From: Vicingus serpentipes | Lineage (GTDB): Bacteria > Bacteroidota > Bacteroidia > Flavobacteriales_E > Vicingaceae | Assembly: GCA_024103385.1 (NCBI GenBank) | Contig: JAGFIT010000025.1 | Span: 1-64,000 of the forward strand | Direction of reading: 5' to 3' | DNA: 64,000 nucleotides | Shown here: positions 1 to 64,000 of the stretch, piece by piece | How positions within the stretch are numbered: position 1 is the stretch's first letter | Layout of the letters: every line of letters begins with the position of its first letter | Notes under the pieces: model-generated | The model's database searches: none | What the model saw: the letters and a program-made list of their open reading frames with translations, nothing else | Told to the model about the DNA's origin: nothing | Translations under genes and position numbers: made by a program

Positions 1-2799
1 GATGTTAGTAGTTTCATCACAAGGAGCAGTACCTACGGTATAAGTTAGGGTGTAATCCCCCAATCCAGGAGCTGTAAATGTAGTACCAGTAACCCCAGGT
101 CCTGACCAAGTACCTCCAGTAGTACCAGCCTCATAAGTGGTTAAATCAATCGTGCTACTAGATGCTATACATAGCGTATCGTGGGTTAAAGTTAGAGTTG
201 GATCCACACTTGGAAATGTATCAATAACATTAACTGTTATAGTTGTATCGCATGTTGGAAAAGCAGTATTGGTAATGGTCACGTTGTATGTCCCTGGTGT
301 TAATCCTGTCGCTAAAGAATCTGTCTGAGCTAATGGATCATCCCATAGATATGTAAAATGACTTCCACATGGAGGAGTAACATAGGCATAACCCGTTGTT
401 GTGTCACAAGGGTCAGTAAAATAACCTGAACTAGCAAATCCATTAAACGGAGGACAACCAGGATTTGATATCCCAGGGCCTGCTGTATGTATAACAGGAC
501 AAATGGTAACGTCACCACACCCGAATTGACCTGTCAAATCGATACAAACAGTGATTATATCTCCTGGAGTATAACATCCTGCTCCACCTGTCCTTATCGA
601 ATTACTTATTAAATTACAATTATCATCATAAGTGGCTCTTGGAGGCGTTCCTCCAGCTGAATTACAGCCACCTCCAGGAGGGAGGTTGCTTTGATTGACT
701 GAGCTAGTACTACATCCACTTATAGAAAAAGATACTGAAGCATCTTCTCCAACAGCAGGCACTTCATATTCAAAACAAACCAAAGGAGTAGCAGATGTAA
801 TCGTGTAACACCATCCATTTGTTTGTGCTGTTGCTGTACTCACAGGCCAAGCACCCGATTGGAAAAATGGTCCTATTGTATTTGGACAATTAAATCCCCC
901 ACCTGCTACATCATAAGGACAGTTAGCAGCTGTTTCACCTGTATTCGCTACTCCATCACCACAACACCCCACAAAAAGTAATGTTTCACAAGGAGAAAAT
1001 TCTGAAGTACCATCACCAGCTAAGTGAGCAGTAGCAGAAACAGTTGTTCCAACTAAAGAGCCACTGTAAGACCAATTTCCAGCACCATTAGCAGTAACAG
1101 ATGCTACATAATTTTTCCCTTCACAACAAGTGGTATTAGTAAAAATCTCTACGCGAGCACCAGAAGGTGCTGTACCTTCTACAAAAGATGTAGTTACAGT
1201 TGCTCCATTAATTACAGGAGCAGCAATATTGTTGTTTCCTCCACTAGTATGTACAATTCCTTTTCCAGATCCTCCCAATTGATTATTGCAAAAGATACTG
1301 TTTAAGTGAATGTCATTTTGATCTTCTTGGTGAACTCGGATACCTTCTAGTCCATTATAAGCAATAATATTTCCTCTTCCTGCTGTGGTACTACCAATTT
1401 GTACATTATCAGCATTAGAGTAGATTCCGTTTTGTACGTTTCCACGATTCAATGTTCCTGAGATATCAGTACCAATGTAATTATTTCTAATAGTATAATC
1501 TACTGATGTAGCACCTCGTAGATCTATTCCATGACCTCCATTAGCAGAAATAATATTACGGGAACTAGCTAAATTTCCTCCAACAACTAAGGTTGGACCT
1601 GTACCTCCACCAAAATAAACACCATTTAAATCATTTCCAATAGCAATGGTTCCCGAAATGTCCAACCCAATTATGTTTCCTTCAATTACTGCACTAGCAG
1701 AAGTGCCTCCTCCTGTTTGAATACCGTTTCCTCCGTTTCCAGAGATTATGTTCCCTTCACCTGCTCCATTACCTCCAATTTGTATCCCCCCACTTGTTCC
1801 AGTATGAGCTACTCCATGACTCCCGTTACCAAAATCTACCGTGCCCGTTATATCAACTCCAATATGATTTCCTTCAATAACATTTCCATCAGTACTTGTA
1901 CCTGAAAGATTAATTCCAATACCACTATTACAAGAAACAATATTCATGTGTGCAGCTGTATTTCCCCCAATATTATTGTTATCAGCACCTGTTCCACTAA
2001 TATTAAGCCCATCACCACCATTACCAAGGCAAGCTGTTCCAGTTATATCTACACCAATGTAATTTCCATAAATACCAGACCCTACTAATCCTGTTCCTGC
2101 GATTAATATTCCTGTACCCGTATTTCCTGAAACCAAATTACCTTCACCTAAAGTAGTTCCTCCTAAATTTTGTATGCTTACACTAGTGCCATTAATACGA
2201 ATTCCATCTCCTCCATTCGGTATTGCTGTTGTGCCTAAATAATCTACTCCAACATAATTGGCTTGAATAGAGGTACTAGAAATACTTCCATCTATATGAA
2301 TTCCATGTGAGACACAACCATTAATTACATTGCCTTTATTTAATGCCCCAATAGTTGGATTGGTTTCGGTTACATAAATTCCTTTATTAAAGTTGTTGAT
2401 TAATAAACCGTATACTTCACAGTTAGGGGCATCAATCCTTATTCCGTTGCCAGTTCCTGTACCAATGATAATAATTTTTGGACTCGTACCGGTGTACCCA
2501 TTTGCTGGCTGAGTAGTACCATCAATAATAGTGTTTTCTCCATTAGCAGTACCGGCATCGCTAATTGTTGGTAAAGCAGATGCTAAATTAATAGTATGCG
2601 GTGCTATTCCTGGAATATTAAAAACAATATTATCTCCACCAGCACCTGTATTGGCATCCAATATTGCTTGACGAAGTGATCCAGCACCAGCATTATTAGT
2701 ATTGGTGACTGTAAAAGTAGCAGCATTTAATGTTATTACGGAAATGAACAAAGACAAAAAGATAATCCCCTTCATTTTAAGGCTGTAATTATTTTTCAT
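1..2799 (-). CDS. Exported right-handed beta-helix protein (3' end outside window)
   Basis: One open frame of 933 codons runs from an ATG at 2799 off the left edge, so the C-terminus is missing. Residues 1-27 form a signal peptide (an in-frame ATG at 2775 is an alternative start). The mature protein opens with a [18 protein letters not shown] motif typical of polymorphic/beta-helix surface proteins, followed to about residue 560 by Gly/Asn-rich parallel beta-helix turns of the form GNxIGxDxxGTxxxGN. Residues about 612-856 repeat a module of the neighbouring protein at 2902-4182: a Cys-rich CCGDG start, then a SprB-like WDDP...TGLTPGTY repeat. By analogy with that neighbour a T9SS type B sorting domain is expected beyond the window edge, but it is not visible. 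Likely a secreted or surface-anchored protein; ligand unknown. Last gene seen of the minus-strand adhesin operon. Confidence 0.85.
232..966 (-). repeat. Duplicated Cys-rich/SprB-like module, copy 1
   Basis: This 735-bp stretch encodes the same domain succession as 3367-4101 in the next gene, starting at CCGDG and ending at CDTTITV. Several segments match almost word for word, for example [17 protein letters not shown]. In this copy the cysteine-rich head has lost cysteines: the second copy reads CCGDGVCDS...CPYDCAGG, this one CCGDGVAN...CPYDVAGG. It is a coding duplication between adjacent genes. Confidence 0.85.
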
Positions 2800-2901
2800 A
2801 AATCAATATTTAAGTTATAAGAGCTGTTACAGTAAGACGTAATTTAGTAAGAAAAGTTGCATTTAGCTGTCCCCAACAATTAATATATTATTTTGTTAGC
2901 T

Positions 2902-4182
2902 TCATCTTATCAAAGTAAAAGAACCTTCTTTTTCGTATTTTATATCATCCAGTCCAACAGCTTTAATAATATAAAAGTAAGTTCCTTCAGAAGCCTCAGC
3001 TGCGCTAGGTGTTCTTCCATCCCAAAAACCAGCAGGATCATTCCATGAATACAGCAATTGTCCCCATCTATTATAAATTTCAGCTTCAACCGTTCTAAGG
3101 TTAACACCATCTACAGTAAATACATCATTCGAGCCATCTCCGTTTGGAGTAAAGACATTAGGAATTAATATAGAAGAAGGGGAACAAGTCCCAACTGCTT
3201 CAACCGTTAATGTTGTAACGGTAATATTTTGACAATCCCCATTAAAAATAGTATCATTATAAGTTCCTGCTGTAAATTGATTTGCCCCTTCCAGAAAAAC
3301 ACTCTCTCCTTCACAAATGTTAATCGTATCCGTTGTAAATACAGGAGGAGTAATGTTAGGAACAACAACCGTAATTGTTGTATCACAATTTGCTAAAGAA
3401 TCATTGGTAACTACAACAGTGTATGTTCCTGGTGTTAATCCTGTAGCCATAGAGTCTGTTTGTGTTAATGGGTCATCCCATAAATAGGAAAAATGATTAC
3501 CACATGGAGGCGTAACAAGACCCACCCCGGAAGTTGAATCACAAAGATCAGCTAAAGAACCTAGCGGGCTAATATTAAAAGGAGCGCACCCAGCACTTGT
3601 CCCTCCTGGTCCTGCGGTCTGTATTACAGGACAAATTGTCATTGATCCACAAAGAGTGTCTGTTAAACCGATACAGACTGTAATGATGTCACCAGGGGTA
3701 TAACATCCTGCTCCACCTGTTCTTATAGAATTACTTATTAAATTACAAGCATTGTCGTAAGTGGCTCTAATTCCACCTCCAGCAGAGTTGCACCCTCCTC
3801 CTGGAGGATTGTTGCCTTGATTTACCGTACTACTGTTGCATCCACTTATCGTAAAAGATACCGAAGCTGTATCTCCGATATTAGGCACTTCATATTCAAA
3901 ACAAACAATGGAAGGATATGGAGAGGTAAAGGTGTAACACCATCCATTAGATTGAGCTACAGCACTACTCACAGGCCAAAAACCAGACTTAAAAAATGTT
4001 CCAACAGTATTCGGACAATTAAACCCTCCTCCTGCACAATCATAAGGACAATTAGTCGCATTTTCCCCTGCTAAAGAGTCACAAACTCCATCCCCACAAC
4101 ATTGTGCTTGTAAAAGCTCGGTAATCATCATAAAACTCATTAGTATAAATAAGCTTTTTATTCCTGTTTTAATTTTAATCAT
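2902..4182 (-). CDS. T9SS type B sorting-domain exported protein
   Basis: 426 residues. Signal peptide at residues 1-26 ending ...LLQAQ. Then a CGDGxCDxxxGExxxxCPxDC head (residues 27-50), a Cys-rich beta-sandwich-like domain (about 53-180) and a SprB-type repeat with YLWDDP and [10 protein letters not shown] (about 225-275). The C-terminal 85 residues hold the gliding-motility-associated C-terminal domain: NVFTPNGDGSNDVF, YNRWGQLLY, WDG and a terminal SFTLIR. That domain directs export by the type IX system and tethering at the outer membrane, usually together with a PorP/SprF protein, which is encoded just upstream (4297-5343). The middle section is a paralogue of the next gene (1-2799). 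Function beyond secretion is unknown. Confidence 0.88.
   Translation of the reverse strand: MIKIKTGIKSLFILMSFMMITELLQAQCCGDGVCDSLAGENATNCPYDCAGGGFNCPNTVGTFFKSGFWPVSSAVAQSNGWCYTFTSPYPSIVCFEYEVPNIGDTASVSFTISGCNSSTVNQGNNPPGGGCNSAGGGIRATYDNACNLISNSIRTGGAGCYTPGDIITVCIGLTDTLCGSMTICPVIQTAGPGGTSAGCAPFNISPLGSLADLCDSTSGVGLVTPPCGNHFSYLWDDPLTQTDSMATGLTPGTYTVVVTNDSLANCDTTITVVVPNITPPVFTTDTINICEGESVFLEGANQFTAGTYNDTIFNGDCQNITVTTLTVEAVGTCSPSSILIPNVFTPNGDGSNDVFTVDGVNLRTVEAEIYNRWGQLLYSWNDPAGFWDGRTPSAAEASEGTYFYIIKAVGLDDIKYEKEGSFTLIR
3367..4101 (-). repeat. Duplicated Cys-rich/SprB-like module, copy 2
   Basis: Partner of 232-966, also 735 bp by the same boundary residues. This copy keeps all cysteines of the CGDGxCD...CPxDC head, so it is probably closer to the ancestral form. 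Confidence 0.85.
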
Positions 4183-4216
4183 ACTTTCTTTTTATTAATA
4201 TTTATCGTTGTTATAA

Positions 4217-4247
4217 AGATGCTTTTTTTAAGCAAAAAGTTGCATCT
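4217..4247. promoter_or_regulatory. Hairpin in leader of the 426-residue gene
   Basis: AGATGC (4217-4222) and GCATCT (4242-4247) form an inverted repeat about 35-65 bases upstream of the ATG at 4182. The element ATGCAACTTTT of its minus strand recurs at a similar distance upstream of the ATG at 2799, so the leader appears to have been copied with the gene. Function not known; could be a promoter or RNA leader element. Confidence 0.3.
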
Positions 4248-4296
4248 ACTCCGTATTTTTATTGTTTTATTTCCTTAAAGCTTTTAGTAATTTTTA

Positions 4297-5343
4297 TCAG
4301 TTAAATCTCGCACTTCCTCTGCCAGATTTCATAGAACCAGGATTAATAAACGTAAGCGTAACTTCAAACCCTCCGATACTGTTACTTGCTGTCCTTAATC
4401 CTGACAAATTTGAATCATAGCTAAACATAATCTTCCAATTGGAGACTTCATACCCTACCGATGGTATTAACGCATCTCCGTATCTTGCATGGAGCCCAAT
4501 ATATACAGCGGATGATTGTAACATTCCTGTATACTGTGAATCAAACCCTAATTTATATCTAATCAAAGATCCTAGCAGAATTTCTTGATTGGGTCCTTGT
4601 CTTTGGTAAATTAAATTCGGTTGAAATGACGTATTTGAATTTGGAACTGAAATATTACTTTCTCCATGAAAAGAGAGTTTTCCATATAAATCATCTGGAG
4701 TATCTCCGTATTTTAAAGTTTGTGAGCCAACATGTTGGTAAACAGCTCCCAGTTTTAATGAAAAATTATCCTGATTCACTATCCGTTTTACTGATTCTGA
4801 ATACACCCATGCTAAACCCACATTTAAATCCATCCCCACAAATCCTGTATTGTAGCTGCTTATTTCTCCTGTTGGAGCCTCCACGTTATAATAATCAGGA
4901 GCATCTTTATCATATTGATTGTCCCAAATCATTTCTCCTCCCATACTTCTCTGTTCTACTCCTCCTTGAAACCCTACCATCAAATGTTGTTTCTCGCTTA
5001 ATCCGATAATTCCACTTAAAGACAATACCACATTTGTAATTCCCATCTTAGTGTCTCCTGACACATCTCTATAAACACCAAGCCCTGTTCCTAAAGAAAA
5101 ATTTCCTCCTCTTTTCTCCATCATTCGCATATCAAAAGCTGCGCCATAAGTCGTATAAGGACTCGCTACTGTCATCCATTGGTTTCTGTAAGCCAACATC
5201 GCTCGTTGAGCTCCTCCAAAAACTCCAGTCAATGCAGGATTGTACATCATTGGTGTATTGTAATATTGTGAAAAATGAATGTCTTGCCCTGATAAATCAA
5301 GAACCAATAACACTCCTATTAATAGGTATAATATCTTTTTCAT
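4297..5343 (-). CDS. PorP/SprF family type IX secretion outer-membrane protein
   Basis: 348 residues, signal peptide ending ...LDLSGQ, then the family opening QDIHFSQYYNTPMMYNPALT and repeated amphipathic strands with AYRNQW, consistent with a beta-barrel. PorP/SprF proteins work with T9SS type B cargo; in Flavobacterium johnsoniae SprF is needed to export the adhesin SprB and its gene lies beside sprB. Here it lies 22 bp downstream of the giant type B protein gene and upstream of a second type B protein gene, the expected pairing. It is one of many paralogues usual in such genomes, so no specific symbol is given. Confidence 0.92.
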   Translation of the reverse strand: MKKILYLLIGVLLVLDLSGQDIHFSQYYNTPMMYNPALTGVFGGAQRAMLAYRNQWMTVASPYTTYGAAFDMRMMEKRGGNFSLGTGLGVYRDVSGDTKMGITNVVLSLSGIIGLSEKQHLMVGFQGGVEQRSMGGEMIWDNQYDKDAPDYYNVEAPTGEISSYNTGFVGMDLNVGLAWVYSESVKRIVNQDNFSLKLGAVYQHVGSQTLKYGDTPDDLYGKLSFHGESNISVPNSNTSFQPNLIYQRQGPNQEILLGSLIRYKLGFDSQYTGMLQSSAVYIGLHARYGDALIPSVGYEVSNWKIMFSYDSNLSGLRTASNSIGGFEVTLTFINPGSMKSGRGSARFN

Positions 5344-5365
5344 ACTTTTTCTTTTTGTGCCGTTT

Positions 5366-8300
5366 TTATCTTACCAGGGTAACATTCCCTTTTTGTTCAA
5401 TCACTTCATCTGTGACCATTACCGCTCTAACATAATAAACAAAAACTGCAGCATTCATGTCCTGCCCTCTAAATCGACCATCCCAACCTTCATCTTTATC
5501 GCTTGTTTCAAATACTTTTTCTCCCCAACGGCTATAAATAACCATAGAAAGAGATTTAATTCCTTTACCTCTCACAAAAAACACATCGTTACTTCCATCC
5601 CCATTTGGAGAAAAGATGTTAGGTAAAAAAATGTGGAAGTCACAGTTTAGCAATATATCTTCTATTGTAGCAAATGATGTAGCTGTACAGCCTACAGAAT
5701 CTGTTACAACAAGGGTATAGGTTCCTGCTGGCAACTCCGATATGTTTGCGGTACTTTCTCCTGAATCCCAATTGTAATCAAAAGGAGCAGTTCCTCCTGT
5801 AACAATAGTGTTTACACTTCCTTCTTCATTAAAACAACTATCATTTTTTGCTATTAATGTAAGTATTGGATTACTGCTTACTATAATGTCTATTGTATCG
5901 CTATCTGCACAATTACCTGTTCCCACGCTATAAATAATTTCATGCGTTCCTGCACCCGCAACACTCGGAGAAAAAACCCCTGCAGTAACACCTGTACCAC
6001 TCCATGTTCCTCCGCCATCAACTACAGATAATGTAACTGAAAGGTCATTTTCACAGTATGGCCCAACGGGAGTTATTGTCGCATCTGATTGATCCGTAAT
6101 AGTGATAGATACACTAGAGGTTGCTGGACAAGTACCAGTAGTAGTATAAGTCACTGTGTATAATCCTCCTCCGGTTCCACTAACATCTAATTCTCCAGTA
6201 ACTGAATTAATAACTCCTCCATTGTCAATTGTAAATACTCCTCCGTTTAACCCTGTTATTGTTGGGGTTGGGTTAGCATCATTTAAACAATAAACATTAG
6301 TTGTGTAACTAAATGTAGCGTCATCTGTTGCCTCAATGGTTACAAAAATCGTTAAAGTATCTGGACAGTTTACGCTAGGTGTGGTATATAATACCCCATA
6401 AGTACCTGGTGTACTCGCACTTAAGTCTATTGCTCCTGTTCCTGCTATAAGGCTTAATCCTGCTGGTGTACTGGTAAATGTTCCTCCTGATTTCCCCGTT
6501 ATCGTTGGAGTAGGATCGACACCGTTTTGACAATAATTAGATGATGTATAACTAAATGTAGCGTCTTCCATTGCCTCAATGGTTACAAAAACCGTTAAAG
6601 TATCTGGACAGTTTACGCTAGGTGTGGTATACAACACTCCATATGTGCCTGGTGTACTCGCGCTTAAGTCAATCACTCCTGTTCCTGCCGTAAGGCTTAA
6701 TCCTGCTGGTGTACTGGTAAATGTTCCTCCTGATGTCCCTGTTATCGTTGGGGTAGGATCAACTTCATTTTGACAGTAATTGGATGCTGAATAACTAAAC
6801 GTAGCATCATCGTTTGCATCAACCGTTACAAAAACCGTCAATGTATCTGGACAGTTTACGCTAGGTGTGGTATATAACACCCCATAAGTGCCTGGTGTAC
6901 TTGCACTTAAATCTATTACTCCAGTTCCTGCTGTAAGGCTTAACCCTACTGGTGTACTTGTAAACATTCCTCCTGCTGTCCCTGTTATCGTTGGGGCAGG
7001 ATCAACATCATTTTGACAGTAAGTAGCTGCTGAATAATTAAACGTAGCATCATCGGTTGTCTCAATCGTTACAAAAACCGTCAATGTATCTGGACAGTTT
7101 ACGCTAGGGGTAGTATATAACACCCCATAAGTGCCTGGTGTACTTGCGCTTAAATCAATTGCACCTGTTCCTGCTGTAAGGCTTAGTCCTGCAGGCGTAC
7201 TTGTAAATGTTCCTCCGCTTGTTCCTGTTATCGTTGGGGTAGGATCTAAACCTGTTTGACAATAACTGGTAGCTGAATAATTAAACGTAGCGTCATCTAA
7301 AGCTTCAATAGTAACAAACACCGTTAGAGTGTCTTGACAACTCGCACTTGGCGTAGTGTACAGCACCCCATAAGTACCTGGTGTACTCGCGCTTAAATCT
7401 ATTACTCCTGTTCCTGCCGTAAGGCTTAATCCTGCTGGTGTACTTGTAAATGTGCCTCCGCTTGTCCCTGATATCGTTGGCGTAGGATCAACTTCATTTT
7501 GACAATAGCTTGATGCTGAATAATTAAACGTAGCGTCTTCAAAACTAGTTACAGTCACAAATACCGTCAAGGTATCTGGGCAACTTCCACTAGGAGTAGT
7601 GTACAGCACTCCGTATGTTCCTGGTGTACTCGCACTTAAATCAATTACTCCCGTTCCTGCTGTAAGGCTTAATCCTGCTGGTGTACTTGTAAATGTACCT
7701 CCACTTGTTCCTGTTATCGTTGGTGTAGGATCTGGTTCTGTTTGACAATAACTTGATGTTGAATAATTAAACGTAGCATCTTCTGTTGCATCGATAGTTA
7801 CAAATACCGTTAAAGTATCTTGACAACTCGCGCTTGGCGTAGTATACAATACTCCATAAGTTCCTGGTGTACTAGCACTTAAATCTATTACTCCAGTTCC
7901 TGCTGTAAGGCTTAACCCTACTGGTGTACTCGTAAATGTTCCGCCTGCTGTCCCTGATATCGTTGGTGTAGGATCAACTTCATTTTGACAGTAATTCGAT
8001 GCTGAATAATTAAACATAGCATCTTCTGTTGCTGTTACCGTTACAAACACCGTTAAGGTGTCTCCACAGCTAGCATTTGGCGTAGTGTACAATACTCCAT
8101 AAGTTCCTGGTGTACTAGCGCTTAAATCTATTACTCCAGTTCCTGCTGTAAGGCTTAACCCTACTGGTGTACTCGTAAATGTTCCTCCTCCTGTTCCCGA
8201 TATCGTTGGGGTAGGATCAACTTCATTTTGACAGTAAGTAGCTGCTGAATAATTAAAGGTAGCGTCTTCTGCTGCTGTTACTGTAACCGTCATTGTGGTA

Positions 8301-11197
8301 TCATCAGTCCCGTTATCGTCTGTCACTTGCAAAGTCATATTAAAAGTTCCTGGAGAATTATAGCATATACTTCCTGGATTTTGCCCTGTAGCACTTGTTG
8401 GCGTTCCACTCGGAAAGCTCCAATTCCAAGCATTAACATTTGTTCCTGTGCTGTTATCTGTGAATGTAATACAATCTCCTACGCAAATAGAAGTATCTGA
8501 AGGGGTAAATGAAGCCACTAAAGGAATTATTGTACAAGGATCCGTTATTGAGAACGTTTCTGTTGCCGTACATCCATTTTCTCCTGTCACTGTAACATCA
8601 TAAGTCCCAGCAATCAAGCTACTTACATCTTCTGTAGTGTCACCTGTAGACCATAAATAACTATAGGTTAAAGGCAATACCCCACGGACACGAATATTAT
8701 CAAAAGCTATTTGCCTTAAACTTGAACCACTTGCATTCAAACTAATTCTAACCTCTATAGAATTACCTGTTACAGGAACGCTATAACAAAAATCTTGAAA
8801 ATCACTGGCTAATGCTATTCCATCCCCTATACCATCGTTATTATTATCTTCCGCTAAAACACCGGAGGGGTTTGGTTCAAATGCTTTGAGTGTATTCCAT
8901 CCCCCTCCATCTACATTATATTCTATTGTAATATGATTTGCTCCAGCATATCCTGAAGTGTACCCTAACGCAAGTAATGCACATATTTCTATATTTGTAT
9001 ATCCTGTTATTGTTTGAGGAGCGAGTGTTAAACTCAAATCTGCGGGAACACCACCAAAACCACCCCATCTAGCAGCAAAATAATAAGAACCTTCTTCATT
9101 CGTGGGATCTGGATTAAAGCTTATAGAGCCATCATCACCTCTTTTGAAGAAATAGTGAGTACTATTATGTCCTGATGAGCTCAATGTATATCTAGAACCT
9201 TCTCCGTCTGTTTCAAAACCTTCCGCGGCAATTACTTGAGGAGAAAGACTCCCTCCCCCACTTACTGATATGTCTATTGCACCATCATTGCCTCCACATG
9301 TCGTAGCATCTGTTACAGTAAAACTATCTATTGTCACAACTATAGGCTGTGCAATAATTGTTGTGTCTCTTTCCACACAACCCGCTCCATCTGTTACAGT
9401 AACATAGTAGCTTCCTCCCGCTAAATTTACAGCCGTAGGAGTTGTTTGCCCATCAGACCATAAATAAGAGTAAGTTGGTGTTCCTCCTGTTATTGTTGTA
9501 CTAATAGAACCGTCATCGCTACACCCTGCATCACTTCCTGTAAGCGTAAATGTTAAGGCTGGATTAACTTGTACATCTATAGTATCACTGTTTTGGCAAT
9601 TTTCATGGTTAGTAATGGTCACATAATAAGTGCCTGTGGAATTGACTGTAATGGTTTTAGTGGTATCCCCTGTTGACCAAAGGTAAGAAACAGCATCAAC
9701 ATTATTGGCTGTTAAGTCTAATGATGTTCCGCAAAATATGGTATCATTTCCATTGTTTATTGTAACAGGTGGGTAAGTTATTTCTACAGTGGCAAAAAGA
9801 GTATCATTAATCCCTCCATTATAAATGATTAGCTGAACATTATAAGTTCCTTCAGTGCTATAAAAGTGTTGTGCCGTATCAGTGGTTGCGTAATTATTAG
9901 GACCAGAAGCAGGGTCATCAAAATCCCATAATATAGAATCAACAAAACTACCTTGTGCGTAATAAAAATTGGTGGTGTCTCCAGGACAGGTTCCATCAAA
10001 AGTTATAGAGGGATCATCAAAATAAGACTGTATAAATACAGGGAGCCCATATTTAGCATTGTATCCAGATCCCAAATCTACCCCTTGGTGATCGAACCCA
10101 CAAGCATTACCCACAGCAGTTTGGTTAGGGTCATTAATAACACCTAGGTATCTGTTTAAGTATTGAGCAACATATATTTTTTTATCTGGCCCCATTTGAA
10201 GCAACCCACAAGCTTGTATAGAGGAATAGTGAGTTCTCATATTAACCGTACTATTTATAATGGAATCTCTATCCCAAACACTTACATCTAGTTGAACCAT
10301 TGTGTTTGATCCCATTTGAGCAAAATATAATTTGGTTTCATCTGGTGAAAACTCTACTCCATAAGGAGTTCCTGACGATCCACCCGGTGAAGATAAAGGG
10401 AAGTCTGTATCATTAAAAAGCATAGCGTTAGCTAATACTCCTGTTGCTCTATCAAAATCAAAAATTTCTACACGGCCAGGTCCACCTATACAGGCAACCA
10501 ACTTTCCTCCTTTAGAAGAAACTTTCATCGCCCCCCTCACTCCATCAGATGCTGTGCCATGTACCGTACCGATATTAGTTACCACAGGAACCGGGTTTAT
10601 CCCCGCAGGAGTAACTAAATAGGACCTATAATTTGCAGTCCCACCCTCATGGCAGATAACCCAAATATCTCTACCATTAGCGTGTTTCGTTGCCGTTATT
10701 TTTTCTGTAGAAAAATTAAATAATTGTTGATTTTTTTGTGCAACAACCACATCTCCCATACCTCCATTAAGGTTCATGTCAACTAAGGTGTATTCGAATA
10801 CTGGATTTGCAAATGGTCCTACAACAAAAATGTAATATTGTGTATTACTTCCAGGTATTGGAACAATAACCCCAGAATTGGTAGATGTCCTAGTAGCCCC
10901 TCCACTTAACCCCGCCCCATTAGGCATTACGTTATGATTTCTATCCCAAACATCAAAACCATCAGTATAGAATAATAAGTTCCCATCTTTATCTGAAATG
11001 GTACAACTCCCTTCTCCATCTCCTCCATTCATTTGGGTGTTATGAGATACTGCTGGCGGAGAACCAACATTGAAATCTAATTCCGACAGGTTAAATAAAG
11101 CCCAATTATTAGCTTCTTTAAATTGTACTTGGGATAATAATATACTAGGCAGCAATAAACAAAACGCCAAAGTGAAAATAGTTGCTTTTTTTACCAT
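5366..11197 (-). CDS. Giant T9SS type B adhesin-like protein with tandem repeats
   Basis: 1943 residues. Signal peptide 1-22 (ends LLSQ). Residues about 23-390 resemble a beta-propeller (repeats such as GNLLFYTDG, PDETKLYFAQ, GPDKKIYVAQ). A PKD-like domain follows (about 395-475), SprB-like repeats (DGSISTTITGG, YLWSDG) at about 480-640, a possible jelly-roll insert starting EGFETDGEG, another SprB repeat, and a PKD domain near 890-970. Residues about 978-1625 are eight 81-residue repeats beginning DATFNYS and containing PTPTI.GT and TPGTYGVLYTTP, followed by two decayed copies. The last about 85 residues are a type B sorting domain (NIFSPNGDGSNDVF, YSRWGEKVF, WDGRFRG, ending NVTLVR). Likely a surface filament or adhesin partnered by the PorP/SprF protein encoded downstream. 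SprB-like in organisation, but not shown to be SprB. Confidence 0.9.
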   Translation of the reverse strand: MVKKATIFTLAFCLLLPSILLSQVQFKEANNWALFNLSELDFNVGSPPAVSHNTQMNGGDGEGSCTISDKDGNLLFYTDGFDVWDRNHNVMPNGAGLSGGATRTSTNSGVIVPIPGSNTQYYIFVVGPFANPVFEYTLVDMNLNGGMGDVVVAQKNQQLFNFSTEKITATKHANGRDIWVICHEGGTANYRSYLVTPAGINPVPVVTNIGTVHGTASDGVRGAMKVSSKGGKLVACIGGPGRVEIFDFDRATGVLANAMLFNDTDFPLSSPGGSSGTPYGVEFSPDETKLYFAQMGSNTMVQLDVSVWDRDSIINSTVNMRTHYSSIQACGLLQMGPDKKIYVAQYLNRYLGVINDPNQTAVGNACGFDHQGVDLGSGYNAKYGLPVFIQSYFDDPSITFDGTCPGDTTNFYYAQGSFVDSILWDFDDPASGPNNYATTDTAQHFYSTEGTYNVQLIIYNGGINDTLFATVEITYPPVTINNGNDTIFCGTSLDLTANNVDAVSYLWSTGDTTKTITVNSTGTYYVTITNHENCQNSDTIDVQVNPALTFTLTGSDAGCSDDGSISTTITGGTPTYSYLWSDGQTTPTAVNLAGGSYYVTVTDGAGCVERDTTIIAQPIVVTIDSFTVTDATTCGGNDGAIDISVSGGGSLSPQVIAAEGFETDGEGSRYTLSSSGHNSTHYFFKRGDDGSISFNPDPTNEEGSYYFAARWGGFGGVPADLSLTLAPQTITGYTNIEICALLALGYTSGYAGANHITIEYNVDGGGWNTLKAFEPNPSGVLAEDNNNDGIGDGIALASDFQDFCYSVPVTGNSIEVRISLNASGSSLRQIAFDNIRVRGVLPLTYSYLWSTGDTTEDVSSLIAGTYDVTVTGENGCTATETFSITDPCTIIPLVASFTPSDTSICVGDCITFTDNSTGTNVNAWNWSFPSGTPTSATGQNPGSICYNSPGTFNMTLQVTDDNGTDDTTMTVTVTAAEDATFNYSAATYCQNEVDPTPTISGTGGGTFTSTPVGLSLTAGTGVIDLSASTPGTYGVLYTTPNASCGDTLTVFVTVTATEDAMFNYSASNYCQNEVDPTPTISGTAGGTFTSTPVGLSLTAGTGVIDLSASTPGTYGVLYTTPSASCQDTLTVFVTIDATEDATFNYSTSSYCQTEPDPTPTITGTSGGTFTSTPAGLSLTAGTGVIDLSASTPGTYGVLYTTPSGSCPDTLTVFVTVTSFEDATFNYSASSYCQNEVDPTPTISGTSGGTFTSTPAGLSLTAGTGVIDLSASTPGTYGVLYTTPSASCQDTLTVFVTIEALDDATFNYSATSYCQTGLDPTPTITGTSGGTFTSTPAGLSLTAGTGAIDLSASTPGTYGVLYTTPSVNCPDTLTVFVTIETTDDATFNYSAATYCQNDVDPAPTITGTAGGMFTSTPVGLSLTAGTGVIDLSASTPGTYGVLYTTPSVNCPDTLTVFVTVDANDDATFSYSASNYCQNEVDPTPTITGTSGGTFTSTPAGLSLTAGTGVIDLSASTPGTYGVLYTTPSVNCPDTLTVFVTIEAMEDATFSYTSSNYCQNGVDPTPTITGKSGGTFTSTPAGLSLIAGTGAIDLSASTPGTYGVLYTTPSVNCPDTLTIFVTIEATDDATFSYTTNVYCLNDANPTPTITGLNGGVFTIDNGGVINSVTGELDVSGTGGGLYTVTYTTTGTCPATSSVSITITDQSDATITPVGPYCENDLSVTLSVVDGGGTWSGTGVTAGVFSPSVAGAGTHEIIYSVGTGNCADSDTIDIIVSSNPILTLIAKNDSCFNEEGSVNTIVTGGTAPFDYNWDSGESTANISELPAGTYTLVVTDSVGCTATSFATIEDILLNCDFHIFLPNIFSPNGDGSNDVFFVRGKGIKSLSMVIYSRWGEKVFETSDKDEGWDGRFRGQDMNAAVFVYYVRAVMVTDEVIEQKGNVTLVR
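6323..8266 (-). repeat. Eight tandem 243-bp coding repeats
   Basis: The period is exactly 243 bp: the GTC at 8264-8266 and at 6320-6322 are eight periods apart and all units keep frame. Units differ mainly at a few positions (YCQNEVDPTPTI versus YCQTGLDPTPTI, TPSASC versus TPSVNC). A ninth, diverged unit lies at about 6080-6322 and a tenth, weaker one beyond it. Near-identity at DNA level suggests recent expansion or gene conversion. Confidence 0.95.
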
Positions 11198-11220
11198 AAC
11201 AAAAAAGTAGTTAAGATTGT

Positions 11221-11237
11221 GTTTAGTTAAACTAAAC
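11221..11237. promoter_or_regulatory. 17-bp perfect palindrome upstream of the giant adhesin gene
   Basis: GTTTAGTT, one base, AACTAAAC: perfect 8-bp arms lying 24-40 bp upstream of the ATG at 11197. Position and symmetry suit an operator for a dimeric regulator or a 5' leader hairpin. No regulator can be assigned. Confidence 0.4.
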
Positions 11238-11289
11238 TAGTCCTACTATTTTTAATAAAAAAAGCTAATTCTCTTATTAGTTATGCTTC

Positions 11290-11303
11290 CAAAAAGCTTT
11301 TTG
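11290..11303 (-). terminator. Possible terminator after the helical-repeat gene pair
   Basis: CAAAAAGCTTTTTG is a perfect 14-bp palindrome 45 bp beyond the stop of the 11348-12892 gene. The stem is AT-rich and self-complementary with no loop, so it is a weak terminator candidate. Confidence 0.3.
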
Positions 11304-11347
11304 CTTTAGAAATTTCCTTGTTAAATACTTTTAGAATCGTAATTTAA

Positions 11348-12892
11348 TTAAGACCTGTAACTTACATATTCTTGGTACTTTCTATTAGAAAATGATTTCA
11401 TGGCATCTTCAAAAGAAACTTGATCAATTTTAACCCTAAACCATGCCAAAATATTGAAATGAGAGATGATTTTTCTTTCATTGGGAGCGGCTAAAATTGC
11501 CAACAATTTTTTCTCTTCAGCTTGTAAAAAAGCTTTTTTCTCTTTTTGAGAAACTTTTAATAATGCTTTAAAAAAAGAAATGAACCATTCTTCAAAAAGG
11601 TAATTTTCAGTTTGTTTCTTTAAATAACGAGTTAAAGATTCATAAAAATACTCAATACTGGTTTTATCCTCATTTTCATAATGAATAAGCAAATTCATAA
11701 TTCTAGCAAAACGAAAAATATCTGATCGATAAACTGTATTCTCTTGGCTTATAATTAAGTTATTGTATTGCAATGCTTTTTTATACTGCCCTGATGCAAA
11801 AAACAAATAGCATAAATTGCTATAGATTACTGATTTAAACAGCCTATTTATTTTTCTATCATTCTTCTTTAAGCCTTCTTCTATGTTTTCTACCAAACTT
11901 AACCCCTTTTTTAAGTTAGGCATTCTTAAATACAAATCTAATCGATTGGAAGAAAAATATTCAAACCGTTTAATGTCTATTTGCTCCGTATTCGGGTCTA
12001 TTTCTTCCATCTTTGAATAATAATACTCCGCTTTTTCGTATTCTCCGAGCCCCGCACAATTAAGCGCGTAATTATTTAAACACGTTAAATAGTTTAGTTG
12101 CTCAGCATCTTTCATCGCAGGGTAATCTTCATACAAAGTCAAATTCCTTTTCTGATAAAAATTTACATTCTTATTGTCTTCTAAATATCCATAATAACTA
12201 GCATATATAGTGTTAAAAGTATATTTAGAGTGATATGAAGTTGCCAATGAATAATCACTTAAAAGCGGACTATCTATTAATTCTTTTAGCTTATCATCAT
12301 TTTCTTTTGAACGTAATGTCCCTACTTTTTTAGTAAAGTTAAATAGTGATTTATTCAGTTTTTGAAACTCCCTTTCTAACTTTAAGTTGTTAATAGCTTC
12401 TTCTTGTTGAATAGACAATTCTTTCTCCATTTTTAATGCATTTTTATCCTCTAATTGAGAAAGAGAAAGAATATACCAAGTAAGTACATCTATCTTAAAG
12501 TTCTGGTTATCTACCATTTCAGCATCCTTTAATGTCTTTTTAGCCAAAATAACACATTGATCAAAAAGTGCCTTATTATACAGGTTTTCAATTTGATTAA
12601 TTGCTTTTCTAATTTTAATAGTAGGAGATCTTGTTGAATGATAGGCCTCTAAGCTTTTTAAAATAGTATCATAGAGGTAGTTTTTTAATCGAGAAGGGTG
12701 TTCCGTAAAGTTTATTTTCTTTTCTACCTTCTCAATAGGTTTTCCTTCACTTTTTACAATTAAATCAAAAAGCTGTAGACATAACTTATTGTCCTTCCCT
12801 ATACGTTTAGCAATGTAAAGTTTAAAGTACCTTCTTTCAGAACTAGAAAGAGAATAAATGAGGTCATATAAATGTGTAGATGTCTTTTTCAT
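11348..12892 (-). CDS. Helical-repeat protein, paralogue of upstream gene
   Basis: 514 residues, no signal peptide, rich in Lys, Glu, Leu and Tyr, with regularly spaced helix pairs such as LNYLTCLNNYALNCAGLGEYEKAEYYY segments and YSNLCYLFFASGQYKKALQY that look like TPR units. The N-terminal 110 residues (HLYDLIYSL, SERRYFKLY, SRLKNYLYDTIL) match the same region of the gene at 12896-14449, which lies 3 bp upstream; the pair is a tandem duplication and probably one transcript. Function unknown. TPR-like architecture suggests protein-protein contacts in the cytoplasm. The pair lies between the adhesin operon and a non-coding stretch, with no further hint of role. Confidence 0.8.
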   Translation of the reverse strand: MKKTSTHLYDLIYSLSSSERRYFKLYIAKRIGKDNKLCLQLFDLIVKSEGKPIEKVEKKINFTEHPSRLKNYLYDTILKSLEAYHSTRSPTIKIRKAINQIENLYNKALFDQCVILAKKTLKDAEMVDNQNFKIDVLTWYILSLSQLEDKNALKMEKELSIQQEEAINNLKLEREFQKLNKSLFNFTKKVGTLRSKENDDKLKELIDSPLLSDYSLATSYHSKYTFNTIYASYYGYLEDNKNVNFYQKRNLTLYEDYPAMKDAEQLNYLTCLNNYALNCAGLGEYEKAEYYYSKMEEIDPNTEQIDIKRFEYFSSNRLDLYLRMPNLKKGLSLVENIEEGLKKNDRKINRLFKSVIYSNLCYLFFASGQYKKALQYNNLIISQENTVYRSDIFRFARIMNLLIHYENEDKTSIEYFYESLTRYLKKQTENYLFEEWFISFFKALLKVSQKEKKAFLQAEEKKLLAILAAPNERKIISHFNILAWFRVKIDQVSFEDAMKSFSNRKYQEYVSYRS

Positions 12893-12895
12893 AAA

Positions 12896-14449
12896 TTAAA
12901 TAACTTTCTTTAAATAATGCTCATGGTTCCCTTTACAAGAAGATATATATCTAATTGCTTCTTCATAGGAAACACCATCTATTTTAGTTCTAAACCACGA
13001 TAAAATGTTAAAAGTATCAATAATATTTTCTTGTTTCTTTTTTAGAATTGATAATACCTTTTCTTCTTCTTCTCGTAAAAAATCTTTTTTCTCGTGTTCC
13101 TTGATTTGAATTAATTTTTCAAAAAACAGAAAAAACCAAGCTTCAAATTCTTTTACTTCCCCTCGTTGTTCTAGGTGTTTTTTACTTAAATTGAAGGAGC
13201 GAATTGTCTCCTCTCTATTTCCTATTTCATATTGAATAAGCGGTTCTCTCATCCATGCGTAATTAAATATTTCTGAAGTATGTGTTACGCTCTTTTCTTC
13301 TTCTTGAATAAGCTCATTGTACTTCAGTGCTTTTTTATGTTCTCCTGCCGCAAAAAACAAAAAAGCTAAATTAGAATAAATAACTATTCTAAAATTATGC
13401 CTCATTTCTTCAGCGTGCTTTTCTAATCCCGTTTCAATAAAGTTGACCATATTTAATGCTTTTTCAAAATTTGGAAGCGTTAAATAAGTATTTAATTTAT
13501 TAGCTGCTAACGATTCAAATATTTGAACAATTACTGCCTTTCTGTGAGGGACATATTCTTCCATTCTCTTAAAACAAGCTTCAGCTGTTTGAAAATCATA
13601 AAATACATTACTAATAACTGCATAATTATTGAGCACATCAATAAATATAGATTCTCTTAACACTTTAATTTCAGGGTAATTATCATACAGTTTTAACAAT
13701 TTCTCAAAATATTCTTTTGCTTTTTTAATTTTTCCTAAATACTGATAAGCATAAGCATGAATACTTATGAAATATAACTTAGAATAAAAAGTAGTTGCTA
13801 AAGAGTAATCCTTCATCAATGGGGTATCTAGTATTTTTAAAATTTCTTCATTTTTTAATCGCTGAAAAGAAGGTTCTACGTTTTGTGATAGGGCAGACAT
13901 CTTGTTTAATATCTTTGAGTATTCTTTTTCTAGTTTTAATCGATCTATTGTTTCTGCTTGCTGAGCTTGTAATTTTTCCGCCAACTTATTGTTCTTTTCT
14001 CCTCCTACAGATAAAAGATTATTAATATACCAGTATAAAATTTGAATTTTAAACGTTTCTTCATCGATTTTTTCAGCGTCTTTTAACGCTTTTTTGGTCA
14101 ATACCAAACTCTGTTTAAATAACTTTCTATCATACAAATTTTCTATTCGATTAATTTGCTTTCGTATTTTTATTCTAAAAGATGTTTTAGCATGGTAATC
14201 TTCCATGCTATTTAAAATACTTTCGTAGAGGTAATTTTTTAATCGAGAAGGGTACTCTGTAAAATCAATCTTTTTTTCTATTTTTTCAATCGCTTTTCCT
14301 TCGGATTTGGCAATTAAATCAAAAAGCTGAATACATAACTTATTTTCTTTGCCAATCTGTTTAGCAACATCTAATTTAAAGTACCTTTTTTCAGAACTAG
14401 TCATGGAATGAATAAGGTCATATAAGTGTGATGAGAATTTATTCGCCAT
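12896..14449 (-). CDS. Helical-repeat protein, first of a tandem pair
   Basis: 517 residues, no signal peptide, starting MANKFSSHLYDLIHSMTSSE. Same layout as the downstream paralogue: a conserved N-terminal domain with KRYFKLDVAKQIGKENKLC and YPSRLKNYLYESIL, then TPR-like helix pairs (ANKLNTYLTLPNFEKALNMV, FLFFAAGEHKKALKYNEL) to the C-terminus. The strongest conservation between the two is at the N-terminus and in the FFAxGxxKKALxYN helix. No catalytic motif is visible. Predicted cytoplasmic; function unknown. Ordinary AT-rich codon use, so no sign of recent transfer. Confidence 0.8.
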   Translation of the reverse strand: MANKFSSHLYDLIHSMTSSEKRYFKLDVAKQIGKENKLCIQLFDLIAKSEGKAIEKIEKKIDFTEYPSRLKNYLYESILNSMEDYHAKTSFRIKIRKQINRIENLYDRKLFKQSLVLTKKALKDAEKIDEETFKIQILYWYINNLLSVGGEKNNKLAEKLQAQQAETIDRLKLEKEYSKILNKMSALSQNVEPSFQRLKNEEILKILDTPLMKDYSLATTFYSKLYFISIHAYAYQYLGKIKKAKEYFEKLLKLYDNYPEIKVLRESIFIDVLNNYAVISNVFYDFQTAEACFKRMEEYVPHRKAVIVQIFESLAANKLNTYLTLPNFEKALNMVNFIETGLEKHAEEMRHNFRIVIYSNLAFLFFAAGEHKKALKYNELIQEEEKSVTHTSEIFNYAWMREPLIQYEIGNREETIRSFNLSKKHLEQRGEVKEFEAWFFLFFEKLIQIKEHEKKDFLREEEEKVLSILKKKQENIIDTFNILSWFRTKIDGVSYEEAIRYISSCKGNHEHYLKKVI

Positions 14450-14824
14450 TAAAAAAAGTTTACACGAAAATAATCAAATAAATTGAAACCCAAGCTTTGT
14501 TTCAGCATCATCCATGACTTAAATTGAACTGTTAAACCTTCTTTTATTGTGCTGCAAAACCGTAATTTACACCCCTGTCAATCAAACACAAAAACCAAAC
14601 ATGTTTTCCTTAGAATTTCAGCTACATATTATGTTTTAGTGAAAAAATAATTTCTCTATTAATCCCATAAAAGATTATTTTTTTACCCTTTTTCAATAAT
14701 TTAAGTCCAACAAAAAGGTAACTATTTAAAAGATTTCATTTTTCTACCTGTCCTTTTATAGCGTACTTTGTCATTAGTAATAAACGGACCTATCCATAGG
14801 TGTATTTATTAAAAAATTAGAGCC
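14450..14824. other. Non-coding AT-rich stretch
   Basis: 375 bases between divergent transcription units. No open frame of note, no RNA fold I can support and no clear repeat. A TACTTTG sequence at 14764-14770 resembles a -7 element with one base missing from the spacer and could drive the small gene at 14825. Confidence 0.5.
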
Positions 14825-14971
14825 ATGGAATCTTTTGTGAAAACTTGTTTTTCTATGATGTATCAAAAGAATGACATTTCTTATGTAGAAAAAATTTTTG
14901 CGCTTGTTGTTACCTTATGTATATTATCGGTATTAATTGTTTTTTCTTTATTTAATCTCATAAGTAATTAA
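14825..14971 (+). CDS. 48-residue single-span membrane peptide
   Basis: ATG at 14825, stop TAA at 14969-14971. The product starts MESFVKTCFSMMYQKND and has one hydrophobic segment at about residues 22-46 (IFALVVTLCILSVLIVFSLF), so it is likely a small inner-membrane protein. A strong terminator-like hairpin begins 17 bases after the stop, which supports a short monocistronic transcript. No ribosome-binding site is visible, as usual in Bacteroidota. No family recognised; it could also be non-coding. Confidence 0.5.
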   Translation: MESFVKTCFSMMYQKNDISYVEKIFALVVTLCILSVLIVFSLFNLISN

Positions 14972-14987
14972 ATTATAATTTATCCCT

Positions 14988-15062
14988 GAAAAAGTCTCCC
15001 TCCTCCCCAAACCATAATAGTTAGTAGTGTTAGTGTTTAAGTTTAAGGAGGGGGCTTTTTTA
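14988..15062 (+). terminator. Terminator with a long loop
   Basis: The left arm (14988-15004, reading to CTCCCTCC) pairs with the right arm GGAGGGGGCTTTTTT (15047-15061). One mismatch and two G-T pairs interrupt the stem, and the right arm ends in a T-run. The loop of about 40 bases is unusually long for an intrinsic terminator. It would end the 48-residue gene's transcript; an attenuator-like leader for the gene at 15173 is an alternative. Confidence 0.6.
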
Positions 15063-15144
15063 TTTAGGAAATAATACTATATCCCCTGTTTATAAATGGA
15101 TTGTTATTTTTTCGTTAAAAAAAATCTCTGTTAAATAATAGTTC

Positions 15145-15152
15145 TACATTTG
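15145..15152 (+). promoter_or_regulatory. Candidate -7 promoter element
   Basis: TACATTTG matches the Bacteroidota -7 consensus TAnnTTTG, 20 bases upstream of the ATG at 15173. No clear TTTG lies at the -33 position, so only half the promoter is supported. Confidence 0.4.
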
Positions 15153-15172
15153 CTTTATAAATTTTTAAATTT

Positions 15173-15535
15173 ATGCGTACTTCTTTAAGTATAATACTTA
15201 TAACAGCTTTTTTAATCAATGTTGCATATAGTGGTAGAGTACTAGCTAATAATCGTTGTGGTCAAATCGAATTTTCTTACAATCATCAAAATAATTCAAC
15301 TAAGGAGGCAATTAATAATTTAAAAAAAGAATTAAATTTAAATTTATTACTAGAAGAAACTTTCGAAGAAGAAACTGATGAAGACAATTTACATTTATTA
15401 TTTTTCCTTATTCCCTATTTAAATCTTGAAATTGAAACATTTTCAAGTAATTCAATTCATTACAGTGATTTTATCCGTTTTGTAGAAACAGCCCCTTTAT
15501 TCTTAAAGTTCTGCTGTATTAAAATTCCTTCATAA
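15173..15535 (+). CDS. Small secreted protein upstream of RND efflux operon
   Basis: 120 residues. Signal peptide at about 1-25 (IILITAFLINVAYSGRVLA), then a polar region with one early Cys, an acidic patch (LLEETFEEETDEDN, about residues 61-75) and a hydrophobic, aromatic C-terminus ending FLKFCCIKIPS. No family recognised. It lies 106 bp before the RND adaptor gene in the same direction, with two small hairpins in between, so it may be the first gene of the efflux transcript. A periplasmic or membrane-associated role in efflux or its sensing is inference only. Confidence 0.6.
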   Translation: MRTSLSIILITAFLINVAYSGRVLANNRCGQIEFSYNHQNNSTKEAINNLKKELNLNLLLEETFEEETDEDNLHLLFFLIPYLNLEIETFSSNSIHYSDFIRFVETAPLFLKFCCIKIPS

Positions 15536-15543
15536 CAAATATT

Positions 15544-15598
15544 CAGCTCATAAATAATTGAGTTGAGAATTAATTAGAAAAGTCTTTATTCAAAGACT
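15544..15598 (+). promoter_or_regulatory. Two consecutive small hairpins before the efflux adaptor gene
   Basis: CAGCTCA/TGAGTTG (15544-15566, one G-T pair) and AGTCTTT/AAAGACT (15581-15598, loop ATTC) follow the stop of the 120-residue gene. The second lacks a T-run. They could be a weak terminator that lowers read-through, or a processing site. Confidence 0.35.
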
Positions 15599-15641
15599 AA
15601 CATTACTGTACCCCAGATTTTAAAATCTAATAAATTGTTTC

Positions 15642-16727
15642 ATGAAAAAAGTATTATTATCAATAAGCGTAATTGCTTTATTAATTAGTGTTGGGTGTAA
15701 TTCAAAACACAATAAAGAGCACCATGAGAACGCTAAGTTTTTAGTTACAACTCCATTAAAAAAAGACACTATAATTTCTAAAGACTATGTATGTCAAATT
15801 CGCTCTATTCAACACATTGAATTAAGAGCGCTTGAAAAAGGATATTTACAAAATATATATGTAGATGAAGGGCAATTTGTTAAAAAAGGTCAGCTATTGT
15901 TCCAAATTATGCCTGCTATGTACCAAGCTGAATTACAAAAAGCTCAAGCTGAAGCGAATTTTGCTGAAATAGAATACCAAAACACTAAAGTCTTAGCTGA
16001 TAGTAACATTGTATCTGCAAACGAATTGGCTTTAGCAAAAGCTAAACTACAAAAAGCTCAAGCTGAAATGTCAATGGCTCAAGTTCATTTAGATTTTACC
16101 TCCATTAAAGCTCCTTTTGATGGTATAGTTGGTCGATTTCATGTAAGGTTAGGGAGTCTTCTTGATGAGGGAGAACTATTAACAGAGCTTTCCGATAATA
16201 GTCAAATGTGGGTCTATTTTAATATGCCTGAGGCCGAATACTTAGATTATAAAACTGAAATAAAAAAAGACAGTTTACAGCAAGTATATCTTTTGATGGC
16301 AAACAATAAACCTTTTGAGCATCCAGGAGTAATCGAAACTATTGAATCTGATTTTAACAATGAAACAGGGAACATTGCTTTTAGAGCAAATTTTTCTAAT
16401 CCAAAAAAATTATTGCGACATGGAGAAACAGGAAGTATCCAAATTCCTGAGACACATAAAGGAGCATTAATTATTCCTCAAAAAGCCACCTTTGAAATTT
16501 TAGATTATCAGTATGTTTTTGTTGTCGATAAAAACAATATCATTCAATCAAGAAAAATTACTATTGAAGAAGAACTTCCACATCTTTATATAATAAAAGA
16601 TGGATTATCTGTAAATGACAAAATTTTGATTGAAGGTTTACGAAAAGTAAACAATAAAGATAAAATAGTTTATGATTTTGTGAAGCCAGAAGAAGTATTA
16701 TCACATTTAGATTTATACGCAGAATAA
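15642..16727 (+). CDS. RND efflux periplasmic adaptor (membrane fusion lipoprotein)
   Basis: 361 residues. Lipobox at LLISVGC (Cys about residue 19), so a lipoprotein. Beta-barrel and lipoyl halves with the typical hinge phrases LRALEKGYLQNIYVDEGQFV and VKKGQLLFQI, a short helical hairpin (about 95-150, AELQKAQAEANFAE, AKAKLQKAQAEMSMAQ), then KAPFDGIVGRFHVRLGSLL and a C-terminal membrane-proximal domain. It links the inner-membrane pump to the outer-membrane channel. Followed after 26 bp by the pump gene and then the channel gene: a complete AcrAB-TolC-type set. Substrates cannot be read from sequence; multidrug or detergent export is the usual role. Confidence 0.93.
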   Translation: MKKVLLSISVIALLISVGCNSKHNKEHHENAKFLVTTPLKKDTIISKDYVCQIRSIQHIELRALEKGYLQNIYVDEGQFVKKGQLLFQIMPAMYQAELQKAQAEANFAEIEYQNTKVLADSNIVSANELALAKAKLQKAQAEMSMAQVHLDFTSIKAPFDGIVGRFHVRLGSLLDEGELLTELSDNSQMWVYFNMPEAEYLDYKTEIKKDSLQQVYLLMANNKPFEHPGVIETIESDFNNETGNIAFRANFSNPKKLLRHGETGSIQIPETHKGALIIPQKATFEILDYQYVFVVDKNNIIQSRKITIEEELPHLYIIKDGLSVNDKILIEGLRKVNNKDKIVYDFVKPEEVLSHLDLYAE

Positions 16728-16753
16728 TATAAATACACTAAAAACTAAAAATT

Positions 16754-19700
16754 ATGTTTAGCAAAATTATACACCGCCCAGTGTTTGCGATAGTGATTTC
16801 TATTATTATCGTTTTTACAGGTACTTTGGCTATCAAACAGCTACCAATATCTCAATTCCCAGAAATAGCACCTACTACGGTAAATATTTTTATAGCTTAC
16901 CCTGGAGCTAGTGCAGACGTATTGGTTAAATCTACTTTAACCACTTTGGAAAATTCCATTAATGGTGTTCAAGACATGAGGTACATGACTACAGATGCCA
17001 CTAGTGCTGGAGAAGCAACACTCAGCATCATCTTTGAACCCGGAACAGATCCCAACCAAGCTGTAATAAGGGTAAAAACAAGGGTTGATCAGGTAATGCC
17101 TCTTTTACCAGAATTAGTACAACGTGAAGGCGTAATTATTACCCCTATGCGACCAAGTATGTTAATGAAAATAAACCTATTTAGTAAGAATAAAGATGCC
17201 GATGAAAAATTTCTTTACAACTATGCTTACACCAAAATGATTCCTGAAATACAGCGAATTAAAGGAGTTGCCAGAGCACAAATATTGGGCAGTAGAAAGT
17301 ATGCTATGCGAGTATGGTTAAACCCTGATCGTATGCGAGCTTATGAAATTTCCGTTGAAGAAGTAATGGATGCATTAGCAGAACAAAGTATTGTAGGACG
17401 ACCAGGAAGGTTAGGAAGAAGCTCTGGAATTGCTGCTCAATCATTGGAATATGTATTAACCTACAAAGGAAGATATAACAAAGAAAAAGAGTATGAGGAC
17501 ATTATCATTAGAGCCAATAAAGAAGGTGAAAGCATACACTTAAAAGATATTGCTAAAGTTGAGCTGGGAAGTGAATTCTTTGATATCTACTCTAATCTAG
17601 ATGGAGACCCATCTTCTGCAATTGTGCTAAAACAAACTTATGGAAGTAATGCCAGTGCAGTAATTGATAGAGTAAAAGAAAAATTAGAAGAAATGAAAGC
17701 TTCCTTTCCTCCCGGAATGGATTATAAATTTAGTTATGATGTTTCAAGATTTTTAGATGCTTCTATTGAGCAAGTAATCCATACCTTAAGAGATGCTTTT
17801 TTATTAGTAGCTTTAGTAGTATTTCTATTCTTAGGGGATTGGAGATCTACTTTAATCCCAATATTAGCCGTACCTGTTTCTTTGATTGGGGCATTTTTTG
17901 TGATACAAATGTTCGGGTTTTCTATCAACTTAATTACCTTATTTGCATTAGTGTTAGCAATTGGTATTGTTGTCGATGATGCTATTGTGGTAGTGGAAGC
18001 CGTCCATGCCAAAATAGAAGAAGAACATCTAACGCCTTATAATGCTGTAAAAAAAGTAATGGGTGAAATTAGTGGTGCTATCATCGCAATTACTTTGGTA
18101 ATGGTTTCTGTATTTGTCCCTATTGCATTTATGTCAGGACCCGTGGGAACTTTTTATCGGCAATTCTCTATCACCATGGCAAGTTCGATTGTCATTTCTG
18201 CTTTAATTGCACTTACATTAACGCCTGTTCTTTGTGCCATGATATTAAAAAACAACCATGGAAAGGAAAGAAAAAAATCACCAATTAACCAATTTATAGA
18301 TTGGTTTAATAGAAGGTTTGAAAAATTTACAGGGAGATATGTTAATCTACTAAAGTTAATTGTAAATAGAAAGGTCATCACTTTCGGTGTTTTAATTGTA
18401 TTTGGAATAGGAATTATTGGTATTAATAAAATTCTTCCAGCAGGTTTTGTTCCAGGAGAAGATCAAGGAACTATTTATGCAATAATCCAAACACCTCCAG
18501 GATCCACTCTAGAAAGAACTAATCAAGTAGCTGAAAAACTTCAAGAGCTATGTGAAGATGTGGAAGGAGTTGAATCTGTAGCCTCTTTTGCTGGGTATGA
18601 GATTATGACCGAAGGTAGAGGGTCAAACGCTGGTACTTGCTTAATTAACTTAAAAGATTGGTCAGAGCGCGAACATTCTGTACATGAAATTATGGAAGAG
18701 CTGGAAGAAAAATCTCAAAACCTTGGAGCAATTATCGAATATTTTGAACCGCCAGCAGTACCCGGTTTTGGTTCCTCAGGAGGTTTTTCATTACGTATGT
18801 TAGATAAAACAACCAATACCGATTATCATAAATTCGATAAAATAAACCAAGATTTTATGGCTGCATTAAAGAAACGTAAAGAGTTAGCTGGTTTATTCAC
18901 CTTTTTTGCGGCTAACTACCCACAATATGAATTAGAAATCGATAATAAACTAGCGATGCAGAAAGGTGTTTCTATTGGTAAAGCAATGGAAAACCTAAAC
19001 ATCTTGATTGGGAGTACTTACGAGCAAGGATTCATTAAGTTTGGACGTTTTTTCAAAGTGTATGTACAATCAGGCCCTGAATTCAGGAGGTTACCCTCTG
19101 ACATTTTAAAGTTGTTTGTAAAAAATGAAGAAGGAGAAATGGTGCCTTACTCTTCCTTTATGAAGATGGTAAAGAAGCAAGGTCCTAATGAAATTACTCG
19201 ATTTAACATGTACAACTCAGCATCTATTCGAGGACTTCCTGCAAAAGGCTACACTTCAGCTGATGCCATTCAAGCTATACGCGAAGTAGCAAAAGAATCT
19301 TTGCCAAAAGATTATGACATCGCTTGGGAAGGACTTTCTTATGATGAAGCTGGTCGTGGAAATGAAGCTTTATATATTTTTATTATCGTTCTCATTTTCG
19401 TGTACCTAGTATTAGCAGCTCAATACGAGAGTTTCTTACTCCCCTTAGCTGTGATATTATCTCTCCCTATTGGAATATTTGGTTCGTTTTTACTGCTCAA
19501 ATTCATGGGATTAGCAAACGATATTTATGCTCAAGTGGGTCTTATTATGTTAGTAGGATTACTCGGTAAAAATGCAGTATTAATTGTTGAGTTTGCTGTA
19601 CAAAAACACCGAGAAGGAGCTAGCATAATTGATGCGGCTATAGAAGGAGCAAGAGTAAGGTTTAGACCTATATTAATGACCTCTTTTGCCTTTATTGCTG

Positions 19701-19996
19701 GGTTAATTCCTTTAATAATTGCGACAGGTGCGGGCGCAATTGGAAACAGAACAATCGGAGCATCAGCAATGGGTGGAATGGTTTTAGGTTCTTTCGCAAT
19801 TATTATTATTCCTGGATTATATTATGTTTTTGCAAAAATGGCAGAAGGTCGTGACCTTATTAAAAACGAGGTTAGTGAACCGTTATCTGAAACTTATGTG
19901 AGATCCAGTGAAGAACATAGTGCAGCCCAAGAAAACCTGAAAGCAACTAATAGCCTATTAAGAAGATTGTTAAGTAGAAAAAGAAAGAAAAAGTAA
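16754..19996 (+). CDS. RND (HAE1-type) efflux pump
   Basis: 1080 residues, full length for AcrB/MexB relatives. Opens MFSKIIHRPVFAIVISI with TM1, followed by the family phrase QLPISQFPEIAPTTVNI. The proton-relay aspartates of TM4 are present in LAIGIVVDDAIVVVEAV, and the TM10 lysine in GLLGKNAVLIVEFA. Two large periplasmic loops (about 40-330 and 560-860) and twelve predicted TM segments. The C-terminal about 45 residues are charged and end RRLLSRKRKKK. It exchanges protons for exported compounds. Middle gene of the efflux operon, 26 bp after the adaptor and 17 bp before the channel gene. Confidence 0.95.
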   Translation: MFSKIIHRPVFAIVISIIIVFTGTLAIKQLPISQFPEIAPTTVNIFIAYPGASADVLVKSTLTTLENSINGVQDMRYMTTDATSAGEATLSIIFEPGTDPNQAVIRVKTRVDQVMPLLPELVQREGVIITPMRPSMLMKINLFSKNKDADEKFLYNYAYTKMIPEIQRIKGVARAQILGSRKYAMRVWLNPDRMRAYEISVEEVMDALAEQSIVGRPGRLGRSSGIAAQSLEYVLTYKGRYNKEKEYEDIIIRANKEGESIHLKDIAKVELGSEFFDIYSNLDGDPSSAIVLKQTYGSNASAVIDRVKEKLEEMKASFPPGMDYKFSYDVSRFLDASIEQVIHTLRDAFLLVALVVFLFLGDWRSTLIPILAVPVSLIGAFFVIQMFGFSINLITLFALVLAIGIVVDDAIVVVEAVHAKIEEEHLTPYNAVKKVMGEISGAIIAITLVMVSVFVPIAFMSGPVGTFYRQFSITMASSIVISALIALTLTPVLCAMILKNNHGKERKKSPINQFIDWFNRRFEKFTGRYVNLLKLIVNRKVITFGVLIVFGIGIIGINKILPAGFVPGEDQGTIYAIIQTPPGSTLERTNQVAEKLQELCEDVEGVESVASFAGYEIMTEGRGSNAGTCLINLKDWSEREHSVHEIMEELEEKSQNLGAIIEYFEPPAVPGFGSSGGFSLRMLDKTTNTDYHKFDKINQDFMAALKKRKELAGLFTFFAANYPQYELEIDNKLAMQKGVSIGKAMENLNILIGSTYEQGFIKFGRFFKVYVQSGPEFRRLPSDILKLFVKNEEGEMVPYSSFMKMVKKQGPNEITRFNMYNSASIRGLPAKGYTSADAIQAIREVAKESLPKDYDIAWEGLSYDEAGRGNEALYIFIIVLIFVYLVLAAQYESFLLPLAVILSLPIGIFGSFLLLKFMGLANDIYAQVGLIMLVGLLGKNAVLIVEFAVQKHREGASIIDAAIEGARVRFRPILMTSFAFIAGLIPLIIATGAGAIGNRTIGASAMGGMVLGSFAIIIIPGLYYVFAKMAEGRDLIKNEVSEPLSETYVRSSEEHSAAQENLKATNSLLRRLLSRKRKKK

Positions 19997-20013
19997 CTTA
20001 AAAAATCAGCAAA

Positions 20014-21447
20014 ATGTTAAAACGAACAATATATATATGCTTAGGAATTGCTTTTATATCGCTGACTTTTTCAGCCTGTAAAACACCTGGCTTAGTTAAC
20101 AGGACAGAAAACAAAACACTACCTGCGAGCTTCAGCAACTCACAGGATACAACCAATACTGCTAAGGTAAAATGGAAAGAATATTTTACTGACCCTTATC
20201 TAGTCGCATTGATTGATACCGCTCTAAATAATAACCAAGAATTAAACATTGTGTTACAAGAAATAGAAATTTCAAGAACAGAGATAAGAGCAAAAAAAGG
20301 GGAATATTTACCAAGCATTGGACTGCAAGGCGGTGCCGAAATAGAAAAAGTAGGCAGGTACACTAGTCAAGGTGCAAATGATGCAAATACAGATATCAGA
20401 TCTGGAGAAGAGTTTCCAGAACCCTTACCAAACTTTATGCTTGGCGCTTATGCAAATTGGGAAATAGATGTTTGGAAAAAACTGCGTAACGGTAAAAAAG
20501 CGGCTGTAAACAGGTATTTATCAAGTGTAGAAGGAAAAAACTTTATGGTAACTACATTGATTGCAGAAATTGCTAATTCCTATTATGAATTGTTGGCTCT
20601 CGATAATCAATTAGAAATTGTAAATAAGAATATCGAAATACAAAGCAATGCATTAAGTATTGTAAAACTTCAAAAAGAAGCTGCTATTGTTAATGAGCTA
20701 GCTGTAAAAAGATTTGAAGCTCAACTATTAAATACAAAAAGTCTTCAGTTCGATATTTTACAAAACATTGTAGAAGTAGAAAATCGCATCAATTTTTTAG
20801 TCGGACGTTTTCCTCAAACCATAACAAGAAATGCTCAAAATTTTACCAATTTAGTGCCCAATACTATTTATGCTGGCATTCCATCACAAGTATTGGATAA
20901 CCGTCCAGACATTAAACAAGCTGAAATGGAACTAGAAGCTGCCAAACTGGATGTGAAATCAGCAAAAGCGCATTTTTATCCTTCATTGGGTATTTCAGCA
21001 GGGGTTGGATTTCAAGCATTTAAACCAGGTCTATTGTTGGAAACTCCAGAATCTATGATTTATTCAATAATAGGAGATTTAACTGCTCCACTAATTAATA
21101 GAAACGCCATAAAAGCAACTTATTACAGTGCCAGTTTCAAACAAATTCAGGCAGTTTATAATTATGAGCGAACCATTTTAAACGCTTACATCGAAATAAC
21201 CAACCAACTTTCTAAAATTAATAATTTAGAAAAAAGCTATGAACTAAAATCACAAGAAGTAGCAGCATTAACCGAATCGATTACTATCTCCAACAACCTT
21301 TTTAAGTCGGCAAGAGCAGATTATATGGAAGTATTATTAACCCAGCGAGATGCACTAGAATCTAAATTTGAATTAATAGAAACTAAAAAACAACAAATGA
21401 ATGCTATGGTAAATATTTATCAAGCACTTGGTGGGGGATGGAATTAA
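20014..21447 (+). CDS. TolC/NodT-type outer-membrane efflux lipoprotein
   Basis: 477 residues with a lipobox ISLTFSAC (Cys about residue 21), as in OprM-like channels. Two repeats of the outer-membrane efflux protein domain: DTALNNNQELNIVLQEIE and ANWEIDVWKKLRNGKKAA in the first, PSQVLDNRPDIKQAEMELEA and HFYPSLGIS in the second. Coiled-coil segments alternate with short barrel strands. It forms the exit duct of the tripartite pump encoded by the two preceding genes. A large hairpin lies 70 bp downstream. Confidence 0.93.
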   Translation: MLKRTIYICLGIAFISLTFSACKTPGLVNRTENKTLPASFSNSQDTTNTAKVKWKEYFTDPYLVALIDTALNNNQELNIVLQEIEISRTEIRAKKGEYLPSIGLQGGAEIEKVGRYTSQGANDANTDIRSGEEFPEPLPNFMLGAYANWEIDVWKKLRNGKKAAVNRYLSSVEGKNFMVTTLIAEIANSYYELLALDNQLEIVNKNIEIQSNALSIVKLQKEAAIVNELAVKRFEAQLLNTKSLQFDILQNIVEVENRINFLVGRFPQTITRNAQNFTNLVPNTIYAGIPSQVLDNRPDIKQAEMELEAAKLDVKSAKAHFYPSLGISAGVGFQAFKPGLLLETPESMIYSIIGDLTAPLINRNAIKATYYSASFKQIQAVYNYERTILNAYIEITNQLSKINNLEKSYELKSQEVAALTESITISNNLFKSARADYMEVLLTQRDALESKFELIETKKQQMNAMVNIYQALGGGWN

Positions 21448-21517
21448 GATTTTGCATAATAATAGTTTTAGTTAATAATCGATAGGGGAAGTGCAAAAAT
21501 TTTCTAAATACCTATCA

Positions 21518-21557
21518 AAACACCTGCTTTCAGTATACAAACTGATCGCAGGTGTTT
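21518..21557 (+). promoter_or_regulatory. Two-part hairpin between efflux operon and nhaD
   Basis: AAACACCTGC (21518-21527) pairs with GCAGGTGTTT (21548-21557). Inside, after a symmetric TT/TC internal loop, TCAG pairs with CTGA around the loop TATACAAA. The right arm is not followed by a long T-run, and the element ends 43 bp before the antiporter ATG. It may terminate the efflux transcript or act as a leader structure for the antiporter gene. Confidence 0.5.
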
Positions 21558-21600
21558 CCTTACCTCCTCTTTTAATAATAATTTTAGTTAAAAAATAATT

Positions 21601-22908
21601 ATGTACATAGCAATAGGAGTCATGTTTGTTCTAGGATATATTGCAATAGCATTGGAACACCCCCTTAAAATAGATAAAGCAGCATCTGCATTATTTACAG
21701 CAGTAATTTGTTGGGTGTTATTAATTTTAGGTAAAAATTATATATTCCCTAACCTGGGAGAAGAGGCTGTCTACTTTATTGGAGAAGATTTAATGCATCA
21801 TCTTAGTGAAATATCTGGAATTCTTTTCTTTTTATTAGGTGCAATGACAATTGTAGAATTAGTAGATGCTCATGGAGGGTTTTCCTTAATAACAGATCGA
21901 ATTACGACACTTAAAAAAAGTAAATTATTAATTATTCTTTCGGTAGTTACTTTCTTTATGAGTGCCGCATTAGATAATTTAACCACAGCCATTGTAATGG
22001 CAACCTTATTAAAGAAATTAATAGGTAGTAAAAAAGATTTATGGCTGTTTGCAGGTGTAGTAATTATTGCCGCTAATGCAGGAGGAGCCTGGTCGCCAAT
22101 TGGTGATGTAACAACAATTATGCTTTGGATTGGAGGGCAAGTTACAGCAGCTAATATTGTGCTAAAACTTTTAATACCAAGTATGGTTTGCCTAACTCTT
22201 CCTCTAATTATTATGAGTCATAAAATGAAAGGGAATATCGAATCTCCTGTTAAAAATGAAGACGGCAGTCACGAAGCGAGTATTCCATTAAAAGAAAAAA
22301 AGTTAGTCCTTTATTTAGGTTTGGGAGCTTTATTATTTGTTCCTATATTTAAAACAGTTACTCATTTGCCCCCTTTTATGGGGGTACTACTGGGGTTAAG
22401 TATATTGTGGGCAACGACAGAGTTAATTCATCGAAAAAAAGAAGCCCATAAAAAAAGGTCACTTTCTATCGGGGTTGTTTTAGAAAAAGTAGATACTGCA
22501 AGTATTTTATTCTTTTTAGGAATATTATTAGCTGTAGCAGCTTTACAAACCGCAGGTCATTTAACTCAATTGGCAAACCTTTTACAAGCAAGTATCGGAA
22601 ACATTTGGATTATTAATATCTTAATTGGATTTCTTTCTTCTGTTGTAGATAATGTTCCATTAGTTGCTGGAGCTATTGGAATGTATAATCTAAGTATGTT
22701 TCCTCAAGACCATACTTTTTGGGAACTTCTAGCCTATTGTGCAGGAACAGGAGGCAGTTGTTTAATTATAGGGTCTGCTGCTGGAGTTGCCATTATGGGG
22801 GTTCTTAAAATAGACTTTGTATGGTATCTTAAAAACATAACATTACTTGCAGTAAGTGGTTATTTGTCGGGTGTACTTACTTTTTGGTTAATGAATTTGA
22901 TAATATAA
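21601..22908 (+). CDS. nhaD: NhaD-type sodium/proton antiporter
   Basis: 435 residues with about 11-12 predicted membrane spans. The ion-transporter signatures of NhaD are seen: AALDNLTTAIVMATLLKKL (about residues 121-140), NAGGAWSPIGDVTTIMLW (about 160-177) and SSVVDNVPLVAGA (about 350-362). It exports Na+ (or Li+) in exchange for protons at the inner membrane and is typical of marine and haloalkaliphilic bacteria. Transcribed separately from the efflux operon, with a hairpin before it, and followed by the small gene at 22948. Confidence 0.92.
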   Translation: MYIAIGVMFVLGYIAIALEHPLKIDKAASALFTAVICWVLLILGKNYIFPNLGEEAVYFIGEDLMHHLSEISGILFFLLGAMTIVELVDAHGGFSLITDRITTLKKSKLLIILSVVTFFMSAALDNLTTAIVMATLLKKLIGSKKDLWLFAGVVIIAANAGGAWSPIGDVTTIMLWIGGQVTAANIVLKLLIPSMVCLTLPLIIMSHKMKGNIESPVKNEDGSHEASIPLKEKKLVLYLGLGALLFVPIFKTVTHLPPFMGVLLGLSILWATTELIHRKKEAHKKRSLSIGVVLEKVDTASILFFLGILLAVAALQTAGHLTQLANLLQASIGNIWIINILIGFLSSVVDNVPLVAGAIGMYNLSMFPQDHTFWELLAYCAGTGGSCLIIGSAAGVAIMGVLKIDFVWYLKNITLLAVSGYLSGVLTFWLMNLII

Positions 22909-22947
22909 AAAATAACGCTATGAGTTTTTTATGGTATCTTCGTTAAT

Positions 22948-23478
22948 GTGAAAAAAGTAATTAGTATATCACTTTTAATCTGTTTGGTTCTCCCCTTTAT
23001 AGGAACAGTTAGTTGGTTGCAGTACCATAAAAAAGTTGTACGTAGGCAAATTAAACATCAGATTATTGCTGGCATTGATAAAAGTGAATTAGTATTACTT
23101 TCTTTTACAAAAGAAGAAGCTGAACAACTAAAATGGAAGCACTCTAAAGAATTTGGATTTAATGGAAGCATGTATGATGTTGTTGAAGCTGATACCACAG
23201 AAAACACTATTAATTACTGGTGTTGGTGGGATTACAAAGAAACCAACCTCAACAAAGAATTGTACAGTTTGTTGGCAGACTTTTTAGGAAATGACCCAAA
23301 AAATAAAGATGCCAAAACGCGATTTGCGAACTTTTGTCAGTCACTTTTCTACTCTACCAACAAACCTTGGGAAGCAATAAACATAGATTCTTACGAAGAA
23401 AAAAATAGTTATTACATTTCAGAATATACTTCATTATATTTTCCACCACCTACCCCTCCACCAAAAAACTATTCCTAA
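22948..23478 (+). CDS. Small membrane-anchored protein before TonB receptor, copy 1
   Basis: 176 residues from a GTG start (no in-frame ATG near; the paralogue at 28788 begins at the same aligned residue). One N-terminal membrane span (residues 5-24) followed by basic residues, then a periplasmic region with DKSELVLL, W.HSKEF, MYDVVEADTTE, a striking YWCWWD motif, TRFANFCQSLF and a proline-rich tail FPPPTPPP. Roughly half the residues match the second copy. Each copy sits directly upstream of a hairpin and a TonB-dependent receptor gene, so a role in iron or heme uptake or its regulation is likely by context. No family name is known to me. Confidence 0.75.
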   Translation: MKKVISISLLICLVLPFIGTVSWLQYHKKVVRRQIKHQIIAGIDKSELVLLSFTKEEAEQLKWKHSKEFGFNGSMYDVVEADTTENTINYWCWWDYKETNLNKELYSLLADFLGNDPKNKDAKTRFANFCQSLFYSTNKPWEAINIDSYEEKNSYYISEYTSLYFPPPTPPPKNYS

Positions 23479-23492
23479 ATTTTCTTATCCAG

Positions 23493-23561
23493 TTCTTTCA
23501 TCTTATAAGATGAAAGAATTATAGTATCTATTAATGCTCATTTCAAATAAGTTGAAATGAG
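23493..23561 (+). promoter_or_regulatory. Two consecutive perfect hairpins before TonB receptor gene
   Basis: A 26-base perfect palindrome spans 23493-23518 (arms TTCTTTCATCTTA). It is followed by CTCATTTCAA (23537-23546), loop ATAAG, TTGAAATGAG (23552-23561). Neither is followed by a clear T-run. They fill the 110-bp gap between the small gene and the receptor gene and may be an operator, a terminator/attenuator or an mRNA-stability element. Confidence 0.5.
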
Positions 23562-23588
23562 ACTATTCTATTATTAAAAAAATATAAA

Positions 23589-25985
23589 ATGAAAACATAT
23601 TTTATGTTGTCGGCATTTTTTATGCTGTCAATTAATGCGTGGTGTCAACAACAATTAAAAGGAAAAGTATTTGATGCCGAAACAAATAGCCCACTTATTG
23701 GAGCAACTATAAAAACTTCTGATAAAAAAGTTACGGTAACCGATAATAATGGTGCTTTTAGTATTAACTGTAGTGAGTCTCTTGAATTAAGTATTTCATA
23801 TATTGGTTACACTACCCAAAAACAAGTAATACAAAACTGTAATGAAGAAGTGACTATTAATTTATCCATTGTTAAAAATGAATTAAACGAAGTTGAAATA
23901 ACTGCTACTTCAACCAAAGAAAAAATGCAGTTACAACAACCTAAAGCTATTGTTAAGCTCGACAATACAGAGTTAAAAAGAGGAACAGGTTTATATTTAG
24001 ATGATGCTATTAATGCCAACGTACCAGGTGTTTTTATGCAACGTAGAACTGCCTCTGCTGGTCAGCAATTTAATATTAGAGGCTATGGAAATGGTCTTGG
24101 TTTTAAAGGTGCAAACAATAACTTTGATGGACAGGGTTCAAAAGTTTATTTAAACGGTATTGCAATTACTGATGCTGAAGGCATTACCTTAATGGATGAT
24201 ATCGATTTTGGATCTATTGATAAGGTTGAAATAAGTAAAGGGCCTTCAGGAACTCTTTATGGTTTAGCAATTGCCGGTGTAGTTAATTTACAAACCCAAA
24301 AAGCAGAAAAAAATAAAACAAGCATTGGGCAAGATTTTATGGCAGGAAGTTATGGACTGCTAAGAACTACAACTCGTTTATCTATTGGCGGAGAAAAATC
24401 TTCTTTATTAATTAACTATGGCCGTCAACAATTCGATGGATTTATGGTTCATACAAAATCTCACAAAGATTTTGTTAATTTAATGGGTGATTTTGTACTC
24501 AATGAAAAACAAAGTATTACTACTTATGTTGGCTACAGCGATAGTTATGATGAGCGAAATGGAGAATTAACTGATGTACAATACGATTCATTAGATTATT
24601 CGGGGAATACAAGATACATCGACAATAATGCACACTCTGCAGTAAAAACTTTTAGAGCAGGTGTTGGACATACTTACCACTTCAATAAAAACATAGCTAA
24701 TACCACGTCATTTTTTGGATCATCCCAAAACATGGATAACAGCTCTGCCGGAGGATGGAGTGATAAAGCCCCATTAAACTATGGTTTACGTTCTACTTTT
24801 GATATGGATTTTAACTTATCAGATGGTATTAAGTTAAGTAGTATTACCGGTATCGAATTGCAAAAAATGAATACTATAGCTAATAGTTATAGCATGATTC
24901 CGGATAGTACTAACTTAAATGGATACAATATCATAGGTTCTCTTAGAAGCATTGCTGCAACTTCAAGTGCAACAGCCTCTTACTTTACACAATGGACCTT
25001 AGGTTTACCTAAAAACTTTAGTATTACAGCTGGTGTTGGTATCAGTAACATGACACTTAGTTTACAAGATAGATTATGGGCAAATACCAATAATCATCCT
25101 GGCAACACCACTCCACAGGAATATAGAAAAACATATAGCAACTTAGTATCTCCAACATTTTCTATCAATAAAAAGATAAGCGAAGTAGCTTCTATTTATG
25201 GTACTTATTCTGTTGGATACAAAGCTCCTGTAAGTTCTCAATTTTATATTCCAACAACAGGAGAAGTAAATGAAGGTTTAGTCCCTGAAAAAGGAACACA
25301 AATAGAAGTGGGTACAAAAGGTAGCTTCTTAGAAAATCGTTTGTATTATTCTATCGCTGTATTTAATGCCAAATTTGAGGATAAAATGACAGCTGTATCT
25401 GTTCAAAACCCTCAAAATACAGTGACTTTATACTCCTATGTTGCTAATGGTGGGTCTTTAAACAATAATGGATTAGAAGTTTTGGTAAAATATGAATTGA
25501 TGAAGAGCAACAAAGGATTTATTAAATCATTAAGTCCCTTTGCAAACTTTACATTTTCAGATTTTAAGTATGAGAATTTCCAATATCAAACCAAAGGAAA
25601 AAACTCACTTAACCAAGATAGTTTAATTGTTAATGATTATAGTGGGAACCAAGTTGCAGGAGTTCCTCCAATTGTATTTAATGTTGGTTTAGATATAGAT
25701 ACAAAAATTGGAATCTATGGTAATATCAACTACAACTACCGTGATGCAATGTACTATACATCAGATGAATTAAATCAAACTTCGAGTTATGGTTTAGTTA
25801 ATGCTAAACTGGGTTTTAGAAAAACCATTAAACATTTTGGCTTTGATATTTATGGAGGTGCTAGTAACATTACTGGAACTCAATATTACTATATGGTATT
25901 TTTAAATCAGTTGCCTGATGCATACATACCGGCTCCTTACGAAATAAATTATTTCGGTGGAGTTAACCTTAAATATTTGTTTTAG
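23589..25985 (+). CDS. TonB-dependent receptor (siderophore/metal type)
   Basis: 798 residues, signal peptide ending NAWCQ. An N-terminal carboxypeptidase-regulatory-like domain (LKGKVFDAETNSPLIGATI, about 20-100), then the plug (DDAINANVPGVFMQRR, IRGYG, VYLNGI, VEISKGPSGTLYGLAIAGVVNL) and a 22-strand barrel ending in an aromatic residue (LKYLF). The barrel section GYKAPVSSQF with VPEKGTQIEVG resembles ferric-siderophore receptors more than classical heme receptors. It imports its ligand across the outer membrane using TonB energy. Followed by a terminator and the ABC importer genes, so the ligand is probably iron-containing; exact ligand unknown. Confidence 0.9.
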   Translation: MKTYFMLSAFFMLSINAWCQQQLKGKVFDAETNSPLIGATIKTSDKKVTVTDNNGAFSINCSESLELSISYIGYTTQKQVIQNCNEEVTINLSIVKNELNEVEITATSTKEKMQLQQPKAIVKLDNTELKRGTGLYLDDAINANVPGVFMQRRTASAGQQFNIRGYGNGLGFKGANNNFDGQGSKVYLNGIAITDAEGITLMDDIDFGSIDKVEISKGPSGTLYGLAIAGVVNLQTQKAEKNKTSIGQDFMAGSYGLLRTTTRLSIGGEKSSLLINYGRQQFDGFMVHTKSHKDFVNLMGDFVLNEKQSITTYVGYSDSYDERNGELTDVQYDSLDYSGNTRYIDNNAHSAVKTFRAGVGHTYHFNKNIANTTSFFGSSQNMDNSSAGGWSDKAPLNYGLRSTFDMDFNLSDGIKLSSITGIELQKMNTIANSYSMIPDSTNLNGYNIIGSLRSIAATSSATASYFTQWTLGLPKNFSITAGVGISNMTLSLQDRLWANTNNHPGNTTPQEYRKTYSNLVSPTFSINKKISEVASIYGTYSVGYKAPVSSQFYIPTTGEVNEGLVPEKGTQIEVGTKGSFLENRLYYSIAVFNAKFEDKMTAVSVQNPQNTVTLYSYVANGGSLNNNGLEVLVKYELMKSNKGFIKSLSPFANFTFSDFKYENFQYQTKGKNSLNQDSLIVNDYSGNQVAGVPPIVFNVGLDIDTKIGIYGNINYNYRDAMYYTSDELNQTSSYGLVNAKLGFRKTIKHFGFDIYGGASNITGTQYYYMVFLNQLPDAYIPAPYEINYFGGVNLKYLF

Positions 25986-25994
25986 TTCAACAAT

Positions 25995-26031
25995 AAAGTC
26001 GGAGGAAATATGAAAAATTCCTCCGACTTTT
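25995..26031 (+). terminator. Strong hairpin between receptor and ABC importer genes
   Basis: AAAGTCGGAGGAA (25995-26007) pairs perfectly with TTCCTCCGACTTT (26018-26030) around a 10-base loop, with TT following. It starts 9 bp after the receptor stop and ends 13 bp before the next start codon. It can terminate or attenuate transcription so that the receptor is made in excess of the importer. Confidence 0.75.
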
Positions 26032-26043
26032 AAAATATATCTT

Positions 26044-26913
26044 ATGAAAAAAATAATCCTTTTATCATTCATTTCCGCTATATGTTTTGGTTGTGGAAGA
26101 TTTGACAATAAAGATGAAAAACAAGAAAATAAAGAACGAATAGTTTTAATTTCTAAACAATACTGTGAAATAATACATGCCTTAAATGCAGAAGAAAATG
26201 TAGTAGCTGTAGATATTTCAAGCGTATATCCACCAAAAGTAAAAGAATTACCTACTGTCGGTTATCACAGAGCACTAAGTTTAGAAGGCTTATTAGCAGC
26301 TAAACCAACCTTAATTATGCACAATGGCTTAAAATCGCTGGGACCAGATCATATTGTAAAACAATTACAAGATTTACAGATTCCTATGAAAGAATTTGAT
26401 ACTAAAAGTGAAGACATTGAAAGTACAAAAGCACTTATTCAGGAAATGGGAAATTATTTCAAAAAAACAGCTAAAGCTGATTCATTGTGCACAAAACTTG
26501 ATGCTGACATGAAACTTGCCATGGAAAATGTAACTCAATATGTTGATACCCCAAAAGTATTAGTGATTCATTTTGGTAGAGCATCTAATGTATATTTAGT
26601 AATGACCAAAAAAGGAACAGCAGCAAAAATGGTAGAATGGGCTGGTGGAACAATGGCTGTTACTGATACTTCTGGTATGAGACACCTATCAGCAGAAGTA
26701 GTTACACAATACGATCCTGATGTTATTCTGTTAACTGATTTTGGTTATGACCGTCTAGGTTCTAACGAAAAAATACAAGAGTTACCAGGTGTATCTAGCA
26801 CAACTGCTGCAAGAAATAACAAAATTTACAGAGTTAATGAATGTGACTTGGTTTACTTAGGTCCAAGAACTGGAGAAATAACCTTAGAACTTCAAAAACT
26901 GATACATCAATAA
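26044..26913 (+). CDS. hmuT: Heme-type ABC transporter substrate-binding protein
   Basis: 289 residues with an N-terminal signal and a Cys at about residue 17 (CFGCG), probably a lipoprotein though the lipobox is imperfect. The fold is that of TroA/BtuF-type binding proteins: RIVLISKQYCEIIHAL, then SSVYPPKVKELPTVGYHRALSLEGLLAAKPTL, where LPxVGYxRxLSxEGxLxxxP is characteristic of the HmuT hemin-binding branch. C-terminal TQYDPDVILLTDFGYDRLG and LPGVSSTTAARNNKIYRV. It would carry heme (or a related tetrapyrrole/siderophore) in the periplasm to the permease. The stop overlaps the permease start by one base (TAATG). Confidence 0.82.
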   Translation: MKKIILLSFISAICFGCGRFDNKDEKQENKERIVLISKQYCEIIHALNAEENVVAVDISSVYPPKVKELPTVGYHRALSLEGLLAAKPTLIMHNGLKSLGPDHIVKQLQDLQIPMKEFDTKSEDIESTKALIQEMGNYFKKTAKADSLCTKLDADMKLAMENVTQYVDTPKVLVIHFGRASNVYLVMTKKGTAAKMVEWAGGTMAVTDTSGMRHLSAEVVTQYDPDVILLTDFGYDRLGSNEKIQELPGVSSTTAARNNKIYRVNECDLVYLGPRTGEITLELQKLIHQ

Positions 26914-27926
26914 TGAAAAAAATCTATTTGATATTAGTTTTATTAACCATTGTTGCGGTTATTATTTCTATCCGTTATGGAGCTGTCGACTTATCATTGA
27001 AGGAAATTTTAAGTGCACTAAACAAATGGTTTACAGATAACCCAGACCTAACACTAAACGAACGGATTTTACTAGAAATAAGATTACCAAGAGCCTTATT
27101 AACATTAATTGTAGGAAGCAGTTTAGCCGTTGGAGGAGTTTTAATGCAAGGCTTATTTTTAAATCCAATTGTAGAACCTGGTTTAATAGGCACATCGAGT
27201 GGAGCAGCCTTTGGTGCTGCTCTTTACTTTGTGTTAGGAGCAACCTTTAGCTTTAATACCGGTGAATGGACCTTACCTATTGCAGCTTGTATTGGAGCCA
27301 TGCTTTCTACATTTCTGGTATTTATGTTTGCCGAATCTAAAAAGCAAAATAAAAGTTCCATTACCAGTTTATTATTAATTGGTATTGCCATCAACGCTTT
27401 ATTTTTAAGTGGGGTAGGTTTTCTAGCCTACATTGCCCGAGATCCACAAGCCAGATCTATTACCTTTTGGAATTTAGGAACACTTTCAGGAAGCAATTGG
27501 CATGCTGTAATTATAGTAGGTATTACTTCGGTAATTTGTATTTTAATTGGATTAAGATATGCCAAACAACTTAATGCATTAATGCTTGGGACTTCCGAAG
27601 CAAAAAATTTAGGTGTAAATGTAAAAGCATTAAAAATTAAAGTATTAATTGTAAATGTAATATTAGTAGCAGTTGCCACTTCTTTTACAGGTATTATTGG
27701 CTTTGTAGGTTTAGTGGTCCCTCATTTACTTCGTATATTAAAAGGTTCAGATAACCGTTACCTTATAATTGGAAGTGTCTTAATGGGTGGTCTTTTACTA
27801 AGTGTTGCCGACATCTTAGCTCGTTTACTTTTAGCTCCGGCAGAACTACCTATTGGAATTGTAACCACTGCTGTTGGTGCTCCTGTTTTTATTTATTTAT
27901 TACGCAAAAACGAATATTATTTTTAA
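26913..27926 (+). CDS. hmuU: FecCD-family ABC permease, heme type
   Basis: 337 residues with about nine to ten membrane spans. Family phrases are LRLPRALLTLIVGSSLAVGG-like text (residues about 55-75), MQGLFLNPIVEPGLIGTSSGAAFGAAL, and IIGFVGLVVPHLLR in the ATPase-contacting loop (about 262-275). BtuC/HmuU-type permease for heme, B12 or ferric siderophores; context with the HmuT-like protein favours heme. Translationally coupled to the genes on both sides. Confidence 0.87.
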   Translation: MKKIYLILVLLTIVAVIISIRYGAVDLSLKEILSALNKWFTDNPDLTLNERILLEIRLPRALLTLIVGSSLAVGGVLMQGLFLNPIVEPGLIGTSSGAAFGAALYFVLGATFSFNTGEWTLPIAACIGAMLSTFLVFMFAESKKQNKSSITSLLLIGIAINALFLSGVGFLAYIARDPQARSITFWNLGTLSGSNWHAVIIVGITSVICILIGLRYAKQLNALMLGTSEAKNLGVNVKALKIKVLIVNVILVAVATSFTGIIGFVGLVVPHLLRILKGSDNRYLIIGSVLMGGLLLSVADILARLLLAPAELPIGIVTTAVGAPVFIYLLRKNEYYF

Positions 27927-27927
27927 G

Positions 27928-28704
27928 ATGTTAAAAGCCGAAAACATATCCTATCAAATAGATAATAAAACCCTTCTTAACAATATTTCTATTGAATTTA
28001 ACACAGGCGAAACAACTTTAATTGTAGGGGCTAATGGCGCAGGAAAATCTACCCTAATAAAAGTGTTAAGTAAAGAATTAAACCCAACTGCCGGCACAAT
28101 TACTTTTAACAAACAACCTATCCAGTCATTTAAAACAAGTGAATTAGCTAAAGTAAGAGCTGTTTTATCTCAAAGTAATGAACTTGCTTTTCCGTTATTA
28201 GTAGAAGAAGTTATTATGATGGGACGTTATCCACATTTTGATAATAAACCTGCTGCAACTGATATTGCTATTTGCAAGCAAGCAATGGAACTATTTGATA
28301 TAACTAAATTTAAGGATAGAAATTTTTTAACGTTGAGTGGTGGAGAAAAACAGCGTGTGCATTTTGCAAGAATTGTAGCCCAAATATGGAACAATAACAC
28401 AACTGAAACTAAATTGTTATTTTTAGATGAACCCCTCACCTTTTTAGACATTCGTTTTCAGTTAGACTTTATGAATATTGTAAAAGAATTTATCAAACAA
28501 CAAAACCTAATTATTATAGGTGTATTACACGATTTAAACTTAGCCATTAAATATGCGGATAAGATTTTGTTATTGGACAATGGAAACCTTTTAAAGTATG
28601 GAACTCCAAAAGAAGTACTCACATCAGAAAATATTGAAAAAACTTTTAAAATAACTCCTCATCTATATCAAAAAAATAAAGAAGAGACTTACTTAATTTT
28701 CTAA
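27928..28704 (+). CDS. hmuV: Heme-type ABC transporter ATP-binding protein
   Basis: 258 residues from ATG 27928, the start that places MLKAENISYQ as usual for HmuV; an in-frame upstream extension to 27874 lies inside the permease gene and encodes an unlikely hydrophobic tail. Walker A GANGAGKST (about 35-43), signature LSGGEKQRVHFAR (about 135-147), Walker B LLFLDEPLTFLD (about 161-172) and the switch His in GVLHDLNLA. It energises the permease encoded one base upstream. After the gene a weak CG-anchored inverted repeat precedes the second small-protein gene. Confidence 0.9.
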   Translation: MLKAENISYQIDNKTLLNNISIEFNTGETTLIVGANGAGKSTLIKVLSKELNPTAGTITFNKQPIQSFKTSELAKVRAVLSQSNELAFPLLVEEVIMMGRYPHFDNKPAATDIAICKQAMELFDITKFKDRNFLTLSGGEKQRVHFARIVAQIWNNNTTETKLLFLDEPLTFLDIRFQLDFMNIVKEFIKQQNLIIIGVLHDLNLAIKYADKILLLDNGNLLKYGTPKEVLTSENIEKTFKITPHLYQKNKEETYLIF

Positions 28705-28787
28705 TAATAACCGTTTAATTAATCGGTATTGATGATGTAACAATAAAATTGTTACTTTGCGTTGCACTTTTATTAGCAATTTTAAGT

Positions 28788-29318
28788 TTGAAAAAACTCA
28801 TCAGCATATTTCTATTGATTTGTATCATTTTTCCATTTGTGGGAAGTGTAGGTTGGTTAACCTATCAAAAACAAAAAGTTAAAAAACAAATTAAGCGTGA
28901 GATTATTGCTAGTATTGATAAAAGTGAATTGGTACAATTAACTTTTACAAAAGATCAATTAGAAACAGAATTAGAATGGGAACACTCCAAAGAATTTGAG
29001 TACAACCACCAAATGTACGATATTGTTGAAGCTGACACTACCGAGAATATTATTACCTATTGGTGTTGGTGGGATACTGAAGAAACAGAGTTAAATCAAA
29101 AACTAAAAAAAACCTTAGCTAATTTTTTAAACAACGATACCAAAAACAAAGAAACCAAAACGCGTTTTGCTAACTTTTACCAATCACTTTTTCATTCTAA
29201 AACAGAAGCTTGGAAAGCTCTTAATAAACAAGTAAGCAAAACCAACAACTTTGCTTATATTTTTAATTACTCTTCATTACATTTTCCACCAACTACTCCA
29301 CCACCAAATTATAGTTAA
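28788..29318 (+). CDS. Small membrane-anchored protein before TonB receptor, copy 2
   Basis: 176 residues from a TTG start at 28788, chosen because it aligns residue for residue with the GTG start of copy 1 and gives the same length; a longer frame opens at 28749 but its extra codons overlap a TACTTTG promoter-like sequence. One N-terminal span (LISIFLLICIIFPFVGSVGW), then DKSELVQL, W.HSKEF, MYDIVEADTTE, YWCWWD, TRFANFYQSLF and a tail FPPTTPPP. Paralogue of 22948-23478. It lies between the ABC importer and the heme-type receptor gene. Both copies use rare start codons. Function unknown; iron/heme uptake by context. Confidence 0.75.
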   Translation: MKKLISIFLLICIIFPFVGSVGWLTYQKQKVKKQIKREIIASIDKSELVQLTFTKDQLETELEWEHSKEFEYNHQMYDIVEADTTENIITYWCWWDTEETELNQKLKKTLANFLNNDTKNKETKTRFANFYQSLFHSKTEAWKALNKQVSKTNNFAYIFNYSSLHFPPTTPPPNYS

Positions 29319-29340
29319 ACATTTTTACAAACCATACCTG

Positions 29341-29367
29341 TTCGTTTTTAAACAAAGTAAAAACGAA
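29341..29367 (+). promoter_or_regulatory. Hairpin before heme-type receptor gene
   Basis: TTCGTTTTTA (29341-29350), loop AACAAAG, TAAAAACGAA (29358-29367): a perfect 10-bp stem. It occupies the same place relative to copy 2 of the small gene and its receptor as the hairpins at 23493-23561 do for copy 1, though the sequence differs. Confidence 0.5.
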
Positions 29368-29400
29368 TGGAAAACAATTGTTTAACCTATAATTTACACA

Positions 29401-31809
29401 ATGAAAAAATTGATTTTATTATGGTTAACACTTGCTATGTATTGCATAAGTAATGCACAAGTAGTAACCATAAAAGATAAAGAAACAGCACAACCATTAG
29501 AATTGGTTACGCTGATAAGTGAAGAACCCAAAGCGTTTGCCACAACAAATGCTAAAGGACAAGCAGATATTTCTAAATTTTCGGGAATAGAAAAAATTGA
29601 AATTCGCTTATTGGGCTATTCACCTATAACAAAAAGCTATGCTGAAATTGAAGCCAATAACTTTATTGTTGAGCTAGAAATTTTTGGCGTTCAAATGGAT
29701 GAAGTTATTGTTTCTGGAACTCGATGGAGCCAGAGCACCAAAGACCTTACCGCAAAAGTAACAAGCATTAATGCTAAAAATGTAGCCTTACAAAACCCAC
29801 AAACCGCTGCCGATTTATTGGGTACTTCTGATGAAGTATTTATACAAAAAAGTCAGCAAGGAGGAGGAAGTCCTATGATTAGAGGTTTTGCTACTAACCG
29901 CTTGCTTTATACCGTTGATGGTATAAGAATGAACACAGCTATTTTTAGAGCAGGAAACATTCAAAATGTCATCTCCTTAGATCCATTTGCAACAGAAAAT
30001 ACCGAAGTACTTTTTGGTCCAAGCTCTGTAATTTATGGAAGTGATGCCATAGGAGGAGTAATGAGTTTTAAAACACTAAGCCCTCAACTTTCATTAACCG
30101 AAGGCGAAGAATTAATTACAGGTAAAGCCATAACCCGTTACTCATCTGCCAACAATGAAAAAACAGCACATTTTGACATTAACATTGGATGGAAAAAATG
30201 GGCTATAGTTTCCAGTATTTCTTCGAATAATTATGATAACCTTAAAATGGGAACTCATGGCCCTAAGGAATATTTACGACCGTTTTACGTGCAACAGCAA
30301 AATGGTTTTGATGCAATTATTACAAATGAAGACCCTTTAATCCAAAACCCATCTGGTTATACTCAGCTCAATATGATGCAAAAATTGAGGTTTAAACCTA
30401 ATGAAAAATGGGATATTGAATACGGTTTTCATTATTCTGAAACATCAAATTATTCACGTTACGATAGACATATTCGTTATAAAAACGGATTGCCTCGTTA
30501 TGGCGAATGGTACTATGGCCCGCAAATATGGTTAATGAACAATTTAAACATCACTAATAAAAGCGAAAACTTTTTGTACGACCAAATGACTGTTCGTTTA
30601 GCACAACAGTACTTTGAAGAAAGTAGAGTTAGCAGAGACATCAACAAATCTGACCGAGAAAATCGAGTAGAAAAAGTAGATGCCTACTCTGTAAATATTG
30701 ATTTCAATAAAAACATTGGTAAAAAAAATGAATTGTTCTATGGTTTAGAAGCCGTACAAAACGAAGTAAATTCTATTGGAACCAACGATGATATCTCTAC
30801 AGGAGAAACCGTTGAAGGTCCTGCCCGATATCCACAATCTACTTGGGCATCTTATGCCGCTTACCTCAACACACAAATACACTTAGGCCAAAAAGTAATG
30901 ATGCAAGCAGGAGTTCGATACAATATGTTTCTGTTAGATGCTCAATTTGATACTACTTTTTATCCATTTCCTTTTACTGAAGCAAACCTAAGTAATGCTG
31001 CCACAACCGGTAGTTTAGGGTTTAGCTACCGACCAACAGAAAAATGGGCATTCAGTACCAATGCTTCCACAGGTTTTCGTTCTCCGAATGTAGATGATAT
31101 TGGTAAAGTGTTTGATTCCGAACCAGGTGCTGTAGTCGTTCCTAATCCGGATTTAGAAGCTGAATATGCTTACAACATTGATTTCGGTATTGCTAAAGTT
31201 TTCGGTAATTCGGTAAAAGTTGATGCAACTGCTTTTTATACCTTATTAGATAATGCTTTAGTTAGACGAGATTTTACCTTAAACGGGCAAGACAGTATAA
31301 TTTATGATGGCGATTTAAGTCAGGTTCAAGCTATACAAAATGCTGCTGTAGCAAATGTTTATGGAATACAGGCAGGTTTTGAAATTAAATTAGCTTCGGG
31401 CTTTAGTTTTTCTTCTCGCTTTAATTATCAGGTTGGTGAAGAAGAGTTAGACGATGGTACAACTAGTCCATCTCGACACGCTGCTCCTTGGTTTGGAACA
31501 GCACGTTTAACATATAGCAAAAACAAAGTAAATGTACAATTTTATGGCGTTTATAGCGATAAAAAAGTTTTTGATGATTTACCAGAAAGTGAAAAATCAA
31601 AAACAGAAATTTATGCCATCGATAAAAATGGTGACCCATACTCTCCTTCATGGTATACACTTAATTTTAAAGCCATGTATAAAATATCCGACCACTTTAC
31701 CGCTAATGCCGGTTTAGAAAATATTACCGACCAGCGTTACAGACCTTATAGCTCAGGTATTGTTGCTCCCGGCAGAAATTTCATTATTTCGCTACGAGCT
31801 AATTTTTAG
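29401..31809 (+). CDS. TonB-dependent receptor, heme/hemoglobin type
   Basis: 802 residues, signal peptide ending SNAQ. A short regulatory-like domain (about 20-100), then the plug: DEVIVSGTRW (TonB-box region), MIRGFATNRLLYTVDGIRMN, TEVLFGPSSVIYGSDAIGGV. In the barrel, FRSPNVDDIGKVFD and VPNPDLEAEYAYN correspond to the FRAP and NPNL boxes of heme receptors such as HmuR. Ends in SLRANF with the C-terminal aromatic. It should take up heme or hemoproteins and pass heme to the HmuTUV-type importer encoded upstream. A strong terminator follows. Confidence 0.9.
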   Translation: MKKLILLWLTLAMYCISNAQVVTIKDKETAQPLELVTLISEEPKAFATTNAKGQADISKFSGIEKIEIRLLGYSPITKSYAEIEANNFIVELEIFGVQMDEVIVSGTRWSQSTKDLTAKVTSINAKNVALQNPQTAADLLGTSDEVFIQKSQQGGGSPMIRGFATNRLLYTVDGIRMNTAIFRAGNIQNVISLDPFATENTEVLFGPSSVIYGSDAIGGVMSFKTLSPQLSLTEGEELITGKAITRYSSANNEKTAHFDINIGWKKWAIVSSISSNNYDNLKMGTHGPKEYLRPFYVQQQNGFDAIITNEDPLIQNPSGYTQLNMMQKLRFKPNEKWDIEYGFHYSETSNYSRYDRHIRYKNGLPRYGEWYYGPQIWLMNNLNITNKSENFLYDQMTVRLAQQYFEESRVSRDINKSDRENRVEKVDAYSVNIDFNKNIGKKNELFYGLEAVQNEVNSIGTNDDISTGETVEGPARYPQSTWASYAAYLNTQIHLGQKVMMQAGVRYNMFLLDAQFDTTFYPFPFTEANLSNAATTGSLGFSYRPTEKWAFSTNASTGFRSPNVDDIGKVFDSEPGAVVVPNPDLEAEYAYNIDFGIAKVFGNSVKVDATAFYTLLDNALVRRDFTLNGQDSIIYDGDLSQVQAIQNAAVANVYGIQAGFEIKLASGFSFSSRFNYQVGEEELDDGTTSPSRHAAPWFGTARLTYSKNKVNVQFYGVYSDKKVFDDLPESEKSKTEIYAIDKNGDPYSPSWYTLNFKAMYKISDHFTANAGLENITDQRYRPYSSGIVAPGRNFIISLRANF

Positions 31810-31831
31810 TTTATAAAACACTTTAATTTTT

Positions 31832-31868
31832 AACCTGCTATTCCATAATGGAATAGCAGGTTTTTTTA
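31832..31868 (+). terminator. Intrinsic terminator of the heme uptake locus
   Basis: AACCTGCTATTCC (from 31832) pairs with GGAATAGCAGGTT (to 31862), with CATAATG at the apex, followed directly by a run of T. It begins 22 bp after the receptor stop. Confidence 0.92.
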
Positions 31869-31923
31869 TTATACTAAGCCCATTTAAATCAGAGCCCCCT
31901 TTCAGTAAAATCAACAGCAATGA

Positions 31924-31963
31924 AAAACCCCAAAGAAATAGTAAAAAAATTTCTTCGGGGTTT
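31924..31963 (-). terminator. Intrinsic terminator of tRNA-Gln
   Basis: On the minus strand AAACCCCGAAGAAAT pairs with ATTTCTTTGGGGTTT (one mismatch) and is followed by T-rich sequence. It lies 14 bases beyond the mature 3' end of the tRNA. Confidence 0.85.
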
Positions 31964-31976
31964 GAATTATTTAATG

Positions 31977-32047
31977 TTGTCCCACAAGGATTCGAACCTT
32001 GAATGACGGTACCAAAAACCGGAGTGTTACCATTACACCATGGGACA
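31977..32047 (-). tRNA. tRNA-Gln (anticodon TTG)
   Basis: 71 bases. Acceptor stem TGTCCCA/TGGGACA (7 pairs, discriminator A, CCA not encoded), D stem GTGT/ACAC, anticodon loop TTTTGGT with anticodon TTG, four-base variable region, T stem CAAGG/CCTTG with loop TTCGAAT. The anticodon stem is CCGGT/ACCGT, so its outermost pair (27-43) is a C-T mismatch while the other four pair. It reads CAA (and probably CAG) codons. Confidence 0.95.
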
Positions 32048-32057
32048 TTAAGGTCGG

Positions 32058-32088
32058 CAAATGTAATAAAATATTTTTTCCGCCCAAA
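32058..32088 (-). promoter_or_regulatory. Promoter of tRNA-Gln, Bacteroidota consensus
   Basis: On the minus strand TTTG (32085-32088) is followed by exactly 19 bases and then TACATTTG (32058-32065), matching the -33/-7 consensus of the Bacteroidota primary sigma factor. The -7 element ends 10 bases before the mature tRNA 5' end. Confidence 0.88.
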
Positions 32089-32171
32089 ACAATTTTTAAC
32101 ATCAATTAACATCCTTTAACGAGAAATACTTTAGAATTTCATATTTTCGTGAACTGGAAATATTTAATGCT

Positions 32172-35100
32172 ATGAACTACAAAAAATTAAATAACATTAT
32201 AGGCTGGGTAATATGGGCAATAGCCTCATTTGTTTACATCTCTACATTAGAGCCTACCACTAGTTTTTGGGATTGTGGTGAATTTATCGCTACTGCATAT
32301 AATTTAGAAGTTGGTCACCCACCAGGAGCTCCTTTATTTATGTTAATTGGAAGATTTTTTACCATGTTCGCTTCTAACGAAACAGCAGCTTATGCCATCA
32401 ACATGCTCTCTGCATTAAGTAGTTCTTTTACGATTTTATTTTTATTTTGGTCCATTACCGCTGTTATTAAAAAATTAGCGCTTAAAACAGGCGAACTCAC
32501 CTCAGATAAAACCATTGCCATTTTTGGTGCTGCCGTTGTGGGTTCCCTAGCTTATACTTTTTCTGATTCTTTTTGGTTTTCTGCCGTAGAGGGGGAAGTG
32601 TATGCCATGTCATCATTATTTACTGCCGTTGTGTTTTGGGCAATACTAAAATGGGAGTCGGTAGCTTCTGAAAAACACAGTACAAGATGGATGGTGCTTA
32701 TTGCTTATTTAATGGGTTTATCAATAGGTGTTCACTTATTAAACTTACTTGCCATACCTGCTATGGTATTTTTATACTACTTTAAAACACGAGAATTAAA
32801 CGCAAAAAATTTAGGTGTCGCCACTTTGTTTTCGGTATTGGTATTAGGAATTGTACAGTTTGGAATTATTCCAGGCACCTATAGTTTAGCCTCTAAATTT
32901 GAATTGCTTTTTGTCAATTCAATGGGAATGCCTTTTAATTCTGGAATGATTTTTTATTTCATGCTAATTGCTGGGCTGGTTGCCTGGGGATTGTATTACA
33001 CTCAAAAAAATGATAAAGTGTTACTCAACACTATTTTATTGTGTTTTACTGTGATTTTAGTAGGTTATTCTACCTACAGCGTTATCATGGCAAGATCTGC
33101 TGCCAACCCACCAATGGATGAAAACAATCCTGAAAATGTTTTTAGCTTACTATCATACTTAAACCGTGAACAATATGGAGAAGCTCCTTTTTTAACAGGA
33201 CAATATTTTAACACTCCGTTAGATGCAAGAGAACCTTATAAAGAAGGAAAAGCGACCTATTTTCAAAACAAAAAAACAGGTAAATACGAAATCGTTAATA
33301 AGGGAAATAAAAACAAACCTAATTATGATGAGAAAACATCCGGCTTTTTACCTAGAATGTGGAGTGCTCAATCGCATCATATTAGAGACTACAAAGCTTG
33401 GACTGATTATAAAGGAAAAAACAAACGAGCATCCAATGGACAAACAATAAAGATCCCTACTTTCGGAGAAAATTTAGCTTTCTTATTTAACTATCAATGG
33501 GGTCATATTTACTGGCGTTACTTCATGTGGAATTTTGTTGGTCGACAAACAGATGTGCAAAACACACAACCAGGAGATGTAGTTAATGGTAATTGGATAA
33601 GCGGAATTCCACCAATTGATGCTATTCGTTTAGGCAACCAAAGTAAATTACCAAAAAGTACAACCAATAATCCTGGTCACAATACGTATTATTTCTTGCC
33701 ATTAATTTTGGGATTAATAGGATTAATCTATCAGTTTATGAAAGACCCGAAAGACTGGTTAGTTTTAGGATTATTGTTCTTTTTTACGGGGTTGATGATT
33801 AATTTCTACACCAACCCTCCTTCACCTCAACCAAGGGAAAGAGATTACGCTTATGTAGGCTCTTTTTATGTGTTTGCAATATGGATTGCTATAGGTGCTT
33901 ATGCCTTATTTGAATCCTTAAGTAAAAAAGCACCACAAAAATTAAGTGCAATAGCCGTTTCTATTGTTTGCTTACTTGCCGTACCAACATTAATGGCTAC
34001 TCAAAATTGGGATGATCATGATCGTTCTAAGCGTTACACGGCTAGAGATTTTGCTAAAAATTATTTGAATTCTTGTGCTCCTAATGCTATTTTATTTACC
34101 AATGGGGATAATGACACCTTCCCATTATGGTATGTGCAAGACGTAGAAAGGTACCGAACTGATGTTAGAGTAGTTAACTTAAGTTTACTTAACACTGATT
34201 GGTACATTGAACAAATGCGAAGAAAAGCCTGGATTGCTGACGGTATTCCTCAGCGTATTCCAGAAGAAAAAATACGTCAAGGAACCAATGACTACTTACC
34301 AATATATGAAAAACCTGGAGTAACTGGGTATAGAGATGTAGATGAAATTATCGCTTTTGTGATAGATGATACTCCTAAGTCAAAAGTTGGTGTAGGTCAA
34401 GGTCAAAATCAAGTGGATTATATCCCTACTAAAAACTTTAAGATATCGGTTGATAAAGCAACTGTTTTAGCTAACGGAACAGTCTCTCCAGATAAAGCTG
34501 ACCGAATAGTAGAAAATGTGGAATGGACGATAAACAAAAGCTACGTTATGAAAAATGATTTAATCATTTTAGATATTTTGGCAGCTAACGATTGGAAAAG
34601 ACCTATTTACTTTGCAATTACTACAGGCGCTGATAGTTATTTGGGATTAACTGATTACTTCCAGTTGGAAGGATTAGCATATCGATTAGTTCCTTTTAAA
34701 GCACAAAGTTTTGATGGGCAAACTGGAGAGGTAAATACTGAAATTATGTATGAAAACTTGATGAATAAGTTTCTTTGGGGAGGAATGAAAGAAAGTAAAA
34801 TTTATATGGATGAAAACAATCGAAGAATGTGTATGAATTTTAGAAACAATTATGCACGATTAGCTCAAGAATTTATTCGCTTAGGAAAAAATGATAAAGC
34901 AGAAGAAGTCTTAGACATGAGTGTTTCCTCTATTCCAGAAAGCATTGTGCCTTATGATTATTTTATGCTGTCTTCTGTAGAATTATACTACCGTATTGGA
35001 CAATATGAAAAAGGGAATAGTATCGTTCGTAGCTTAGTGGATCGATATGAAGATGAATTAATCTATTATTTATCGTTAAAAGGTGATGCTAAAAAATCAG

Positions 35101-35246
35101 TAAAAGACGAAACAGACCGATCAAAGTACATCCTTCAACAATTAATTATATTGACTAATGAAAAATACAAAGAATCTGGATTAGGAGAAGAAATGCAAGC
35201 TCGCTTTGTGAATATCAACAGTTTATTAATGAACCAAGGAAGCTAA
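32172..35246 (+). CDS. DUF2723 membrane protein, PMT-like glycosyltransferase fold
   Basis: 1024 residues. N-terminal half with about 10-12 membrane spans. The first loop carries the family motif TSFWDCGEFIATAYNLEVGH followed by PPGAPLF (about residues 30-55), whose acidic residues recall the active site of protein O-mannosyltransferases. A second landmark is FYTNPPSPQPRERDYAYVGS (about 551-570). The C-terminal half is soluble, including a helical TPR-like end. The family is common in Bacteroidota and is thought to glycosylate exported proteins or handle lipid-linked sugars; the reaction is not established. First gene of an operon, 2 bp before the FkbM methyltransferase gene. Confidence 0.9.
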   Translation: MNYKKLNNIIGWVIWAIASFVYISTLEPTTSFWDCGEFIATAYNLEVGHPPGAPLFMLIGRFFTMFASNETAAYAINMLSALSSSFTILFLFWSITAVIKKLALKTGELTSDKTIAIFGAAVVGSLAYTFSDSFWFSAVEGEVYAMSSLFTAVVFWAILKWESVASEKHSTRWMVLIAYLMGLSIGVHLLNLLAIPAMVFLYYFKTRELNAKNLGVATLFSVLVLGIVQFGIIPGTYSLASKFELLFVNSMGMPFNSGMIFYFMLIAGLVAWGLYYTQKNDKVLLNTILLCFTVILVGYSTYSVIMARSAANPPMDENNPENVFSLLSYLNREQYGEAPFLTGQYFNTPLDAREPYKEGKATYFQNKKTGKYEIVNKGNKNKPNYDEKTSGFLPRMWSAQSHHIRDYKAWTDYKGKNKRASNGQTIKIPTFGENLAFLFNYQWGHIYWRYFMWNFVGRQTDVQNTQPGDVVNGNWISGIPPIDAIRLGNQSKLPKSTTNNPGHNTYYFLPLILGLIGLIYQFMKDPKDWLVLGLLFFFTGLMINFYTNPPSPQPRERDYAYVGSFYVFAIWIAIGAYALFESLSKKAPQKLSAIAVSIVCLLAVPTLMATQNWDDHDRSKRYTARDFAKNYLNSCAPNAILFTNGDNDTFPLWYVQDVERYRTDVRVVNLSLLNTDWYIEQMRRKAWIADGIPQRIPEEKIRQGTNDYLPIYEKPGVTGYRDVDEIIAFVIDDTPKSKVGVGQGQNQVDYIPTKNFKISVDKATVLANGTVSPDKADRIVENVEWTINKSYVMKNDLIILDILAANDWKRPIYFAITTGADSYLGLTDYFQLEGLAYRLVPFKAQSFDGQTGEVNTEIMYENLMNKFLWGGMKESKIYMDENNRRMCMNFRNNYARLAQEFIRLGKNDKAEEVLDMSVSSIPESIVPYDYFMLSSVELYYRIGQYEKGNSIVRSLVDRYEDELIYYLSLKGDAKKSVKDETDRSKYILQQLIILTNEKYKESGLGEEMQARFVNINSLLMNQGS

Positions 35247-35248
35247 TA

Positions 35249-36007
35249 ATGAAAAAGGCATTGAGAAAAATTTTAGGAAAACTAGGATTATATGCATTTG
35301 CGATAGGGATTGAGAATAAAATTATTACACTCTTCAGTAAAAAAGAGCGAAAATCTTTTTACAAACATTTTCTTAAAGAAGGCGATTTATGTTTTGATGT
35401 TGGAGCTAACTTGGGAAACAGAACTGTTATTTTTTTGGAGTTAGGAGCAAAAGTAGTTGCTGTAGAACCTCAAAAAGAATGTTACGAATATTTATCAAAA
35501 CGTTTTGGCAATAAAATAGAGCTCGTAAAATATGGATTAGGAGAAAAAGAGAGCGTTGAAAAATTGTATGTTTCTGATTTATCAGCAATATCTTCATTCT
35601 CAAAAGAGCACGTTGAAGTAATGCAGGAAGAACGATTTAAAGGGGTAAATTGGGACAATTCTATTGATATTCAAATGACCACACTCGACCATTTAATTGA
35701 AAAATATGGTGTTCCTCAATTTTGTAAAATTGATGTTGAAGGATATGAATATGATGTGTTAAAAGGTCTCTCAAAACCTCTAAAAACATTATCTTTAGAA
35801 TATATTGTTCCTGAAAACTTACCTATTTTAATTAATTGCATTGAGCATTTAAGTAATTTAGGAACAATTGAATGTAATTATTCTGCAGCAGAAAAAATGA
35901 ACTTTGCTTTACCTAATTGGATTTCTGGCAACGAGATGATTACTCACATTCAATCCAAAGAATTTATAGATACCTCCTGGGGAGATGTCTATATTCAATT
36001 TGTATAA
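35249..36007 (+). CDS. FkbM family methyltransferase
   Basis: 252 residues. SAM-binding motif I CFDVGANLGNRTVIFLELGA (about residues 48-67), VVAVEPQKECYEYL as motif II, and the FkbM signature TTLDHLIEKYG...FCKIDVEGYEYDVLKG (about 147-174). FkbM-type enzymes methylate hydroxyls, often on sugars of surface glycans. The gene follows DUF2723 by 2 bp and precedes a sugar-type oxidoreductase by 9 bp, which supports glycan modification. Target not known. Confidence 0.9.
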   Translation: MKKALRKILGKLGLYAFAIGIENKIITLFSKKERKSFYKHFLKEGDLCFDVGANLGNRTVIFLELGAKVVAVEPQKECYEYLSKRFGNKIELVKYGLGEKESVEKLYVSDLSAISSFSKEHVEVMQEERFKGVNWDNSIDIQMTTLDHLIEKYGVPQFCKIDVEGYEYDVLKGLSKPLKTLSLEYIVPENLPILINCIEHLSNLGTIECNYSAAEKMNFALPNWISGNEMITHIQSKEFIDTSWGDVYIQFV

Positions 36008-36016
36008 ATTTATCTT

Positions 36017-37054
36017 ATGAATGGTTTCATAGAACGGTATAAAAAAATCAGAAAAAAGGGATTTCTTGAACAAAAGTATAAAGGGAAATACGCTTTTGTT
36101 GGTGTTGGAAATCATTCTGTAAATAATTTGTATCCCATTCTTAACTACTTACGTGTAAATCTTAAGTACATTGTTGTAAAAAGTCAGGATACATTAGAAT
36201 TACTCGAAGGTCGATTTTCTCAAAGTACTGCAACTACTAATTTAAATGATGCCCTTTCCGATAATGAAATAAAAGGTGTTTTTGTTTCTGCCAATCCTAC
36301 TGCACATTTCAATATTGCTAAAGAGGTAATGAAGAGCAATAAGTCTCTTTTTATTGAAAAACCCCCTTGTGCTTCACTAGATGAATTACAAGAGTTAATT
36401 ACTATAGAACAAACAAGTAGTAGTATAGTTTTAACTGGCTTACAACGCAGGTATTCTCCTGTTTACAACATTCTATCCAACAAAGTTAAAGATGCCAGCT
36501 ATTACACGCTAAAGTATAAAACAGGCGCTTATCCTGAAGGTGATGAGTTATTAGATTTGTTTATTCACCCTTTAGATGCTTTGTTTTATTTATTTGGTGA
36601 CGGTACAATAGTATCTACCAAAGTAATTAAAGGTAATGGTGTTATTACCTATTTGTCTCAAATCGTTCACAAAAATGGGGTTATTGGAAGTATTGAATTT
36701 TCAACCGATTACTCTTGGAGTGAAGCTCAAGATATTTTAACAATAAGTACTCCTCAAGGCGAGTACATTACTGAGAATACTTCTAAATTGAGTTTTGTAA
36801 CAAAACCCAAAGTAGCATTAAAAATTCCACTGGAAAAAATAAAAGGGTTCCATTCTCAAACAACCATTCTTTACGCACAAAATAGTTTTTTGCCTGTTAA
36901 AGAGCATAACCAACTCTTTGCTGCTGGTTATTATAACGAATTGGAAACTTTCGTGAAAATTTGTGAAAACAAAGGGAATACGAATAACTCCTCATTAAAA
37001 GAATTACTCCCTACATATAAAGCTATTGAACAATTAAGAAAGGCGAAGGGCTAA
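36017..37054 (+). CDS. Gfo/Idh/MocA family oxidoreductase
   Basis: 345 residues. A Rossmann N-terminus that starts late (KYAFVGVGNHSVNNLYPIL, about residues 25-43), SANPTAHFNIAKEVM and the EKPP motif (FIEKPPCASLDELQ, about 112-125) that carries the catalytic lysine of this family. The C-terminal alpha/beta domain contains HPLDALFYLFGDG, with the conserved HxxD-type pattern. It probably oxidises or epimerises a sugar nucleotide or polyol with NAD(P). Third gene of the DUF2723 operon; its stop overlaps by 4 bp the stop of the convergent radical SAM gene. Confidence 0.87.
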   Translation: MNGFIERYKKIRKKGFLEQKYKGKYAFVGVGNHSVNNLYPILNYLRVNLKYIVVKSQDTLELLEGRFSQSTATTNLNDALSDNEIKGVFVSANPTAHFNIAKEVMKSNKSLFIEKPPCASLDELQELITIEQTSSSIVLTGLQRRYSPVYNILSNKVKDASYYTLKYKTGAYPEGDELLDLFIHPLDALFYLFGDGTIVSTKVIKGNGVITYLSQIVHKNGVIGSIEFSTDYSWSEAQDILTISTPQGEYITENTSKLSFVTKPKVALKIPLEKIKGFHSQTTILYAQNSFLPVKEHNQLFAAGYYNELETFVKICENKGNTNNSSLKELLPTYKAIEQLRKAKG

Positions 37055-38235
37055 GCATAAGAAGCTTCTGTTTCCTTCATGTATTGCTTGTATGTCTTCT
37101 TTTTGTCTGCCTCCCATTGGTAGTTGCCAAACATTTTTTCAGTTACTGTTTTACCAAAATACTTCTCAAACATACGGTGTAAAACCACATCATATTTTCT
37201 GTGAAAGTTAACCCAACAACCATTACAATTGTGTTGATAATGTTTTTGCGTTTTTTTAGTCTCTTCGTCATTTATAATTTCATCTAACGACTTTTCAAAC
37301 AAATTACCAATTTTTACCCCCAAGTTCTGACATAAAGGAACGTCTCCATTTGGCAAAATACTTATAGAGTCAATAATACTGTTACATGACATTTTTAAAT
37401 CTCCTTTTTTCCACTCGTCATACAATACTAAAAAGTCGTAATTTTCTTTAAACTCCTTGATAATTGGAGGTATTTTGTCTTTAAAGTTTCCGTCCTTTAA
37501 ATCTGTATAAATGGGCTTTTCTACTACCTCTGTTACTTCTAGTTCTTTATCTCCATCTACATAATTAGGAATTTGCACTTCAACTGTTTTCGATGCTATT
37601 CCTGTTTCATGTGCTTTATCATCGGTATCAAAGAAATCCATATCATTATAAACTCCAACCCGCATATCAACCCCTTCTTTTTTACAAACTTCAGCAACAT
37701 GCTTCATGTCATCAAAATTGTTATACGGAGAAAGGGTAAACATAGTAGAAATAGGCACCACATCCTTTAGCTCTTGAATAACTCTAATAACTCTATCATA
37801 TCCATCTTTACCTCTCATGTGTTTATATGCTTCTTTACCTCCATCTAAAGAAATATACAATCGTTTTGGTGGGAATTTTTTCACCGCCTCTATTAAACTG
37901 TCTGGCTTTAAGCAATTAGAGAGTAAATCAAAATTAGGGTGATTTTTAGTAAACCATTCCATTATTGGCAATGCCTCAGGGTGCAATAAAAACTCTCCTC
38001 CTTCAAGACCGATAGCAGTATCTTTTGAAATGGCTTTACTGCTCATTATCTCTTTAATTTTATCTAAAGAAAGGTATTTTACTGGTCGTTTTGCCCAAAT
38101 ATTACAATGCTTACACATTGAATCACACAAATCAGTGGCATAAATCATTACTGTAGAAAGCTTTCTGTTTCCAATATTAGATTTATTGTTTGCAAACTTT
38201 TTTGCTCTACTTACATAATCTTTTAATCCATACAT
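37051..38235 (-). CDS. Radical SAM/SPASM-type protein
   Basis: 394 residues. The cluster motif CDSMCKHC (CxxxCxxC, about residues 36-43) binds the SAM [4Fe-4S] cluster; GLEGGEFLLHPE corresponds to the GGE motif. In the C-terminal third, CNSIIDS, GDVPLCQN and HNCNGCWVNFHRK supply further cysteines like a SPASM or twitch auxiliary-cluster region. Substrate unknown; relatives act on peptides or sugars. An insert at about residues 205-270 is Lys/Glu/Asp-rich and less conserved-looking. The gene ends tail to tail with the glycan-type operon, so a link in function is possible but not shown. Confidence 0.85.
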   Translation of the reverse strand: MYGLKDYVSRAKKFANNKSNIGNRKLSTVMIYATDLCDSMCKHCNIWAKRPVKYLSLDKIKEIMSSKAISKDTAIGLEGGEFLLHPEALPIMEWFTKNHPNFDLLSNCLKPDSLIEAVKKFPPKRLYISLDGGKEAYKHMRGKDGYDRVIRVIQELKDVVPISTMFTLSPYNNFDDMKHVAEVCKKEGVDMRVGVYNDMDFFDTDDKAHETGIASKTVEVQIPNYVDGDKELEVTEVVEKPIYTDLKDGNFKDKIPPIIKEFKENYDFLVLYDEWKKGDLKMSCNSIIDSISILPNGDVPLCQNLGVKIGNLFEKSLDEIINDEETKKTQKHYQHNCNGCWVNFHRKYDVVLHRMFEKYFGKTVTEKMFGNYQWEADKKKTYKQYMKETEASYA

Positions 38236-38318
38236 CGTTTATTCTCCTTTTTGACAAAGCTACTAAAAATCTAATCATTTAGATTCATTCCAAATAGCCA
38301 ATTAACAAACCCAAAATC

Positions 38319-39203
38319 TTATCCTACAACTTTTCTACCTCTCTTCTTTAAAAATGCGTTTAAAAAGATGGTGGCAATCACTATTATTGTCCCCATATAA
38401 AAACCGAAAGACATTGTTTCTGATTCTGGCCATATAATTAATGCCAAAACAATAGAATAAATCGGCTCTAAATTTATCGAGATAGATACTGTATAAGGAG
38501 ATATTTTTTTCATCACCTCAACACTTACGATAAATGCAAAAGCGGTACACAGCGTGCCTAGTATAACTAACCATTTTATATCAGTCGGTGCTATTTTGTA
38601 TGCATCTACATCCCCTCCATTAACCACCATTAAATAAAGTGAAACTAAAATAAAAGCCCCTAACAATTCGTAAAAAGAAATGGTTTTCGCATTGGTGTCT
38701 TTTATCCAAATCCCATTGAGCACCGTCATCCATGAAGCTAACACAGCAGCCAATATACTCAATAACATTCCTGCCAAATACTTAAACTCAAAGCTGAATA
38801 TAAAATAAAGCCCTACAACGATAAGTAATCCAAAAATAAACTCATACGGTTTTATTTTTCTTTTAAAATAAAACGGTTCTATAAGAGAGGTGAAAAGTGT
38901 GCTACTAGAAATACACACTAAAGCTACCGAAACATTTGATTGTTTAATTGCTTCAAAAAAAGCTACCCAATGAACCGCCAAAATAGCACCTGTTAGTAAT
39001 ATATTTTGAAGTTGTTTCTTGCTAATTTTTAGGGAGTGTCCTTTAAAAAAGAAATAAAGCAATAAAGCAACTACAGCAATGCCCACTCGATACCAAACCA
39101 ATAAATAAGAATCTGCTGATATTAACTTGCCCAATATTCCTGTTAACCCAAAAATGAGAACCGTAAGATGAAGCCAAATATGGTGCTTATACGCTTGTAA
39201 CAT
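38319..39203 (-). CDS. EamA/DMT family transporter
   Basis: 294 residues with ten predicted membrane spans in two EamA repeats (about 10-140 and 150-285). Typical phrases are LTGAILAVHWVAFFEAIKQS and SISINLEPIYSIVLALIIW with the conserved Glu-Pro in repeat 2. C-terminal basic tail KKRGRKVVG. An inner-membrane metabolite or amino-acid exporter is the usual role; substrate not determinable. Single gene, convergent with the radical SAM neighbour's upstream side and divergent from the lipoprotein pair. Confidence 0.9.
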   Translation of the reverse strand: MLQAYKHHIWLHLTVLIFGLTGILGKLISADSYLLVWYRVGIAVVALLLYFFFKGHSLKISKKQLQNILLTGAILAVHWVAFFEAIKQSNVSVALVCISSSTLFTSLIEPFYFKRKIKPYEFIFGLLIVVGLYFIFSFEFKYLAGMLLSILAAVLASWMTVLNGIWIKDTNAKTISFYELLGAFILVSLYLMVVNGGDVDAYKIAPTDIKWLVILGTLCTAFAFIVSVEVMKKISPYTVSISINLEPIYSIVLALIIWPESETMSFGFYMGTIIVIATIFLNAFLKKRGRKVVG

Positions 39204-39265
39204 GTCTTGCCAAATGTAAATTAAATATTGATTGCTTTCCTCTTTTAACGGTTTAAAATAATCGT

Positions 39266-39273
39266 TACATTTG
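39266..39273 (+). promoter_or_regulatory. Candidate -7 element of the lipoprotein pair
   Basis: TACATTTG, a full match to TAnnTTTG, lies 19 bases upstream of the ATG at 39293. The -33 position shows only a T-run. Confidence 0.45.
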
Positions 39274-39292
39274 GATAGCTATTCGCAACAAA

Positions 39293-39793
39293 ATGAAACT
39301 AATTAAGCACTCCTTTTTTTTACTAATTATTACAAGCATAATTTCTTGTCATCCAGGTTCTCCTGAAGAAAAGGACAACATCTACTTTTCTCAAATCATT
39401 AAAACCGATAAAGGGATTATAAGAGGGGTTAATTTAAATGATGAGATAACTCATATTAAAAAAAAGGAAAGTAAGCGCGCAATTGTTACCGAAACAAACA
39501 CCATTTTGGAATATGAATATAAGTTAAAAGATAAGGGAACCTATGTTGTAACCTACCAATTTGATCAACAAGGTTGTTATGAAATTGATGTGGATATTTA
39601 CCTCTCATCTCCTGATTTTATTAATGATGCCCAAAAAACATTAAACTCTTTTTTTAGGGATAAATATGGCTCCCCAACACAAGGCGACAGCTTGTTGGTA
39701 TGGAAAAATAAACAGAAAACAATGACCATAGAACTGGACTACTTAAATAAATCTGAAGGCGAAATGATGTTAACCATTTTCGCCAACGAATAA
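39293..39793 (+). CDS. Lipoprotein, first of a tandem paralogous pair
   Basis: 166 residues with lipobox SIISC (Cys about residue 19). The mature part shares with the next gene the pattern YxVxYxFDxxGCxEIxxDxY, where an isolated Cys sits in a beta-strand region, and a C-terminal xIELDxxxxxxGxMxxTxFANx ending. No known family recognised. The two genes are 15 bp apart and probably co-transcribed. Likely anchored in the inner or outer membrane facing the periplasm; function unknown. Confidence 0.75.
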   Translation: MKLIKHSFFLLIITSIISCHPGSPEEKDNIYFSQIIKTDKGIIRGVNLNDEITHIKKKESKRAIVTETNTILEYEYKLKDKGTYVVTYQFDQQGCYEIDVDIYLSSPDFINDAQKTLNSFFRDKYGSPTQGDSLLVWKNKQKTMTIELDYLNKSEGEMMLTIFANE

Positions 39794-39808
39794 CTTAATG
39801 CCTCAATT

Positions 39809-40288
39809 ATGAAAAAATTAATTCCTATTGTTACCTTATTGTGCTTGTTTTCATGTGGAGAAAGCGGAAACTCCTACGAGCAGGTTACCTCACTAAAAAC
39901 CATCTCTCAAAGAGTAGCAGACCTTAACAAGTCTTCCATAGAAATTAAAGAACTGGAAGAAAAAGCTGCATTATCAAAACAAGACAACGATTATTTAGAA
40001 TACGAGTACCCTATTCGGGAGGATGAAATGTATGTAGTCAGCTATCGCTTTGATGATGCTGGTTGTTTTGAAATAGGATTAGATACTTATTTTAACCAGC
40101 CCGAAGATGCTCAAAATGTTGTTGATGGAATCACAAAAGACTTATCATTGAACAAATCTTTTGAAACGCCCAGCAAAGAAAAGAACATCTATCGCTGGAT
40201 GAGTGTAGATAAAGCCGTTTCTATAGAGCTAGATTTTCAACATGCAGAAAGGGGAATGATTTCTGTTACTCTTTTTGCAAACAAATAG
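39809..40288 (+). CDS. Lipoprotein, second of a tandem paralogous pair
   Basis: 159 residues with lipobox LCLFSC (Cys about residue 16). Same core as the upstream gene: EYEYPIREDEMYVVSYRFDD, GCFEIGLDTYF, then IELDFQHAERGMISVTLFANK at the C-terminus. The N-terminal 60 residues differ (coiled-coil-like SLKTISQRVADLNKSS). The pair arose by tandem duplication followed by divergence. Function unknown. Confidence 0.75.
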   Translation: MKKLIPIVTLLCLFSCGESGNSYEQVTSLKTISQRVADLNKSSIEIKELEEKAALSKQDNDYLEYEYPIREDEMYVVSYRFDDAGCFEIGLDTYFNQPEDAQNVVDGITKDLSLNKSFETPSKEKNIYRWMSVDKAVSIELDFQHAERGMISVTLFANK

Positions 40289-40305
40289 CCTAATAAAAGC
40301 TCTTT

Positions 40306-40872
40306 TTAACCTTCTATTTCTTTCGTATCACTCTCTCCTATATTGGTAACTCCTCCCGAAATAATGAACTTCATAATCTCTGCTGAAGAACCTTCGATTG
40401 GGGTAACATTTTCTTTAGGAACAACTATCAAATTTCCTGTTACTGCATAAGAAAAAGGAATATAAACACCTATCTTGTCTTTTGAAATTCCTAATTGAGT
40501 TAAGTCTTTTTGGGTGATGAAACCTATTCGCTCTACATTTCCTTCCATTTTTACCAAAACGGCTTCTGTAAAGCGTTTTTTCTTTCCAACAAATGCTGAG
40601 AGCAAATCCTTCACCGAAGAATAAATAATTTTTATTAATGGTACTCGATCTAGGATTTTCTCCAACCTAAAAAACTGTTGAGACAATAAAGCACTTCCTA
40701 CAAAACCAACAAACGTTACTCCTCCTAATATAATTAATATCCCCAAACCTGGAACATCTACATGAACCCAGCTATCTATTGCAATAACAGCTTCTACAAC
40801 CACATAAATAGTTGCTGTAATAGGAACCAAGTACAGCAAACCTTGTAAAAAATAACTTATCAATTTTTTCAT
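40306..40872 (-). CDS. DUF502 family membrane protein
   Basis: 188 residues. Two N-terminal membrane spans (LQGLLYLVPITATIYVVVEA and GLGILIILGGVTFVGFVGSA), the DUF502 phrase LDRVPLIKIIYSSVKDLLSAF (about residues 75-95), and a C-terminal soluble domain with IGFITQ and VYIPFSYAVTGNLIVVPKENV. Function of the family is not established. Last gene of the Lrp - MmcQ - DUF502 operon, one base after the MmcQ stop. Confidence 0.9.
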   Translation of the reverse strand: MKKLISYFLQGLLYLVPITATIYVVVEAVIAIDSWVHVDVPGLGILIILGGVTFVGFVGSALLSQQFFRLEKILDRVPLIKIIYSSVKDLLSAFVGKKKRFTEAVLVKMEGNVERIGFITQKDLTQLGISKDKIGVYIPFSYAVTGNLIVVPKENVTPIEGSSAEIMKFIISGGVTNIGESDTKEIEG

Positions 40873-40873
40873 A

Positions 40874-41227
40874 TCACTCCTTTTTTAATTCTTCTTGCAA
40901 GCGTTTCGTCAACGAAGATACTACCAAATCGTAAGAATCATCTATCCATTGGTAGATTAATTTTTCTGGCACATCGCTAAAAACAGCAACACTGTTCCAA
41001 TGTTTTTTACTCATATGATACCCTGGGGTTACTCCTTGAAATTCTTCCCGTAATGTTATCGCTTTTTCTGGGTCACATTTCAAATTAACAAATTCAAAGC
41101 TGTCAATGTTGACTAAGGCAAACATCTTTCCCATTACTTTAAAAACAAGCGTTGATTCATCAAAAGGAAACCCTTCCGTTACTCCTTTTTTACTTATACA
41201 ATAATCCCTAAGCGCTTCTATGTTCAT
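40874..41227 (-). CDS. MmcQ/YjbR family protein
   Basis: 117 residues, full length for this family. Signatures are LRDYCISKKGVTEGFPFDESTLVFKVMGKMFALV near the N-terminus, LKCDPEKAITLREEF, and GYHMSKKHWNSVAV. The fold is CyaY-like/double-wing; members are often labelled DNA-binding, without firm proof. Its ATG overlaps the stop of the Lrp/AsnC gene (ATGA), so the two are translationally coupled. Confidence 0.9.
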   Translation of the reverse strand: MNIEALRDYCISKKGVTEGFPFDESTLVFKVMGKMFALVNIDSFEFVNLKCDPEKAITLREEFQGVTPGYHMSKKHWNSVAVFSDVPEKLIYQWIDDSYDLVVSSLTKRLQEELKKE

Positions 41228-41691
41228 TTGTATTTATATGGAAGAACTGTGGAGTATTTATCTTTAGATATCACCACCATCGAGTACATATTTCTAATTT
41301 CTTCTATCAATGATAATTTATTTTTTACCAATTCATCAAAAGCAGCAATGTCTTTTACGATTATCTTTAATAAATAATCAGCTTGCCCAGTAACATTATA
41401 ACACTCTGTTACCTCGTCTATTTTATTGATTTTATCAACAAAATTGGCAATGGCATTTTCTCTTTGCCGAATTAATGAAACCTGCATATAAGCTGTAAGT
41501 CCCAAGTTTAATTTTGATTCATCCACCAAAGCATGGTAGCTTTTTATAAAGCCATTACTTTCTAGTTTTTTTACCCGCTCTAATGTTGGTGCGGGAGAAA
41601 GCCCAATATCTTTAGAGAGTTGTAAATTGGTGACTTTTCCATTTTCTTGTAAGCGTTTTAAGATGCTTAAATCCAATTGATCCAATTTCAT
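41224..41691 (-). CDS. Lrp/AsnC family transcriptional regulator
   Basis: 155 residues. N-terminal winged helix (LDLSILKRLQENGKVTNLQLSKDIGLSPAPTLERVKKLE, about 4-42) and C-terminal RAM ligand-binding domain (CYNVTGQADYLLKIIVKDI, about 98-116). It senses an amino acid or similar small molecule and regulates as an octamer. First gene of a tight three-gene operon; its targets cannot be read from sequence. Confidence 0.92.
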   Translation of the reverse strand: MKLDQLDLSILKRLQENGKVTNLQLSKDIGLSPAPTLERVKKLESNGFIKSYHALVDESKLNLGLTAYMQVSLIRQRENAIANFVDKINKIDEVTECYNVTGQADYLLKIIVKDIAAFDELVKNKLSLIEEIRNMYSMVVISKDKYSTVLPYKYK

Positions 41692-41817
41692 TGTTTCCTA
41701 TATTTTTAAAATATTCTTTTACTAAATCAAAAATAACGAAATTAAAGTTGGGTTTTTGTTTTTATATAAGGTAAAGCGTAAGCCTGTATTTCGTGTCTGT
41801 TTTCCAATATTTTACAT

Positions 41818-41825
41818 TATATTTG
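41818..41825 (+). promoter_or_regulatory. Candidate -7 element of the coiled-coil gene pair
   Basis: TATATTTG matches TAnnTTTG; TCTG at 41796-41799 lies 18 bases before it as a one-mismatch -33 element. The first gene starts 76 bases further on. Confidence 0.35.
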
Positions 41826-41901
41826 AGAATTACAGCGCGAATAAAGATTACTAGTTTTTTATTCGGATGTTATATTCAATACAAAAAGAAATAATAAAAA
41901 T

Positions 41902-42285
41902 ATGGCAAAAACACAGATAACAAGTCCACAAACGCCTATTCCAAAAACTTCTGGACTTTTCTCTACAGAAGAATATAAAAAAGGAGATGTTAAGATAAAA
42001 CAAGAAATAGGTGAACAATTAAATAAATATCTTTTAAAAGGTGCTGGATATTTAATAACAACTGTTTTAGGAGGGGTGATTGTCGTTGTTTGGGGAATGC
42101 GAGGAGAAATAAGTGAAATAAAAGGGAAACTTGCAGTACCTGACAAATATTTAGAAATTGTTGATAAAAGACTTAGTAAACTGGAAAAAGAAAATAACGA
42201 GCTTCAGACTATAAATTATCAGCTTGAAATTGATAAGGTGAAATTAGAATTTGAATTAAAAAATAAAAATAAAAATGGGAATTAA
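41902..42285 (+). CDS. Small membrane protein with C-terminal coiled coil
   Basis: 127 residues. Polar, Thr/Pro-rich head, one membrane span (GYLITTVLGGVIVVVWGM, about residues 52-69), then a heptad-rich coiled coil (KRLSKLEKENNELQTINYQLEIDKVKLEFELKN-type region, about 93-124) with a Lys/Asn tail. No family recognised. It overlaps the next gene by 11 bp, so the two are coupled. Lies in a stretch of small unknown genes with palindromic spacers, suggesting accessory DNA. A holin-like or phage-derived origin is possible but unsupported. Confidence 0.65.
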   Translation: MAKTQITSPQTPIPKTSGLFSTEEYKKGDVKIKQEIGEQLNKYLLKGAGYLITTVLGGVIVVVWGMRGEISEIKGKLAVPDKYLEIVDKRLSKLEKENNELQTINYQLEIDKVKLEFELKNKNKNGN

Positions 42286-42484
42286 AATAGGAAATCTTGA
42301 CGTAGCAAACGAAGTTATTGAGCTTCACTTTCAAGTTTTAAGAACTCAGTTATTGCTTGAAGAAATAATAACTAGAAATAAATTAACCAATTTACCCAAT
42401 CAACAAGAAATGGTTGCTCTTGAAAATAGAGTGATTGACCTTCTTAATCAGAAATTTCCAGGAATGGGAATTCAAAAGAAATAA
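42275..42484 (+). CDS. Small helical protein coupled to upstream membrane protein
   Basis: 69 residues, ATG at 42275 inside the 3' end of the preceding gene (different frame). All-helical appearance: NLDVANEVIELHFQVLRTQLLLEEII and QQEMVALENRVIDLLNQKFPGM. No signal, no membrane span, no known family. Probably a partner of the coiled-coil membrane protein. Confidence 0.55.
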   Translation: MGIKIGNLDVANEVIELHFQVLRTQLLLEEIITRNKLTNLPNQQEMVALENRVIDLLNQKFPGMGIQKK

Positions 42485-42584
42485 ATCATATAACATTCTA
42501 TATATAATGTGCCTTGCCGCGAACGTTTTAGTGTTATGAAGCTTGGGTAGTAAATGTCATGTTTTGCTAGTGCTTTTTAATCTT

Positions 42585-42651
42585 TACACCCACCTTAATC
42601 CTCCCTCAAGGGAGGAGCTTTCTCCCCTTGAGGGGAGACCGAGAGGGGTGT
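42585..42651. repeat. Multi-hairpin intergenic repeat (REP/MITE-like)
   Basis: Three nested inverted repeats: outer ACACCC/GGGTGT (42585-42590 and 42646-42651), CCTCCCT-CA-AGGGAGG (42600-42615) and TCTCCCCT-TG-AGGGGAGA (42621-42638). The segment GAGGGGAGACCGAGAGGGGTG-like text is much richer in G and C than its surroundings. I recall very similar elements scattered between genes in many Bacteroidota genomes; that is memory, not a search. Confidence 0.75.
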
Positions 42652-42714
42652 TTCCCCACAAAAATTATTACTTTTAAGCATTGAACAAACTAAACGCACA
42701 TTACATATAGTGGC

Positions 42715-42724
42715 GTTGTGGTGC
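42715..42724 (+). repeat. Inverted repeat flanking the 208-residue lipoprotein gene, left
   Basis: GTTGTGGTGC matches the inverse of GTACCACAAC at 43370-43379 in nine of ten positions. It lies 10 bp before the start codon. Together the two arms bracket one gene like the ends of a cassette. Confidence 0.4.
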
Positions 42725-42734
42725 ATTAAATAAT

Positions 42735-43361
42735 ATGAAAAATATAATTCAATTAATTGGAATAATTCTTCTCATGAGTTGTAGCACCTCTAATGATAGT
42801 GGATCAATGGATGCAATCTCGAATCAGGTTTCTGATCAATCTCCTAAGAAGGAAGAACAGATAAAAGAAACTGAAGAAATTGTCTTTTTCGACATTTCCA
42901 ATTCAGAGTTTAAGACTGAGTTCAAAGAAAGTACAAAACACTATTTCTCTAATCTAGAAACTGAAGACCATTTTGAGATCTACATACCAATAGGCAACAT
43001 CAACAAGACAATAAGTTATATTACTATTAAAAATAACAATGGAGATACTATCTTCCAAGATTCGTTTAACACCCAAGAATGGATATATAGCTATGCATTG
43101 GACAGAATTAAATCTGACGAAGAAGTAATTACCCATATTAAGGAAAGGATATCTAAAACCTTAGAGGAAAAATCGTTTATAAACTTTGACACACTAGAAG
43201 AACCTAATTTTGCTTCACTTCCTGAAGACCCTGAAGTTTATGAATCATGCAGAGACCAAAAACTACCTCTTTTCATGTATACGACTGGTGCGGAAAGCTC
43301 TGTAATTATAGGTTATTCAATTAAGATAAAGAAAGCTGTTGACCTCTTCTATTGCTGCTAA
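42735..43361 (+). CDS. Hypothetical lipoprotein in cassette-like region
   Basis: 208 residues with lipobox LLMSC (Cys about residue 16), then a Ser/Asp-rich linker. The mature part contains FDISNSEFKTEFKEST, HFEIYIPIGNINKTISYITIKNNNG, and a C-terminus with two close cysteines (LFYCC). No family recognised. The gene stands alone between the GC-rich repeat and several palindromes and is bracketed by an imperfect 10-bp inverted repeat, which suggests an acquired single-gene unit. Confidence 0.65.
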   Translation: MKNIIQLIGIILLMSCSTSNDSGSMDAISNQVSDQSPKKEEQIKETEEIVFFDISNSEFKTEFKESTKHYFSNLETEDHFEIYIPIGNINKTISYITIKNNNGDTIFQDSFNTQEWIYSYALDRIKSDEEVITHIKERISKTLEEKSFINFDTLEEPNFASLPEDPEVYESCRDQKLPLFMYTTGAESSVIIGYSIKIKKAVDLFYCC

Positions 43362-43369
43362 ATAACCAC

Positions 43370-43379
43370 GTACCACAAC
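43370..43379 (-). repeat. Inverted repeat flanking the 208-residue lipoprotein gene, right
   Basis: GTACCACAAC, partner of 42715-42724, starting 9 bp after the stop codon. Confidence 0.4.
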
Positions 43380-43483
43380 AATTTCTATATTTCATTATAT
43401 GGCTGATTACTGTACATTTTGGTTTCAACAAAACGAAAACATAGGGTTGTCGTTATGAGTGATATTATAACATGCTGGCACAC

Positions 43484-43501
43484 TCCCGATAACTATCGGG
43501 A
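43484..43501. repeat. Palindrome TCCCGATA-AC-TATCGGGA
   Basis: Perfect 8-bp arms with a two-base loop in an otherwise AT-rich spacer. I recall the core CCCGATA...TATCGGG as recurrent between genes in flavobacterial genomes; copy number here cannot be counted. Confidence 0.6.
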
Positions 43502-43534
43502 TGCCTAGCTTTTCTAAAACAACATTTCATTCTT

Positions 43535-43576
43535 CAACATTGTTTTTTCAAGACAAAATGTTGACTATGTCAACAT
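43535..43576 (-). terminator. Likely terminator of the PD40/OmpA gene
   Basis: ATGTTGAC-TAT-GTCAACAT (43558-43576) is a perfect 8-bp hairpin 60 bp beyond the minus-strand stop at 43636. On the minus strand it runs into TTTTG. An overlapping alternative pairing, CAACATT (43535-43541) with AATGTTG (43557-43563), is also possible. Confidence 0.5.
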
Positions 43577-43635
43577 AAAATAAAAAATCGCCAACTGGAA
43601 TAGAAGAGGATTTGATATAGATTTAAGAAAAGTAT

Positions 43636-45171
43636 TTACATGTTTTTAACAGTGAAGGAGACTCTTCTATTCAACTGTCTTCCTTCTTCGGTATCATTAG
43701 TAGCCACCGGCATGGTTTCACCATATCCTTTTGCCGTTAAACGATTCGATTTAATACCATTTTCAGTTAGGTAACTTACCACAGCATCGGCTCTGTTTTG
43801 AGACAAGGTTAAGTTATCATCATCCGATCCAATATTATCTGTATGCCCACTCAACTCAATGCTAATTCCCAGATTATCGTTCAATAGTTTTATCAACCTT
43901 TTCAGCTCGGGGTAAGATTCTTCTTTCAACGTAGCTTTCCCGAGCTCAAAAAAGATGTTGTTCAAACGAATGGTTTGTTCTTTTTCAATAGGAGCCAAAT
44001 AAAGGTTTCTTTCTATTTCTTGATATTCTTTTAAATTGGATAAATCTAAGTTTTCGGTAATGGAATAATACTTGTCTGCATTGGCCATAAAGCCATAGTT
44101 CTTCCCAAAAGGCAATACGATTTTATAAACATTGTCTTCAGGGCTAGTTACGGCTGTTCCCATTTCCTCCCCTGAAGGTAATAATTCGTAGTTAATATTG
44201 GCTTTAATTGGCTCTCCTGTTTTCTTGTCAAAAACCTTCCCATAAACCAAAACTACAGGCTCTGGTTTTGCTGCTGTTGGCATTTTTATTCTGAATATAT
44301 CACTCTTCCCTAAACTGTTGTTGGAAGATGAAAAATATGCGTATTCTCCAGCAGCATCAATACTAAAATAAGCATCAAACTCAGGGGTATTTATTTTATT
44401 TCCCATATTTACAGGGGTACTCCAATTGGTCCAAGTATCATCTAGCCTTTTTGTCATCCAAACGTCAGCATCACCATACCCTTTAAGACCATCTGAAACA
44501 TAATATAACGTTTTATCATCAGCAGCTAAAAAAGGACCAAATTCACCTCCTTTGGTATTGACAACGTTTCCTAAATTTAGGGGTTTACTCCATTCGTTTT
44601 CCTTTTCTTTAAATGATACCCATAAATCTTTTTCTCCAAATCCTTTTTTCTTTTCAATGGCCATTAACAAAAATCTCCCACTATTTGACAAATAATAATT
44701 TACATACTGATTTTGGTTCTCGAATTTTTCAATTACTTGTGCTTTAGGAAAAGCCCAGCCCCCTCTTTGTCGCCAGCTCACAGAACAACCTCCACCAGTA
44801 ATTGAACCATCAAAATAACGATAAAGGTTAGATAACAAAATGGTGTTCCCATCGGGAGAAATAGATTGTACAGATGTGGATGAACCTTGAACATTTAAAG
44901 GTGTTCCTATGTTTTTAGCGTATGTCCACGACCCGTCAGCTTTTAAGTTTGAATACCAAATGTTGTTTTTCCCATTATTATTCTCTGGATAGCGGGTGAT
45001 AAATAAAGTTTTCCCATCGGGAGAAATTTTTGGAGAAGTTTCACTAAATTCTGAATTGACTTGAGTCCCTAAATTTTCAGGTTCAGCATCAAATTGAATG
45101 ACAGAAAAATCCTGTGAGAATATGTTTGTACTCCAAAAGAGAAAAATTAATAAATAGTTTATTTTTTTCAT
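43636..45171 (-). CDS. PD40 beta-propeller/OmpA-domain outer-membrane protein
   Basis: 511 residues from ATG 45171 (an upstream ATG at 45195 falls on the terminator hairpin arm and would precede the signal peptide by eight residues). Signal peptide to about residue 20 (LFWSTNIFSQ). Propeller repeats SPDGKTLFITRYP, SPDGNTILLSNLY and ADDKTLYYVSDGLKGYGDADVW (about 40-285), a carboxypeptidase-regulatory-like domain (YGKVFDKKTGEPIKANI, about 300-385), and a C-terminal OmpA domain binding peptidoglycan (SIELSGHTDNIGSDDDN, SQNRADAVVSYL, RLTAKGYGE, NRRVSFTV). The order resembles PorE of the type IX system, but the N-terminal TPR part of PorE is absent, so it is named by architecture only. Confidence 0.88.
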   Translation of the reverse strand: MKKINYLLIFLFWSTNIFSQDFSVIQFDAEPENLGTQVNSEFSETSPKISPDGKTLFITRYPENNNGKNNIWYSNLKADGSWTYAKNIGTPLNVQGSSTSVQSISPDGNTILLSNLYRYFDGSITGGGCSVSWRQRGGWAFPKAQVIEKFENQNQYVNYYLSNSGRFLLMAIEKKKGFGEKDLWVSFKEKENEWSKPLNLGNVVNTKGGEFGPFLAADDKTLYYVSDGLKGYGDADVWMTKRLDDTWTNWSTPVNMGNKINTPEFDAYFSIDAAGEYAYFSSSNNSLGKSDIFRIKMPTAAKPEPVVLVYGKVFDKKTGEPIKANINYELLPSGEEMGTAVTSPEDNVYKIVLPFGKNYGFMANADKYYSITENLDLSNLKEYQEIERNLYLAPIEKEQTIRLNNIFFELGKATLKEESYPELKRLIKLLNDNLGISIELSGHTDNIGSDDDNLTLSQNRADAVVSYLTENGIKSNRLTAKGYGETMPVATNDTEEGRQLNRRVSFTVKNM

Positions 45172-45185
45172 AAAGTGTGATTTTA

Positions 45186-45215
45186 AAAGTGCCACAAAAT
45201 ACTTTGTGGCACTTT
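45186..45215 (-). terminator. Perfect 13-bp hairpin between two same-strand genes
   Basis: AAAGTGCCACAAA (45186-45198), loop ATAC, TTTGTGGCACTTT (45203-45215), with TTTT following on the minus strand. It lies between the stop at 45243 and the start at 45171, so it should end or reduce transcription from the upstream genes. Confidence 0.85.
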
Positions 45216-45242
45216 AACTAACTAAATAAAACTAACCGATAC

Positions 45243-47036
45243 TTATTGTTTTAATGGATCAAACTTGCCAAACCAAATGTTATTTCCCCATCGTTCATTT
45301 CCTTTAAGTCCTCCTTTTCTTTCTCTAGCACAGTAAACGATTTGCTTACCGCCATTGATACTAAAATAAGGCAAATCTTTTCCTTTTCCATCATCTTCTA
45401 AATCAATGTATAAATAGAAATCTTCACCCCCGAAAGTTTTAAAATCGGAAATAGAGCCTGCGGCAACATCAATTTTACCCAGTTTTCCTTGGTATAAAGG
45501 AGTATAAACACATGTTGTTGTTGTTGTCCTTGTTCCCGCCAAATAGTTTGTTGACGATTCTGAACTACAATCTACGTCTATATCTTTACATAAAAAAACA
45601 TTCCAATATAAATCGTTAGGATTAGTTGGAGACTCAAAAATGGTAAACTCTGAAGGGTACGATTTTGCTCCTCCTGCACCACCTAGCAATCCTGCTGATT
45701 TAGCGGTATTTTCTACGCCATAATAACGTTTAAAGGTTCCTGTTTTATCAAATTGAAACATTAATAAGTCCTTATAAACTCGCCCCTTTACATCTCCTAC
45801 ATTGTCCATTTTAAAGTCTTGCCCACTAATAAATACATCCCCATTACTGGTAATACTAACTCCATTTAACACAAATTTCTTACCGTCAAATTCTCTTAAC
45901 TTTTTCTGTCCAGCGGGCTTAACTCCCTTAGCGTTAATATCATCAATAGATACCGCTGAAACAAATTCTGCTTTTCCTCCACTTAATTTAACTACTTGCA
46001 AGTAGCCAAATTTCATAGACTCTAAAGTATTCATTCGTTGTTCTGAAGTTCCTGCTCCAGGGTAGGCATCAGCAGTAAGACAGAAAGGAGGCTTAGTGAA
46101 TTTTTTCTCTGGTTTATCAATGTTCCCAGGCCCATATAAATAAACATCATTTCCCACATAATAAGCATCAAAAATTGCCCATTCATTACATTTCGTATTG
46201 AAATTATATCTTTCTGTAATATTTCCTGTTCCGTCAACTCTGATAAAAGTTAATTGGGTTGGATCATCAGCCTGCACCTTTCCCATTCCTTGTCCGCCAT
46301 AATTTGCAAAAACCATTACCCATTCATCTCTATCCGATAATTCAGCAGAATATAATAAAGCTTGAGGATGATCAAAAGTTAAAGGTATTTTTTTCTTAAT
46401 ATTTAAATCTTTATCGATATGCATAATTTGATACTCTCTACTAGCTTCTTTAGCCATAGCCATAATCCCTTTATTGATTAATGCACACACTAATAATTCC
46501 CCTGTTTCTGACAAATCACGGTGTGAAGTATAATATAATTTTCTTTTTTTATCTCCCCCATCAGAATCCATTTCTTTTGGTTTTTCTTTCGCTAAAAGGG
46601 TTTTTGTTATTTCATAACCACCTTTCCACCAGTTCCATTCGTAAACATATTGTGTTTTTTTCAACACCAATTTACCCATCATGTTTCCTTCGGCAGTAAC
46701 ACCTGTTACCTCCCAATAATCTCCTTTATAGGTTTTAGTTTTGGACTTTTTGCCTTTTAGTTTTCTTTCTGATTCCTTAAAGTTATTAAGTAATTGGAAA
46801 TCATAATCAAATTGATACACTTCATACTCTACCTTTCTGGCTTTATCTTTTGTAACAAAAACCATATCAAATTGTTGTTTCGTATCATCTACAACAACAT
46901 TTCCTAAATAACCTTTGTTTTTTGATTTTCCCGTTAATTCAACTGTTTTTTCTTGCGCTAAACTTTGAGCAGAAATAGTTGAACTAAAAAAAGTTCCTAA
47001 GGCAATTACCCCTATAATTAATTTTGCTTTTTTCAT
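45243..47036 (-). CDS. Exported protein of unknown function, propeller-like
   Basis: 597 residues. Signal peptide 1-23 (IGVIALGTFFSSTISAQ). The mature protein is beta-rich with many short turns (DRDEWVMVFANYGGQGMGK, GDVFISGQDFKMDNVGD, YFSINGGKQIVYCARERKGG) that suggest a beta-propeller, though no repeat is sharp enough to name. Paired cysteines at DVDCSSES and TTTTCVY. No T9SS sorting domain, so probably periplasmic. It lies 19 bp downstream of the HTH-only gene and is separated from the PD40/OmpA gene by a strong terminator. No family recognised. Confidence 0.75.
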   Translation of the reverse strand: MKKAKLIIGVIALGTFFSSTISAQSLAQEKTVELTGKSKNKGYLGNVVVDDTKQQFDMVFVTKDKARKVEYEVYQFDYDFQLLNNFKESERKLKGKKSKTKTYKGDYWEVTGVTAEGNMMGKLVLKKTQYVYEWNWWKGGYEITKTLLAKEKPKEMDSDGGDKKRKLYYTSHRDLSETGELLVCALINKGIMAMAKEASREYQIMHIDKDLNIKKKIPLTFDHPQALLYSAELSDRDEWVMVFANYGGQGMGKVQADDPTQLTFIRVDGTGNITERYNFNTKCNEWAIFDAYYVGNDVYLYGPGNIDKPEKKFTKPPFCLTADAYPGAGTSEQRMNTLESMKFGYLQVVKLSGGKAEFVSAVSIDDINAKGVKPAGQKKLREFDGKKFVLNGVSITSNGDVFISGQDFKMDNVGDVKGRVYKDLLMFQFDKTGTFKRYYGVENTAKSAGLLGGAGGAKSYPSEFTIFESPTNPNDLYWNVFLCKDIDVDCSSESSTNYLAGTRTTTTTCVYTPLYQGKLGKIDVAAGSISDFKTFGGEDFYLYIDLEDDGKGKDLPYFSINGGKQIVYCARERKGGLKGNERWGNNIWFGKFDPLKQ

Positions 47037-47055
47037 CTTTTTTGTTTTTATTTTT

Positions 47056-47325
47056 CTATGACTTAATTTCGATTAACTTATTTTTTATCGCCTTTTGCAT
47101 GGCTTCCATTTTATTATGAACTTCTAATTTTTTATATATGTTCTCAATATGTTTACGAACAGTTGAAGGACTAATAGCTAATTGAACAGCTATATCAATA
47201 TAATTTAATCCTTTAAGATAAAGGGTTAGTACTTCTTTTTCTCTTTCTGAAATGAGGTTTTTATTCAAAATATGAGTTAAACTTATTGTAGGAACAAAGA
47301 TGTAATGCTCAGACAGATATATCAA
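47056..47325 (-). CDS. LuxR-type HTH protein lacking a receiver domain
   Basis: 89 residues from a TTG at 47325; no ATG is available in frame. Residues about 1-24 are unlike any receiver domain. Residues 25-85 are a complete LuxR-type HTH (SEREKEVLTLYLKGLNYIDIA, SPSTVRKHIENIYKKL, VHNK), nearly identical in the recognition helix to the response regulator at 47411-48061. A palindromic site found upstream of that regulator also abuts this gene's start. It is probably a partial duplicate of the regulator; if expressed, it would bind the same sites without phosphorylation control. A degenerate fragment is the alternative. Confidence 0.6.
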   Translation of the reverse strand: MIYLSEHYIFVPTISLTHILNKNLISEREKEVLTLYLKGLNYIDIAVQLAISPSTVRKHIENIYKKLEVHNKMEAMQKAIKNKLIEIKS

Positions 47326-47341
47326 TACGGCATTTGACGTA
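47326..47341. promoter_or_regulatory. Palindromic site, copy 1 (before HTH-only gene)
   Basis: TACGGCATTTGACGTA. With copy 2 (48117-48132, TACGGCATTTGCCTTA) it suggests a consensus palindrome TACGGCA-2-TGCCGTA. The eleven bases TACGGCATTTG are identical in both. The size suits a NarL-type regulator dimer. Confidence 0.5.
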
Positions 47342-47410
47342 TTTTATTCAACAAGCAATGAGTAACTACTTCCTTTTTGCTATCTAGCAACAGTAAGAAA
47401 AATGCTATCT

Positions 47411-48061
47411 CTACAAAATGTTGTGTTTCGTAGCTTTTTGTATCGCTTCTATTTTATTATGAACCTGCAGTTTTTTGTAGATGTTTTCTATGTGCTTTCT
47501 AACTGTAGATGGACTTATAAATAAGTTGTTCGCAATTTGTTGGTAATTCAGTCCTTTTGATAATTGATCTAAAATTTCCGTTTCACGTTTACTTAATTTA
47601 ATTTCTTCTACTTGCTTTTTTTCAGAAGTTATTTTTTCTGGAAAACGTAATATATTAAGGGCTTTTAATGCAACCGAAGGAGTCATGGCTGCACCCCCTT
47701 GCATCACATCAATAATGGATTTGTATAATTCTTCAGGGTTGGTCTCTTTTAGTAAGTACCCATCAGCTCCTGCTTGTATTGCATTAAAAATATTATCATC
47801 ATCATCAAATACGGTAAGCATTAATATTTTTATATGAGGGTATTTGTTTTTAACATACTCTGTGGTTTGAATCCCATTCATTTCTGGCATTTGAATATCC
47901 ATTAAAATAACATCAATGTTATGGTCTTGTTCTAGTTTTCCAATAAACTCATTGCCATTTGCTCCTCTATACTTAAATTTTAAATCATCAAAAAAAGATA
48001 TTTTTTCTTCAATACTTTTGGCTAAAAAAATATTGTCTTCTGCTATTGCTATTTTTATCAT
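47411..48061 (-). CDS. NarL/FixJ-type response regulator
   Basis: 216 residues from ATG 48061, which gives the normal start MIKIAIAEDN; a TTG nine codons upstream is less likely. Receiver domain about 1-120 with the acidic pair E8/D9, phosphoacceptor D55 in ILMDIQMPEMNG, T83 and K105. LuxR-type HTH about 150-212 (KLSKRETEILDQLSKGLNY, SPSTVRKHIENIYKKL). It follows the sensor kinase gene on the same strand by 72 bp and is its natural partner. The spacer holds the palindromic site at 48117-48132, 56 bases before the start, suggesting autoregulation. Confidence 0.93.
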   Translation of the reverse strand: MIKIAIAEDNIFLAKSIEEKISFFDDLKFKYRGANGNEFIGKLEQDHNIDVILMDIQMPEMNGIQTTEYVKNKYPHIKILMLTVFDDDDNIFNAIQAGADGYLLKETNPEELYKSIIDVMQGGAAMTPSVALKALNILRFPEKITSEKKQVEEIKLSKRETEILDQLSKGLNYQQIANNLFISPSTVRKHIENIYKKLQVHNKIEAIQKATKHNIL

Positions 48062-48116
48062 ACGAGATTGATTATGTGAAGACTCCAAAATTAGGAGGAT
48101 AATTTAAAATAATAGG

Positions 48117-48132
48117 TACGGCATTTGCCTTA
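48117..48132. promoter_or_regulatory. Palindromic site, copy 2 (before response regulator)
   Basis: TACGGCATTTGCCTTA, containing the perfect inner palindrome GGCA-TT-TGCC. Lies one base outside the kinase stop codon and 56 bases before the regulator ATG. Confidence 0.5.
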
Positions 48133-48133
48133 T

Positions 48134-51100
48134 TTAAAGGAAAGAAGACTTGTTCATTATCAATATTATCTCTGTCCCTTTTTCTGGTGCAGAGTGAATT
48201 TTAAAGTCTGCATCAATTGCAGCAGCCCTATTTTTCATGTTTTCTAACCCATTGCCCAGCTGAATTGTACTAAGATCAAAACCAATTCCATCATCTTTAA
48301 TGGTTATTATAACTTGCTCTTTTGTTTCAGAAATGGTAAGAGTAATTTTTGTAGCGGCAGCGTATTTTATGCCATTATTAATGGCTTCTTGCACTATTCG
48401 ATAAATATTTACTGCCTGAATAGCATTCAATTGAAAATTGGTAACAGATGTAATGTTAAAATTAAAATGAGTTTGTTCTTTTGTAAGTTTAGCCGTTTCA
48501 ACATAATTGTGTAATCGAGAAGCTAAATTCTCAAACGATATTTCATCTTTATTTAAAGCCCAAATAGTATCCCTTAGCTGAGTAATCGTTACTTGTGTAA
48601 AGTCACTAATTTGAGTTAATTTTTTTTGTAATTGCTCATCCGAGCTTTTAAATAAGAACTTGATACTATCTACCGATGAAATAATAAAAGTGAGTTGAGA
48701 CCCTATATTATCATGTAAATCTCCCGAAATCCTTAATCTTTCTTGATGTATTTTTTGTTGAATTTCAATTTTTCTAAGTCGCGCCTTTAATTTTCTTTGT
48801 GCTAAATACCTAACAAGCAAAACTATAATAGATATAAGTATAATTGCCTCCAGTAATATAAACCACCAAGTCAACCAAAATGGAGGAAGTACGTTTAAGG
48901 TTATTTTTTTTACTTCACCTTTCCACACGCCTTGTTCATTAGAGCTTTTTATTTGCAAAACATATTTCCCGTAAGCTAAATTAGAATAGGTAATAGTTCT
49001 ATTTGTTGCATTTATTTCTACCCAATCTTCATCAAACCCTTCTAACTTATACTTATATTTTACCGCTAATGGATTTCTATAATTCAGTGATGAGACCTCT
49101 ATAGAGAAAACTTTATCCGAATGATATAAATTGATTTGGTTAAAATTGGATACATCTGTAATCTTCCTTTTAGAGAAATCATCCACCTCCTTGTAATTAA
49201 TTTTTAGATCCGTAATTTTTAAAGGGATAGGGTTGGAAGTAGTATTAATAATGTTTTTAGGGTTAAAAATCACTAAGCCCTTTGGGGTACCAAAAAACAA
49301 TTCTCCTGCTTCATTTTTATAGCAAGAATTAATAGCAAATTCATTAAAAATCAATCCGTCTGTTGATGAAAAATTCGTGAATGTTTTTTTTTCAGGATTA
49401 AAACAACTTAATCCTTTATTAGTGCTGAGCCATAAATTCTGATTGTCATCAGCAAGAATACCTGAAATGACGTTGTTCGCCAACCCTTCTTTTTCTGTAT
49501 AATAAGAAAATTTATTGTGTGTATCTAAATGATTTAGCCCACCACCAAAAGAAGCAATCCAAAGACCATGGTTGGGTTGATAAATAAAACCTGTAGCAAA
49601 CATAAAATTAAAGCCTAAGCCTTCCATATTTTTGTTATAGCGATAATTCAAAAAGTTATTGGTTTCGGGGAGGTACTTACTAAACCCATTATTAGAGCCA
49701 AACCATAAATTGCCATCGGCTGTCTGTTTCATTGAAAGAATATAAGTAGCAGAAATGCTCATTGTATCATTTTCTACTGGAAAATAAGATGCTTGCAATT
49801 CCCCCTTTATATTAAGTTTATATATCCCATTAAATGTGGTTACCCAAATTTGATTTTTTGTCATTAATAAATTTGTTATGGTATTAGCAGTTTTACTAGA
49901 AGAATTTATATCTAGTTTAACTATGAAGTTGGTCGTTTTAGAAACCTTAAAAAGCCCATCAGATGATCCAAAGAAATAATCATCAGGGGTTTCAGCTATA
50001 CAAGAAATTCTAGCATTGGACAGTTTTTCATTTGTTGCATATAACTTATAAATAGTGTCTATAGATTCATGCGCAAAATTGTTACTAGTAAAATAAAGTC
50101 CTTTTTTGAGATGAATTTTAAACACTCCTTCATTAGTTCCAATGAGGTAGTCGTTATTGTCATCTTCATAAATAGACCAGACCAGATTACTTTTTAACCC
50201 ATGAGTTTCATTTAAAAACTTAAACTGCTCGGTTTTCCAATCATAAATATTTACTCCTTTATTAGCTGTTCCAACCCACATTAATCCTGAATTGTCTTTA
50301 TATATATGATGTATAAAATTGTAGGAAATCCCTTTTTCGTTTTCAGCAGTAGCCTTTAAGTGTGTTATAATAGTGCCATGCCGGTCTATAATAAACAACC
50401 CATCGTTAGTAGCCACCCAAATATTATTATGAAAATCTGTTGCGATAGACATAATTTTAAGGAGATTTTTTGAAAGCAATTCTATTTGTTTAATATGATG
50501 AGATTTTTTATCCCATTTAAATAACCCTTTATCATTTCCAAACCAAATATTTCCATCTTTCGATTCAAGCAAGCCATTGCTCATATTCCAATCATTATGA
50601 AAAGCAGTATCCATTAAATAAGAATAATTATTTACCGTTATTCCTAATGAATCCTGAGTGATTCTTTCTCCATTTTTCCCAGCAATCACATTATAACTAC
50701 CTTTTATGTTCGAGTACGATAGAATTTTTTTGTTCTCCTGTAGATACACAAAAGAACTAGTATACTCAATACTATCAGGGATTTGATAAATACTATCCTG
50801 AAATAGAATTTCTATCGTTTTCTTAGTAGCAAAGACCTTGTACGCTTGATTGTGTTGGGAGTATCGATTTTTATAAACCCGTACACAATTGCCAGTAGTG
50901 GGATTTAATCGGTTTATTCCGTCTCGTGTTGTGCACCAGATATTACCTCTACTATCTTCTGCAATGGTTAAAATAAAATTATCTGAAAGACTGTTAGTGT
51001 CATTAATCTGTTTTCTATAGTGTATAAATTTATACCCATCATACTTGTTTAGCCCATCTTGAGTTCCTAACCAAATAAATCCATTATGATCCTGAAAAAT

Positions 51101-51241
51101 ATAATTTACAGAGTTTTGAGATAACCCATCTTCAACAGAAAATCGCTGAAACCGATAACTATTTTGAGAAGAAGAGAAAGCAACTTCAAAAAGAAGGAAA
51201 AAAAGGATTGTGTTTTTCTTTATGATTTTAACCAAAATCAC
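48134..51241 (-). CDS. Propeller-type sensor histidine kinase
   Basis: 1035 residues. Signal peptide (about 1-26). Periplasmic two-component propeller repeats with the pattern DHNGFIWLGTQDGLNKYDG (about 27-675), then a Y_Y_Y domain (VKYKYKLEGFDEDWVE, YGKYVLQIKSSNEQG, about 700-780). One membrane span (WWFILLEAIILISIIVLLV) is followed by a HisKA_3 dimerisation helix with the phospho-acceptor H843 in ISGDLHDNIGSQL. The C-terminal HATPase domain has QEAINNGIKYA (N box), IKDDGIGFD and GNGLENMKNRA. No receiver or DNA-binding domain is fused, unlike the one-piece hybrid sensors of Bacteroides. It senses a periplasmic signal and phosphorylates the regulator encoded downstream. Starts 4 bp after pheS. 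Confidence 0.93.
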   Translation of the reverse strand: MILVKIIKKNTILFFLLFEVAFSSSQNSYRFQRFSVEDGLSQNSVNYIFQDHNGFIWLGTQDGLNKYDGYKFIHYRKQINDTNSLSDNFILTIAEDSRGNIWCTTRDGINRLNPTTGNCVRVYKNRYSQHNQAYKVFATKKTIEILFQDSIYQIPDSIEYTSSFVYLQENKKILSYSNIKGSYNVIAGKNGERITQDSLGITVNNYSYLMDTAFHNDWNMSNGLLESKDGNIWFGNDKGLFKWDKKSHHIKQIELLSKNLLKIMSIATDFHNNIWVATNDGLFIIDRHGTIITHLKATAENEKGISYNFIHHIYKDNSGLMWVGTANKGVNIYDWKTEQFKFLNETHGLKSNLVWSIYEDDNNDYLIGTNEGVFKIHLKKGLYFTSNNFAHESIDTIYKLYATNEKLSNARISCIAETPDDYFFGSSDGLFKVSKTTNFIVKLDINSSSKTANTITNLLMTKNQIWVTTFNGIYKLNIKGELQASYFPVENDTMSISATYILSMKQTADGNLWFGSNNGFSKYLPETNNFLNYRYNKNMEGLGFNFMFATGFIYQPNHGLWIASFGGGLNHLDTHNKFSYYTEKEGLANNVISGILADDNQNLWLSTNKGLSCFNPEKKTFTNFSSTDGLIFNEFAINSCYKNEAGELFFGTPKGLVIFNPKNIINTTSNPIPLKITDLKINYKEVDDFSKRKITDVSNFNQINLYHSDKVFSIEVSSLNYRNPLAVKYKYKLEGFDEDWVEINATNRTITYSNLAYGKYVLQIKSSNEQGVWKGEVKKITLNVLPPFWLTWWFILLEAIILISIIVLLVRYLAQRKLKARLRKIEIQQKIHQERLRISGDLHDNIGSQLTFIISSVDSIKFLFKSSDEQLQKKLTQISDFTQVTITQLRDTIWALNKDEISFENLASRLHNYVETAKLTKEQTHFNFNITSVTNFQLNAIQAVNIYRIVQEAINNGIKYAAATKITLTISETKEQVIITIKDDGIGFDLSTIQLGNGLENMKNRAAAIDADFKIHSAPEKGTEIILIMNKSSFL

Positions 51242-51245
51242 TAAA

Positions 51246-52274
51246 CTAAAGAGCAGATTTAAACTGTTCTAAAAAGCGAATATCCCCTTCTGAGTACAAC
51301 CTTAAATCATTTACTTTATATTTCAACATAGCGATACGTTCAATGCCCATTCCAAAAGCAAATCCGGTATACTTTTTACTGTCTATCCCACAATTTTCCA
51401 ACACATTAGGATCCACCATTCCACATCCCAAAATTTCTAAGAACCCAGTATATTTACAAACGTTACAACCCTTTCCTGAACAAACAGAGCAGCTAACATC
51501 CATCTCAGCACTAGGCTCCGTAAAAGGGAAATAAGAAGGTCTTAATCTAATTTCTGTTTCTTCTCCAAACATTTCTTTGGCAAAATATAGAAGTGTTTGT
51601 TTTAAATCAGCAAAAGAAACATCTTCAGCAATGTACAACCCTTCTACTTGATGAAAAAAACAATGAGCTCTTGCAGAAATAGCCTCATTTCTATAAACCC
51701 TTCCTGGAGAAAGTGTTCTAATTGGAGGTTTTGAATTTTCCATTATCCTAACCTGAACAGAAGAAGTGTGTGTTCTTAAAGCAATATCTCCACTCTCGCT
51801 TTTTACAAAGAAAGTATCTTGCATATCTCTCGCAGGATGCTCTGGCGGAAAATTTAGTGCAGAAAAGTTATGCCAATCATCTTCAATTTCTGGTCCTTCT
51901 GAAACGGTAAATCCAATTCTTGAAAAAATATCAATAATTTCATTTCGCACGATGGATATTGGATGTCTACTTCCTACTTCAAGGGGAAATGGCGTTCTGC
52001 TTAAGTCTTGCTCATTATTATTGAAATTAACTCCTGCCCCTTCTATTTGAGCTTTAAACTCATCAAACTTATCTTGGGCTTTATCCTTAAGATCATTAAT
52101 TAGTTGTCCTACTTCTTTTTTCTCTTCATTAGGTACATTTTTAAAATCTGCAAATAAGCCCTTTATCTTTCCCTTACTTCCTAATAAACTAATTCGAAAG
52201 TTTTCAAGCTGTTCTTTATTTTCTGCTTTAAACCCTTCTACTTCACTTAATAGTGTATTAATTTTCTCTCTCAT
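51246..52274 (-). CDS. pheS: Phenylalanine-tRNA ligase alpha subunit
   Basis: 342 residues, full length. N-terminal coiled coil (about 1-95). Catalytic class II core with motif 2 (LRTHTSSVQVRIME; PGRVYRNEAISARAHCFFHQVEGLYI) and motif 3 (GFAFGMGIERIAMLKY, about 310-325). A Cys-rich segment CSVCSGKGCNVCKYTG (about 262-277) is present, as in several PheS lineages. It forms the alpha2beta2 enzyme with PheT, which is not in this window. Eight bp downstream of the cyclophilin gene and 4 bp upstream of the kinase gene. Confidence 0.97.
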   Translation of the reverse strand: MREKINTLLSEVEGFKAENKEQLENFRISLLGSKGKIKGLFADFKNVPNEEKKEVGQLINDLKDKAQDKFDEFKAQIEGAGVNFNNNEQDLSRTPFPLEVGSRHPISIVRNEIIDIFSRIGFTVSEGPEIEDDWHNFSALNFPPEHPARDMQDTFFVKSESGDIALRTHTSSVQVRIMENSKPPIRTLSPGRVYRNEAISARAHCFFHQVEGLYIAEDVSFADLKQTLLYFAKEMFGEETEIRLRPSYFPFTEPSAEMDVSCSVCSGKGCNVCKYTGFLEILGCGMVDPNVLENCGIDSKKYTGFAFGMGIERIAMLKYKVNDLRLYSEGDIRFLEQFKSAL

Positions 52275-52282
52275 AGGTCATG

Positions 52283-52960
52283 CTATTTCTTAACCATCTT
52301 AATAGTCATCTTAATATCTTCTTTAGGCCGATCTCCTCTACCTTTATCTACTGCAGCTATTTTATCTATCACCTCTAAGCCTTCTGTTACTTCTCCAAAA
52401 ATAGTATATTCCATATCTAAATGAGGAACACCTCCAATTGTTTCATAAATATTATACTGTTCCTCTGTGTAAGTAATAACTTTTTCTCTTTTCATTAAAA
52501 ATTTATCCAATTCTTCTCTGGTATATTTTTTCCCTTGAACTATATAAAACTGGGATCCATTAGATGCTTTATCTGGATTCACGCTATCTCCCATTCTGGC
52601 AGCAGCCAATGCCCCCTTTTTATGGATGAAACTATTGTTAAATTCTGCAGGAATTGTATATCCTGGCCCTCCATTTCCAAGCATTTCTCCCTTCTTAGCA
52701 TTTTTTGAATCAGGATCTCCTCCTTGTATCATAAATCCCTCTATCACCCTGTGAAACAAGGTGCTGTCATAAAATCCTTCACTCACTAATTTTATAAAAT
52801 TATCGCGATGCAAAGGGGTTTCATTATACAGTTGCAACTTAATATCTCCATATTCCGTAGAAATAAGAACTTTCGCTGGTTTCTTATTTTTCTGTGCTAA
52901 GGCATTGATACTTAAGAATGTTATCAAAACCAATAGAAGAGAAAGTTTTTTATTTGTCAT
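52283..52960 (-). CDS. Cyclophilin-type peptidyl-prolyl isomerase, exported
   Basis: 225 residues from ATG 52960 (a TTG one codon upstream is dismissed). Signal peptide ending NALAQ. Catalytic cyclophilin motifs are FHRVIEGFMIQGGDPDSK (with the active-site Arg), FNNSFIHKKGALAAARMGDS and NGSQFYIV (about 137-144). An insert of about 30 residues (KKYTREELDKFLMKREKVITYTEE) is a Bacteroidota feature I recall. It catalyses proline isomerisation in the periplasm or outer membrane. Heads the minus-strand run that continues into pheS. Confidence 0.93.
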   Translation of the reverse strand: MTNKKLSLLLVLITFLSINALAQKNKKPAKVLISTEYGDIKLQLYNETPLHRDNFIKLVSEGFYDSTLFHRVIEGFMIQGGDPDSKNAKKGEMLGNGGPGYTIPAEFNNSFIHKKGALAAARMGDSVNPDKASNGSQFYIVQGKKYTREELDKFLMKREKVITYTEEQYNIYETIGGVPHLDMEYTIFGEVTEGLEVIDKIAAVDKGRGDRPKEDIKMTIKMVKK

Positions 52961-52970
52961 CAATATTGTT

Positions 52971-52978
52971 TACATTTG
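52971..52978 (+). promoter_or_regulatory. Candidate -7 element of the 139-residue lipoprotein gene
   Basis: TACATTTG, a full match to TAnnTTTG, 64 bases before the ATG at 53043. No TTTG at the right -33 distance. Confidence 0.4.
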
Positions 52979-53042
52979 TTGATTACAATATTAAGTATTA
53001 ATATACAATTGTAAAATTTACATTGGCTAAAATTAAAAAAAC

Positions 53043-53462
53043 ATGAAACAGCAATACTTATACTTTATAGGGATTATAGCAATTGTAGGGATTATTTCTT
53101 GTGCAAAGGAAAGAGCGCCTGAGTTGCGTGTACATGTTCAAGAAGCAGGTGGAGCTCCTGCAGTAGGAGCGTCAGTTCATGCTTGGCCAGGTAATGATAC
53201 CCTAACCGGTCAAACAGGTAGTGGAATTCGGAACGATGCGGAAATGGATAAAACTGGAACTACTGATGCAAATGGTGATGTTACTTTTAACTTTAAATAC
53301 TCCGTTGTTCTAGATGTAGATGTTGTATATATTAAATCCTCGTTAGACACTGCTATGAACACTGTTAATGATACACTTTATGGATCTAAAGTTGTAAAAA
53401 TTGAATCTGTAAGACAACGCAGTAAAGAAAACGTTTACAATGAATCCATAGTGGTTCAATAA
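53043..53462 (+). CDS. Hypothetical lipoprotein with Ig-like fold
   Basis: 139 residues with lipobox GIISC (Cys about residue 20). The mature part reads like a carboxypeptidase-regulatory/Big-type beta-sandwich: ELRVHVQEAGGAPAVGASV, GTTDANGDVTFNFKY, VDVVYIKS. It ends NVYNESIVVQ. Probably a small surface or periplasmic lipoprotein. Its transcript appears to end at a hairpin lying inside the convergent gene. Function unknown. Confidence 0.75.
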   Translation: MKQQYLYFIGIIAIVGIISCAKERAPELRVHVQEAGGAPAVGASVHAWPGNDTLTGQTGSGIRNDAEMDKTGTTDANGDVTFNFKYSVVLDVDVVYIKSSLDTAMNTVNDTLYGSKVVKIESVRQRSKENVYNESIVVQ

Positions 53463-53463
53463 C

Positions 53464-53796
53464 TCATAAATCGAAATAATCCACAATCGCTTTTTTCAAT
53501 AAGCTTTTTTGTGCATCCCCCTCAATATTGTTGGGGATTTTTTTTATGTTTTTAAAATGGGGCCACCCGTCATCATCTTTCCCAATAAATTGATAATAAC
53601 CATACTTGCCTAATACCGTACATAAACCAATATGTATAATATCTACCTTTTCTTCTTTAGAAAAATTTCGATCATTTTTTCCTAACTCTTGTAGGCCTAT
53701 AATAAACAATATCGTTTGCTCATCTATTCGTTCTCCAAAGCGTTGTTCAATAAACGCCTCTATTTTTTCCCATTCTTGTATTAATTCTTTATCCAT
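53464..53796 (-). CDS. Conserved small cytosolic protein
   Basis: 110 residues, no signal peptide. Acidic, helical: LIQEWEKIEAFIEQRFGERIDEQTILFIIGLQELG, KEEKVDIIHIGLCTVLGKYGYYQFIGKD and the aromatic DDGWPHF. I recall similar proteins as conserved unknowns in Bacteroidota but cannot name a family. Ends tail to tail with the lipoprotein gene, one base apart. Confidence 0.75.
   Translation of the reverse strand: MDKELIQEWEKIEAFIEQRFGERIDEQTILFIIGLQELGKNDRNFSKEEKVDIIHIGLCTVLGKYGYYQFIGKDDDGWPHFKNIKKIPNNIEGDAQKSLLKKAIVDYFDL
53515..53545 (+). terminator. Terminator embedded in a convergent coding region
   Basis: ATCCCC (53515-53520) pairs with GGGGAT (53533-53538) around an inner CAAT/ATTG stem, followed by a run of T. 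It would end the plus-strand lipoprotein transcript 53 bp after its stop, while also coding for part of the opposite gene (around INNIEGD of its C-terminal third). Confidence 0.65.
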
Positions 53797-53896
53797 TGTG
53801 CTAAATTACTGCTTGTTTACTATAAACAATTCATCTTTAATAAATATTTCATGTATTCTAATAACATCAAGCATATTCTGATAGTTTTGCCGTATT

Positions 53897-54448
53897 ATGA
53901 ATTATTTTGATATCGCTATCGTTATTCCTCTAATATGGGGCGGTTATAAGGGGTTTCGGAAAGGTTTTATTATTGAAGTTGCCTCTTTTATTGCTTTAGG
54001 ATTAGGAATATGGGGAGGAGTTAAGTTTTCTGCTCTTTCTGCTAAATACCTAAGTGAAGTGTTTGAGATTTCCGAGAAAGTGATGCCTTTAATTTCTTTT
54101 TCAGTCACCTTTATTCTAATTGTAATAGCTGTTTTTCTAATCGCCAGAATAATTGAAAGAATCATTAAAATTGTTGCCCTAGGATTTATTAATAAAGCTG
54201 CTGGAGCTATTTTTGGTATGCTTAAATTCGGATTAATTATCAGCGTTGTTATTAACTTGGTGAGCACTATCAATGCTGAAGTAGAATTTATTGATTCCGA
54301 GATGAAGGGTTCTTCTTTATTGTATGAGCCCATCAGCAAAATAAGTACTGTTGTTATTCCAGGAATAAAAGAACTCAACTTTAACACCATAGTAGATAAT
54401 ACTATAATGAAAGAAGCCTCTTCAAAAGTAGAAGAGGCCTCAAGTTGA
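53897..54448 (+). CDS. CvpA family membrane protein
   Basis: 183 residues with four membrane spans. Opens MNYFDIAIVIPLIWGGYKGFRKGFIIEVASF, the CvpA/colicin V production signature with the conserved GxxKGFxxG pattern, and continues with LGLGIWGGVKFSALSAKYL. The C-terminal region after the last span is hydrophilic. Members are needed for colicin V production in E. coli and affect envelope integrity; role here unknown. Ends 3 bp from the GldM stop (convergent). Confidence 0.9.
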   Translation: MNYFDIAIVIPLIWGGYKGFRKGFIIEVASFIALGLGIWGGVKFSALSAKYLSEVFEISEKVMPLISFSVTFILIVIAVFLIARIIERIIKIVALGFINKAAGAIFGMLKFGLIISVVINLVSTINAEVEFIDSEMKGSSLLYEPISKISTVVIPGIKELNFNTIVDNTIMKEASSKVEEASS

Positions 54449-54451
54449 TGT

Positions 54452-56074
54452 TTACTTTACTTTTATAACAACATCATTTAACGGTATTGATGTTCCTGTC
54501 GCATCCTGAGCAAATATTTTCGTGAAATACACCATATCGTTTCTTCTCAATCTTCCTAAATCTCCTCTATCTTCCATAGATATGGCGCTCCCATGCCTAA
54601 TTTTATCATTAAAAATCTGAACCCCTCCTCTCCAAACTTCAATTTTATATTTCACAACATCTATCCGAAGTCCTTGAAATACAAAACTCGGATCATATTT
54701 CGCTTTTACTTTTGTGTGTGTTTTAAGTTGAATAGCTCTTTCTGCTGCCGCGTTGACAGAAATGTCGCCTATTTCTGCAATCGGTCTCGGCAATTTCTTT
54801 ACTACAAAGGACATTGACCCCATATTTCTAACTTCTCCATTTTCCATTGTTGCGCTAACTCTCACCTCAACATTTCGTGGAGAATTATTACTCAATTTCA
54901 CCTCGTACTTCCCGCTTGCTGTTTTCGTTATTTTATTTTCAGCACCTGTTATCGTTGCTTTAATATTTTCTGAAGCTACTCCAGGAACAGAAATAGAAAC
55001 TGGGTTTTTTGGGCCAATGTAAAACACATTCATCTTATCTGGAGAAACCACAAGACTGGGTTTAGCAACAATATATTCTGATTTAAAAGGAAAATTTTCT
55101 ACTCCTCCTGTTGGTGTTTTTAATCTTAACACCCCTTCGTAACTAAAAATACCTTCTTTAGATGTTGGCACAATGTATTCCCCCAAACCATTATTAACAG
55201 GAACTGAATCTGCTATCGAAATTAAGTCATTTTTTACCGAATCATACTTTCCAATTAATATTTCAGGGTTTTGAGTGGTACTAAATGCAGCTAAAAAAAT
55301 ATCCGATTTGTACTCTTCTCCCAACAAAACATAATTAGAAGAAGGTATTACCTTAGTAACAATCGTATCAAAATTAAATTCCTTTTTCCCAGCAGCTTGT
55401 AAAAGTGTATTTACCACATCATATTCTACCTTTTTAACATCGGTCTGAATTTTAGATAAGATGGTTATTGTTGCTGCTAGAGGAGTATGATAAAAATTGC
55501 CCATTTCCCACGGCTCAATTCCAGAAGCTGTTTTTACATTTTCCGTTTTTAAATCAATCTTCAGCTTTCCTCTTTCTTTTTCACTAAATAAGGATAACAC
55601 TGTTTGTTTATATGTCGCTAACCTATCTTTTAACTCTCGAGCTAATCCGTTTGATCCGTCTTCACTTTGTCCTATCATTATATTCGTTGGAATATCATAA
55701 TTGTCTTTCCCTTTAGCATATTTTAGTTGCAACGTATCTGCTTCCGATTTGGTTATTTTCTCCGTTTCTTGTAACAATTTAGATTGCACCTCCTTTAAAT
55801 ATAAAATCATCTCTTTTGAAGCCTCTTTTGCTTTTTGCGCTTTTTCCCACAGAGGGGTGACTTTAACTGGATCAAATGTTTTTGCCTGATTGAAATCAGC
55901 ATAAAGGGTGGTGTTTTTTTCATCATAATTGACGACTGAACTTTCTAAACTGGTATTTATTAAAATGAATGCATCCAAAATATCTTTAGATACGTTTAGG
56001 GCGAGTAACGCTGTTAATACTAAATACATCATCCCAATCATTTTTTGACGTGGTGGCAAGTTTCCTCCTGACAT
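54452..56074 (-). CDS. gldM: GldM-type type IX secretion/gliding motor protein
   Basis: 540 residues from ATG 56074, which gives the standard GldM start MSGGNLPPRQKM; an ATG at 56134 adds 20 residues not typical of the family. One membrane span (MIGMMYLVLTALLALNVS, about 12-30) embeds in the inner membrane with GldL, and the periplasmic part has the D1-D4 domain character, with a C-terminal section matching the GldM last domain (VKYKIEVWRGGVQIFNDKIRHG, LGRLRRNDMVYFTKI). GldM transmits proton-motive force to the outer-membrane secretion complex. Usually the gene sits in gldKLMN; here gldL and gldN are absent on both sides, so this is either a relocated gene or a paralogue. Confidence 0.88.
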   Translation of the reverse strand: MSGGNLPPRQKMIGMMYLVLTALLALNVSKDILDAFILINTSLESSVVNYDEKNTTLYADFNQAKTFDPVKVTPLWEKAQKAKEASKEMILYLKEVQSKLLQETEKITKSEADTLQLKYAKGKDNYDIPTNIMIGQSEDGSNGLARELKDRLATYKQTVLSLFSEKERGKLKIDLKTENVKTASGIEPWEMGNFYHTPLAATITILSKIQTDVKKVEYDVVNTLLQAAGKKEFNFDTIVTKVIPSSNYVLLGEEYKSDIFLAAFSTTQNPEILIGKYDSVKNDLISIADSVPVNNGLGEYIVPTSKEGIFSYEGVLRLKTPTGGVENFPFKSEYIVAKPSLVVSPDKMNVFYIGPKNPVSISVPGVASENIKATITGAENKITKTASGKYEVKLSNNSPRNVEVRVSATMENGEVRNMGSMSFVVKKLPRPIAEIGDISVNAAAERAIQLKTHTKVKAKYDPSFVFQGLRIDVVKYKIEVWRGGVQIFNDKIRHGSAISMEDRGDLGRLRRNDMVYFTKIFAQDATGTSIPLNDVVIKVK

Positions 56075-56230
56075 GGTGTTAAGTTTTAAATGATACAATA
56101 CTTTTTTATTAGGGGTATTATTTTCCCTGTTCATTAAGTTGTTTACTTAATTAAAAAAAGTATCGCTGCGCAGGATACCAGAATCTAGTTTTAAAGTCGA
56201 ATATTAAAAATTCGGATAGGTAAATCAAAG

Positions 56231-56257
56231 ATTCTACTTATAGAATACCGTATTCTA
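56231..56257. promoter_or_regulatory. Overlapping palindromes between divergent gldM and proC
   Basis: TAGAATACCGTATTCTA (56241-56257) is a perfect 8-bp-armed palindrome. It shares its left half with ATTCTA-CTTA-TAGAAT (56231-56246), so the two hairpins exclude each other. The site sits in the divergent intergenic region and could be an operator. Confidence 0.4.
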
Positions 56258-56305
56258 AAAAAGATACATTTCTTTATTAAAAAAAGAATATGTTTAAGTT
56301 CTTTG

Positions 56306-56313
56306 TACCTTTG
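56306..56313 (+). promoter_or_regulatory. Candidate -7 element of proC
   Basis: TACCTTTG followed by C, the commonest flavobacterial form of TAnnTTTG, 19 bases before the ATG at 56333. It also argues against translation starting upstream of 56333. Confidence 0.5.
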
Positions 56314-56332
56314 CTATGTTAAATCAAAAACC

Positions 56333-57136
56333 ATGAGTAAACAAATAGCAATAATTGGCGCAGGAAATTTAGGCGTTTCATTAGCTGAAGGATTAGTTGC
56401 TTCTAATCAATATCGTCCTGAAGACTTTATTTTAACTCGAAGACAACTATCAAAAATCCAACATTTAGAAGAAAAAGGATATACATTAACCTCTAATAAT
56501 ATTGAAGCTGTAAAAAAAGCTTCTATTGTGGTAATTAGTGTATTGCCTCAAAAAATTGATACTGTTCTCCAAGAAATAAAAAGTGCTGTAACTTCTAAGC
56601 AACTGATTATTTCTTTAGTGACAGGGATAAGGGTTGATCAAATACAAGAAAAACTAGGAGAAGGTATTCCTATCGTTCGTGCTATGCCAAATACTGCGCT
56701 AGCCATTAGGGAATCTATGACTTGTATTGCAACGACACAACAATGGTCAGAATACCAACAACAAGTAAAATCAATTTTTGAAAATGTAGGAGAAACTGTA
56801 ATCATTAATGAAGAACAAATGACTTCCGCTACCGCACTTTGTGCTTGTGGTATTGCCTTCTTTTTAAGAGCTATAAGAGCCGCTTCACAGGGGGGGAATG
56901 AAATTGATTTTCATTCTGAAGAAGCATTAAAAATGGCTGCGCAAACAGCTAAAGGAGCTGCAAGTTTGTTAATCGCTAATAAATCGCACCCAGAAGATGA
57001 AATTGACAAAGTAACTTCGCCTAAAGGTTGTACAATTGCTGGATTAAATGAAATGGAACACAATGGCTTTAGCTCTTCTTTTATAAAGGGAATTGTTACT
57101 TCAGCTAAACAGGCCAAAGAGCTTTATAGTAAATAA
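56333..57136 (+). CDS. proC: Pyrroline-5-carboxylate reductase
   Basis: 267 residues from ATG 56333. NAD(P)-binding GxGxxG in IAIIGAGNLGVSLAEGL (about residues 5-21), VVISVLPQKID, IVRAMPNTALAIRESMTCI (about 110-128) and the C-terminal P5CR dimer domain with TSATALCACGIAFFLRAI and SPKGCTIAGLNEME (about 233-246). It reduces pyrroline-5-carboxylate to proline, the last step of proline synthesis. The stop overlaps the MscS start (TAATG). Confidence 0.95.
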   Translation: MSKQIAIIGAGNLGVSLAEGLVASNQYRPEDFILTRRQLSKIQHLEEKGYTLTSNNIEAVKKASIVVISVLPQKIDTVLQEIKSAVTSKQLIISLVTGIRVDQIQEKLGEGIPIVRAMPNTALAIRESMTCIATTQQWSEYQQQVKSIFENVGETVIINEEQMTSATALCACGIAFFLRAIRAASQGGNEIDFHSEEALKMAAQTAKGAASLLIANKSHPEDEIDKVTSPKGCTIAGLNEMEHNGFSSSFIKGIVTSAKQAKELYSK

Positions 57137-57975
57137 TGAAAATGATAAAATCCATATTAGAATTTAAACTGATTCAGTTAGATGACTTTAATTTATCTGT
57201 TTACAACCTGTTTATTGTTCTTCTTATCTTTTTTGTTGTTAAAGGAATCACACATAGTATTGATGTCTTCATTAAAAAACGGTTAGAAAAAGATGGGGCA
57301 ACTGTTTTATCCGAAGGAAGAAGTAGGTCCATCACTCAAATTTTTAAATATATCGTTTATGTCTTAGGCTTTTTTCTAATGATTAAAAGTTTAGGTATTA
57401 ATATCGATTTAATTTTAGGTGTTTTTGCTGCTCTAGGATTAGGGGTTGGGTTTGCCTTGCAAGATGTTTTTAAAGATCTAATCTCAGGCATTATCATCTT
57501 GTTCGAAGGCAACGTTTCTATTGGTGATATTTTAGAAGTAGATGGTTTAATTGGGTCTGTTAAAGAAATTAAATTAAGGACATCTCTAATAAGAACTAGA
57601 GATGGTGTATATATGGTTATTCCCAACTCAAGGATAGTGAACGAAAAAGTAATTAACTGGACTACGAATAACACGATAACACGATTTCATGTTGCCGTTG
57701 GTGTTGCTTACGGATCAGATGTTGAAAAAGTGAAGGATTTATTGTTAAAAAGCGCTCATGAAAATAACATGGTGACTAAAAGGCCTGCTCCTGTTGTGTT
57801 TTTTACTGACTTTGGTGATTCTGCTCTTATGTTTGAATTGCTTTTTTGGATAACCAACACCTGGGAGATCAATATGATAAAAAGTGATTTACGCTTTAAA
57901 ATAGACCAGCTATTTAGAGAAAACAGCATCCAAATTCCTTTTCCACAAAGAGACGTACATCTTATCGAAAAATAG
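57136..57975 (+). CDS. Small-conductance mechanosensitive channel
   Basis: 279 residues. Two N-terminal spans and a pore helix with the MscS pattern FAALGLGVGFALQDVFKDLISG (about residues 96-117), then the beta domain (FEGNVSIGDILEVDGLIGSVKEI; RTRDGVYMVIPNSRIVNEKVINW) and the cytoplasmic vestibule domain. It opens on hypo-osmotic shock to release solutes. Overlaps proC by one base and precedes the ClC gene by 3 bp, so osmolyte (proline) synthesis, release channel and anion channel form one transcript. Confidence 0.93.
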   Translation: MKMIKSILEFKLIQLDDFNLSVYNLFIVLLIFFVVKGITHSIDVFIKKRLEKDGATVLSEGRSRSITQIFKYIVYVLGFFLMIKSLGINIDLILGVFAALGLGVGFALQDVFKDLISGIIILFEGNVSIGDILEVDGLIGSVKEIKLRTSLIRTRDGVYMVIPNSRIVNEKVINWTTNNTITRFHVAVGVAYGSDVEKVKDLLLKSAHENNMVTKRPAPVVFFTDFGDSALMFELLFWITNTWEINMIKSDLRFKIDQLFRENSIQIPFPQRDVHLIEK

Positions 57976-57978
57976 AAA

Positions 57979-59754
57979 GTGAACATTAATAACTTATTAA
58001 ATCAATTTTTAATTTGGAGGGTAAAACACATTCAACACAAACATTTTGTGTTGTTTTTGAGCTTAATTGTAGGCTTACTTTCTGGTTTTGCTGTTATTTT
58101 GATAAAAAACAGTGTTCATTTTATTAAAAGTTTATTGACTTATAGGTTCGTAACAGAATACCATAACTATTTATTTTTCCTTTACCCTATAGTGGGGTTA
58201 TCTCTCACGTTAGTTTTTATAAAATATATTATCAAACAACCTGTTGGTCATGGTATTCCTGGTGTATTGTATGCTATTTCTAAAAAAAACAGCATCATAA
58301 AACCTTTTAAAATGTTTTCCTCCATTATTGCTAGTGCCTTAACGGTTGGTTTTGGTGGTTCTGTTGGATTAGAGGGACCAACCGTTGCGACCAATAGTGC
58401 TATTGGCTCTAATGTCGGTCGCTTCTTTAAACTAGATTATAAAACTGTCACTTTGCTTGTAGGTTGTGGTGCTGCAGGCGCGATGTCTGGAATTTTTAAT
58501 GCTCCAATAGCGGCATTGGTTTTTGTGTTAGAAGTGTTTATGTTTGATTTGTCATTAACTTCTATGATTCCCTTTTTAATGGCCTCTGTTTCGGCAGCAT
58601 TAAGTTCCAGAATGATGTTAGGAGATGAAGTGCTTTTTGATATTTCCATACAAGATCATTTTTTAGTAGCAGATGTTCCTTTTTATATTCTATTGGGAGT
58701 GTTTACCGGATTAATTTCCGTTTATTTTAATAAAACTTTTTGGTTGGTTGATTCCTTGTTTGAAAAAATAAAAAGACAACGCGACAAGCTTCTTGTTGGT
58801 GGAATTCTTTTGGGTGTTTTAATCTTTTTTGTTCCTCCTTTATATGGTGAAGGTTTTAAAACAATTAATTCTTTGCTAGCAGGCAACTACAAAGAAATTG
58901 TGAATCAAAGTTTGTTTTTTGATCAGAGAAATAACCTACTAATTATCATCGGGCTTATTTTTGCTTTAGTGTTATTAAAGGTGGTTGCTTCCGCAATTAC
59001 CTTTGGTGCAGGGGGGATTGGAGGTATTTTTGCTCCTTCATTATTTATGGGAGCTTCTAGCGGTTTTGTATTTGCTAAAACGCTAAATCATTTAGGGTTA
59101 ACACATTTATCTGAAAGTAATTTTACACTAGTAGGTATGGCCGGGTTAATTGCGGGAGTTCTTCATGCTCCATTAACCTCTTTATTCTTAATAGCAGAAA
59201 TAACTAGAGGGTATGAATTAATTATTCCACTAATGATTACAGCAGCTATTGCTTATTTAACTTCCAAATACTTTGTTCCTCACTCTGTTTACAACATGCA
59301 ATTAGCAAAAAGAGGACAGCTATTAACTAGGCATAAAGATAAGGCTGTTTTAACATTAATGAAACTTCACTCAGAAGTGGAGAAAGATTTTAATATTCTT
59401 ACCCCTGGCCTTTCTTTAGGAAGCATGGTAAAAGTAATTGCAAAATCTAAAAGAAACTTATTTCCTGTGGTTGGTGAAGACGGTATGCTACATGGTATTG
59501 TAACGTTAGATAATATTCGTGAAATCATGTTTAAGCCTGAACTGTATGATAATGTGTTTATTGAAAGCTTAATGACGCAACCTGCCACTTTTGTATCTTC
59601 CAATGACTCAATGGATGAAGTAATGGAAAAATTTACAGCAACTAATGCATGGAACTTACCAGTTATCGACAACAAAAAGTATGTAGGTTTTGTGTCTAAG
59701 TCAAAATTGTTTAATGCTTACCGTAAAGTGTTAATTGATTTTTCTGATGAATAG
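57979..59754 (+). CDS. ClC chloride channel/antiporter with CBS pair
   Basis: 591 residues from a GTG at 57979. Selectivity-filter motifs are GSVGLEGP (with the gating Glu, about residues 124-131) and GAGGIGGIFAPSLFMGA (about 342-358), plus the helix GMAGLIAGVLHAPLTSLFL. The C-terminal about 150 residues hold two CBS domains (LFPVVGEDGMLHGIVTLDNIREIM; NAWNLPVIDNKKYVGFVSKSKL) that may bind adenine nucleotides. Whether it is a channel or a Cl-/H+ exchanger cannot be decided from sequence. Last gene of the proC - mscS - clc run. Confidence 0.93.
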   Translation: MNINNLLNQFLIWRVKHIQHKHFVLFLSLIVGLLSGFAVILIKNSVHFIKSLLTYRFVTEYHNYLFFLYPIVGLSLTLVFIKYIIKQPVGHGIPGVLYAISKKNSIIKPFKMFSSIIASALTVGFGGSVGLEGPTVATNSAIGSNVGRFFKLDYKTVTLLVGCGAAGAMSGIFNAPIAALVFVLEVFMFDLSLTSMIPFLMASVSAALSSRMMLGDEVLFDISIQDHFLVADVPFYILLGVFTGLISVYFNKTFWLVDSLFEKIKRQRDKLLVGGILLGVLIFFVPPLYGEGFKTINSLLAGNYKEIVNQSLFFDQRNNLLIIIGLIFALVLLKVVASAITFGAGGIGGIFAPSLFMGASSGFVFAKTLNHLGLTHLSESNFTLVGMAGLIAGVLHAPLTSLFLIAEITRGYELIIPLMITAAIAYLTSKYFVPHSVYNMQLAKRGQLLTRHKDKAVLTLMKLHSEVEKDFNILTPGLSLGSMVKVIAKSKRNLFPVVGEDGMLHGIVTLDNIREIMFKPELYDNVFIESLMTQPATFVSSNDSMDEVMEKFTATNAWNLPVIDNKKYVGFVSKSKLFNAYRKVLIDFSDE

Positions 59755-59763
59755 TTTTTTAAT

Positions 59764-59779
59764 AATGATAGATATCATT
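59764..59779. terminator. Weak hairpin after the ClC gene
   Basis: AATGATA-GA-TATCATT, perfect 7-bp arms, 9 bp after the ClC stop; T-rich sequence follows but no uninterrupted run. Confidence 0.35.
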
Positions 59780-59830
59780 GTTTGAGATAATTTGTTTTCC
59801 CATTTTTGTTAAAAATTAAAAAGAAAGGGT

Positions 59831-60262
59831 ATGAAAAAAAGAACTTTAAGTATTGTAGCTTTCAGTGCAATATTTGCATTTGCTACTTTGACTTCTTGTG
59901 GTGGTGGTAATCATCAAAAAGAAGTAACTCAAGAGGAAACTACTACTGAAGAAGATGTTGTGGAAAAAGTTGTAGAAGAAACTGTAGCGAAACCTACACA
60001 AGCTGGAGCAGACTTGTTTAAAGCTAATGCTTGCGTGGCTTGTCATCAAGAAGACAGAAAAATAGTTGGTCCTTCATTAAAAGACATTGCCACAGGTTAT
60101 ACTGACAATACGGAAGGATTGATTGCTTTTTTAGCAGGTGAAGGTGAAGCGATTATTGATCCTTCTCAAGCAGCTGTTATGGCTCCTCAAATAGAAACAA
60201 CAAAAGCAATGAGTAATGAAGAAAGAACTTCCATTGCTGATTATATTATGAGTACTAAATGA
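59831..60262 (+). CDS. c-type cytochrome lipoprotein
   Basis: 143 residues with lipobox TLTSC (Cys about residue 23). A Glu/Thr-rich linker (about 30-55) is followed by a class I cytochrome c domain: the heme site ACVACHQ (CxxCH, about 68-72), VGPSLKDIA with the conserved GPxL, and a C-terminal helix NEERTSIADYIMSTK. The axial Met is probably that of VMAPQ or KAMSNEE. It carries single electrons in the periplasm, anchored to a membrane. No oxidase or reductase gene lies nearby to name its partner. Confidence 0.93.
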   Translation: MKKRTLSIVAFSAIFAFATLTSCGGGNHQKEVTQEETTTEEDVVEKVVEETVAKPTQAGADLFKANACVACHQEDRKIVGPSLKDIATGYTDNTEGLIAFLAGEGEAIIDPSQAAVMAPQIETTKAMSNEERTSIADYIMSTK

Positions 60263-60290
60263 TCGCCATTTAAGCTTATTATGATTTTAG

Positions 60291-60325
60291 AAAAGTCTTG
60301 TTCGAAAAAACAAGACTTTTCTTTT
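60291..60325 (+). terminator. Intrinsic terminator after cytochrome gene
   Basis: AAAAGTCTTGTT (60291-60302) pairs with AACAAGACTTTT (60309-60320), followed by CTTTT. It starts 29 bp after the cytochrome stop. Confidence 0.88.
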
Positions 60326-60421
60326 AGATTAAACAACCTATATGCAGATATATTAGAAAATATAGCGACTCATCAAGTTGGTAATTTTTTTAAAAAAGAG
60401 CCCTCCTTTAATTATCCCAAA

Positions 60422-61546
60422 TCAATAGTTAATTAATTGCTCTTCCATGTTTTCAGGAAGAGCTCGGTCTTCGTACTCTTGTGTTCGAAGTTGAGGCTCA
60501 AAACCAGCTTCTTGAATGGCTTCTTGAATACCTTTTGCTGTAAATCGATGAGGAGCCCCAGCTGCAGAAACTACATTCTCTTCAATCATTATCGAACCAA
60601 AATCATTCGCTCCAGCATGTAAGCATATTTGAGCCGTTTTTTTACCCACCGTTAACCATGACGCTTGAATGTTTTCAATATTAGGCAACATTATTCTACT
60701 CAAAGCAATCATTCTAATGTATTCATCATCTGTCACATTATTAGATACTCCTTTTACTTTTTTCAGTAAGGTTCCATCATCCATAAACGGCCAAGGAATA
60801 AACGCTAAAAATCCTTTTGAATTCTCTGGCTTTTCACTCTGAACTTCTCTTAATAGTGCCAAATGCTCAAAACGCTCTGCAATGGTTTCAATATGTCCAA
60901 ACATCATTGTCGCAGAGGTAGTAATGTTTAATTGATGTGCAGCTCTCATCACATCCAGCCATTCTCTTCCTGTACATTTTCCTTTAGAAATTAACCTTCG
61001 AACTCTATCATTCAAAATTTCTGCTCCAGCTCCTGGTAAAGAATCCAATCCTGCAGTGTTCAATTCTTGAAGTACTTCCGTATGTGTTAATCCTTCTAGT
61101 TTACTAATGTGAGCTATTTCTGGTGGGCCTAAAGAGTGTAATTTAATATCAGGAAACATTTCTTTAATCCCCTTAAAAGTATCTTTATAAAATTGTAACC
61201 CTAACTCTGGATGATGTCCTCCTTGGAGCAAAAGTTGGTTCCCTCCATATTTAATCGTTTCTTCTATCTTCTCTTTATACTCTTCCATTGAAGTAACATA
61301 AGCCTCCTCATGACCTGGAACTCTGTAAAAATTACAAAACTTACAATTAGCTATGCAAACATTGGTCGTATTTAAGTTCCTATCAATAATCCATGTTACC
61401 TTATTATGTTTTTTATGCTGTTTCTTCAACTCATTTCCCACCAGCATCAACTCAGCAATAGACGCATTATGAAACAAAAACTCACCTTCCTCCGCAGATA
61501 AAAATGTTTGGTTTAGTGCTTTTTCTAATAATGTTCCTACTTGCAT
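60422..61546 (-). CDS. mqnC: Cyclic dehypoxanthinyl futalosine synthase
   Basis: 374 residues. Radical SAM cluster motif CIANCKFCNFYR (CxxxCxxC, about residues 62-69) after WIIDRNLNTTNVC. MqnC-type phrases are QLLLQGGHHPELGLQFY, LHSLGPPEIAHIS, LDSLPGAGAEILNDRVR and TTSATMMFGHIET. It cyclises dehypoxanthine futalosine in the futalosine route to menaquinone. The related MqnE/CofG proteins differ at the SLPGAGAEIL region. Single gene between a terminator and pepA; other mqn genes are not in the window. Confidence 0.93.
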   Translation of the reverse strand: MQVGTLLEKALNQTFLSAEEGEFLFHNASIAELMLVGNELKKQHKKHNKVTWIIDRNLNTTNVCIANCKFCNFYRVPGHEEAYVTSMEEYKEKIEETIKYGGNQLLLQGGHHPELGLQFYKDTFKGIKEMFPDIKLHSLGPPEIAHISKLEGLTHTEVLQELNTAGLDSLPGAGAEILNDRVRRLISKGKCTGREWLDVMRAAHQLNITTSATMMFGHIETIAERFEHLALLREVQSEKPENSKGFLAFIPWPFMDDGTLLKKVKGVSNNVTDDEYIRMIALSRIMLPNIENIQASWLTVGKKTAQICLHAGANDFGSIMIEENVVSAAGAPHRFTAKGIQEAIQEAGFEPQLRTQEYEDRALPENMEEQLINY

Positions 61547-61611
61547 AGTGTTACTATTATTTCCCTTTATTATGCTTAAATTCGCTTTTTCAAAAATACA
61601 ACTATTTAGCC

Positions 61612-63024
61612 ATGGAAATAAAAAAAGCGAGCAAAATTGGTGTCAATGATAATGTGGCATATCTCATCTCTTCTGAAAAAGATATCTCTGTTGCTTCTCT
61701 CTCTAAAGAAGAGATTAATTACGTAAAAAAAGAGTTAAAAGCGGAAAACAAACAAATTGAAATTAATCGATTGTCTAGCGTTATTTATATTGTGCTGTTG
61801 GATAAAGACAATGATTATAAAGCTGCTGAAAAGGCTAGAATAGCTGCAAGTAACTTAGTTACATCATTAAATAGTTCAAAAATCACTTCTATTACTATTA
61901 CTACTAAACCCTCTATATTTTCATCCTTTATAGAAGGACTGTTATTATCTAACTATCAATTTTTAAAATACTTTTCAGAGAAAAAGGCAAACACTCTTAA
62001 AACTGTTAAAATTGTTGGTCCTATGAGTAATTCTGAATTAGAAGAAATTCAAACTATTGCTGCAGGGACAAATTACGCAAAAGATTTAGTCAACGAACCA
62101 CAATCATACTTAACTGCTACTCAAATAGCGAAAGAAATTAAAAAACTAGGGAAGGAAGCTGGTTTTAGAGTAGAGGTATTTAGTAAACCGAAAATTAAAG
62201 CCTTAAAAATGGGCGGCTTATTAGCCGTGAATCAAGGAAGTATAGAGCCTCCTACTTTTTCCATTTTGGAGTGGAAACCCAAAAATGCTAAAAACAAAAA
62301 ACCTATTATTCTGGTAGGAAAAGGCGTTGTTTATGATACTGGAGGATTAAGTTTAAAGCCTACTGCCAACTCTATGGATTTTATGAAGTGCGACATGGGG
62401 GGCGCTGCTTCTGTAATTGGTGGTTTATATGCCATTGCTAAAAATAAATTGCCTTTTCATGTTATTGGCTTAGTGCCTGCAACAGATAATCGCCCTAGCG
62501 GTAATGCTTATGCTCCTGGAGATGTAATTACCATGCACAACAAAAAAAGCGTAGAAGTTTTAAATACAGACGCTGAAGGGCGTTTAATTTTAGCAGATGC
62601 TTTAAGTTATGCTCAAAAGTACAAACCAGAAGTGGTATTGGATGTTGCCACATTAACTGGAGCAGCAGCAGCAGCTATTGGTCATTATGGAATTGTAGCA
62701 ATGGGAAATGTTGATGAAAAAACCATGAACAAATTAAAAGCAAGCGGAAACAATGTCTACGAACGAATTGTTGAATTTCCTTTTTGGGACGAATACAACG
62801 AACAATTAAAATCAAGTATTGCAGATATCACCAACTTGGGTAATGGAGCTGGAGGAGCAATTACAGCCGGGAAGTTTTTAGAAAATTTTACTGATTATCC
62901 CTACATTCATTTAGATATTGCAGGACCTGCTTTTCTTAAAAAACCTGTTAATTATGTTTCTCAAGGAGGAACAGGGGTGGGCGTTCGCTTATTTTATGAT
63001 TTTATTAAGAACTATGCTAGTTGA
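61612..63024 (+). CDS. pepA: Leucyl aminopeptidase (M17)
   Basis: 470 residues, slightly shorter than E. coli PepA at the N-terminus. Catalytic domain motifs are LVGKGVVYDTGGLSLKP (metal-binding Lys and Asp, about residues 237-253), MKCDMGGAASVIGG and the family signature NTDAEGRLILADAL (about 319-332) with metal-binding Asp and Glu and the catalytic Arg. It removes N-terminal residues from peptides in the cytoplasm using two metal ions. Followed by the four-helix-bundle gene in the same direction. Confidence 0.95.
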   Translation: MEIKKASKIGVNDNVAYLISSEKDISVASLSKEEINYVKKELKAENKQIEINRLSSVIYIVLLDKDNDYKAAEKARIAASNLVTSLNSSKITSITITTKPSIFSSFIEGLLLSNYQFLKYFSEKKANTLKTVKIVGPMSNSELEEIQTIAAGTNYAKDLVNEPQSYLTATQIAKEIKKLGKEAGFRVEVFSKPKIKALKMGGLLAVNQGSIEPPTFSILEWKPKNAKNKKPIILVGKGVVYDTGGLSLKPTANSMDFMKCDMGGAASVIGGLYAIAKNKLPFHVIGLVPATDNRPSGNAYAPGDVITMHNKKSVEVLNTDAEGRLILADALSYAQKYKPEVVLDVATLTGAAAAAIGHYGIVAMGNVDEKTMNKLKASGNNVYERIVEFPFWDEYNEQLKSSIADITNLGNGAGGAITAGKFLENFTDYPYIHLDIAGPAFLKKPVNYVSQGGTGVGVRLFYDFIKNYAS

Positions 63025-63033
63025 TATGTTTAA

Positions 63034-63059
63034 GAGTTTATTAGGTTAAAAGTTTAAAA
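63034..63059 (+). repeat. Left arm of inverted repeat around four-helix-bundle gene
   Basis: GAGTTTAT (63034-63041), eight extra bases, then AAGTTTAAAA (63050-63059). The same two blocks, joined, form the right arm at 63446-63463 in inverse orientation. The arm ends 4 bp before the gene's ATG. Confidence 0.55.
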
Positions 63060-63063
63060 ACAG

Positions 63064-63435
63064 ATGAAAATTTATTCTTTCGAAAAACTAAAGGTTTGGC
63101 AACAAGCTCGAATGTTATCCAAAAGCATTTATCTAATTACCAAATCTTTTCCTGATGAGGAAAAATATGGGTTAACAAGTCAATTAAAAAGGGCATCCAT
63201 TTCCGTTTGCTCTAATTTAGCCGATGGAAGTTCAAGACATTCTTTTAAAGATAAAGCTAGATTTACTGAAATCGCTTACAGCAGTTTGACGGAAATTCTA
63301 AATCAATTAATTATTTCTTCTGATTTAGGTTTTTTGACAACTCAAGAATATGAAAAACTAAGATTACAAATCGAAGAAATTAGTAACATGCTTAATGGTT
63401 TAAGAAAAAGTCAACTTAATAGTATTAACAACTAA
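63064..63435 (+). CDS. Four-helix-bundle (S23/IVS-type) protein
   Basis: 123 residues. Family phrases are FEKLKVWQQARMLSKSIYLIT, FPDEEKYGLTSQLKRASISVCSNLADGSS (about 30-58), FTEIAYSSLTEILNQLIISSDLG and the helical C-terminus. This family occurs as ORFs in 23S rRNA intervening sequences, as the Avd accessory protein of diversity-generating retroelements, and as stand-alone genes. No rRNA or reverse transcriptase is near. The gene interrupts pepA and pdxA and is bracketed by an 18-bp inverted repeat, which suggests it came in as a small mobile unit. Confidence 0.9.
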   Translation: MKIYSFEKLKVWQQARMLSKSIYLITKSFPDEEKYGLTSQLKRASISVCSNLADGSSRHSFKDKARFTEIAYSSLTEILNQLIISSDLGFLTTQEYEKLRLQIEEISNMLNGLRKSQLNSINN

Positions 63436-63445
63436 CCATATAGCC

Positions 63446-63463
63446 TTTTAAACTTATAAACTC
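63446..63463 (-). repeat. Right arm of inverted repeat around four-helix-bundle gene
   Basis: Reads GAGTTTATAAGTTTAAAA on the minus strand, matching both blocks of the left arm. Ends 3 bp before the pdxA ATG. Confidence 0.55.
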
Positions 63464-63466
63464 AAA

Positions 63467-64000
63467 ATGAAAAAAATTAAAATAGGAATATCCATAGGAG
63501 ATATTAACGGTATTGGAATGGAGGTAATTATTAAAACCTTTATGGACAATCGTATGTTGGATTTCTGCACTCCTATTGTTTATGGATCCTCTAAACTAGC
63601 TGCTAAACACAGAAAAGCATTAGAAATTAATGATTTTAGCTTTCATAAAATAAAATCCATTGATGAGGCTAACCCTAAAAAAGCCAATCTAATAGAGTGT
63701 TGGCAAGAAGATGTAGAAGTTGCTTTTGGAGAAGCGAATACCGATGGAGGAAAGTACGCATTGATTTCATTAGAGCATGCTTCAAAAGATTTATTTGAAA
63801 ATAAGATTGATGCACTAGTAACTGCTCCTATTAACAAAGACAACATCCAAAGTGAAACTTTTAACTTTCCTGGTCATACTGAATACTTAAGCGACAAGTT
63901 TGAAGGAAGCTCACTCATGTTAATGGTAAGTGATAACTTAAAAATTGGAGTAGTTACCAATCATATCCCTCTATCTGAAGTTGCAAAAACGTTAACTGCT
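63467..64000 (+). CDS. pdxA: 4-hydroxythreonine-4-phosphate dehydrogenase (3' end outside window)
   Basis: 178 codons from ATG 63467 to the window edge, about half the usual length of 330-350. Opens KIGISIGDINGIGMEVIIKT, the PdxA N-terminal motif. Then GGKYALISLEHA, DALVTAPINKDNI and FPGHTEYLSDKF, in which the His of GHTE is a metal ligand, followed by VVTNHIPLSEV. It oxidises 4-phosphohydroxy-threonine in the DXP-dependent route to pyridoxal phosphate, acting with PdxJ. The left arm of the gene is only 31 bp from the four-helix-bundle stop. Confidence 0.95.
   Translation, partial: MKKIKIGISIGDINGIGMEVIIKTFMDNRMLDFCTPIVYGSSKLAAKHRKALEINDFSFHKIKSIDEANPKKANLIECWQEDVEVAFGEANTDGGKYALISLEHASKDLFENKIDALVTAPINKDNIQSETFNFPGHTEYLSDKFEGSSLMLMVSDNLKIGVVTNHIPLSEVAKTLTA

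Follow-up and report, generated by a model that had tools for sequence, protein, structure and literature searches.

A family of small proline-tailed proteins encoded directly upstream of TonB-dependent receptors in Bacteroidota, proposed as leader ORFs

In Bordetella pertussis the DUF2946 leader protein CruR is encoded before bfrG, a gene for a TonB-dependent receptor (TBDR). A RAPP motif ends three residues before the CruR C terminus, and the spacing between CxxC and RAPP is held to 1–2 residues; five additional residues strongly reduce the copper response. Copper binding frees the arrested ribosome and so controls transcription into bfrG (PMC9426467), and later work demonstrated this arrest in vitro (PMC12992588). 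Control of cutO by CutF relies on a proline-rich end together with a stem-loop; a survey of CutF-like proteins, restricted to those shorter than 150 aa that have a cleavable signal peptide, yielded 29 clusters (PMC9973294). A leader of the LPPP type arrests B. subtilis ribosomes both in vitro and in vivo (PMC10987492).

Two small genes upstream of receptors in Vicingus serpentipes

The window analyzed is a 64,000-nt stretch of Vicingus serpentipes (contig JAGFIT010000025.1, positions 1 to 64,000, forward strand). It contains two modules, each consisting of a small ORF, a short gap (110 nt in module 1 and 82 nt in module 2) and a TBDR gene (Table 1). An ABC importer sits between the modules and belongs to module 1. 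The original prediction had described two paralogous 176-residue ORFs with GTG and TTG starts that share YWCWWD, MYDxVEADTTE and a proline-rich tail, bracket a haem-type importer, belong to no recognised family and each directly precede a TBDR of a different type. All of this is borne out. Both ORFs are present with these starts, are approximately 61% identical and have the three sequence elements in common, and no Pfam or NCBIfam model matches the small proteins. The two receptors match weakly, in a single segment (22% identity over 296 aa, E=5e-4), and the importer comprises a BtuF/IsdE-like protein, a FecCD permease and a haem-type ATPase. The second small gene contains another in-frame TTG at 28749, 13 codons upstream of 28788; we placed the start at 28788 because alignment to a third copy supports this position.

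Table 1. Features of the two modules, with positions in the window
Feature	Position	Strand	Evidence
Promoter -7-like TATCTTCG just ahead of the copy 1 GTG (prediction)	22935..22942	+	Sequence; family-wide enrichment
Small protein copy 1, 176 aa, GTG start (proposed leader)	22948..23478	+	ORF reading; family HMM and tally
YWCWWD motif, copy 1; Asp invariant family-wide, Cys not	23215..23232	+	Sequence; cluster conservation
PPPTPPP tail, copy 1, 4 residues before stop (proposed arrest site)	23443..23463	+	Sequence; family tail tally
Perfect inverted repeat, gap between copy 1 and receptor 1	23493..23518	.	Repeat search
Second perfect inverted repeat before receptor 1	23537..23561	.	Repeat search
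TonB-dependent receptor 1, type C; weak PqqU/siderophore similarity	23589..25985	+	Pfam/NCBIfam; receptor typing
Periplasmic binding lipoprotein, BtuF/IsdE-like	26044..26913	+	Pfam/NCBIfam; behind 7/9 type C receptors
FecCD/BtuC-type permease	26913..27926	+	Pfam/NCBIfam
Haem-type ABC ATPase, above NF010068 cut-off	27928..28704	+	NCBIfam
Perfect palindrome GTAACAAT-AAA-ATTGTTAC, overlapping the module 2 promoter-like site	28737..28755	.	Sequence; genome scan
Promoter -7-like TTACTTTG ahead of copy 2 (prediction)	28752..28759	+	Sequence; family-wide enrichment
Small protein copy 2, 176 aa, TTG start (proposed leader)	28788..29318	+	ORF reading
YWCWWD motif, copy 2	29058..29075	+	Sequence; cluster conservation
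PPTTPPP tail, copy 2, 3 residues before stop (proposed arrest site)	29286..29306	+	Sequence; family tail tally
Perfect inverted repeat, gap between copy 2 and receptor 2	29341..29367	.	Repeat search
TonB-dependent receptor 2, type A; haem/haemoglobin-like, below TIGR01786 cut-off	29401..31809	+	Pfam/NCBIfam; receptor typing

The third copy lies outside the window on contig C31 of the same genome, likewise ahead of a TBDR. In this region (L034 7420-13653), genes for an Rrf2-type regulator and cytochrome-like proteins lie close to the small gene and its receptor. Within the window, a secreted-type ORF of 120 aa (15173-15535, ending FLKFCCIKIPS) lies ahead of an RND efflux operon (15642-21447). 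It was considered as a further leader candidate and rejected, as it has no relatives in 60 related genomes.

A family paired with changing receptors

We searched 120 relatives, 395 genomes of the phylum and the GTDB contig set, with proximity to a TBDR never used as a criterion, and identified 165 distinct family members in Bacteroidia and Ignavibacteria. Where enough downstream sequence is available (161 members), the next gene on the same strand encodes a TBDR in 157 cases, of which 150 were recognized by phmmer, 6 by Pfam and 1 by near-identity to those. The gap between the two genes is typically 66–122 nt. At the same loci a TBDR follows 77 of 78 family genes but only 1 of the 696 remaining genes, a pairing that far exceeds chance. 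As had been predicted, the relatives are not found mostly away from TBDR genes, and the small proteins represent a family without a name that is widespread in the phylum Bacteroidota. One exceptional member is followed by a transposase-like gene. At three further loci (L199, L202 and L203) an approximately 310-aa secreted or outer-membrane-like protein with no Pfam match stands in place of the TBDR, and at L202 a PAP2-domain protein is next.

The partner receptors are diverse. Among 122 that are full-length, 94 are haem/haemoglobin-like, 16 are PqqU-like and 9 are of the type of window receptor 1 (type C), with the remainder being singletons that resemble ZnuD or haem receptors. The importer found in module 1 also lies behind 7 of the 9 type C receptors. 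When partner types are mapped onto a maximum-likelihood tree of the small proteins, there are at least 14 switches of type, and three receptor types occur within one supported 4-row clade made up of the two window copies, the third copy and one relative. Furthermore, when close type A receptors are counted with rows L247 and L253 left out, the small gene precedes 21 and is absent before 7 of the 28. The small gene therefore comes with a receptor gene of whichever type, and receptors can do without the small gene. A PepSY_TM protein is encoded after some type A receptors (L098 10097-10666 and four loci like it), an arrangement also seen in the CruR-bfrG operon.

These observations bear on the idea that the protein, once complete, serves as an accessory in the inner membrane or periplasm and cooperates with the receptor or TonB during uptake, for example in handling haem or metal, with the proline tail as a contact site. 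Strict gene pairing is what such an accessory would lead one to expect. However, closely related small proteins serve unrelated receptor types, and same-type receptors occur without the small gene. We consider this explanation unlikely, and the anatomy of the protein provides arguments on both sides.

Protein anatomy and expression signals

Family members are 174–177 aa in length (interquartile range). The AlphaFold model shows an N-terminal hydrophobic helix (approximately residues 2–42), then a small alpha/beta core, and finally a tail predicted with low confidence; pLDDT is 78.6 and pTM 0.48 overall, with pLDDT of approximately 82–96 over residues 41–100. Foldseek with this model returned no match at E up to 0.001, VIA gave no Z of 5 or more, and the best E in a sequence search of solved structures was 0.2 or worse. 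Positive charges follow the hydrophobic helix, and the delta-charge is ambiguous with respect to topology or a cleavable signal peptide. Identity between the two window copies at codon positions 1, 2 and 3 is 0.69, 0.83 and 0.52, and this conservation of the core at the protein level, together with its confident prediction, is the other point in favor of an accessory.

No variation is seen across 119 clusters (below 60% identity) at the glutamate of KEF, the aspartate of WWD and two adjacent C-terminal prolines. The YWCWWD cysteine is found in 84% of distinct clusters and is replaced by valine in 10%, which rules it out as a universal haem or metal ligand. The mature part contains 0–2 cysteines in most members, and no metal motif is invariant among the clusters. 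Handling of haem or metal at the aromatic/Cys motif, as suggested originally, thus finds no support family-wide, the cysteine not being among the invariant residues.

Adjacent prolines within the last 15 residues occur in 161 of 163 members, compared with 8 of 1095 other frames, and 141 members have three in a row. The last pair mostly ends two to five residues before the stop, with a mode of three; the usual form is PPxPPP, and the residue before the last pair is itself proline in 100 of 117 clusters. Mean pairwise identity is lowest in the linker (14%), compared with 37% in the core and 57% in the tail. The length from the aspartate of WWD to the last proline is 72–79 residues in 90% of clusters and 76–77 in most. 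A tail held at a set place before the stop codon and joined by a linker of arbitrary sequence but constant length suggests a ruler measured along the ribosome tunnel rather than an ordinary binding tail, and the same geometry argues against the accessory explanation.

The start codons point the same way. Near the predicted start only GTG or TTG is available in 110 of 162 members, and weak starts of this kind are unexpected for an accessory; among the remaining long genes in the window, ATG is the usual start. Bacteroidota promoters follow the pattern TTG ... TAnnTTTG. Sites resembling this consensus at 8 or more of 9 positions occur in 42% of the regions upstream of the small gene, in 10% of the gaps between small gene and TBDR, and in 22% for other genes. 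Promoter-like sites are thus placed before the small gene and are rare in the gap, consistent with an operon that the small gene heads. The palindrome at the module 2 promoter-like site is the sole copy in the genome within one mismatch and is a possible operator.

A candidate leader ORF and its alternatives

The window family resembles CruR in several respects. Both are small, N-terminally hydrophobic proteins whose genes open an operon and immediately precede a TBDR gene, and both have a proline motif approximately three residues before the C terminus and a constant spacing between sensor and prolines. However, CruR has 145 aa, CxxC, RAPP and a response to copper, whereas the window family is longer, has neither CxxC nor RAPP, and has a larger conserved core. 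With hmmscan at E up to 1, PF11162 (DUF2946) matches none of the three copies, nor anything else in the genome. Lacking the profile match and both motifs, the family is not part of DUF2946. The traits shared with CutF-like proteins, which are often beside metal genes and many of which are in Bacteroidota, are the adjacent prolines within the last 15 residues and a same-strand downstream gene within 1000 nt. However, CutF needs its stem-loop, and in the window family hairpins are found in the window modules without family-wide support. At 174–177 aa the family would have been filtered out by the length limit of the CutF-like survey.

Two further families of Bacteroidota, HYC_CC_PP (NF047658) and DUF6660 (PF20365), also comprise small N-terminally hydrophobic proteins with C-terminal adjacent prolines, encoded approximately 90–100 nt before RND efflux or TBDR genes. 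Their Cys-rich motifs are absent from the window family, the comparison with DUF6660 being by inspection of motif and position only. At E up to 1, NF047658 has no hit in either window copy, and hhalign against HYC_CC_PP aligns the first 21 residues only (probability 21.5%). With no profile match, no HYC or CC motifs and an alignment confined to the N terminus, membership in HYC_CC_PP is ruled out. The same genome does contain an HYC_CC_PP gene directly before a CusA-like RND operon (L229 6591-7055, contig C76), which is a distinct leader in this organism, probably of copper type.

The general anatomy of arrest peptides, consisting of an N-terminal targeting signal, a C-terminal arrest-like motif and a gene downstream, is also found in the window family, as a likeness of anatomy only. 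SecM, VemP, MifM, uA_LPPP and uDF_NAP-stop likewise combine an N-terminal localisation signal with a C-terminal arrest motif, which in uA_LPPP also includes consecutive prolines; however, they precede secA, secDF or yidC and monitor protein export rather than serving nutrient receptors (PMC10987492). Since the tested defining motifs of both DUF2946 and HYC_CC_PP are lacking, we propose from sequence that these genes form a new, previously unrecognised leader-ORF family. It is possible that they have been listed, unnamed, in supplements or preprints.

Given these features, the small gene is probably a cis-acting leader ORF in which nascent-chain arrest at the C-terminal prolines controls the receptor gene. 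Of the two roles suggested originally, uptake accessory or regulator, regulation is favored, and specifically in cis, because the gene is always upstream, the invariant prolines lie near the stop, the spacing is fixed, the start is weak, the promoter-like site is upstream and the receptor type is often exchanged; the accessory role is less favored. The small gene would be transcribed from the promoter ahead of it and translated at a low level from its weak start codon, with the hydrophobic helix targeting the nascent chain to the membrane. The core domain (approximately residues 45–106) would act as the sensor. Ribosomes would slow or arrest at the prolines two to five residues before the stop, and the persistence of the arrest would depend on the state of the sensor, which at this point would be some 70–75 residues from the peptidyl-transferase center, having just emerged from the tunnel or translocon. 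By pulling on the chain, a sensor that has folded or bound its ligand may free the ribosome. Whether the ribosome is in place or released would then decide either read-in of RNA polymerase to the receptor gene, as for CruR, or translation of the receptor, as for CutF. From the receptor types we infer that the signal is metal- or haem-related, and by analogy with CruR, stalling when supply is short would be expected to leave the receptor switched on.

Some considerations count against this reading. Stretches of polyproline are normally rescued by EF-P. The CutF proline motif alone is not a strong staller (PMC9973294). The family has no invariant metal motif to account for what would be sensed, its charge pattern is ambiguous as to membrane topology, and the gaps show no more structure than controls do. 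Three members precede a different outer-membrane-like gene. Additionally, given a well-conserved core with a predicted fold, the complete protein might act in trans as well.

A trans-acting membrane regulator, that is, a signal transducer for the receptor operon, would suit a small membrane-anchored domain encoded always directly before the receptor gene. However, the small proteins match no DNA-binding, anti-sigma or kinase model in Pfam or NCBIfam, the three-copy genome keeps one small gene per receptor with none shared, and the placement and spacing of the prolines are left unexplained; we regard this as very unlikely. The perfect hairpins noted originally before the receptors are real in both window modules and would suit an RNA element in which they serve as attenuators or parts of a riboswitch and the small ORF is incidental, but this is the least probable of the explanations, as selection acts on the protein, Rfam has no match and the folding of the gaps is no stronger than in control intergenic regions (median z-score -1.79 family-wide compared with -1.71). 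The hairpins are therefore neither a family trait nor a common regulatory element, and no RNA switch downstream of the small gene was identified.

Returning to the leader ORF as the preferred reading, a more far-reaching version can be put forward tentatively. The family may consist of phylum-wide nascent-chain sensors that use a folded domain, and not a Cys/His metal motif, to read a nutrient signal that is not copper but iron, haem or receptor status, and that have been recombined repeatedly, as a ready-made cassette, before different TBDR genes. More generally, a leader of the kind proposed would take nascent-chain sensing beyond copper and protein export, and would offer a natural cassette for reporters. 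Bacteroidota have very many TBDRs and the switching of individual ones is mostly unexplained; a leader with invariant prolines ahead of many of them would provide a direct mechanism for their control.
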